DNA of 32,707 bases from Nitrospirota bacterium (GTDB lineage: Bacteria > Nitrospirota > Thermodesulfovibrionia > SZUA-242). The notes beneath the pieces are model-generated. The model searched no databases and was not told where the DNA came from. It worked only from the letters and a program-made list of their open reading frames with translations. The number at the start of each line of letters is the position of its first letter. The stretch's first letter is position 1. The position numbers and the translations under genes were made by a program. The stretch is from the NCBI GenBank assembly GCA_016212095.1, contig JACRHH010000012.1, forward strand, positions 1 through 32,707. Direction: 5' to 3'. This document shows positions 1-32,707 of this stretch, one piece after another.

Positions 1-1
1 C

Positions 2-649
2 CGTGCCCCGATGAAATCCGTTGGGCCGCCGCCAACCAAATTGCCGCCAGGACAGCCTTTACCCATGCAACCGGCAGGGGCGGTGGGCCAACCGCCCCCC
101 CTGCCACAGAAGGTTCAGTCGCCGCCGGTTACGCCAGTATCGCCGGTTACGCCAGTATCGCCGGTTACGCCAGTATCGCCGGTTACGCGTAATTCGAAGC
201 CGGTTATTCCGCCTGCCGGCAATGGACATGCCAACGAGATGACCGAGGCGGATCGTCTTGCGCGCATTCAGCAGTTGGAGAAGCGCAGGAAATTGCGCGA
301 GTCGGCGCTTGCGGAAAAGCAGATCGAAACGCCCCGTCCGGCAGCTCCGGCAGCGTCTGTCGTGTCGGCGGAAGAGATGGCTGTTTATGAGGGCATCATC
401 ACCAACCGCGTCCGCCAGCGATGGGTTTTTACCGGCAAAGGCGCGGAGGGCTTGTCCGCCGAGGTGCTGATAGCGCTCGACCGAAACGGAAGCGTAAGAA
501 CGCAGAAGATCACGCGCGGGTCGGGAAACGTCGAGTTCGACCGTTCAGTGCTTCGCGCCATCGCAAAGGCGTCGCCGTTTCCTCCTCCGCCGGATGGCGC
601 GGATACAGAAATTCAGTTCAGGTTCAGATCGAAGGAAGACTTGCCGTGA
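2..649 (+). CDS. tolA: TolA/TonB-type energy transducer, C-terminal part (5' end outside window)
   Basis: The frame is open to the left edge, so the first ATG at 11 is probably internal and the N-terminal membrane anchor is missing. What is visible is a Pro/Val/Thr-rich linker (including VTPVSP repeats), a charged helical stretch (about residues 77-105 from the ATG at 11) and a C-terminal TolA/TonB-like domain. That domain has the run VYEGIITNRVRQRW followed by strand-forming sequence with DRNGSV and SGNVEFDRSVLRAI, ending in EIQFRF. In the family the linker spans the periplasm and the C-domain contacts Tol/Pal partners. The stop (TGA, 647-649) overlaps the GTG start of tolB, so the two are translationally coupled, which favours TolA over a stand-alone TonB. 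Confidence 0.85.
   Translation, partial: RAPMKSVGPPPTKLPPGQPLPMQPAGAVGQPPPLPQKVQSPPVTPVSPVTPVSPVTPVSPVTRNSKPVIPPAGNGHANEMTEADRLARIQQLEKRRKLRESALAEKQIETPRPAAPAASVVSAEEMAVYEGIITNRVRQRWVFTGKGAEGLSAEVLIALDRNGSVRTQKITRGSGNVEFDRSVLRAIAKASPFPPPPDGADTEIQFRFRSKEDLP
125..187 (+). repeat. 18-bp tandem repeat in the tolA linker (3.5 copies)
   Basis: The unit CCGGTTACGCCAGTATCG is repeated at 125-142, 143-160 and 161-178 without change, followed by a half copy to 187. It keeps the reading frame and encodes VTPVSP units. The identical copies suggest recent slippage in a region where linker length is tolerated. Confidence 0.95.
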
Positions 650-1914
650 AAAAAAAATTCGGCGCCGTGTTTATAGCTTTGCTCTGCCTGGTCATCATTC
701 CGGCTGCGGCGGCTGGCCGCGTTGTCATAGACATCACATCGTTCGATTCGAGGATGCCGGTTGCAATATCCGATTTCACGGCGGATCCGGGAATCGCGCC
801 GATAATCCGCAGCGACCTGGAATTCACGAGCGCGTTTACGATTGTGGAGCAATCAGCCTATACCGAGCCACCGGGCGCGCCGTTCGATCCGGCGGGCTGG
901 CGCGGATTGAACGTGGAGGCGGTGCTCAAGGGAGCCGTCCTGTTCGATGCGGCCACCCAGAAGCTTCTTGTCGAAGCCTCGCTTTTCGATCCTGTTGAAA
1001 ACAAGGCGGTTTTCCGCCGGAACTATCAGGCCGACATAACGCTTCTTAGAAGCCTCGGTCATCAGATCGCAACGGATGTATACGAAGCGCTTACAGGAAA
1101 AGAGAGTGTTTTTCGCACGCAGATTGCTTACGTGGCGGCTGAAAGCGGCAACAAGGATATTTACATAATGGACTGGGACGGCGGAAGAACGCGCCGGATG
1201 ACAAGGGCCGGAACGCTCACCATGGCTCCGAAATGGTCGCGCACAGGTCGTTATCTGGCGTATTCATCGCTGAGGGGCAACCGTTGGGGCATATATGTTC
1301 TGGACTTGATGAAGGCCGCCGAGAGCCTTGTCCATGGCGGACGCTCGTTCAGTCTGCCGGGCGCGTTCGATCCGGACGGACGCACAATCTATTTCTCGGC
1401 GTCGGAGGGCGGCGATTCGAAGATATTCCGTTCCGACATTACCGGCAGCGACATGAGCAAGCTTACGGATTCAAGCGGAATTGACGTGTCGCCAACGGTA
1501 AGTCCCGACGGGCGCAGGCTGGCCTTTGTTTCGGACAGGGGCGGTAGCCCGCAGATATACGTCATGGATTCGCGCGGAGGCACGGCAAGGCGAATCACGT
1601 TTGAAGGCGATTACAATACATCGCCCGCATGGTCGCCGCGCGGAGACCGGATCGCCTTTGTCGGCAGGAGATCTGGCGGATTGCAGATTTTCACGATCAC
1701 GCCTGAGGGCGAAGGATTGACCCGGCTTACGGACGGCGGCAAGAACGACACGCCCGCATGGTCGCCGGACGGGCGATATATAGCGTATTCGGCTACGCAT
1801 GGGGGGGCAAGCGCCATCTGGATCATGCTGGCAAACGGCGAAAAAAAGCGGCGCGTCTCACCCGCCGGGCAGAACGCATCCGCTCCCAACTGGTCGCCAG
1901 TGCTTAGATTTTAG
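646..1914 (+). CDS. tolB: TolB periplasmic beta-propeller protein
   Basis: TolB is the soluble periplasmic part of the Tol-Pal system, which maintains the outer membrane and acts at division. The GTG at 646 is chosen because AGGAAG sits 7-8 nt upstream and the product then begins with a signal peptide (VKKKFGAVFIALL, cleavage near AAAAG). It is 422 aa, close to the usual length of about 430. Residues up to about 140 form the N-terminal domain. The rest carries successive beta-propeller repeats with the marks SPDGRRLAFVSDRGG, SPRGDRIAFV and SPDGRYIAYSA, each followed by a bulky IYVMD/IFTIT-like strand. The frame is also open upstream, but that part only overlaps tolA. No pal gene follows; tpiA is next, so the usual tol operon order ends here. 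Confidence 0.95.
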   Translation: MKKKFGAVFIALLCLVIIPAAAAGRVVIDITSFDSRMPVAISDFTADPGIAPIIRSDLEFTSAFTIVEQSAYTEPPGAPFDPAGWRGLNVEAVLKGAVLFDAATQKLLVEASLFDPVENKAVFRRNYQADITLLRSLGHQIATDVYEALTGKESVFRTQIAYVAAESGNKDIYIMDWDGGRTRRMTRAGTLTMAPKWSRTGRYLAYSSLRGNRWGIYVLDLMKAAESLVHGGRSFSLPGAFDPDGRTIYFSASEGGDSKIFRSDITGSDMSKLTDSSGIDVSPTVSPDGRRLAFVSDRGGSPQIYVMDSRGGTARRITFEGDYNTSPAWSPRGDRIAFVGRRSGGLQIFTITPEGEGLTRLTDGGKNDTPAWSPDGRYIAYSATHGGASAIWIMLANGEKKRRVSPAGQNASAPNWSPVLRF

Positions 1915-1965
1915 CGCCAAGTCGCCGGGTTTAGCCGGATTTGGCCGGTTATGTCAAGTTTATTG

Positions 1966-1994
1966 TTGACTTGCCTTCGACGTTTCAATAAAAT
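1966..1994 (+). promoter_or_regulatory. Sigma-70-type promoter of tpiA, apparently giving a leaderless mRNA
   Basis: TTGACT (1966-1971) and TAAAAT (1989-1994) are separated by exactly 17 bp. The expected start site is about 2000-2002, directly before the ATG at 2003. The weak ACAGG at 1996-2000 would then not be transcribed. Confidence 0.6.
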
Positions 1995-2002
1995 TACAGG
2001 CT

Positions 2003-2749
2003 ATGAGAAAACCAATTATTGCCGGTAACTGGAAAATGCATTTGACTGTTCCTGAAGCCAGGGAACTAGTGGATGGCATCCTGCCGCAGATCAGCGGGAA
2101 AACGGATGTCGAGGTGATCGTCGCCCCCGTATTCACGGCTCTGGGCGCGATGGCCGATCGGCTGAAGGGAACGAACATCCGCCTTGCCGCCCAGAACATG
2201 CACTGGGAGGCAAAGGGAGCGTTCACCGGAGAGGTTTCGCCGGTCATGCTGAAGGATGTCGGATGCGAGTATGTTATTCTCGGCCATTCCGAGCGCAGGC
2301 AGTTTTTCGGCGATACCGATGAAACCGTCAATCGCAAGGTGAAATCAGCCTTGGCGCACGGCCTGAAGGTCATTCTCTGCATAGGCGAGTCGCTTGAGGA
2401 ACGAAACACTGGCGTCACGTTCAAGGTGCTCGAAAGGCAGTTGAGCGGCGGACTTAAAGATGTATCGCTCGAAAACATAACGATAGCGTATGAGCCCATC
2501 TGGGCAATCGGAACCGGCGTGACCGCAACCGACGAACAGGCCAATGAGGCGCATGAATTCGTTCGCTCGTGGCTGCGGCTCAACTACGGGGCCGATGAAG
2601 CCAATGCCGTGCGCATTCTCTACGGCGGAAGCGTGAAGCCGGAGAATGTTGACGGACTGATGGCTCAGCCCGAAATCGACGGCGCTCTTGTGGGCGGCGC
2701 AAGCATGAAGGCCGACAGCTTTGCCCGGCTTGTGAATTTCAAAAAGTGA
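2003..2749 (+). CDS. tpiA: Triosephosphate isomerase
   Basis: Interconverts dihydroxyacetone phosphate and glyceraldehyde 3-phosphate in glycolysis and gluconeogenesis. The 248-aa length is typical. The N-terminal GNWKMH carries the substrate-binding Asn and catalytic Lys (K11). CEYVILGHSERR holds the catalytic His, AYEPIWAIGTG holds the general-base Glu and flexible loop, and LYGGSV and GALVGGAS near the C-terminus form the phosphate site. All catalytic residues are present. There is no good Shine-Dalgarno sequence; the promoter lies right against the start codon. secG follows after 42 bp, a common tpiA-secG pairing, so the two are probably co-transcribed. Confidence 0.98.
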   Translation: MRKPIIAGNWKMHLTVPEARELVDGILPQISGKTDVEVIVAPVFTALGAMADRLKGTNIRLAAQNMHWEAKGAFTGEVSPVMLKDVGCEYVILGHSERRQFFGDTDETVNRKVKSALAHGLKVILCIGESLEERNTGVTFKVLERQLSGGLKDVSLENITIAYEPIWAIGTGVTATDEQANEAHEFVRSWLRLNYGADEANAVRILYGGSVKPENVDGLMAQPEIDGALVGGASMKADSFARLVNFKK

Positions 2750-2791
2750 ATTGTGTCTCCAAGAATTCCTGGAAGGATATAGTCTGAAATA

Positions 2792-3208
2792 ATGCATTAC
2801 CTACTTATAGCTGTTCACGTGATTGTCTGCATATTCATGATTCTTGTAGTTTTGTTGCAGACCGGCAAGGGCGCCGAAATGGGCGCGGCGTTCGGCGGTT
2901 CAACTCAAACAATCTTCGGCGCGCGCGGCACGGCCACGCTTATGTCGAAGGTAACCACCGTCTCGGCGATATTATTCATGCTCACCTCGCTGTCGCTTGC
3001 GGTTATTTCATCAAAGAGCGCAACGGTCATCCCGGAAAGCGCGGTTCCGGCGGCGATGGACAAGCCTGCCGGAATGCCGCCTCCGGCGCAGTCGATCCCC
3101 GGCGCTCCGGCAGGCATGGGTGGCGGGCCGGTCAGCTCTCCTGCTCCTGTTGCAACGCAAACAGCTTCTCCGGCAGCCCCGGTGACAGCTAAACCTGCCA
3201 GCAAATAA
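2792..3208 (+). CDS. secG: SecG preprotein translocase subunit
   Basis: SecG is the small auxiliary subunit of the SecYEG translocon. The protein shows two membrane helices (about residues 3-22 and 52-71) joined by the family loop QTGKGAEMGAAFGGSTQTIFG. A Pro/Ala-rich tail of roughly 60 residues follows, making the product 138 aa, longer than minimal SecG proteins but in line with many with disordered tails. A GGAAGGA sequence lies about 14 nt upstream of the ATG, which is long for a ribosome site, but no better start keeps the first helix. The gene follows tpiA and is closed by a strong terminator at 3234-3266. Confidence 0.95.
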   Translation: MHYLLIAVHVIVCIFMILVVLLQTGKGAEMGAAFGGSTQTIFGARGTATLMSKVTTVSAILFMLTSLSLAVISSKSATVIPESAVPAAMDKPAGMPPPAQSIPGAPAGMGGGPVSSPAPVATQTASPAAPVTAKPASK

Positions 3209-3233
3209 TCGTTCTGTAATTTATCGACAAAGG

Positions 3234-3266
3234 GCCGGTGCCAGCGCATCGGCATTTTTTATTTTT
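3234..3266 (+). terminator. Rho-independent terminator after secG
   Basis: GCCGGTGC (3234-3241) pairs with GCATCGGC (3246-3253), giving 8 bp with one G-T pair and a CAGC loop, followed by ATTTTTTATTTTT. It ends the tpiA-secG unit. Confidence 0.9.
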
Positions 3267-3293
3267 CATGCGCCCCTTATGTTAATCTATAAA
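3265..3293 (+). promoter_or_regulatory. Possible promoter of the YkgJ-family gene
   Basis: TATAAA at 3288-3293 is a good -10, but the -35 at the right distance (TTCATG, 3265-3270) is poor. It lies between the secG terminator and the next ribosome site, where a promoter is needed. Confidence 0.3.
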
Positions 3294-3327
3294 GCTTTGC
3301 ATAACCGTCTGAAAGGAAGTTCGTGTA

Positions 3328-4233
3328 ATGGAATCAATTAAAATCGACAATATAGAAAAGGGCGTCATCGAGCCTAGGGAGTACAGCCGGAACGACAAGA
3401 TCCATTTTAGCTGTTATCCGGGCATAGGATGTTTCACGAAATGCTGCAGCGGCATCCGGATCAATCTGACGCCATACGACATCTGGCGGCTGAAAACCCG
3501 TCTCGGCATGACGTACGACGAGTTTCTGACCGAGTATACTGCTCCGGCGTCGATCGACCAGACGCCGCTTCCGATTGTGGTGGTAAAGCTGAAGGATGAC
3601 GCCGAGAAGTCGTGTCCGTTTCTCACGCCCGAAGGCTGCACCGTTTACACCGACAGGCCGTCAACCTGCCGCTACTATCCGGTGGGGCGCGCGCATATCA
3701 AAAAGCACGACCAGAAGGAGATGACGGAGTTTTTCGTTCTTGTGAAGGAAGACCACTGCCTCGGCCATCTGGAGCAGAAGGAATGGACGATAGATGAATG
3801 GCGTCAGGATCAGGGCTCAGACCTATACGATGACATCACCCGCGACTGGCTGGAGGTTGTTATCAAGGCCAAAAGTCTCGGCATGACCGAATTCAGCAAG
3901 CGTTCGCTCGATCTTTTCTTCATGGTAAGCTCTAATCTCGACATGTTCAGGCGTTTCGTGTTTGAAAGCCGCTTCCTCGAAACATACAGGCTTGATCCGG
4001 AGCTTGTCGAGAAAATCCGCGATGACGAGCTTGAACTGCTGAAGTTTTCCCTTAAGTGGCTGCGTTTCACCATGTTCGGCGAAGGCGATTATGTGATCGC
4101 GGACGGTGCCAGGGTGAAGGCAAAGGAACGCGAGCGGCTTCTTGGCGAGGCGCGGCTTGCAGAGCTTGCGGTGCGTGAGAAGAAGGCTGAGGAAGAGTTG
4201 CAGAAATTGCGCGAGGCGAGAGAGAAAGAGTAG
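3328..4233 (+). CDS. YkgJ-family cysteine-cluster protein
   Basis: The protein (301 aa) belongs to the CxxCxxCC / YkgJ family, thought to bind zinc or an iron-sulphur cluster through conserved cysteines. These are visible at C29, C35, C39 and C40 (CYPGIGCFTKCC) and, after a spacer, at C96, C104 and C114 (SCPF, GCTVY, TCRYYPVGR). The second half (about 160-301) is helical and charged, ending in a likely coiled coil rich in Glu, Lys and Arg. AAGGAAG lies 8 nt before the ATG. It stands alone, with a terminator upstream and a convergent purA downstream. The family assignment is firm; the biochemical role is not known. Confidence 0.85.
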   Translation: MESIKIDNIEKGVIEPREYSRNDKIHFSCYPGIGCFTKCCSGIRINLTPYDIWRLKTRLGMTYDEFLTEYTAPASIDQTPLPIVVVKLKDDAEKSCPFLTPEGCTVYTDRPSTCRYYPVGRAHIKKHDQKEMTEFFVLVKEDHCLGHLEQKEWTIDEWRQDQGSDLYDDITRDWLEVVIKAKSLGMTEFSKRSLDLFFMVSSNLDMFRRFVFESRFLETYRLDPELVEKIRDDELELLKFSLKWLRFTMFGEGDYVIADGARVKAKERERLLGEARLAELAVREKKAEEELQKLREAREKE

Positions 4234-4254
4234 GGGATAGACTCTGATGTTATA

Positions 4255-4280
4255 TCGGGGTGCGGTAAACCGCGCCCCGA
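4255..4280. terminator. Strong hairpin between convergent genes
   Basis: TCGGGGTGCGG (4255-4265) pairs with CCGCGCCCCGA (4270-4280): 11 bp with one G-T pair and a TAAA loop. It sits between the stops of the YkgJ-family gene and purA. Neither side has a real T-run, so termination in either direction is plausible but not proven. Confidence 0.55.
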
Positions 4281-4287
4281 ATTATAA

Positions 4288-5589
<1,302 letters not shown>

Positions 5590-5617
5590 TGTATCTCCTA
5601 GAATCCCGGTGGCGCTC

Positions 5618-7198
5618 TTAAGGAATTGCGATCAGCTTGACCGACAGTATGTTTGGAAGCGCCTTTATCTTGTCGATCACCTCGGCTGAAGGCGGCGCGT
5701 CAACGCTGACTACGGAAATGGCGCCGCCGCCTGCCGCCTCGCGGCCAAAGTGCATGCGGGCTATATTGATGCCGCTTTCGGCAAGAGCCATGCCGATGCT
5801 TCCGATAACGCCGGGCTTGTCGTTGTTGTATGCAAACAGAAGCTCGCCCACCGGAGAAATGTCGGTCGGATAGTTGTCGATGGATACAATGCGCGGATCC
5901 TGCTTTCCAAACAGCGTGCCGGTAACGCGCATCTGGTTTTTGGCGGACGACACGGTTATCGCGACAAGGCTGCGGTAATCGCCTGCGTCGGGCCTGGTGG
6001 CCTCGTTGACGGAGATGCCGCGATCCTTTGCGATAAAGGGCGCGTTCACGAAGTTGACCGAATCCTCAAGAATCGGGGTGAGAAAACCCTTGATGGCGGC
6101 AATTGTGACCGGCGCGGTGTTAATCTCGGCGGCGCTGCCCATGTATTCGATCGAGATCGACTCGGCTCCGCCCTCGAAAGCCTGCGAAACGAATGCGCCG
6201 AGCCTTTCCGCAAGATTGATGTACGGGCGCAGACGGTTCACCTGATCCGCCGGGATCGACGGAAAGTTCACCGCGTTCCGGATCGTGCCGTGAACCAGAT
6301 AGTCCACCAACTGCTCGGCCACGGCAACCGCCACATTTATCTGGGCTTCCTCGGTGGATGCGCCAAGGTGCGGCGTGCATATCACGCTGTCCAGTTCCAG
6401 AAGCGGATTGTCCTTGGGCGGCTCAACGTTGAATACGTCGAGCGCCGCGCCGGCAACCTTGCCCGAAACCAGCGCCGCGTGAAGATCTGTCTCGTTGATG
6501 ATGCCGCCGCGCGCGCAGTTTAAAATTCGCACGCCGCTTTTCATCATCGCGATTGTCTCCTTGTTGATAAGGTTCGCGGTCTCAGGCGTCTTTGGGGTGT
6601 GGATGCTTATGAAGTCGGCTCGCTTGTATATTGTTGGAAGGTCGGCCTTCTCGATGCCGAGCGCCTTTGCCTTTTCGTCGCTCAGAAACGGGTCGAAGGC
6701 TATGACGTTCATCTCAAGCCCCTGCGCCTTTTTCGCCACCTGCGTTCCGATTGCGCCAAGGCCGATGATGCCGAGCGTCTTGTTGTACAACTCAACGCCC
6801 ATGAACTTCTTTTTCTCCCACTTGCCCGCCTTCATCGAGGCGGTTGCCTGCGGGATGCTTCTGGCAAGCGAGATCATCATGGCGATGGTGTGCTCGGCGG
6901 TGGTAACGGTGTTTCCGCCGGGCGTATTCATTACGACGATGCCTTTCTGCGACGCCGCGTTCCTGTCCACGTTGTCGAGGCCGGAGCCCGCCCGCCCGAT
7001 GACCTTCAGGTTTTTGGCGGCGGCTATCACCTCGGCAGTGGCCTTGGTTGCCGAACGCACTACCAAGCCGTGATACTCGCCGATGCATGCGATAAGCTCA
7101 TCGGGGCTCATGCCGGTCTTTACATCGACCGTGAGTCCTGCCTTTCTCATGACGTCAACACCCTGCGGGGCAATACTGTCGCTTACCAAAACCTTCAT
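5618..7198 (-). CDS. serA: D-3-phosphoglycerate dehydrogenase, long form
   Basis: Oxidises 3-phosphoglycerate with NAD, the first step of serine synthesis; serC, the next step, is also in this window. The ATG at 7198 (MKVLVSDSIAP) is preceded by AAGGAG at 8 nt; a further upstream ATG has no ribosome site and adds a non-family tail. From 7198 the length is 526 aa, typical of three-domain SerA. Order: substrate-binding half, NAD-binding fold with GLGAIGTQVA, catalytic surroundings NCARGGII and CTPHLGAST, an intervening domain (about 315-450), and a C-terminal ACT domain (NDKPGVIGSIGMALAESGINIARMHF in segments), which usually carries serine feedback. Confidence 0.97.
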   Translation of the reverse strand: MKVLVSDSIAPQGVDVMRKAGLTVDVKTGMSPDELIACIGEYHGLVVRSATKATAEVIAAAKNLKVIGRAGSGLDNVDRNAASQKGIVVMNTPGGNTVTTAEHTIAMMISLARSIPQATASMKAGKWEKKKFMGVELYNKTLGIIGLGAIGTQVAKKAQGLEMNVIAFDPFLSDEKAKALGIEKADLPTIYKRADFISIHTPKTPETANLINKETIAMMKSGVRILNCARGGIINETDLHAALVSGKVAGAALDVFNVEPPKDNPLLELDSVICTPHLGASTEEAQINVAVAVAEQLVDYLVHGTIRNAVNFPSIPADQVNRLRPYINLAERLGAFVSQAFEGGAESISIEYMGSAAEINTAPVTIAAIKGFLTPILEDSVNFVNAPFIAKDRGISVNEATRPDAGDYRSLVAITVSSAKNQMRVTGTLFGKQDPRIVSIDNYPTDISPVGELLFAYNNDKPGVIGSIGMALAESGINIARMHFGREAAGGGAISVVSVDAPPSAEVIDKIKALPNILSVKLIAIP

Positions 7199-7265
7199 AA
7201 TAAAACTCCTTAACAATATCCTTATGACCGGTGCGGCAACAATAACCGGCACAAAATTCACGCCA

Positions 7266-7279
7266 CGCGGCTAGCCGCG
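7266..7279. promoter_or_regulatory. Perfect 14-bp palindrome upstream of serA
   Basis: CGCGGCTAGCCGCG reads identically on both strands. It lies about 70 bp upstream of the serA start in the serA/rel divergent region. It could be an operator or an mRNA hairpin of the serA leader; no family of regulator is recognised. Confidence 0.35.
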
Positions 7280-7367
7280 CGGGACAAAAGCTTCTGCGGT
7301 ATTTCGTCGCGGAACTGGAATATGCTCTGCCATGCAAAATAAATGTGGCGGAATTGCCGAAAAACCC

Positions 7368-7379
7368 GATAACGTTATC
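7368..7379. promoter_or_regulatory. Perfect 12-bp palindrome in the serA/rel divergent region
   Basis: GATAACGTTATC is a perfect palindrome placed 54 bp upstream of the rel -35 element. The position suits a regulator of rel or of both divergent genes. The binding protein is unknown. Confidence 0.35.
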
Positions 7380-7432
7380 ATCGCGTGCCGGCATTTGTCA
7401 AGGAAACGTCACAGGGTCACGAATGTAACTCA

Positions 7433-7461
7433 TTGACGCAACCGCTTCTCTTTGCTATCTT
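7433..7461 (+). promoter_or_regulatory. Extended -10 sigma-70-type promoter of rel, apparently leaderless
   Basis: TTGACG (7433-7438), a 17-bp spacer, then TATCTT (7456-7461) with an extended TGC before it. Transcription should start near 7467-7469, only 2-5 nt before the ATG at 7471. No Shine-Dalgarno sequence is present. Confidence 0.6.
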
Positions 7462-7470
7462 TTTCATTGT

Positions 7471-9600
7471 ATGACGCATGTCGATGTCCATTCCGTTACG
7501 GATGAGCTTGTCTCTGGAATCCGCTCGTATGCCCCCGATGCCAAAACCGCTCCGATCGAGAAGGCATTCGCCTACCTTACCGAGATCGGCTCGCCGCTCG
7601 ATCATCCGGCGCAGGTGGCGCGGATTCTGGCCGAAATGAAGGTGGACGTGACCACCATTACTGCCGGCCTGCTTCACGACGCAGCAGTGAAGGGCAACAG
7701 CGGCAGCCTCGACGAGATCGAGAAGCGTTTCGGCAAGGATGTCCGCTTTCTGGTGAACAGCACCGCCCGCATCGCCGGAATGGGCTTTGCCGTGGGCGAG
7801 GTCACGCAGCTTGAAAACTTCCGCAAGATGCTGCTTGCGATGAGCAAGGACATTAGGGTGGTAATGATACGCTTTGCCGATCATCTGCAAACCCTGCGCG
7901 ATCCTTCCGGGATTACCCGCGATGAAACAGTCCGCGCCGCCAACGAAACCCTCGACATATACGCGCCTCTTGCCAACCGCCTCGGAATGGGGTGGCTGCG
8001 GCTCCAGTTCGAGGATCTGGCCTTCATGCATCTTTTCCCGACCGAGTACGATGAACTGGTTGAAAAGGTGGCTGTCCGGCAGAAGGATCAGAAGAGCTAC
8101 ATAGACGGCATCATAGGCGCGGTGCGGGAACGTCTTGCGCGCCAGAATATCAATGCCCGCATCTTCGGCAGGGTCAAGCACTATTACGGCATATACCAGA
8201 AGCTCAAACGGCAGAACATCCCGTTCGAGAAGGTATACGACGTAACCGGCCTTCGCATCATAACCGGAACTGAGGGCGAGTGCTACGCCGTGCTCGGCGT
8301 GATTCACGGGCTATGGATGCCGGTTCCGGGCCGCCTGAAGGATTTCATCGGAACCCCGAAGCCAAACGGCTACCAGTCGCTCCAGACCACTGTGATAGGG
8401 CCGGGCGGAGAAAAGGTCGAGTTCCAGATCCGCACCGAGGACATGGACAGGGTTGCCGAGCGCGGCGTCGCGGCGCATTGGCGGTACAAGGAGAAAGAGC
8501 CGCTGTCCGAGAGGGATCAGTCCGTGTTCTCGTCGCTCCGGGAGATTATTCAGGGTCATAAGGATATAACCGATTCGCGCGATTTCCTGGACTCGGTCAA
8601 GGGCGACCTGTTTTCGCATGTCGTTTATGTCTTTACGCCGCAAGGCGATCTGAAAGAGCTTCCGTCCGGATCGTGTCCGATCGACTTCGCGTACAGCGTT
8701 CACTCGCAGGTGGGCAACCAGTGCGTGGGCGCGAGGGTGAACGGGAAGATCGTGCCGCTTCGCCACGAGCTTCAAAACGGCGATTCCGTCGAGGTGCTCA
8801 CCCATCCGGGACACGGCCCAAGCCGCGACTGGCTGAAGTTCGTGAAAACAGCGCGCGCGGCCAACCGCATTCGCGCATGGCTGCGGGCAGAAGAGCGGAC
8901 GCGATCCATCGAGCTTGGGGCCGAGCTTCTTGGGCGCGAACTTCGCAAAAACGATCTTAGCCCGAAGCTCGTGCGTTCCGACAAGATGCAGGATGTTGCG
9001 GAGCATTTCAGCTTCAAGAACGTGGATGACCTGCTGGTGTCGATCGGATACGGCAAATTCTCGGCGCACCAGGTTATAAACCGCATCTCCCCGGAGCCTG
9101 TCAAGGAGAAGGCCCTTGAAAAGGTTGAGAAGCCGCTGCCCGAAAAGGACAAAAAAGGCGTGCAGATAACCGGCATCGATAATGTGCTGTATCACTTCTC
9201 GAAGTGCTGCTCGCCGCTTCCGGGCGACGCCATCGCCGGTTACGTGACTCGCGGCAAGGGCGTTACCATTCATACGCGCGACTGTCAGAACCTGAACCTG
9301 ATGTCGGCGGACATGGACAGGCTAATTGATGTTGAGTGGGTGGCAAGCGGCGACAAGACGTATCCGGCTCCGGTTGTCGTGAACTCGAAGGACAAGCCGG
9401 GAATGCTGGCCAACATATCGGCGGCGTTGGCCACGGCCAAGGTGAACGTGCGGCAGATGTCGGTAGTTACGCGGCGCGACAAGACGGCGCTGTTCAACTT
9501 CACGCTGGACGTGAAGGACAGGGCGCACCTCGACATGGTGATGAAAAAAATCGCCCAGGTTGCGGGCGTGATAAGCGTGAGCCGGGCGAGGAAGTTTTAG
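7471..9600 (+). CDS. rel: RelA/SpoT-family (p)ppGpp synthetase with degenerate hydrolase site
   Basis: Long RSH protein, 709 aa, with the domain order HD hydrolase, synthetase, TGS, zinc-finger/CC and ACT. The synthetase keeps RLKD (about 288-291, the RXKD class), PKPNGYQSL and EFQIRTE, so (p)ppGpp synthesis is expected. In the HD domain the metal residues H45, H69-D70 and D137 remain. HDxxED has become HDAAVK (V73 and K74 instead of Glu-Asp), ADRLHNMRT has become ADHLQTLRD, and the usual RxSGEPY segment before H45 is missing. Hydrolase activity is therefore doubtful. The TGS domain follows near 395, SKCCSPLPGD is near 574 and the ACT domain is at 635-709. The gene stands alone. Family assignment is firm; loss of hydrolysis is inferred from residues. 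Confidence 0.95.
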   Translation: MTHVDVHSVTDELVSGIRSYAPDAKTAPIEKAFAYLTEIGSPLDHPAQVARILAEMKVDVTTITAGLLHDAAVKGNSGSLDEIEKRFGKDVRFLVNSTARIAGMGFAVGEVTQLENFRKMLLAMSKDIRVVMIRFADHLQTLRDPSGITRDETVRAANETLDIYAPLANRLGMGWLRLQFEDLAFMHLFPTEYDELVEKVAVRQKDQKSYIDGIIGAVRERLARQNINARIFGRVKHYYGIYQKLKRQNIPFEKVYDVTGLRIITGTEGECYAVLGVIHGLWMPVPGRLKDFIGTPKPNGYQSLQTTVIGPGGEKVEFQIRTEDMDRVAERGVAAHWRYKEKEPLSERDQSVFSSLREIIQGHKDITDSRDFLDSVKGDLFSHVVYVFTPQGDLKELPSGSCPIDFAYSVHSQVGNQCVGARVNGKIVPLRHELQNGDSVEVLTHPGHGPSRDWLKFVKTARAANRIRAWLRAEERTRSIELGAELLGRELRKNDLSPKLVRSDKMQDVAEHFSFKNVDDLLVSIGYGKFSAHQVINRISPEPVKEKALEKVEKPLPEKDKKGVQITGIDNVLYHFSKCCSPLPGDAIAGYVTRGKGVTIHTRDCQNLNLMSADMDRLIDVEWVASGDKTYPAPVVVNSKDKPGMLANISAALATAKVNVRQMSVVTRRDKTALFNFTLDVKDRAHLDMVMKKIAQVAGVISVSRARKF

Positions 9601-9643
9601 GGGGGGAAGGAAAGCCCCGCCCGATAATGTTGACAGCCTGAAT

Positions 9644-10087
9644 TTACGGTTCTGAGCGGATACCGTCAACCTCCAACAAGACCTTCGTATGATGGTGTCC
9701 CGATTGTGCAGAAAACAGCCTGCCTGTAACGATAACTTGCCTGGACGAAAAACGGTTTGCCTGTTTGTCAGGCAGGTCATCTGCAATAACCAATTGAAGC
9801 TCCCCTACGTTATTAGCCGCCTCATTTTCCTGATCTGCTGCCAGAGGGCTGACGCATACCGGCTTAGTCAGGCCAAGCACCCAGACAGCCTCTGGCCGAT
9901 CTCCTCGCAGAACACTCAAATAATTTGGCGGCCCTGCGAATGTCCGCCTGGAAACCTTGCCTGTTAGCCTCACCTGCGCTGAGCCATAGTGCAACTCAAC
10001 GCAATCGCTCGCTGACGCAGCACCTTTGACAGTTGTTAGCGAGGCGAGGAAAAATATGAGCAATGCAATCGATGCGGTACGTTGCAT
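9644..10087 (-). CDS. Secreted DUF4431-like protein
   Basis: The 147-aa product starts with a clear signal peptide (IALLIFFLASLTTV, cleavage near ASA). The mature part has the pattern LTGKVSRRTFAGPPNYLSV, then RGDRPEAVWVLGL and CVSP, which I recognise as the DUF4431 arrangement: a small periplasmic beta-rich domain of unknown role. Two cysteines (C29 and the one in VCVSP) could pair. GGAG and AAGG elements precede the ATG. It is the last gene of a minus-strand group (lipoprotein, short ORF, this gene) and converges on rel. No function is known. Confidence 0.75.
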   Translation of the reverse strand: MQRTASIALLIFFLASLTTVKGAASASDCVELHYGSAQVRLTGKVSRRTFAGPPNYLSVLRGDRPEAVWVLGLTKPVCVSPLAADQENEAANNVGELQLVIADDLPDKQANRFSSRQVIVTGRLFSAQSGHHHTKVLLEVDGIRSEP

Positions 10088-10089
10088 CC

Positions 10090-10323
10090 TTATGCTCCGG
10101 CTTGGGCAATAGCATCAAAATTGCGCTGATATACGGCATGATTTTCTCCTTCATTACATGCAGAGATGTTCTTGGGCCTGAACGCAGTTTGTTCTTGAGC
10201 TGCTATTCCTGCGGAATCCCCGTTGTTATTGCGATTTGGAAGACTATCCGGCGCTTCCGTCCTGTTGTTTCCGGTATCAGCCACCGGAGCCGTATTGCTC
10301 CCGCCGCCCTGATGCGTGCCCAA
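10090..10323 (-). CDS. Possible small coupled gene, hydrophilic 77-aa product
   Basis: A TTG codon 3 nt after the stop of the upstream lipoprotein gene opens a 77-residue frame that ends 2 nt before the start of the DUF4431 gene. GGGAG in the last codons of the lipoprotein gene could act as its ribosome site. The product is rich in Asn, Gly, Ala and Gln, has one Cys, no signal peptide and no recognisable domain. Tight packing between two genes argues for translation. The TTG start and low-complexity sequence argue against it. Confidence 0.35.
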   Translation of the reverse strand: MGTHQGGGSNTAPVADTGNNRTEAPDSLPNRNNNGDSAGIAAQEQTAFRPKNISACNEGENHAVYQRNFDAIAQAGA

Positions 10324-10326
10324 CTG

Positions 10327-11343
10327 CTACCACTCCCGCGTCACATAGGAGTCGTACAATGCATCACCGTTTGTATCCACCTGAATAATGAAGCGCGAAG
10401 CAGACTGCGGAATGAAAGCCGCCCATGTGCCATCGGCTCCTCTCATCTCCATAGGGCCGCCGGAATCCGGAAAATCCTGCGATTCCATGCTGTAAACCAA
10501 CGCATTGCCGGTGACAATATCGATGTATCCCTCGACGGAGTCGTATGCGCGTCCGTTGATCGTGCTTGAATAATTTGTCGAATTAAAGCCGTTGCCGTAC
10601 ACATTAACGGTGATCAAATCAGTAAATCGGTAATGCTTGTCGCTTTTGTTGTCGCGCACAACGACATTGAACAGGAGCGTCTCAGAATTGGCATTGATGT
10701 TTACCCGATAAGCAAGCGATCCGCTGATTGTGAAATCGGAAACAGGATTGCGATAAGACCATGCTCCGAAGGTGAGCGTTGCCTCCGTGAACATTTCATT
10801 TGTGGAGTTGAACGCCGTGATCTCCGTGGTGATATCGCCGTCAAAGGTCTGTAGCGCAGATTTGCAGCTCCTGAAATCCATCCGGATTGTGCCAAGGTAT
10901 TGATCCGAAAGCGATCCGGAATATACTACCTCGCCGCCGTCGGGGCATGGATGTTTCTCACTTATCGCACGCCTGTCATTATTGCCGGACATTGGGTCAG
11001 ATGACGGTTTCAGTATCTGCAACACTAAGCCGCCTGGCTTCATCAATCTGCCGACTACGGCCAGCGGGCCTGAAGCTGTTGTTGCTACAGAAGATTTTCC
11101 CGTGCCAAGCGATTTCTGATTGAGGGATAGAACATCTGCAACATTCCCGTTTTCAAAGACGTTCGCAACAAAGACATCGGCGTTCGCCGTGGTAAGCCGC
11201 GCCTGATTTTCGTTGCCCTTGTAGACGACCGGAGCCGTGCCGCCGCCTGTTCCGCCACCGCCGCCGCAACCGGCGACAAGAACAACAATGAAAATGACTG
11301 CGATACTTTTACGGATTGCCTGAATTGAAACGCGTTCCAGCAT
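10327..11343 (-). CDS. Lipoprotein with polyglycine linker, function unknown
   Basis: The ATG at 11343 has GAGGAGGGG 6 nt upstream, so the longer frame is not used. From it the product is 338 aa with a lipoprotein signal (SIAVIFIVVLVAGC). The lipid-modified Cys is followed at once by GGGGGTGGG, a flexible tether. The mature part is beta-rich, with alternating polar/hydrophobic strands and many Asn, Ser and Thr, two further cysteines (HPCPDG and FRSCKS) and no charge-rich helix. It ends with EW. I do not recognise the family; an outer-membrane-attached beta-sandwich or half-barrel is likely. It heads a unit with the next two minus-strand frames. Confidence 0.75.
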   Translation of the reverse strand: MLERVSIQAIRKSIAVIFIVVLVAGCGGGGGTGGGTAPVVYKGNENQARLTTANADVFVANVFENGNVADVLSLNQKSLGTGKSSVATTASGPLAVVGRLMKPGGLVLQILKPSSDPMSGNNDRRAISEKHPCPDGGEVVYSGSLSDQYLGTIRMDFRSCKSALQTFDGDITTEITAFNSTNEMFTEATLTFGAWSYRNPVSDFTISGSLAYRVNINANSETLLFNVVVRDNKSDKHYRFTDLITVNVYGNGFNSTNYSSTINGRAYDSVEGYIDIVTGNALVYSMESQDFPDSGGPMEMRGADGTWAAFIPQSASRFIIQVDTNGDALYDSYVTREW

Positions 11344-11494
11344 GAATTGCCCCTCCTCAACCAATTTAGCGTTTGAACTTATTGAAGCCGACAGTCCGGT
11401 TTTTCGGCTGTCGTAATATGTTTGAACATTATAGATATAGCGCCGCCGTGAAATCAATCAGCCGGTCATAATCCCCAAGGGCGGATTCAGGCGC

Positions 11495-11529
11495 AAAAAG
11501 CCCCGGAAGGCGTAGCCGTTCCGGGGCTT
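11495..11529 (-). terminator. Rho-independent terminator of the split-Soret-like cytochrome gene
   Basis: On the minus strand an 11-bp perfect stem (AAGCCCCGGAA, arms 11519-11529 and 11498-11508) with a 10-nt GC-rich loop runs directly into TTTTT. Confidence 0.9.
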
Positions 11530-11544
11530 GAAAGTGCGAAGAGA

Positions 11545-12354
11545 TTACTTCTTTGCCTGCGGCGGGGTCGGGATGTTCGAGCCGTGGCACTCGTTGCAGT
11601 TCTGCTGGCCGGTGATGCCGAAGGTTTTGCCCGGCGTCCATGTGGCCTTCGATTCATACTTGCCGTCTTTCCATGCGTTTAGGTCTACCACAAGCTTGTG
11701 GGCAACGCTGGCCGCAACACGGGCGCACCTGTCTTTTCGCTCGGCGCTTGCAAGCGCGAAGCCTGCCTTGTCCATCCATTTTCCGACCGAAACGTGACAA
11801 AGCGGCGAGTTGCTGGTGGTCTGGATTATCGCGGTCTTCTGTTTCGGCTCCTTCGGCGTGAAGGTGGGGAGAGCCGTCTCCGAATACCACTGCATCATTT
11901 CGGAACCGATCTGGTGGCCGTTTTCGCAGTCCGGCCCGGCAATTCTTGGGCCTATGATGAGATTGCTCACAATATTGGCTCCGGCATTCGAGCCGCAAAC
12001 CGTTCCCCATCCGGCCATTCCGCCCTCAAGGAACACGAAGCCGTCAATCGGGAAAGACTTGTACGGCTCGCCGACCTTTTCCCTTAGCTGCCCGAAGATG
12101 CTGCTGATAACGGCGTTCCCGCAGAACACCCTGTACCACTCTTTGTATGCAAGCTCCGCAGTAAAATCCGGATCGAGCTTGACATACGGCCACGGCCATT
12201 TCTCCGTCGGGCCGCCAAGCGCCTCGGCCTGTGACATGAAGCCCAGACCGCCGGAGACGGCTGCGGCGCCGGCGGTGACAAGCGCCAGTTTGCCGGCGCC
12301 CGTAAGCAACGATCTTCTTGACATGCCTTCATCGAGTTTCTTTGTGAATTCCAT
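11545..12354 (-). CDS. Tat-exported split-Soret-type cytochrome c / redox protein
   Basis: The ATG at 12354 follows AGGAGAG at 7 nt; the longer frame lacks a ribosome site. The 269-aa product has a twin-arginine signal (MSRRSLLTGAGKLALV), so it is exported folded, probably with a cofactor. The mature part resembles split-Soret cytochrome c: WPWPYVKLDP, VFCGNAVISSIFGQLREKVG, GGMAGWGTVCGS, SPLCHVSVGKW, DRCARV. Near the C-terminus is one standard haem site, CNECH. Only this single CxxCH is visible, whereas I recall two haems per subunit in the described protein. The remaining cysteines (VFC, TVC, DCENGH, LCH, RCA) could hold an Fe-S centre or an atypical haem. An electron-transfer role in the periplasm is likely; the partner is not evident. 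Confidence 0.6.
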   Translation of the reverse strand: MEFTKKLDEGMSRRSLLTGAGKLALVTAGAAAVSGGLGFMSQAEALGGPTEKWPWPYVKLDPDFTAELAYKEWYRVFCGNAVISSIFGQLREKVGEPYKSFPIDGFVFLEGGMAGWGTVCGSNAGANIVSNLIIGPRIAGPDCENGHQIGSEMMQWYSETALPTFTPKEPKQKTAIIQTTSNSPLCHVSVGKWMDKAGFALASAERKDRCARVAASVAHKLVVDLNAWKDGKYESKATWTPGKTFGITGQQNCNECHGSNIPTPPQAKK

Positions 12355-12519
12355 GATTTCTCTCCTGATATTGATCCTGGTATAACGCGGAATCCGCGCA
12401 GTATAAATCTTCACTATACCTGCCAAACCTCGTTGACGGGGAGGTTGAGGCATGCAACTCTTTCACAGGGGATAGCAATCATCCGCTTTCCCTTGAAAAG
12501 TAGAACGGGATGTGAAGGC

Positions 12520-12801
12520 TCAGGCTATGGGGGGACGGTCAATTCTTGAGGTGATTATCGGAATGTCTGGAATGGCGTCGAAAATAACAGGATTGTCGCT
12601 TGCTTCAGGCAGACTGATGGAGACGCACTCGCTTCCTATGCATGGCATGTCGGCATGGGCAACCAGGCCGCCTGCCTGCGTTTTGCATACATCCAGCGTT
12701 ACAAGAACATGTTTCCCGCCTGGCGGAGCATGGTCAAACGAAACATGCAGGAAAACGGAGAGCATGACCGCAAGCAGGCAAATGAGCGATTTTATCTTCA
12801 T
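12520..12801 (-). CDS. Small secreted protein of unknown function
   Basis: A 93-aa product with a signal peptide (MKIKSLICLLAVMLSVFLHVS). The short mature part holds three cysteines (VCKTQ, MPCIGSEC) and several histidines in FDHAPPGGKHV and VAHADMP, a composition compatible with metal binding or disulphides. I do not recognise a family. No good Shine-Dalgarno sequence is visible. A consensus TTGACA (minus strand, 12838-12833) lies upstream without a clear -10, and a dyad (12813-12826) lies between it and the gene. Confidence 0.55.
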   Translation of the reverse strand: MKIKSLICLLAVMLSVFLHVSFDHAPPGGKHVLVTLDVCKTQAGGLVAHADMPCIGSECVSISLPEASDNPVIFDAIPDIPIITSRIDRPPIA

Positions 12802-12812
12802 TCACAAGAGGT

Positions 12813-12826
12813 TGCACGAATGTGCA
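12813..12826. promoter_or_regulatory. TGCAC-N4-GTGCA dyad upstream of the small secreted gene
   Basis: TGCACGAATGTGCA is a perfect 5-bp-arm dyad placed just downstream of a TTGACA on the minus strand, where a repressor would block transcription. TTGCAC/GTGCAA half-sites recur, with other spacing, upstream of the sigma-54 promoter near 26035-26064. Confidence 0.35.
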
Positions 12827-12858
12827 GGCATTTGTCAACCTAAATTTCTGATTCGTAT

Positions 12859-12900
12859 TTGACTAACCTATGCAACATATAGAATACTCCTGCTATATGT
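12859..12900 (+). promoter_or_regulatory. Candidate promoter with overlapping dyad for the rhodanese/tRNA unit
   Basis: TTGACT (12859-12864) and TAGAAT (12880-12885) are 15 bp apart, which is short. ACATATAG (12875-12882) and CTATATGT (12893-12900) form an 8-bp-arm inverted repeat with a 10-bp spacer that covers the -10 and the expected start site. It fits a dimeric repressor site or a 5' hairpin. Confidence 0.4.
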
Positions 12901-12939
12901 CATCTCACGTCGGCCTGCAATGAGACAACAGGATTGAGC

Positions 12940-13407
12940 ATGCGCAAAGCACGTGGCGTAAAAACGATATTATTCGCGGTCATGCTTGGATTGGCCGCAA
13001 TCCTTTCAGGATGTTCACATCCGGCGTTCGCAGATGCGAACGTGGTTACGGCGTCCGAACTCCACAGGTTGATGGCCGGGGGAACGGATATTGTCATTGT
13101 CGATCTGCGTGCCGAGCGGAATTACATGGAAGAGCACATTCCAGGCGCAATAAGCATTCCAGCCGACGAAATCGACGATCGTTTTCCGGCATATAAAACC
13201 GGCAGGCTGGTGATCTACTGTTTCAGTGATGGAACTTCGCGTGCCGTATCTTCCGGTCTTGGCGACCCGCCGAACATTAGCGTGCTTGAAGGCGGCATTT
13301 ACGGATGGAAGGCTCTTGGTTTCGATACGGAACGAGGCGGCGTTTGGTCAAGATTTGGAAGTATTACCCGGAGGGCAAAGGATAAAATCGTAATGCTTTT
13401 TGAATGA
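12940..13407 (+). CDS. Rhodanese-domain lipoprotein
   Basis: The ATG at 12940 is preceded by AGG at 7 nt. A signal with lipobox AILSGC follows, so the protein is lipid-anchored on the envelope side. The single rhodanese domain (about 25-130 of 155 aa) has VIVDLRAERNYMEEHIPGAISIP and the active loop YCFSDGTSRA, in which the persulphide-carrying Cys and the loop-closing Arg are both intact. EGGIYGWKALG is the usual end motif. Such domains transfer sulphane sulphur and in some systems handle selenium. A tRNA gene begins 4 bp after the stop, so the two are likely on one transcript. Confidence 0.85.
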   Translation: MRKARGVKTILFAVMLGLAAILSGCSHPAFADANVVTASELHRLMAGGTDIVIVDLRAERNYMEEHIPGAISIPADEIDDRFPAYKTGRLVIYCFSDGTSRAVSSGLGDPPNISVLEGGIYGWKALGFDTERGGVWSRFGSITRRAKDKIVMLFE

Positions 13408-13411
13408 CTTT

Positions 13412-13513
13412 GAGGGGTGCGGGGCTGGAGCCCCTCCCGGTCTGCAAAACCGGCGGCATGGCCGAACACTCGGAAAACGCCATGGTGTGTTCGATTCGCA
13501 CCACCCCTCTCCA
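13412..13513 (+). tRNA. tRNA with selenocysteine-tRNA architecture but anticodon GCA (Cys)
   Basis: Hand folding gives an 8-bp acceptor stem (GAGGGGTG 13412-13419 with CACCCCTC 13502-13509), discriminator T13510 and an encoded CCA (13511-13513). The T arm has 5 bp (13485-13489/13497-13501) with the standard loop TTCGATT, making a 13-bp acceptor/T branch instead of 12. The D arm is GGGGC/GCCCC with a 4-nt TGGA loop. The anticodon arm is CCGGT/ACCGG with loop CTGCAAA, so the anticodon is GCA. The variable region (13454-13484, 31 nt) has a 6-bp stem CATGGC/GCCATG. The branch, short D loop and long variable arm are marks of bacterial tRNA-Sec. GCA and U73 are cysteine identity elements; tRNA-Sec normally has UCA and G73. 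It may be charged with Cys or with Ser/Sec. Confidence 0.85.
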
Positions 13514-13536
13514 TCATTAATTACTGTCGAGCCATG

Positions 13537-14619
13537 CTATCCGTTGCGCTTCGCGAAATCCTCCATGAAGCTCACAAGCGCGTCGATGCCCGCCTCTGGC
13601 ATTGCGTTGTAGATCGATGCCCGCATTCCGCCAACCGAGCGGTGTCCCTTGAGCGTGACCAGACCGGCGCCCTTCGCCTCCGAAAGAAATTTCTCGTCAA
13701 GTTCGGCGTTTGCAAGCGTGAACGGCACGTTCATGCGCGAGCGGCTTTCCTTCTCGGTGGGGCAGCGGTAGAATCCGCTTCCGTCGATGCAGCCGTACAG
13801 CTTTGCCGCCTTGCGGATGTTCACCTGCTCCATAGCCGCAATGCCGCCCTTCTCCTTCAGCCACTCGAACACCAGCCCGGCGATATAGATGCCGTATGTG
13901 GGCGGCGTGTTATACATTGAATCGTTCTTCACGTGTATGTCGTACTTGAACATCGCAGGCGTGAAATCGAGCGTCTGGCCGACCAGATCCTCGCGGACAA
14001 TTACGATTGTCAGTCCGCTTGGGCCGATGTTCTTCTGTGCTCCGGCGTAGATCAGGCCGTATTTCGACACGTCAATAGGCTTTGAAAGGATGTTCGACGA
14101 CATGTCGGCAACAAGTGGCACGCTTCCGGTGTCGGGCGTGTAATGAAACTCGGTTCCGAAGATCGTGTTGTTCGACGTCATGTGGCAGTAGGCGGCGTCG
14201 GCGTCCAGCTTCAGTTCATCCTGACGCGGCACGCGGCTGAAATTCGTATCCTCGGATGAAAACGGCACGTTAACCGTGCAATAACGTTTCGCCTCGGCGA
14301 TTGCCTTCTTCGACCACATGCCGGTGTTGATGTAGTCGGCCTTTGTCTTGCCGCGAAGCAGGTTCATCGGAATCATCGAAAACTGGCTGGATGCGCCGCC
14401 CTGAAGGAAAAGCACCTTGTAGTTGGCCGGAATCGCCATGATCTCGCGAAGATCGGCTTCGGCCTTTGCGATGATAGCCATGTAGTCTTTGCCGCGATGG
14501 CTCATCTCCATGACGGACATGCCTGTGGCCCTGTATTCCACCATCTCGCTCTGGGCGCGTTCGAGCACCTCAAGCGGAAGCATCGCCGGGCCGGCGCTGA
14601 AATTATAAATACGTGACAT
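13537..14619 (-). CDS. serC: Phosphoserine aminotransferase
   Basis: Transfers an amino group from glutamate to 3-phosphohydroxypyruvate in serine synthesis, following SerA (5618-7198). The 360-aa length is standard. The N-terminus YNFSAGPAMLP, FLQGGASSQFSM, the PLP-lysine motif YAGAQKNIGPSGL and the C-terminal GHRSVGGMRASIYNA are all present. AAGGAG lies about 7 nt upstream of the ATG, and a good promoter is at 14693-14722. The end of the gene faces the tRNA across 23 bp. Confidence 0.98.
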   Translation of the reverse strand: MSRIYNFSAGPAMLPLEVLERAQSEMVEYRATGMSVMEMSHRGKDYMAIIAKAEADLREIMAIPANYKVLFLQGGASSQFSMIPMNLLRGKTKADYINTGMWSKKAIAEAKRYCTVNVPFSSEDTNFSRVPRQDELKLDADAAYCHMTSNNTIFGTEFHYTPDTGSVPLVADMSSNILSKPIDVSKYGLIYAGAQKNIGPSGLTIVIVREDLVGQTLDFTPAMFKYDIHVKNDSMYNTPPTYGIYIAGLVFEWLKEKGGIAAMEQVNIRKAAKLYGCIDGSGFYRCPTEKESRSRMNVPFTLANAELDEKFLSEAKGAGLVTLKGHRSVGGMRASIYNAMPEAGIDALVSFMEDFAKRNG

Positions 14620-14692
14620 AACATTTCTCCTTCAAACTGCGTTATCGGCAAATATGCGTGGCGGAAGTAAACACAGCCCGCCGGGAACGATA

Positions 14693-14722
14693 ATTATATT
14701 TGAGTTGTAAGCGGGGAAGCAA
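14693..14722 (-). promoter_or_regulatory. Sigma-70-type promoter of serC
   Basis: On the minus strand TTGCTT (14722-14717), an 18-bp spacer and a perfect TATAAT (14698-14693) lie about 75 bp upstream of serC. The -35 is only 5 bp from the edge of the cusA repeat copy. Confidence 0.7.
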
Positions 14723-14727
14723 ATTGG

Positions 14728-14852
14728 CTCAATGCTTCATCCCCGAATAGCGCAGCCGGTCTTTTCGCAAATCGCGCTTTTTCATCAGCACGAATATCAC
14801 CGGCGTCATGATGAGCACATGGATGGCGGAGGAAACCATGCCGCCGATCATC
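14728..14852 (-). pseudogene. Displaced copy of the cusA 3' end (repeat copy 1)
   Basis: This 125-bp stretch matches 16590-16714 with three differences. It contains the last 41 cusA codons and the stop codon and begins 1 bp beyond that stop. The differences are GGG/GGA, CTG/CTT and ATC/ATA, all third positions and all silent. It lies between the AIPR gene and the serC promoter, so it is probably the original cusA end, cut off when AIPR arrived. The AIPR stop codon lies inside it. Confidence 0.9.
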
Positions 14853-16530
14853 CTTTTGTTTGCGGCGCAGAAATGTAATTCAATAAATCTCCTCGGCGGA
14901 AAGTTGCGGATAACTGTTGTAGCGAAACAGGCCTGTCGCCATACAGGTTTTTCAGCGCATTCGTCAATGCTTTTATTGCCAGTTGATATAGTCTGCTTTT
15001 GTCGGTCTCAAACTTGGCAACCAGACCATGGTAGCTTTTGTGTGAAATATCTGTAATTTTCTGATTGTTTTCATCATTAAGCAATAATCCCATAACCATG
15101 GCGATGTAATGAGACGCGTAGGGAATGAACTCTGGCGGGCTGTCACTTTCAGGTCGTTTGCGCTGATTTTCGACAAACCGGAATATCAGGACAGCAAGCA
15201 ACGCTTGGGCTGCATTCAAATCATTGAAGATTGTGTTGTACAATGCCCCGAAATGTTCATTCCTTCGAAACTTTGCTTGCTGTGGACTTCGACGCCATAT
15301 AGCCAGAACAGATTCCGCAACAATTGAGCTGGTTACAACGGACGATCCAGACGCTCCCTCTTCCCTTTGCCGTTTGTATGTATAGCCTAAATCTTTAATG
15401 CCTGTTTCCAGTTGACGCTGTATTTCGTCATTTGATCGCAAATCGCGCAGATCAACGGGATTTTGGCTGTTTGTGGCATATGTTATATCGCGCACGAAGT
15501 CTTTGTCATCATCGGCAAGCTCATAAATGCGAACCAGAACATATACGTTGTCGTACTGTTGCGGAAACAACCCCGGTTTATTCAGCGTCTGCTGGATGGT
15601 CTTGCAAGTCTGTCCGCCGTTGATTATCTGAAGGCTTTCAAGCTTAACCTGATAGTTTTCGCCTTGAAGCGCATTATGCCTGAACTTTCTACAGATCATT
15701 GTTATCCCGTTATTAAAAAAATAGAAGTTACTTTTACGTTGTTCATCGCAAAGCGTTTCATGAATCGCCTGATTGACACGGTTTGAATGCAATCCGAGAT
15801 AGCGGCGGATATTTCTTTCGAGAAGCAGGTCATTATGCCTGTTGAATAATTCAGCAATTTCAGTAACCGGCACTTTGCCGAGCAATACACGCCGGAAGTT
15901 GAAATCGTCTATAACCGCTTTCCCCGTCAGTCTTATAGTGTCGTCAACCGCCTTCTTCTTTTGCAGCACCGATACTATCAGGTCGTGATTCCAGTGAATC
16001 CACCCGACCTGATCCTTGTTGAAGCCGGACTGATCGATCCAGTTTTGGGCCTGTGCAGTCCATTTATCGCCGTTATTGCAAAGAAGCATCCTAACATTGG
16101 GGATATAGCCGTCACGGACAAGCGAACGGATTTCCTCGACTTTCGGCGCGATTCGGTCATTCATCTCAATATGTTTTGATGGATCAAAAAGTGTTGCGAT
16201 AGTGTTGACAGCCTTTTGAACGCTATTCTCCGGGAAATTGGCAGTGCCGCTCAGGTCGTTCACTTTGTATTTGCCCTGGAAGAGAGTGACGGTAAATTCT
16301 CCGTCATCCACTTCACCAATATGCAATCCGTCAATTCCCACATCGTTTCCGCCTTCGGTAAGCAACTCGGAGGCTTCTTCAATGCTGATGTCGAGAGCAG
16401 TTGACATGCTCAGCAATACGAATGCCGCGGATTTCTTGCCGTTGACATCTGTGCCGACAGGCAAATATTCTTCAAATTCACTGAGTATGCCAACTATTCT
16501 TTGATCGACAATACTGGCGTTGATATTCAT
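14848..16530 (-). CDS. AIPR-family (abortive infection phage resistance) protein
   Basis: A 560-aa protein of the AIPR family, associated with abortive phage infection. It has an N-terminal part with GGNDVGIDGLHI and FQGKYK, a restriction-like nuclease-type arrangement, and the characteristic core from about residue 230: RNIRRYLG, FYFFNNGITMICRKF, LQIINGGQTCKTIQQTL. AAGGG lies upstream of the ATG. The DNA is much poorer in GC than its neighbours (15001-15060 has 24 G/C in 60; 17521-17580 in cusA has 43 in 60), which suggests transfer. The gene is bracketed by a direct repeat of the cusA end, and its last codon and TGA stop come from that repeat. No integrase, methylase or partner gene lies between the repeats. 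Confidence 0.9.
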   Translation of the reverse strand: MNINASIVDQRIVGILSEFEEYLPVGTDVNGKKSAAFVLLSMSTALDISIEEASELLTEGGNDVGIDGLHIGEVDDGEFTVTLFQGKYKVNDLSGTANFPENSVQKAVNTIATLFDPSKHIEMNDRIAPKVEEIRSLVRDGYIPNVRMLLCNNGDKWTAQAQNWIDQSGFNKDQVGWIHWNHDLIVSVLQKKKAVDDTIRLTGKAVIDDFNFRRVLLGKVPVTEIAELFNRHNDLLLERNIRRYLGLHSNRVNQAIHETLCDEQRKSNFYFFNNGITMICRKFRHNALQGENYQVKLESLQIINGGQTCKTIQQTLNKPGLFPQQYDNVYVLVRIYELADDDKDFVRDITYATNSQNPVDLRDLRSNDEIQRQLETGIKDLGYTYKRQREEGASGSSVVTSSIVAESVLAIWRRSPQQAKFRRNEHFGALYNTIFNDLNAAQALLAVLIFRFVENQRKRPESDSPPEFIPYASHYIAMVMGLLLNDENNQKITDISHKSYHGLVAKFETDKSRLYQLAIKALTNALKNLYGDRPVSLQQLSATFRRGDLLNYISAPQTKG

Positions 16531-16589
16531 AGTCGTTATCCCTTGCCCTTGATATTTATGTTAGCACGTGACATTCCCAATTCCTTTCC

Positions 16590-16714
16590 CTCAATGCTTC
16601 ATTCCCGAATAGCGCAGCCGGTCTTTTCGCAAATCGCGCTTTTTCATAAGCACGAATATCACCGGCGTCATTATGAGCACATGGATGGCGGAGGAAACCA
16701 TGCCGCCGATCATC
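16590..16714 (-). repeat. cusA 3' end, repeat copy 2 (in use)
   Basis: Direct repeat partner of 14728-14852, same orientation, 122 of 125 positions identical. It forms the present end of the intact cusA. Identity stops 1 bp past the cusA stop at one end and at 16714/14852 at the other. Confidence 0.95.
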
Positions 16715-19700
16715 GGCGCGGCTATGGGCTTCATCACGTCCGAGCCGGTTCCCGACGACCACATAATAGGCACGAGGCCCAGCAGCGCAACCGCCACGGT
16801 CATGAGCTTGGGCCTAAGCCGCAACACCGCACCCTCGAACGTGGCGTCGTAGATGTCCTGCTCAGTGACCGGCCCCATCAGGAGTTTTTTATCCAGCGCC
16901 TCATGCAGATAGATCACCATCACCACGCCGGTTTCAACCGCGATGCCGTATAGCGCGATGAAGCCCACCCATACAGCAACCGACATGTTGTACCCAAGCG
17001 CGTACACCAGATACACGCCGCCCACAAGCGCAAACGGAACCGAGAGCATCACCATAGACGCCTCGATGGCCGAATGGAACGTGAAATAGAGCAGCACGAA
17101 TATTATAAGCAGCCCCGCCGGAACCAGAATCTTCAGCCGCGCCTTCGCCCGAACCTGATTTTCCCACTGCCCCGACCACGCCACGTAATATCCGGCTGGA
17201 AGTTTCAGCTCCCTGTCCAGCACGGTTTTGGCCTCTTCCACGAACCCGCCCATGTCGCGCCCGCGCACGTTCAGAAACACTATTGACCGCAACAGCCCGC
17301 CCTCGCTCGAAATCTCCGGCGCGCCGGTGGAAACGCTGAAATTTGCCACCATCTCAAGCGGAATCTGCGTGGCTCCAGTCGCGCCGTTGGACATTCCAGC
17401 AACTAAAATACGCTTCATGGACTCTATGTTGTCGCGGTAGTCGCGCAGGTAGCGGATGCGGATCGGAAAGCGGTTGCGCCCTTCCACCGACGTTGAAAGC
17501 ATCATGCCGCCAAGCGCGGTCTCTATGGCGTCCTGCACGTCGTCCACCTTCACGCCGTAGCGCGCGGCGGCCTGCCGGTCGATGTCGATGTCGATATAGT
17601 TTCCGCCGGTTATGCGCTCGGCCACAACGTCCGCCGCGCCCGGAACCTTTTTCAGGATTCCTTCGGCCTGAACCGCGAGGTCTTTCAGAACGTCGAGGTC
17701 GTGGCCGAATATTTTTACTCCCAAATCAGTCCGGACGCCGGTGGAAAGCATGTTGATGCGGTTTATGATCGGCTGCGTCCAGCCGTTCCGCACGCCAGGC
17801 TGCTGGAGTTTGGCGTCGAGTTCGGCCACGATGTCGCCCTTGGTCATGCCCTTGCGCCATTGTTCCTTGGGTTTCAGGATAATAATGCTTTCGAACATCG
17901 AAACCGGCGCCGGATCGGTGGAGGTTTCGGCGCGGCCCACTTTGCCGAGCACGCTTTCCACCTCCGGCACGCTCATGATGATCTTGTCCTGAAGCTGAAT
18001 CAGCCGCTTCGCCTCGGTGATCGACACATTCGGCAGCGTGACCGGCATATAAAGAAGCGAACCCTCGTCGAGGGGCGGCATGAACTCGCTTCCGATCTTC
18101 ATGAACATCGGAATGGTGACAAGAAGCGCCATAACATTAAGTAATATAGTTGTTTTTTTCCATTTGAGCACCCATCGAATAACCGGCGAGTAGAGCGCGA
18201 TGAAGAATTTAGACACCGGATTCGCGCTCTCAGGCGGCATTTTGCCGCGCATGAAGAAATACATCAGCACCGGAACGAGGGTGATGGCTATCATGGCCGA
18301 GCCGACCATGGAGAATGTTTTCGTAAACGCAAGCGGATGGAAAAGTTTTCCTTCCTGACCTTCGAGCAGGAATACCGGCACGAACGAGAGAACGATTATG
18401 GCCAATGAGAAAAATATCGCCCGGCCAACCTGCTTGGCCGACGCAATGATTATTTCCAGCCGCCGAGCCTGTCTTTCTTCCGGCGAAATCTCCGACAGAT
18501 GGCGGTAGGCGTTTTCCACCATTATCACGCCAGCGTCAACCAGCACGCCGATTGCGATGGCGATGCCGCCAAGCGACATGATGTTCGACGTCACGCCCAT
18601 GTGTTTCATGGTTATGAACGAGATAAGCACCGCAATCGGAAGCGTAAGCACTATCACTAGTGCGCTCTGGATGTGCAGGAGGAAAATGAGAATAACCAGC
18701 GAAACCACCAGCGATTCCTCGGTGAGCGCCCGTTTCAGCGTGTCCACCGCGCGCATGATGAGATCGGCCCGGTCGTAGGCGGTTTTAATTTTCACGCCCG
18801 GCGGCAGGCCTTTTTCGAGCGCGGCGATTTTTTCCTTCACGCGGTGAATAACGTCGTGCGCGTTTTCGCCGTAGCGCATCACCACAATGCCGCCAACCAC
18901 CTCGCCGTCGCCGTTCAAGTCCAGCAGGCCGCGCCGTATCATGCCGCCAAGCTGAACCGCGCCGAGGTTTTTCACGTAAACCGGCACGCCGTTCATGTCG
19001 GCCTTCACCACGATATTTTCCAGATCGCCCGCCGACTTAACATAGCCGCGCCCGCGAATGAAATACTCGGCGTCGGCCTGCTCAACAAGCCTGCCGCCCA
19101 CATCCTTGTTCGCCTTCTGGACAGCCTCCATCACGTCGCCAATCTTCACGCCGTAGGCGAAAAGCTTGTTCGGGTCGAGGTCAATTTGATACTCGCGCAC
19201 GAATCCGCCGATGGACGCAACCTCGGCCACGCCCGGCACGGTGTTCAACTGATAGCGCACGAACCAGTCCTGAAGCGTGCGAAGTTGTTCCAAGTCATAT
19301 CCCTTGCCATCCACCACATACCAGAACACGTGACCAACGCCGGTTCCGTCCGGGCCAAGCGTTGGCACAACCCCCGGCGGCAGAAGCGACGCCGCGTAGT
19401 TCAGGCGCTCAAGCACGCGCGTTCGCGCCCAGTAGATGTCGGCCTTGTCCTCGAAGATCACGTAGATCATCGAAAAACCGAACGCCGAGCTTGCGCGCAC
19501 AGCCTTCACCATCGGCAGCCCCTGCAGGTTCACGGCAAGCGGATACGTCACCTGATCCTCAACCACCTGCGGCGAGCGGCCCGGATAGTCTGTAAATACA
19601 ATGACCTGGTTGTCGGAAAGATCGGGAATGGCATCGACCGGCGTGTTGTAAACCGCCCATACGCCCCACGCAATTATCAGGTCGAAGAGCATCAGGATGA

Positions 19701-19743
19701 CAACCCGGTTTCTGGCCGAGTATTCGATGATTTTTTCGATCAT
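16591..19743 (-). CDS. cusA: CusA-type heavy-metal efflux RND transporter
   Basis: Inner-membrane proton-driven pump of the tripartite Cu(I)/Ag(I) system, 1050 aa, full length. The N-terminus (IIEYSARNRVVILMLF) and twelve-helix layout with two large periplasmic loops are standard. The fourth helix reads VLVDAGVIMVENAYRHL, the CusA rather than CzcA version. Methionines corresponding to the CusA metal site are present in GSEFMPPLDEGSLLYMP, DPAPVSMFE and INRINMLSTG. It starts 2 bp after the cusB stop. The last 41 codons are duplicated at 14728-14852. Copper/silver specificity is inferred from these motifs. Confidence 0.95.
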   Translation of the reverse strand: MIEKIIEYSARNRVVILMLFDLIIAWGVWAVYNTPVDAIPDLSDNQVIVFTDYPGRSPQVVEDQVTYPLAVNLQGLPMVKAVRASSAFGFSMIYVIFEDKADIYWARTRVLERLNYAASLLPPGVVPTLGPDGTGVGHVFWYVVDGKGYDLEQLRTLQDWFVRYQLNTVPGVAEVASIGGFVREYQIDLDPNKLFAYGVKIGDVMEAVQKANKDVGGRLVEQADAEYFIRGRGYVKSAGDLENIVVKADMNGVPVYVKNLGAVQLGGMIRRGLLDLNGDGEVVGGIVVMRYGENAHDVIHRVKEKIAALEKGLPPGVKIKTAYDRADLIMRAVDTLKRALTEESLVVSLVILIFLLHIQSALVIVLTLPIAVLISFITMKHMGVTSNIMSLGGIAIAIGVLVDAGVIMVENAYRHLSEISPEERQARRLEIIIASAKQVGRAIFFSLAIIVLSFVPVFLLEGQEGKLFHPLAFTKTFSMVGSAMIAITLVPVLMYFFMRGKMPPESANPVSKFFIALYSPVIRWVLKWKKTTILLNVMALLVTIPMFMKIGSEFMPPLDEGSLLYMPVTLPNVSITEAKRLIQLQDKIIMSVPEVESVLGKVGRAETSTDPAPVSMFESIIILKPKEQWRKGMTKGDIVAELDAKLQQPGVRNGWTQPIINRINMLSTGVRTDLGVKIFGHDLDVLKDLAVQAEGILKKVPGAADVVAERITGGNYIDIDIDRQAAARYGVKVDDVQDAIETALGGMMLSTSVEGRNRFPIRIRYLRDYRDNIESMKRILVAGMSNGATGATQIPLEMVANFSVSTGAPEISSEGGLLRSIVFLNVRGRDMGGFVEEAKTVLDRELKLPAGYYVAWSGQWENQVRAKARLKILVPAGLLIIFVLLYFTFHSAIEASMVMLSVPFALVGGVYLVYALGYNMSVAVWVGFIALYGIAVETGVVMVIYLHEALDKKLLMGPVTEQDIYDATFEGAVLRLRPKLMTVAVALLGLVPIMWSSGTGSDVMKPIAAPMIGGMVSSAIHVLIMTPVIFVLMKKRDLRKDRLRYSGMKH

Positions 19744-19745
19744 TT

Positions 19746-21095
19746 TTAATGGCCCTGATGAGACTGTGTGGGAACTGCCTTTTTGTCGGCAGCCTGTTTC
19801 GGGGAACTCGCGCCGTGGCCTTCATGACCTGTTCCGCCCGCCAGTTGCGACTCCGAATCTATCATGTATCCGCCGGATGACGCCACCTTTTCGCCTGCCT
19901 CAAGCCCGGAAAGTATCTGCACGTAATCGCCAACCCTCATGCCGGTGGTCACATGGCGCGGCTCGAACGAGCCGACTTCCATCTCCATCTCAACCCATAC
20001 CACCTTGCGCTTGCCGGTGTCCATCACGGCGGAAACCGGCACGGCAAGCGAATCGGCAAGCGGAATTTTTATAACCGCATTTGCATACATTTCGGGCTTG
20101 AGCGCCAGATCGCCGTTCGGAATCTCCACCCGCACGCGCACCGTGCGCGACTCCTTGTCCAGAAACGGATAGATGTACGTCACCGCACCCTCGAACGTCC
20201 GGCCCGGATACGCCTTTGAGCTTATCTCCACGCGCTGGCCCGGCTTCACCAAACCAAATTCGTCCTCGTAGAGCGACAGTTCAACCCAGACAGCCGTCAG
20301 ATCGGCCACGGCGAAAAGCTCCATGCCCATCTCCACAAACTGGCCCGCCTGCGCCATTTTTTCGATCACGATTCCGCTTATCGGCGTGTAAACCGGCAGG
20401 CTCATGATCGGCTTGCCGGTCTTTTCGATCTGCTCAAGCTGATCCTCGCGCACTCCCCACTGCAGAAGCCGCTGCCGCCCGGACTCGATCAGTCCGTCGT
20501 TTGCCGCCTCAACGATGCCGAGCGCCTTCATCTTTTCGCGGCTTTTAAGCGCAAGCAGGTACTCAAGCTGGGCCGAAACAGTTTCGGGCGAATAGATTTC
20601 GGCCACCGGAGCGTCGGGCGAAACCGTGTCGCCAACCTTCGTCACGTTAAGCTTGTCGATTCGTCCGGCGATCCATGCCGTCACCTTCGCCTGCCGCGAC
20701 TGGTCGAACGCCACCGTGCCGACCGCGTTTATCTCCTTCACAAGCGGCATTTTGCGCGCCTCGACCGTGGCCACGTTCGCAATGGCAAGCTGCGTGGGCG
20801 AAAGCGTCACCGTGCCGGGCGGAAGCGCGGCGCTTTCACCGCTTTCACCGGTTGCGCCGCCTGCAACCTTTTTCACCAGATCCATGCCGCAGATGGGGCA
20901 GCTTCCGGGCTTGTCGCGCACAATGAACGGATGCATGGGACAGACATACTGCGCGTGTTCAACGTGATCCGCATGTCCGGCAGCATCGCTCGCCTTCGCT
21001 GCCATGCGATGGCCGACGTAGTAATACACGCCGCCCGCGATGGCGAGCATTACGGCGATCAGGATTGATACGGCGATTTTTGTTCTATTTTCCAT
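19746..21095 (-). CDS. cusB: CusB-type periplasmic adaptor with heavy-metal-binding domain
   Basis: Membrane-fusion subunit linking CusA to the outer-membrane channel. The 449-aa protein has an N-terminal anchor ([21 protein letters not shown]) and a heavy-metal-binding module ([23 protein letters not shown]). The HlyD-type hairpin, lipoyl and beta-barrel domains follow ([34 protein letters not shown]), and the tail is rich in His and Gly. AAAGGAT is 7 nt upstream of the ATG. The arm of a REP palindrome ends directly at that ribosome site. It is coupled to cusA. Confidence 0.95.
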
Positions 21096-21107
21096 GGGTT
21101 ATCCTTT

Positions 21108-21139
21108 TTGTAGAGACGCAAAATCTTGCGTCTCTACAA
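21108..21139. repeat. REP palindrome copy A
   Basis: Perfect arms TTGTAGAGACGCA and TGCGTCTCTACAA, loop AAATCT (32 bp). On the cusB transcript it folds just 5' of the ribosome site. Confidence 0.95.
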
Positions 21140-21172
21140 TTTACAATTCGTTTATCGGCAAGGATTTGGTTG

Positions 21173-21772
21173 TTATATATAATTTTCATCTGTCTCCCAA
21201 TTTAAAGGATTGCTGACAATGTATTCACGTATTTTGTGCAATTCGATTTCATTGCGGATAATGTGGTCGTGGAATCGGGATTGCCATTGAAAAGGGATGT
21301 CGTTTATTGTGGCCCATTTTTTAACCCCGATTTTGAACCCTCGAATGATTGATGCCAGATTTTGTGATTGGGAACCGAATCGATTTTGTAGAGACGCAAA
21401 ATCTTGCGTCTCTACAACTACAACACGATTGCGTTCATTCCGCAGAGACGCAACATTTTGCGTCTCTACATGCGTCTGAACATTTACGGGCAACGGTTTA
21501 TCAATAACAACGATACCATGGACATGATTTGGCATGACAACGAATTCATCCAGCCCGGCAAACGGGAAATGCGAAGGAATTTCTCGCCAACATTGGGCCG
21601 CCATCTCGCCGATGTCGGAGAGAATCATTGCACCGTTTTCAACGCGCCCCAACGCACAGTCACGGTTTTTCACGCAAATAGTAATAAAATAATAACCATT
21701 TCCCCCATAATCCCAGCCTTTCAATCTGGTTGATTCAATACGGTATTTATTTTTATATCTGGTTTCGTTCAT
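21173..21772 (-). CDS. REP-associated tyrosine transposase (RAYT, Y1/IS200-like)
   Basis: HUH-type single-strand endonuclease/transposase that acts on REP palindromes. It shows NGYYFITICVKNRD near the N-terminus, the HUH motif in MPNHVHGI, and the RAYT C-terminal signature FQWQSRFHDHIIRN followed by IREYIVSNPLNW. The ATG at 21772 (199 aa) gives a normal family start; a longer frame only adds translated REP sequence. No ribosome site is present, because palindrome D ends right at the start codon. Two palindromes lie inside the gene and are translated as VETQNVASLRN and VETQDFASLQ between the HUH motif and the catalytic region. The missing internal conservation does not include the HUH motif, so activity is possible. 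Confidence 0.9.
   Translation of the reverse strand: MNETRYKNKYRIESTRLKGWDYGGNGYYFITICVKNRDCALGRVENGAMILSDIGEMAAQCWREIPSHFPFAGLDEFVVMPNHVHGIVVIDKPLPVNVQTHVETQNVASLRNERNRVVVVETQDFASLQNRFGSQSQNLASIIRGFKIGVKKWATINDIPFQWQSRFHDHIIRNEIELHKIREYIVSNPLNWETDENYI
21386..21417. repeat. REP palindrome copy B, inside the RAYT gene
   Basis: Same 32 bp as copy A, identical arms and loop. In the transposase frame it encodes VETQDFASLQ. Confidence 0.95.
21440..21471. repeat. REP palindrome copy C, inside the RAYT gene
   Basis: Left arm CCGCAGAGACGCA, loop ACATTT, right arm TGCGTCTCTACAT. It is diverged at the arm ends, and in frame gives VETQNVASLRN. Confidence 0.9.
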
Positions 21773-21773
21773 T

Positions 21774-21805
21774 TTGTAGAGACGCAATATTTTGCGTCTG
21801 CACAC
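21774..21805. repeat. REP palindrome copy D, next to the RAYT start codon
   Basis: Left arm TTGTAGAGACGCA, loop ATATTT, right arm TGCGTCTGCACAC with changes at the end. It ends 1 bp from the start codon. Confidence 0.9.
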
Positions 21806-21818
21806 GATTGCCGCCATT

Positions 21819-21850
21819 TCGTAGAGACGCAAAATCTTGCGTCTCTACAA
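21819..21850. repeat. REP palindrome copy E
   Basis: Left arm TCGTAGAGACGCA, loop AAATCT, right arm TGCGTCTCTACAA. It is 13 bp from copy D and forms the outer edge of the element. Confidence 0.95.
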
Positions 21851-21868
21851 GTGTTATCGTTCGTGTTG

Positions 21869-22327
21869 TCATCCCTTCCCCTCCACAACCGCAATCTCCT
21901 CCTCTGTCAGCCCGTACAATTCATGCACCAGCCGGTCTATCTCGCGCTCAAGGCTCGGAACGTCGGGGCTGTCGGGATTGGCGAGAATGGTTTCAACGAG
22001 CTTTATGATGGGGGCTTTCTGGGCGGCGGTGGTGGCAGGAAGGGGAAATTGCTCCATTGATTGCGTGAAAAAGCGAAGCCTCCCTCCATTCCAAGGATCA
22101 CCTAATGCTTGAAAATCTTGCCGTATATACCAATCGAACAATTTGCCATGGAAAATAGCAATAATCATGAGGTCACTTGTTGGCAAGACATAACTTGTAT
22201 TTGCACAGAAAGCACCGCCTGTGTCATATGATGCCTTCATCAATTTGCCAATATCAGCATAGGATATCTTCGGCCCTTCAAACTTCTCACAATACGCCAT
22301 AAAATAGCCTGACAGCATATCCTGCAT
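21869..22327 (-). pseudogene. C-terminal fragment of a TaqI/Eco57I-like restriction-modification enzyme
   Basis: The 152-residue frame matches only the C-terminal specificity/helical end of a large restriction-methylation enzyme: GPKISYADIG, TSYVLPTSDL, IFHGKLFDWYI, GGRLRFFTQSMEQFPLP, then a helical tail EREIDRLVHELYGLTEEE. The methyltransferase core with its NPPY motif, which should come before it, is absent. The preceding frame ends with TAA directly before the ATG, and GAGG precedes it, so the piece could be translated. It is a relic and almost certainly inactive. Confidence 0.75.
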
Positions 22328-22540
22328 TTACCTCAAAATATCCGACGGCAGCTTCCTGCCCGGTTCCGTCCGGTCAAAATCCTTGTCGAAGAAGGAAACA
22401 ATGATGTCGCCTGACATGATGCCGGTTGTCTCTTGTTGAAGCTCTACCGATGTGTACTTGTCCCTCAAATCCTTTAATGCGCCCACCCATTCCAATGGTG
22501 GCCGTTTACCCGCAGCGGCTGTGGTCTTATTTGTTGTCAT
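22328..22540 (-). CDS. Short frame with antitoxin-like segment, possibly chimeric
   Basis: From the ATG at 22540 (inside the last codons of the TolC-type gene, overlap 14 bp) a 70-aa product is read. GGAAGG lies about 8 nt upstream. PLEWVGALKDLRDKYTSVEL resembles the short antitoxins paired with PIN toxins. After about residue 40 the sequence (GDIIVSFFDKDFDR) no longer fits that pattern. The frame is the same as that of the following restriction fragment, separated by one TAA. It may be a junction product of two immigrant genes. Confidence 0.35.
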   Translation of the reverse strand: MTTNKTTAAAGKRPPLEWVGALKDLRDKYTSVELQQETTGIMSGDIIVSFFDKDFDRTEPGRKLPSDILR

Positions 22541-23822
22541 TGTCCAGCCTTCCCCCAACCGCCGCCTCAAGCCTTGAGCGTTGCATCATGTAATCGGCAA
22601 GCAGGCTGTAGTAATCGCGCTCGAAGCCCTGAAGCGCCATCAGGCTGTCGGCGAGCATGGTAAATTCGAGTTTGCCAACGCCATACGATATTCGCGCCGA
22701 CTCAACCGCCGCCTGAGCGCGCGGGATGAGCGATGTCCGGTAGTGTTCGGCCTGCCGCCGCCGCTTGTCCATGCGGGCGAGCGCGTCTGAAATCGTTGCG
22801 GCGATTGTGTTTTCGGCTGCGGCGCGTTCGGCTGCGGTCATGTTCATGTCTGACGACGCCATGCCGATCATCGCCGCGCGCGCCGATTTTCTTATTGGCA
22901 GGTTAAATGACAGCCCAAGCGAGTACATGTCGTAGCCGTCGTCCATCCCGTTCGGAACGCGCTGCATGTACTCGAAAGAGAGCGTAAAATCAGGATATTT
23001 CTCGCGCCGGGCAAGCTCGACGTCGGCCTTCTTCTTTTCGATCATCGCGCCCAGCGCCTTCAGGGCCGGGCGGTTTTCGAGCGCGATTTTTTTAAAATCG
23101 TCAGCCGAATACGCAAGCGGCTCGATCCCGAAATCGGCTATTACTCCAACCGGCGTGTCTGCCGGGCGGAAAAGAACGGCGTTCAGCGCGGCTGTGTCGG
23201 CCTTTTCGTCGCCGTCCAGCGAAATCAGCATGTCTTCCATTTTGGCCCGCTCTATCCGTGCCTTGTAAACATCCAGCGGCATAGCCTGACCGACCGAATA
23301 GCGCGTTTCGGCAACCTTGATGATGTCGTCCAGAACGGCTATGGTTTTGGCTGTTACCCCGCGCATCTTGCGCGTCATGTAGATGCGGTAATACGCCTCG
23401 CTCACCATCAGCGTTATTTCGATCTTCCGCTCATCGGCCTGATAACGGTATGCCTCGGCCTCGTAACGGGCGGCGTCTTTCTTGAGTTCCAGCTTGCCGC
23501 CGTAGGGAAACATCTGCGATATGCCGATCACCTTTGCGGTGGTGGCATCGAGGTTGGAATCAAACGGCGACGTTACGACGCCGTTTTGGAACTTGAACAT
23601 CAGCATCGGGTCGTCGAGCGAGCCTGCCTGACCCACGCGGTTTTCGAACATGCGCGCCCTGGATTGTGCCATGCCGATTTCGGCGTTGGAGGCAAGGGCG
23701 GTCTCCACAAGCGACTGAAGAGATTCGGTTTGCGCCGGATCGGCTGCCCGGCTGATGACGGGCGAAATGGCTAAATAGATAAACGCTGAAATAACAAGTA
23801 GTTTGTGTTGTAGTGAGTTCAT
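22527..23822 (-). CDS. cusC: TolC-family outer-membrane channel of the metal efflux system
   Basis: Outer-membrane factor that would complete the CusCBA pump. The ATG at 23822 gives 431 aa with a signal peptide (LLVISAFIYLAISPVISRA). Two repeats of helical hairpin plus strands are seen: LVETALASNAEIGMAQSRARMFENRVGQAG and the later counterpart ENRPALKALGAMIEKKKADVELARREKYPDF, followed by SLGLSFNLPI and a tail SRLEAAVGG (segments). No convincing ribosome site fits this start; AGGAT is 16 nt away, and an ATG 24 nt further upstream is possible. It is 63 bp downstream of the beta-barrel gene and separated from cusB by the immigrant block. The symbol is by context. Confidence 0.85.
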   Translation of the reverse strand: MNSLQHKLLVISAFIYLAISPVISRAADPAQTESLQSLVETALASNAEIGMAQSRARMFENRVGQAGSLDDPMLMFKFQNGVVTSPFDSNLDATTAKVIGISQMFPYGGKLELKKDAARYEAEAYRYQADERKIEITLMVSEAYYRIYMTRKMRGVTAKTIAVLDDIIKVAETRYSVGQAMPLDVYKARIERAKMEDMLISLDGDEKADTAALNAVLFRPADTPVGVIADFGIEPLAYSADDFKKIALENRPALKALGAMIEKKKADVELARREKYPDFTLSFEYMQRVPNGMDDGYDMYSLGLSFNLPIRKSARAAMIGMASSDMNMTAAERAAAENTIAATISDALARMDKRRRQAEHYRTSLIPRAQAAVESARISYGVGKLEFTMLADSLMALQGFERDYYSLLADYMMQRSRLEAAVGGRLDNDNK

Positions 23823-23885
23823 GATGGTTGCTAGATTATCCTGCATAATGCGAATTCAGGCAAGAGTAATACTGTTTAGATCGGG

Positions 23886-24818
23886 CTAGAAATCCATGAA
23901 TACCGACAACCCCGTGCCGTAATCCGGGCTTCCGTCGCTTAAGCCCTTTGCGATGTACGCATCCATTCCGGTCTTGCCGGTTGCCTTGAAGCTGAGCCTT
24001 ATGCGCGCCTCAAGCGGAGCCGCCGAGCCTTCGACAGGCGCGGTTGCGCCTTTGACTACAAGCATGGGCCGCAGCCGCTCGCCGATCTGGTAGCCGATTC
24101 CGGCGTTGTATGACGCATAGTTTTTGAGCTGCATGTATGGCGTTTTGCCCTGAATGTTGTATCCGGCTTCGGCGTAGGCGTAACAGTCGCCCAGCCATTT
24201 CGAGAGGTTGACCGCGATGCCGCCGTCGTGTTCGCCGGTTCCAAGCCCCTTCTCCCGGTCGGCTGTGGGGAATTTCAGGTAGATTGACGGGCGGATTCGC
24301 GGCATGACGTCTCCTTCGTCGATCAGGACAAAACCGGCCCTTGCCGTCACATCGCCCATGCCCTGCGCCGATTTCTGCGCGTCCGCTTCCGATCCGGTCA
24401 TGCCCGACATGCCGCTTCCCGATCCCATGCCTCCCGAACCATTCTGGCCCGAACCATTCTGGCCAGAGCCGTCGCCCATCATGCCGGAACCGCCCATCGC
24501 GGCAACAGCCGCTTTACCCGTTACGCCATCGCCGCCGCGAAAAACCGTTGTCGTCACCGTCCGGGTTTTCTGGTATACATACGGAATTTCGAGCGACAGT
24601 TCAGCCTGTGAGGACGGAAAATAGACGTAGGCGGTAAGCGGCACGAATACCGATTCGGTTTTTGTGTCGGTTCCGTATCGGCCCGTGGAATACTCGAAAC
24701 CGAATCCGGTCGAATATACAATCGGTTCCGCTCCGAGCCCTGAAACCGGAATCGACAGCAACGCCAACAACAACAAGCTTGAAAAAAATCTCCGGCCATG
24801 AAAACAACGCCTGATCAT
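23886..24818 (-). CDS. Outer-membrane beta-barrel protein with Met/Gly/Ser-rich insert
   Basis: A 310-aa exported protein with a signal peptide (FFSSLLLLALLSIPVSGLGA). It has amphipathic strands ending in the C-terminal aromatic VFMDF, and the layout of the MetA-pathway/transporter-like barrel proteins (PSIYLKFPTADREKGLGTGE). Between about residues 107 and 150 is a low-complexity insert of Met, Gly, Ser, Asn and Gln (GSGMSGMTGS, MMGDGSGQNG) predicted to lie in a loop. Its composition resembles the secreted Met/His/Gly protein encoded two genes upstream. GAGGAG is 6 nt before the ATG, which follows the previous stop by 1 bp. The role is unknown; association with metal export is inferred. Confidence 0.7.
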   Translation of the reverse strand: MIRRCFHGRRFFSSLLLLALLSIPVSGLGAEPIVYSTGFGFEYSTGRYGTDTKTESVFVPLTAYVYFPSSQAELSLEIPYVYQKTRTVTTTVFRGGDGVTGKAAVAAMGGSGMMGDGSGQNGSGQNGSGGMGSGSGMSGMTGSEADAQKSAQGMGDVTARAGFVLIDEGDVMPRIRPSIYLKFPTADREKGLGTGEHDGGIAVNLSKWLGDCYAYAEAGYNIQGKTPYMQLKNYASYNAGIGYQIGERLRPMLVVKGATAPVEGSAAPLEARIRLSFKATGKTGMDAYIAKGLSDGSPDYGTGLSVFMDF

Positions 24819-24819
24819 G

Positions 24820-25371
24820 TCATCTCCTCATCATTCCCCGTTCGCCGCCGCGCATCATGCCGCCCCGGTCACGCATCCGCCCGTCGCCTCCGTGCTCCCG
24901 CGTCATGGCCGGATGGCGATCCATCCAGAGAGGCGCGCCGCGTTCGTTTCTGAGCGTTACGGTTGAGGCTCCGGAAGAGCCGCCGGTCTGTCGGCATTCG
25001 ATTTTTTGCGTGAACATGTAGGTGTTGCCGTCCCGTCCCTGAGCGACAGAGCCGCGCGCCATCACCTCATCGCCCATGCTCACCGCCAAGCCCTGTTTTT
25101 CCCAGAACTGTCCCGGCCCCACAACCAGATTGATGCGTTCGTCCCTGGCCTGAATCACGATAACCGCGTGGCCGCTCCCTCCCGGTTCGGGAAGGGCTAT
25201 TACCCGTCCTGTTACAGTGCTCACGGTGTTAACGTCGTATCCGCTGTTGAAATTCAGGCCGCTTTTCCCGGCGTCAGCCCGCGTTTCCGGTTCGGCGAAA
25301 GCGGGGGATGCAGCCGCTCCTCCAATCAGAATGATTGCAAGCAATGCTGGAAACAAACGGCCTGATTTCAT
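24820..25371 (-). CDS. Small secreted protein with OB-like core and Met/Arg-rich tail
   Basis: A 183-aa product with a signal peptide (LFPALLAIILIGGAAASPAFA). The core (about 45-125) contains YDVNTVSTVTGRVIALPEPGG, HAVIVIQARDERINLVVGPG and GDEVMARGSV (segments), a strand-rich pattern like small OB-fold periplasmic proteins. The tail is MRDRGGMMRGGERGMMRR-like, basic and rich in Met. I do not recognise a named family. It is coupled to the barrel gene that follows by 1 bp, and lies in the efflux unit, so a periplasmic metal-handling role is plausible. Confidence 0.65.
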   Translation of the reverse strand: MKSGRLFPALLAIILIGGAAASPAFAEPETRADAGKSGLNFNSGYDVNTVSTVTGRVIALPEPGGSGHAVIVIQARDERINLVVGPGQFWEKQGLAVSMGDEVMARGSVAQGRDGNTYMFTQKIECRQTGGSSGASTVTLRNERGAPLWMDRHPAMTREHGGDGRMRDRGGMMRGGERGMMRR

Positions 25372-25406
25372 GAATACTCCATCTGCAAATTGTTGCGCGT
25401 CCGGCC

Positions 25407-25916
25407 CTATTGCTGATCGCCGGATGTCGTGCCGGTTCCGCTCCCGCTGCCCGTGCCTGTGTCGGAGCCGGATCCCGTTGTGCCGGTTCCTGAGCCCATT
25501 GTGCCATCTCCGCTACCAGTGCCACTACCAGTGCCACTACCTGTGCCGGTTCCTGTTCCTGTGCCGGCGGTGTCGTCGTGCATGCTTCCGTGCTTGTGGC
25601 CTGAACCCATATTGTCCTTGCCCATATCTTTGCCGTCCATGTTGCCCATGCCGTTCTTGCCGGAGCCGTCGTGCCCGGAGCCGTCGTGCATGGTTCCGTG
25701 CTTATGGCCGGATCCCATTTTATCCTTGCCCATGCTTCCGTGTTTCATGCCGCCGCCCTGTGTCTGGGTTCCGGTTCCACCGCCTGACTGCATGGTCTGT
25801 CCCATTCCGCCCTTGCCGCCCATTTTGCCTCCGCCCATCATGCCGCCCGCAAATGCCTGCGATGCGCTGAACGCAACCGCCAAAACCGCCGCCAAAACCG
25901 CCACTCTCTTTGTCAT
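25407..25916 (-). CDS. Secreted Met/His/Gly-rich low-complexity protein, putative metal sponge
   Basis: The ATG at 25916 has AAGGAGGAA 8 nt upstream; the longer frame has no site. The 169-aa product has a signal peptide (VAVLAAVLAVAFSASQAFA). The mature chain has three zones: a GGMMGGGKMGG start, a middle module present twice (MGSGHKHGTMHD and MGSGHKHGSMHD with KDKMG/KDNMG before it), and a tail of Gly/Thr/Ser repeats (GTGTGSGTGSG). His-Lys-His and Met-rich stretches are typical soft-metal ligands in periplasmic Cu/Ag carriers such as SilE, though there is no visible homology. It is the first gene after the sigma-54 promoter. Confidence 0.7.
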   Translation of the reverse strand: MTKRVAVLAAVLAVAFSASQAFAGGMMGGGKMGGKGGMGQTMQSGGGTGTQTQGGGMKHGSMGKDKMGSGHKHGTMHDGSGHDGSGKNGMGNMDGKDMGKDNMGSGHKHGSMHDDTAGTGTGTGTGSGTGSGTGSGDGTMGSGTGTTGSGSDTGTGSGSGTGTTSGDQQ

Positions 25917-25959
25917 CTCAATATTCCTCCTTGGGAAAGATTCAGTCTGCAAGGAGTAT

Positions 25960-25975
25960 TACAAGTGCCGTGCCA
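25960..25975 (-). promoter_or_regulatory. Sigma-54 (RpoN) promoter of the metal efflux locus
   Basis: On the minus strand TGGCACG-N4-TTGTA, where the consensus is TGGCACG-N4-TTGCA. The -24 GG and -12 dinucleotides are spaced by 10 nt as required, with T for C at -12. The start site would be near 25948, about 30 nt before the ATG at 25916. Confidence 0.7.
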
Positions 25976-26034
25976 ATTCAATCTACCATGGAACATGCTG
26001 ATAAATAACGAAACTGTTCATCTCGCCAAATGCG

Positions 26035-26064
26035 TTGCACCAAATTGCGTGCAAATATCTGCAC
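26035..26064. promoter_or_regulatory. Overlapping dyads, probable enhancer (UAS) for the NtrC-type regulator
   Basis: TTGCAC (26035-26040) and GTGCAA (26049-26054) form one inverted repeat, and GTGCA (26049-26053) with TGCAC (26060-26064) form a second that shares the middle half-site. They lie about 60-105 bp upstream of the sigma-54 promoter, the usual distance for enhancer sites, and next to the regulator gene. Confidence 0.6.
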
Positions 26065-26088
26065 CTGCAGCGCATGGATTTGCGCATC

Positions 26089-27444
26089 TCAGCCTTCATC
26101 CAGCAATCCGAACTCCTTCAGCCTGTACTGAAGCGTGCGCCGCGACATGCCAAGCTCCCGCGCCGCCAGCCGACGGTTGCCGCCATGTTTTTCGAGCGCC
26201 TTGACGATTATCTCCCGCTCGACCGATTTCAGGGTTTCCATGCCGCCTGCCGGATGTTCCGGCATCTGAGATTCCCCATGCGTCACCTCTGCCGGGAGAT
26301 GTTCCAGCCCGATACGTCCGCGCGCCAGAATCACCGCCCGCTCGATCACGTTCTGCAACTCGCGGATATTGCCGGGCCAGTGATGGCGCTCAAGGGCCGC
26401 CAACGCTTCCGGCGCGATACCGTCCGGTTTCCTGCCGATCTGTCGGCTGAAATGTTGAAGGAAATATTCGGCAAGGCGGGCGATTGCGTCCCCGCGCTGC
26501 CGAAGCGGCGGAAGCGTGATCGGAAACACGTTCAGGCGGTAAAAGAGATCTTCGCGGAAGGTTTTATCGGCAACCGCCTCCTGAAGATTCCGGTTGGTTG
26601 CGGCTATCACCCGCACGTCGGCCTTGATCTGCCTGCCGCCGCCCACCCGCTCGAAAACGCGTTCCTGCAGAACCCGAAGCAGCTTTGCCTGAAGCAAAAC
26701 CGGCATCTCGCCGATTTCATCCAGAAAGATTGTTCCGCCCGCAGCCATCTCGAACCTGCCGATGCGCGTCTGCACCGCGCCGGTGAATGCGCCCTTTTCG
26801 TGGCCGAAGAGTTCGCTCTCAAGCAGATTTTCCGGAATCGCCGCGCAGTTTATCGCCACGAAACCGGCCTTGCCGCGCGGGCTCAGGCGATGGATGGTTT
26901 TTGCGATCAACTCCTTGCCGGTGCCGGATTCGCCGTGGATGAGAACATTGGCGGTTGTTGCGGCCACGCTGTACACAAGGCCGCGCACGTCGTTCATGGC
27001 CGCGCCTGAAAATATCATCTCCTCAGGCGGCAGTCCGGCGGTTTCCGATTCCTTCAGCGATAGATAATCCTTTTCTTTCGTGATGTTGGCTATAGTTTTC
27101 CGCACAAGCGCCCGAAGCGTTTCAGGCTCGTGAAGCGGTTTCGTGAGGAAATCCGCCGCGCCTTCCTTGATGGCCGCAACCGCCTCCTCAACCTTGCCGA
27201 ACGCGGTCAGGAATATGAACACCGGCGGAACAGGCTCGCTTCTTGTTTCCCGGAAAAGCTCAAGCCCGCCCATGCCCGGCATTTTCAAGTCGGAGATAAC
27301 GAGGTCGAAGTTCTCGCGGCGCAGAAGCTCAAGCCCCTTCAGCCCGTCGGAGGCATCGCGCAGATCGTAACCCTCGTCCTCAAGAATCGTCCGGACAAAG
27401 CTTCGGAATGTTACGTCGTCTTCAACGATCAATATTTGCGCCAT
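26089..27444 (-). CDS. NtrC-family sigma-54-dependent response regulator
   Basis: A 451-aa regulator with three domains. The receiver domain (1-120) has acidic E8-D9-D10, phospho-acceptor D52 in VISDLKMPG, and the TAFGK and FLTKP switch residues. The AAA+ domain (about 140-370) has Walker A GESGTGKE, the sigma-54 contact loop ESELFGHEKGAFTGA, GGTIFLDEIGEMP and R-finger NVFPITLPPLRQR. The C-terminal Fis-type HTH has NRRLAARELGMSRRTLQYRLKE. GGAGG precedes the ATG. The gene lies directly upstream of the putative enhancer and efflux locus. No histidine kinase is adjacent in the window. Control of the efflux genes is inferred from position. Confidence 0.95.
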   Translation of the reverse strand: MAQILIVEDDVTFRSFVRTILEDEGYDLRDASDGLKGLELLRRENFDLVISDLKMPGMGGLELFRETRSEPVPPVFIFLTAFGKVEEAVAAIKEGAADFLTKPLHEPETLRALVRKTIANITKEKDYLSLKESETAGLPPEEMIFSGAAMNDVRGLVYSVAATTANVLIHGESGTGKELIAKTIHRLSPRGKAGFVAINCAAIPENLLESELFGHEKGAFTGAVQTRIGRFEMAAGGTIFLDEIGEMPVLLQAKLLRVLQERVFERVGGGRQIKADVRVIAATNRNLQEAVADKTFREDLFYRLNVFPITLPPLRQRGDAIARLAEYFLQHFSRQIGRKPDGIAPEALAALERHHWPGNIRELQNVIERAVILARGRIGLEHLPAEVTHGESQMPEHPAGGMETLKSVEREIIVKALEKHGGNRRLAARELGMSRRTLQYRLKEFGLLDEG

Positions 27445-27594
27445 TTCGCCTCCACGGCCAGAATCCGCTCAAGCTTGTGAAACGGTAATGCCGGCGGGTC
27501 TTGCCACCTTACGTATTGCGTGTGATTAGCACACGGCTGACCCTCTGTCTTATTGCAGCCGTTTTAATGTGTGTAGGTCTGAAACTGGTCTTTC
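27445..27594. other. Gap between the regulator and the toxin-antitoxin pair
   Basis: No gene is recognised. A small dyad GTGTG-ATTAG-CACAC is near 27521, and a CGGCTG/CAGCCG inverted repeat is followed by TTTT on the plus strand around 27533-27566. There is no plus-strand gene for the latter to terminate. The gap also holds no kinase remnant that I can recognise. Confidence 0.4.
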
Positions 27595-27774
27595 TTATTT
27601 GGCAACAATTTTCGATAGAACAGGCTTGCGATGCTCAAAGGAAACCAGTTTTTTGCCGGACGCAGCTTGCCTCCGCAGAATGTCTTGAAATATCGCGTCA
27701 GCGTTGTGACCGAACTGATTGGCGTATTGTTCTCTCAGTAAGCGGGTCTCTTTGACAATAGGGTCTTGCCACAT
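27595..27774 (-). CDS. Small partner gene of the PIN toxin (59 aa)
   Basis: A 59-aa frame starting MWQDPIVKETRLLREQYA and ending SKIVAK. It begins 3 nt after the stop of the PIN-domain gene, with GAGGAGG 8 nt upstream. The pattern DPIV, VxExR and AIFQDILRRQ matches the short proteins that usually sit next to this class of PIN toxin and are taken as antitoxin or accessory proteins. The order toxin then partner is reversed relative to classic vapBC. Function is inferred from the pairing only. Confidence 0.75.
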   Translation of the reverse strand: MWQDPIVKETRLLREQYANQFGHNADAIFQDILRRQAASGKKLVSFEHRKPVLSKIVAK

Positions 27775-27777
27775 AGT

Positions 27778-28254
27778 CTAAACCTCCTCTGTTAGTTCTT
27801 GCGGTGTGCAGATGATGGGCGGCTCGTAACCAAGTATCCGACAGGTAGCCTCAATTTTAGGTCGTGTATGAGCATTAGCAATGTGTGTGCAATTCCAAGT
27901 TAGCAGATATTCGATGCCGTTCACGGTAGCAATAGCCACATGATAAGCGTCAATTTCGGCGTTTGCTGGAAGTGCATTACTACGGATGAGTTCTTGGCCC
28001 AGCACCCGAACCTCCTCTGTCGCTTGTAGCTCCATGATGTCAGCGATTGCCTCAAGACGTCGCTTTACTGCGTCAGGATGCCCAAGACTGGCTTCGGCAA
28101 GGACAAACTCCGATATGAATAAATCGAAGTTGAGCCGCTGCGTCTCCCACCACTCGATTGTGACATTCTGGTTGGCCATCACGCGGATGTCGTTGCTTGG
28201 GCGCGCCGTGAGATAACTTATGACCGAAGTTTCGATGTAAACCGTAGCTTTCAA
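27778..28254 (-). CDS. PIN-domain (VapC-like) toxin ribonuclease
   Basis: A 158-aa protein with the PIN fold: VYIETSVISYLTARPS at the N-terminus (first acidic residue), FVLAEASLGHP with a second acidic position, and AEIDAYHVAIATVNGIEYLLTWN with the remaining Asp residues. Such proteins cut RNA, often tRNA, when their antitoxin is lost. Translation starts at TTG (28254), placed 6 nt after AGGAG; no ATG fits. It is followed at once by the 59-aa partner. The DNA is less GC-rich than the regulator gene next to it, as expected for accessory DNA. Confidence 0.85.
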   Translation of the reverse strand: MKATVYIETSVISYLTARPSNDIRVMANQNVTIEWWETQRLNFDLFISEFVLAEASLGHPDAVKRRLEAIADIMELQATEEVRVLGQELIRSNALPANAEIDAYHVAIATVNGIEYLLTWNCTHIANAHTRPKIEATCRILGYEPPIICTPQELTEEV

Positions 28255-28344
28255 AATGACTCCTAATTATTTAATCGTTCAACGGTTCAGTCAACACGGG
28301 AGGCATATATTCCCTATGGCTCGTTTAACACCAGTTCGATTTTA

Positions 28345-29157
28345 TCACGAGCCACCCCGCATTTTTTGCTCAATAGCCCGAAGCGTATTTTGAATTTCCT
28401 TTTCCTTTAGTTCGGGGTCAATGTCCTGAATGTATTCAATAGCGGAAAAATCATCGCCCCGCTTTCTATTTTGCGGCGGTTCAAGCGCCTCGATTAGCAG
28501 TGCCTCAAGTGTTGCGACAAGGCTGGCAAGGGATGTATTGAGGGTGGTTTCTCGAAGATTACCCTCTTGCGTTACATCAAGCAGGCCAAACCATGAAAAT
28601 CGATTCCAGCGACTGCCCAAGCGATCAACCGTATGCTCGAAAAGACGCTTGCCCAGCGGTCGGTCGATGGATCGTCCGACATACACTACTGTGTGATGGT
28701 CGTAAAGAATGTAAATACCTTTCTGTTTTCCGAAATCTACTGGCCTTGAAAGAGCCTGTTGTTTTCCATACATTTTCGGATCGTTGCGCCACACAACAAG
28801 ATCGCGCTGCCAATACATACCGAAGGAGTGAATAATTGAGTCGGATAATTCCACTTCCGAATCAGCAAGCGTTTCTAATATATTTTCTTTGGAAATTGGA
28901 GTTGATGCCGGAATGATTGCTACTGCCGGTGAAGTTTTGAGTGTGAATATGCCTTTACCAACACGCATGAATGGTGATTTTTCACAATCGTGTTTTATCG
29001 ACGCCGACAGTTGTGCATTCACTGTTGCCGCAGGGGTTGCACCGTCAGTTTCGTAGTAGCCACGAGATAATATTTGTTCTGAAATCTCCGTGTAGTGCAA
29101 CGGGTTTCCCGACTCTGCGAGAACTTTTTTTATGGCTTCTTTCCATGACTTTTCCAC
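28345..29157 (-). CDS. HARE-HTH plus GIY-YIG nuclease protein
   Basis: A 270-aa protein starting at GTG (29157), with GGAGG 6 nt upstream. The N-terminal domain (about 1-75) reads SWKEAIKKVLAESGNPLHYTEISEQIL, then VNAQLSASI and RVGKGIFTL, which is the HARE winged-helix domain (segments). The C-terminal half has a GIY-YIG nuclease core: KGIYILYDHHTVVYVGRS, then RLFEHT and TLEALLIEALEPPQNRK with the catalytic Glu. This combination occurs in restriction-like and DNA-sensing proteins. It lies in an accessory stretch with a toxin pair and an antitoxin relic, so a defence role is plausible, though the target is unknown. Confidence 0.85.
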   Translation of the reverse strand: MEKSWKEAIKKVLAESGNPLHYTEISEQILSRGYYETDGATPAATVNAQLSASIKHDCEKSPFMRVGKGIFTLKTSPAVAIIPASTPISKENILETLADSEVELSDSIIHSFGMYWQRDLVVWRNDPKMYGKQQALSRPVDFGKQKGIYILYDHHTVVYVGRSIDRPLGKRLFEHTVDRLGSRWNRFSWFGLLDVTQEGNLRETTLNTSLASLVATLEALLIEALEPPQNRKRGDDFSAIEYIQDIDPELKEKEIQNTLRAIEQKMRGGS

Positions 29158-29290
29158 TGATGCCTCCGAAAATTCAACAAGTGCTTAACTGGTTTCTCGT
29201 TATCTTACAGCCCGTTACAGGCATTTTCAACGTAATTACCTTTTCGTAATTACCTTTTCAGGCGAATTTGCCCATGATTCCAACTCGTTA

Positions 29291-29440
29291 TTAGTCGAAT
29301 GAAAGAACAAGCCTGCGTCCGAGCGCCGACGCCGCTTTTTCCAGTTGTTTCAGACTGGGCCAATGGCGCGGGTCTTCAAGCCGCTTCGATGTTTTGCGTC
29401 CGATCTGGAAGCTGCATGTCGGTATCCATGCGCCCCTCAC
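29291..29440 (-). pseudogene. C-terminal remnant of an XRE-type HTH antitoxin
   Basis: The frame ending at TAA (29293-29291) translates to KRLEDPRHWPSLKQLEKAA followed by SALGRRLVLSFD, the typical final helices of HigA/XRE-type antitoxins. The N-terminal HTH is gone; to the left the frame runs into the sulfatase-like gene, overlapping its stop by 3 nt, and has no good start. It is the broken end of a lost toxin-antitoxin gene. Confidence 0.5.
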
Positions 29441-31497
29441 CTTCCGCCCTCGGCAGGCGGCGCAATGCGATTCTGCATCATCAGGTCGTAGCTGAAAAGA
29501 AGATACGAGGCGAGTTCGCCATTAAGCGCATTCGCCGCCGGTTTCGCGCCGCTTGCGCCGCCGGTTTCGGAAGCAAGCAGGTTCGCGCCTGGATTCGCGG
29601 CGTAATCGTACAGTCCGAGCGCCCTGTCGATGTTCGAAAGAAGCATTTCCCGGTCTTTAACGTACACCATCATGTCGCCGCGTGGAAGAAGCGTGGAACG
29701 CGGCCCGGTTGCGTAAACCGATCTGCCCCACGAAGTAAACGGCTCGGAAACATGAAGGATGTCGAGAATCGTCGGAACGACATCGGCCTGACTGGTTGAT
29801 TCCTCGAAACGTCCCGGCGCGACAATCCCTTTTCCGTACACAAATCCCGGAATGCGGTATGAATCGTACAGACTGCCGCCGGTTGCCGCTCCCTCCGTAT
29901 GATCTCCGACCAGCATGAAGACTGTGTTGTCGAAGTATTTTTCCTTGCGGGCTGCCTCAAAGAAACGCGACAGCGCGTAATCGGAGTAGCGCAGCGAGTT
30001 CAGGTAATCGCGGTAAGGCGCGTCGTGTCTGAAATGCTCAAACTCCTTCGAAGGAACCGGGTATGGCGTATGCGAAGAAAGCGAATATACGACTGCGAAA
30101 AACGGTTTTTTCATCCGGCTGAATTCATCGTTAGCCCGAAGAAACGCATGTTCGTCGAATATCCCCCAGCGTCCGTCGTCGATGCCGGGGCGCGCCGTGT
30201 CGAAATCTTCGCGCGAAATGTGCCGTCTTATTCCGAACTTCTTCACCAGCCGCTCGAACCCCATCGAGCCTCTGCGCGCGCCGTGTATGAACAGGGTTTC
30301 ATAGCCATGCCTGTCCAGAATTGTCCCTATCGGCGCAAACCGCGTCTGGTACAACAGCCCCTCGCCGTGGCCGCCGAGCACCCCAAGCGACGCCGGAATT
30401 GAGCCGAGCGTGGAGGTCAGCCCCTCGATGGAACGCTGCGCGTTTGCAAAGCAGTTTGCAAGCAGCAGCCCCTGCGGGGCAAGCGAATCGAAAAACGGCG
30501 TTGCCGACGGGCTGCCGCCAAGCGCGCCGATGTATTTTGCCGACCAGCTTTCCATCACGAAAACAACAACATTCAGCGGACGGCGCTCCTCCGGCTTGTA
30601 GCCGTATTTGCGATACAACGGATAACCGGCAACCGGTGTTTGCTCGCCAGCCGGAACAATCATCACCGCCGCCTCCCGGTCGTCGGCTCCGCCCGATGGC
30701 CTGATCCGCTTCAAGGCGGTCATCATCGATTTTGCGCCCGCGCCGTCATGGGCAAGCGAGCTTATCGTGGTGTAGATTCCGTTCAGGCTCAGCACGCCAA
30801 GCTCGACATGATCGCCCGAAAACGCGTCGCGCACGCCAAGCGGCTTCATCTGAAGCCCGCCGCGGATGAACAGGACAGAAAGACCTACGGCCAGAACAAA
30901 GACAGCAATCTCACGCGCATAACCGGCAATCGAACGACTTGCCGGGCTGTTCGGCATACGATCGACAATCGCAATGGTTTTAATGCAAGCGATTGAATAC
31001 GCGGCGATAAACAGGAATAGCCCGATCGTTTCCAGTGTGTACCGCTCGAAGCCGATTCCTAGAATCACTCCGGTTTCAGTCCATGCGTTTCTGATTTCGA
31101 AGGTGAGATGACGTTGCGCGAAGGCGTAATACTGAATGTCAATGAACAGATAGACGAGCAGGGCTACCTGCCATGCAAGCAGCATCCGGAACAATGCCCG
31201 CCTGATGCGGCTGGCCGATACGATGCCTGGGAAAAGAGAAATCAGCAGAAACGGCCCGGCAACGATGGCGGTGGTGGAGAGATCGAAACGCAAGCCGCGC
31301 AGGAAGGAGGCGGCTATGTCGGCAAATCCGGCAGCTGAAAACGTCTCGCTGTACTTCACAAGAAAATAGACGCGTCCGGTTGTGAGGGCGACAACAAACA
31401 GGGCGGCGATGGCAAAAACAGGCAGGAACCTCGTCAGGTACTGAAACAAATGTTTACTGGTCTGATCAACAATCTTGATTGGTTTCATTCGTATCAC
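29437..31497 (-). CDS. LtaS/MdoB-type membrane phosphotransferase (sulfatase superfamily)
   Basis: A 686-aa protein with five N-terminal membrane helices (about residues 22-205) and a large outer-face sulfatase-fold domain (about 300-610). Visible marks are VVFVMESWSAKYIG with the metal Glu, ANAQRSIEGLTSTLGSIPA with the likely nucleophile region, FIHGARRGSMGFERL, SLSSHTPYPVP and MLVGDHTEG with metal Asp-His. Relatives add phosphoglycerol or phosphoethanolamine to glycans or lipids; the substrate here is unknown. The start is GTG 31497 or ATG 31488 (MKPIKIVD); neither has a clear ribosome site. Both lie within 3-12 nt of the hppA terminator T-run, so expression may depend on read-through. Confidence 0.85.
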   Translation of the reverse strand: MIRMKPIKIVDQTSKHLFQYLTRFLPVFAIAALFVVALTTGRVYFLVKYSETFSAAGFADIAASFLRGLRFDLSTTAIVAGPFLLISLFPGIVSASRIRRALFRMLLAWQVALLVYLFIDIQYYAFAQRHLTFEIRNAWTETGVILGIGFERYTLETIGLFLFIAAYSIACIKTIAIVDRMPNSPASRSIAGYAREIAVFVLAVGLSVLFIRGGLQMKPLGVRDAFSGDHVELGVLSLNGIYTTISSLAHDGAGAKSMMTALKRIRPSGGADDREAAVMIVPAGEQTPVAGYPLYRKYGYKPEERRPLNVVVFVMESWSAKYIGALGGSPSATPFFDSLAPQGLLLANCFANAQRSIEGLTSTLGSIPASLGVLGGHGEGLLYQTRFAPIGTILDRHGYETLFIHGARRGSMGFERLVKKFGIRRHISREDFDTARPGIDDGRWGIFDEHAFLRANDEFSRMKKPFFAVVYSLSSHTPYPVPSKEFEHFRHDAPYRDYLNSLRYSDYALSRFFEAARKEKYFDNTVFMLVGDHTEGAATGGSLYDSYRIPGFVYGKGIVAPGRFEESTSQADVVPTILDILHVSEPFTSWGRSVYATGPRSTLLPRGDMMVYVKDREMLLSNIDRALGLYDYAANPGANLLASETGGASGAKPAANALNGELASYLLFSYDLMMQNRIAPPAEGGR

Positions 31498-31499
31498 AT

Positions 31500-31535
31500 A
31501 AAAAAAGGCCCGCGAAGTATTTTACCTCGCGGGCC
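31500..31535 (-). terminator. Rho-independent terminator of hppA
   Basis: GGCCCGCGA (minus strand, 31535-31527) pairs with TCGCGGGCC (31515-31507), 9 bp with an 11-nt AT-rich loop, followed by seven T. It ends 2 nt before the first possible start of the next gene. Confidence 0.9.
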
Positions 31536-31561
31536 AATGTTACTGCTTGACTGCTGTAATA

Positions 31562-32707
31562 CTAGATAAGCGGAACGATAAGAAGCGCCACGATGTTCAT
31601 AACCTTGATCATCGGGTTGATCGCGGGGCCTGCGGTATCCTTGTACGGATCGCCGACGGTGTCGCCGGTGACGGACGCCTTGTGGCCGTCGCTGCCCTTC
31701 TTGTGAACCTTGCCCTTGTCGTCGGTAACGCCGTCTTCAAAAGCCTTCTTTGCATTGTCCCATGCGCCGCCGCCGGAAGTCATGGCGATGGCCTGGAAGA
31801 GGCCGGTGAGGATGCTGCCGATCAGCAGGCCGCCGAGGGCCTTGGGGCCGAGGGCGAAGCCGACAATGACAGGAGCGACAACCGGAAGCAGCGCCGGGAT
31901 CATCATTTCCTTGATGGCAGACTGGGTAACGATGTCAACGCACTTGCCGTACTCAGGCTTGCCTGTGCCTTCCATGATGCCCGGAATCTCGCGGAACTGC
32001 CTGCGGACTTCTTCCACAACGCCGCCTGCGGCACGGCCAACAGCAAGCATCAGCCTGCCGCCGTAGTAGTAGGGGATGAGACCGCCGAGGAAAAGACCGG
32101 CGATAACGAGCGGATCCGACAGATCGAAAGCCACAGCGCCTGCTGCCTTATGGGCAAGCTCACGCGAATACTCGGCAAAGAGCACGAGGGCTGCAAGACC
32201 GGCTGAACCGATGGCATAACCCTTTGTGACGGCCTTGGTGGTGTTGCCGACCGCATCAAGCGGATCGGTGACATCACGAACAGAGGAAGGAAGCTCGGCC
32301 ATTTCGGCGATGCCTCCGGCGTTGTCTGTGATCGGGCCGTAGGAGTCGATGGCAACAACGATGCCTGTCATCGAGAGCATCGAAACGGCTGAAAGCGCGA
32401 TGGCGAAAAGACCGCTGCCGGTATTGCCGCTAAAGCCGCCGCCAAGATGATATGCGCCCATGATGGAGCCGACAATGACAAGAACCGGAAGCGCAGTGGC
32501 TTCCATGCTCATTGCAAGACCGGCGATAACGTTAGTGCCGTGGCCGGTGAGGCTGGCCTTGGCAATGGCCTGGACAGGCCTGTATTCTTTAGCGGTGTAG
32601 TACTCTGTTATCCAAACGATCAGCCCGGTGAGGACAAGACCGATCAGAGCAGTCAGGAACACAGTCATCGGGGTAAATACACCGGCATCAGCACCGGTAA
32701 GTCCTCC
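31562..32707 (-). CDS. hppA: Membrane-bound H+-translocating pyrophosphatase, C-terminal half (5' end outside window)
   Basis: Hydrolyses pyrophosphate and pumps protons across the inner membrane. The frame is open to the right edge ([11 protein letters not shown] before the Met at 32668), so only the last 381 residues of about 690 are seen. Motifs include [38 protein letters not shown] and [20 protein letters not shown], and alternating membrane helices. In the GNTTKA motif Lys stands where K+-dependent enzymes have Ala, with Thr three residues on, which marks the K+-independent class. The gene ends at a strong terminator. Confidence 0.97.

Follow-up and report, generated by a model that had tools for sequence, protein, structure and literature searches.

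A Sec-shaped tRNA gene with a cysteine anticodon in a Nitrospirota genome, probably a member of the tRNA-ReC family

The stretch of DNA analysed here (the window, 32,707 nucleotides) carries on its forward strand, at 13412-13513, a tRNA gene that is real and intact. In a cmscan of the window the Rfam tRNA-Sec model RF01852 matched positions 13412-13509 of the + strand with 50.6 bits (E = 1.5e-7), above the gathering cut-off of 47 bits. ARAGORN, run on the same window, did not report a tRNA at 13412-13513, a miss that the long variable arm probably explains. On the basis of RF01852, of a family model (R1, see below) and of covariation in the family fold, the gene is annotated as a putative Sec-shaped tRNA-Cys(GCA) of the selC* type, also called tRNA-ReC.

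The acceptor stem is formed by eight base pairs between GAGGGGUG (13412-13419) and CACCCCUC (13502-13509), and is followed by the discriminator base U73 (13510) and an encoded CCA (13511-13513). The D loop of four nucleotides (UGGA) is carried by a stem of five pairs (GGGGC/GCCCC), and the cysteine anticodon GCA (13444-13446) lies in the anticodon loop CUGCAAA (13442-13448); these features and U73 had been read correctly in the preliminary description. The anticodon stem consists of five good pairs (CCGGU/ACCGG) and then a C.C mismatch at the sixth, and a 6-bp stem (CAUGGC/GCCAUG) can be drawn within the variable segment of 28 nucleotides. The T arm (13485-13501) has a bulge-free stem of five pairs (GUGUG/CGCAC) with one U.G wobble, and the loop UUCGAUU. 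Like a canonical bacterial tRNA-Sec (selC), the candidate thus shows an 8/5 branch, the Sec-type D arm and a long variable arm, but it has GCA and U73 instead of UCA and G73. It also departs from a canonical tRNA-Cys, such as that of its own genome, which has a 7/5 branch and a short variable loop. The body described for tRNA-ReC (acceptor stem of 8 bp, branch of 12-13 bp, long variable arm, tight D loop) is found in full, as is the Cys identity of that family (GCA or UCA anticodon with U73).

Four base pairs upstream of the tRNA and in the same orientation lies a gene for an exported single-domain rhodanese-like protein (12940-13407; PF00581, 49.7 bits), which is probably co-transcribed with it. 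The best NCBIfam match of this protein is NF041203, rhodanese-related (seleno)protein, with a score under the cut-off, and this kinship to selenoprotein rhodaneses is the nearest approach to a selenium gene at the locus; no YedF, LysR_Sec_metab, SelB, YedE or SelD gene was found at the window's own tRNA locus. A sulphur or selenium link through the rhodanese had been suggested from the sequence: its position 4 bp upstream stands, but a conserved partnership does not, rhodanese-type ORFs being present at 2 of the 79 other family loci among the matches listed. On the opposite strand, 11545-12450 encodes a C_GCAxxG_C_C or split-Soret-cytochrome-like redox protein (PF09719, 31.7 bits; NF047622 below its cut-off), and neighbour clustering placed homologues of it near three other family loci among the matches listed (L126, L137 and L174). 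A convergent serC-like aminotransferase gene also adjoins the tRNA, and a search for a terminator or a close promoter for the tRNA found none. Possible defence genes near the tRNA are those for an AIPR-domain protein of abortive-infection type (PF10592; 14848-16530) and for a HARE-HTH protein (28345-29157).

Genome contigs were searched for tRNAs that combine a GCA anticodon with a long variable arm, by a pattern in which base 73 was unconstrained. At least about 80 Sec-shaped U73 tRNAs are among the matches listed, and they come from Nitrospirota, Firmicutes (Desulfotomaculum and relatives), Actinomycetota, Chloroflexota and deltaproteobacteria. The covariance model R1 was built from 65 GCA/U73 tRNAs among the matches listed, the candidate included. 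As one of these 65 the candidate scores 84.9 bits (other GCA/U73 members, 70-94 bits), and the tRNA-Sec and tRNA-Cys of its own genome score 60.5 and 26.8 bits, respectively; UCA tRNA-Secs range from 41 to 64.5 bits. The nearest member among the matches listed, L106 (Nitrospirae), shares 84% identity with the candidate, as against 70% for the genome's own tRNA-Sec and 61% for its own tRNA-Cys; the candidate is thus no recent duplicate of that tRNA-Sec. Known tRNA-ReC members belong to Desulfotomaculum and relatives and to Nitrospirae, and R1 together with L106 connects the candidate with them; Firmicutes relatives (e.g. L133, L134 and L089) share its covariance family. The sequence comparisons are good evidence that the candidate is a new member, in a plain 8/5 form, of the known family of Sec-shaped tRNA-Cys, in line with an earlier pointer to Cys tRNAs that mimic tRNA-Sec. 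Since that family is a known bacterial one, the gene is interesting but not unprecedented.

Folded as a lone sequence, the candidate divides its 13-bp branch into 7+6. This minimum free energy fold was rejected, as covariation favours the eighth acceptor pair: among the matches listed, that pair is Watson-Crick in 62 of the 65 homologues and occurs in four types (AU, GC, UA and CG), and the alternative 7/6 pair forms in 51 of the 65, mostly as G.U. The division into 8+5 given in the preliminary description is therefore the conserved form. In the alignment of the 65 U73 sequences (again among the matches listed), 91.9% of the cells are paired, and covariation is seen in all four helices, the eighth acceptor pair included. 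Double-change cells number 276 as against a shuffled mean of 92.5, a value reached by none of 500 shuffles, which excludes chance; judged from this alignment, the Sec-type 8/5 branch is under strong structural selection. A bulge-free T stem of 5 bp like that of the candidate is present in 45 of 81 U73 sequences among the matches listed.

In the class of the host, Thermodesulfovibrionia, about 69 of 230 genomes have a match within the family score range. Two other genomes of the host's order or family both carry a UCA tRNA-Sec and no GCA one above the thresholds used. Among the matches listed, 44 of the 48 genomes with GCA/U73 loci also have a tRNA-Sec match of more than 66 bits. A class-wide test of association between the tRNA and selA had no power, and co-occurrence at class level proves little, since selA is nearly universal (202 of 230 genomes). 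Four genomes (G078, G079, G157 and G190) have a family-range tRNA and no selA; one of these, G157, is 99% complete and has a 73.8-bit match of the GCA/U73 type with no selA at E 1e-30, and possibly it has retained the tRNA without Sec synthesis.

The host genome (2.97 Mb, 100% complete) contains, beside the GCA/U73 tRNA, its own normal tRNA-Sec with UCA and G73 (L001), a normal tRNA-Cys with GCA (L029), selA (620.9 bits) and one selB, far from the tRNA. The canonical UCA tRNA-Sec, SelA and SelB thus coexist with the candidate, as expected for a tRNA-ReC. There is one cysS, and neither a second selB, nor a special cysS*, nor YedF was found in the host genome. Two formate dehydrogenase genes have an in-frame TGA within the Sec motif R[Y/I]UHSATVA (HCARYUHSATVAG and HQARIUHSATVAA), and downstream of the first Sec site lies a hairpin whose loop reads GGUCU. 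Such a loop is typical of SECIS elements of formate dehydrogenases (FDH), and the hairpin resembles that of E. coli fdhF.

A Sec-like tRNA-Cys of Desulfotomaculum nigrificans was reportedly described by Vargas-Rodriguez et al. in 2018 (RNA Biol 15:471). According to PMC11415595, this tRNA-Cys(GCA) is charged by CysRS, is delivered by SelB and not by EF-Tu, and leads to Cys at UGA codons for Sec. The candidate is likewise Sec-shaped, with GCA, and accompanied in its genome by a canonical tRNA-Sec, selB and cysS; it differs in its acceptor, which begins with GAGG instead of GGGG, and in its Nitrospirota lineage, and, unlike many Firmicutes tRNA-ReC, it has no bulged nucleotide in the T stem. In the review PMC7609411, which cites Mukai et al. 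2017, the selC* tRNA-Cys are characterized by U73, a GCA or UCA anticodon and an 8/4 branch with a bulged A51a, and are placed in Firmicutes, Thermodesulfobacteria, Nitrospirae and Proteobacteria. Those of Syntrophobacterales and Desulfobacterales share with the candidate U73, GCA (in their case GCA or UCA) and the mimicry of tRNA-Sec, but according to the same review they combine the 8/4 branch and the A51a bulge with a linked selB* and sometimes a cysS*, whereas the T stem of the candidate has 5 bp and no unpaired A51a, its lone selB is far off and its cysS is the only one. By its sequence the candidate thus fits the broad family of Sec-like tRNA-Cys and not the strict 8/4-plus-bulge form.

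By analogy with these systems, it is probable that the candidate is a tRNA-ReC (selC*-type), that is, a minor Sec-shaped tRNA-Cys that would place Cys at Sec UGA codons through CysRS and SelB when Sec-tRNA is scarce; the evidence for this mechanism is moderate. If the findings on the D. nigrificans member can be transferred, the normal CysRS would charge the candidate through U73 and GCA, and the long acceptor/T branch would make it a ligand of SelB and not of EF-Tu. SelB would then carry the Cys-tRNA to SECIS-programmed UGA codons, here in the two formate dehydrogenases, where G34 would mispair with A3 and Cys would be inserted when Sec-tRNA is short. Reading of UGA by GCA needs this G34:A3 mispair, which is a point against the mechanism, as are the acceptor pairs A2-U71 and G3-C70, found in place of the minor Cys determinants G2-C71 and C3-G70, and the own locus without a recognised selenium-metabolism gene. 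The earlier suggestion that the tRNA is one more substrate of CysRS, shaped like tRNA-Sec, agrees with the family membership, but is incomplete in that it omits SelB delivery and Cys at UGA. Two amino acids for one codon, set by the tRNA that reaches SelB, would be a rare programmed ambiguity of the code, and this Nitrospirota member has a complete and simple set-up for it, with one SelB, one CysRS and two UGA formate dehydrogenases.

The ORFs around 79 family loci (among the matches listed, that of the candidate excluded) were clustered, and NCBIfam models identified the largest groups as YedF (TIGR03527, 15/16), LysR_Sec_metab (NF040786, 14/14), YedE (TIGR04112, 8/8), SelB (5/5 sampled) and double-cubane reductase (8/8). 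In the DNA around these loci, one or more of YedF, LysR_Sec_metab, SelB, YedE and SelD was present at 40 of the 79, and within 500 bp in 31 of these; with a few such genes per genome of 2-3 Mb, about one locus is the estimated chance expectation. The family as a whole is therefore tied to selenium status, and its recurrent siting near genes for a selenium regulator, a transporter and a sulfurtransferase makes a selenium-shortage role directly testable. We tentatively propose that the GCA/U73 Sec-like tRNAs may be the output of a selenium-status circuit, in which, under the selenium LysR regulator and together with YedE/YedF, selenoproteins would be switched to a Cys form at selenium shortage; the Nitrospirota 8/5 form would need only the ordinary SelB and CysRS and no dedicated partner.

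Two further observations concern these neighbourhoods. One genome (Nitrospira sp. isolate M_DeepCast_200m_m2_046) carries two different GCA/U73 Sec-like tRNAs (L069 and L076), with an ORF of SelB type within 50 bp downstream of each. A double-cubane-cluster reductase gene (NF040772) adjoins the Sec-like tRNA-Cys at nine loci (L069, L078, L080, L083, L085, L093, L094, L147 and L175), at most of which its activator ATPase is also present; we know of no selenium role for this pair.

The alternative that survives best, although unlikely, is an extra Cys isoacceptor of the ordinary kind, which CysRS would charge and EF-Tu would bring to UGC/UGU codons, without any special selenium role. GCA and U73 are indeed the major Cys determinants (PMC9976931), and the host has no second selB or cysS. 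A normal tRNA-Cys is already present in the genome, however, the 8/5 branch is strongly selected, family loci cluster with selenium genes and, according to PMC11415595, EF-Tu does not serve the D. nigrificans member.

Sec insertion at UGC/UGU codons, the other hypothesis of the preliminary description, would require a genuine tRNA-Sec whose anticodon is that of Cys, on which SerRS and SelA make Sec and which SelB delivers. The Sec-like body and D arm, the precedent of a GCA tRNA-Sec in Aeromonas salmonicida (PMC11415595) and the UGC or UGU codons in FDH genes of Betaproteobacteria with GCA/G73 tRNAs (among the matches listed) are compatible with it. At position 73, however, the candidate carries U and not the G of serine identity, its second acceptor pair is A2-U71 and not G2-C71 (PMC9976931), and the host retains a UCA tRNA-Sec with G73 and uses UGA in both of its Sec formate dehydrogenases. 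With U73 and an intact UCA/UGA system, this reading is disfavoured and very improbable.

Equally little probability attaches to a decaying pseudo-tRNA retained by chance, as might be thought from the two other genomes of the host's family, in which it was not above threshold, the mismatched sixth anticodon pair, the 28-nucleotide variable segment and the T-stem U.G: the remaining stem pairs, U73 and CCA are all intact, 47 of the 65 homologues among the matches listed likewise lack pairing at the sixth anticodon position, the U.G recurs at the same site in the intact homologues L080 and L137, and the candidate scores as other family members do. Least likely of all is a regulatory RNA that titrates SelB or reports Cys or selenium status without translation, for although relatives' tRNAs recur directly beside LysR_Sec_metab, YedE and YedF, every functional element of a tRNA is conserved, including the encoded CCA and the anticodon, and the D. 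nigrificans member decodes UGA according to PMC11415595.

Sec-shaped GCA tRNAs with G73 were also observed in Betaproteobacteria (Rubrivivax, Piscinibacter and relatives; L105, L139, L066, L084, L086, L088, L102, L104, L115, L129, L132, L144 and L176). In the Piscinibacter isolate (L105), this tRNA is the sole tRNA-Sec match found in the genome. The FDH Sec position in these Betaproteobacteria is UGC, in one case UGU (among the matches listed), and in FdnG-type FDHs it is followed by a hairpin, UCGCC-GGUGU-GGCGA, which suggests that Sec may be inserted at UGC via a SECIS, as has been reported for A. salmonicida. These tRNAs share the Sec shape and GCA with the candidate, but differ from it by G73, by serving as tRNA-Sec in their own genomes and by the UGC/UGU site; the candidate's host has U73, a separate UCA tRNA-Sec and UGA in its FDHs. 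Three other GCA tRNAs with G73 (L091 from Cloacimonadota, L172 and L173) have a short T stem and, as read, an imperfect acceptor stem, and are possibly further anticodon variants of tRNA-Sec or a different fold. Finally, phage tRNAs with GCA, U73 and a long variable arm were found on viral contigs (L183, L184, L185, L187, L188, L190 and L192); they have a canonical tRNA-Leu/Ser-like body and are distinct from the Sec-like family.
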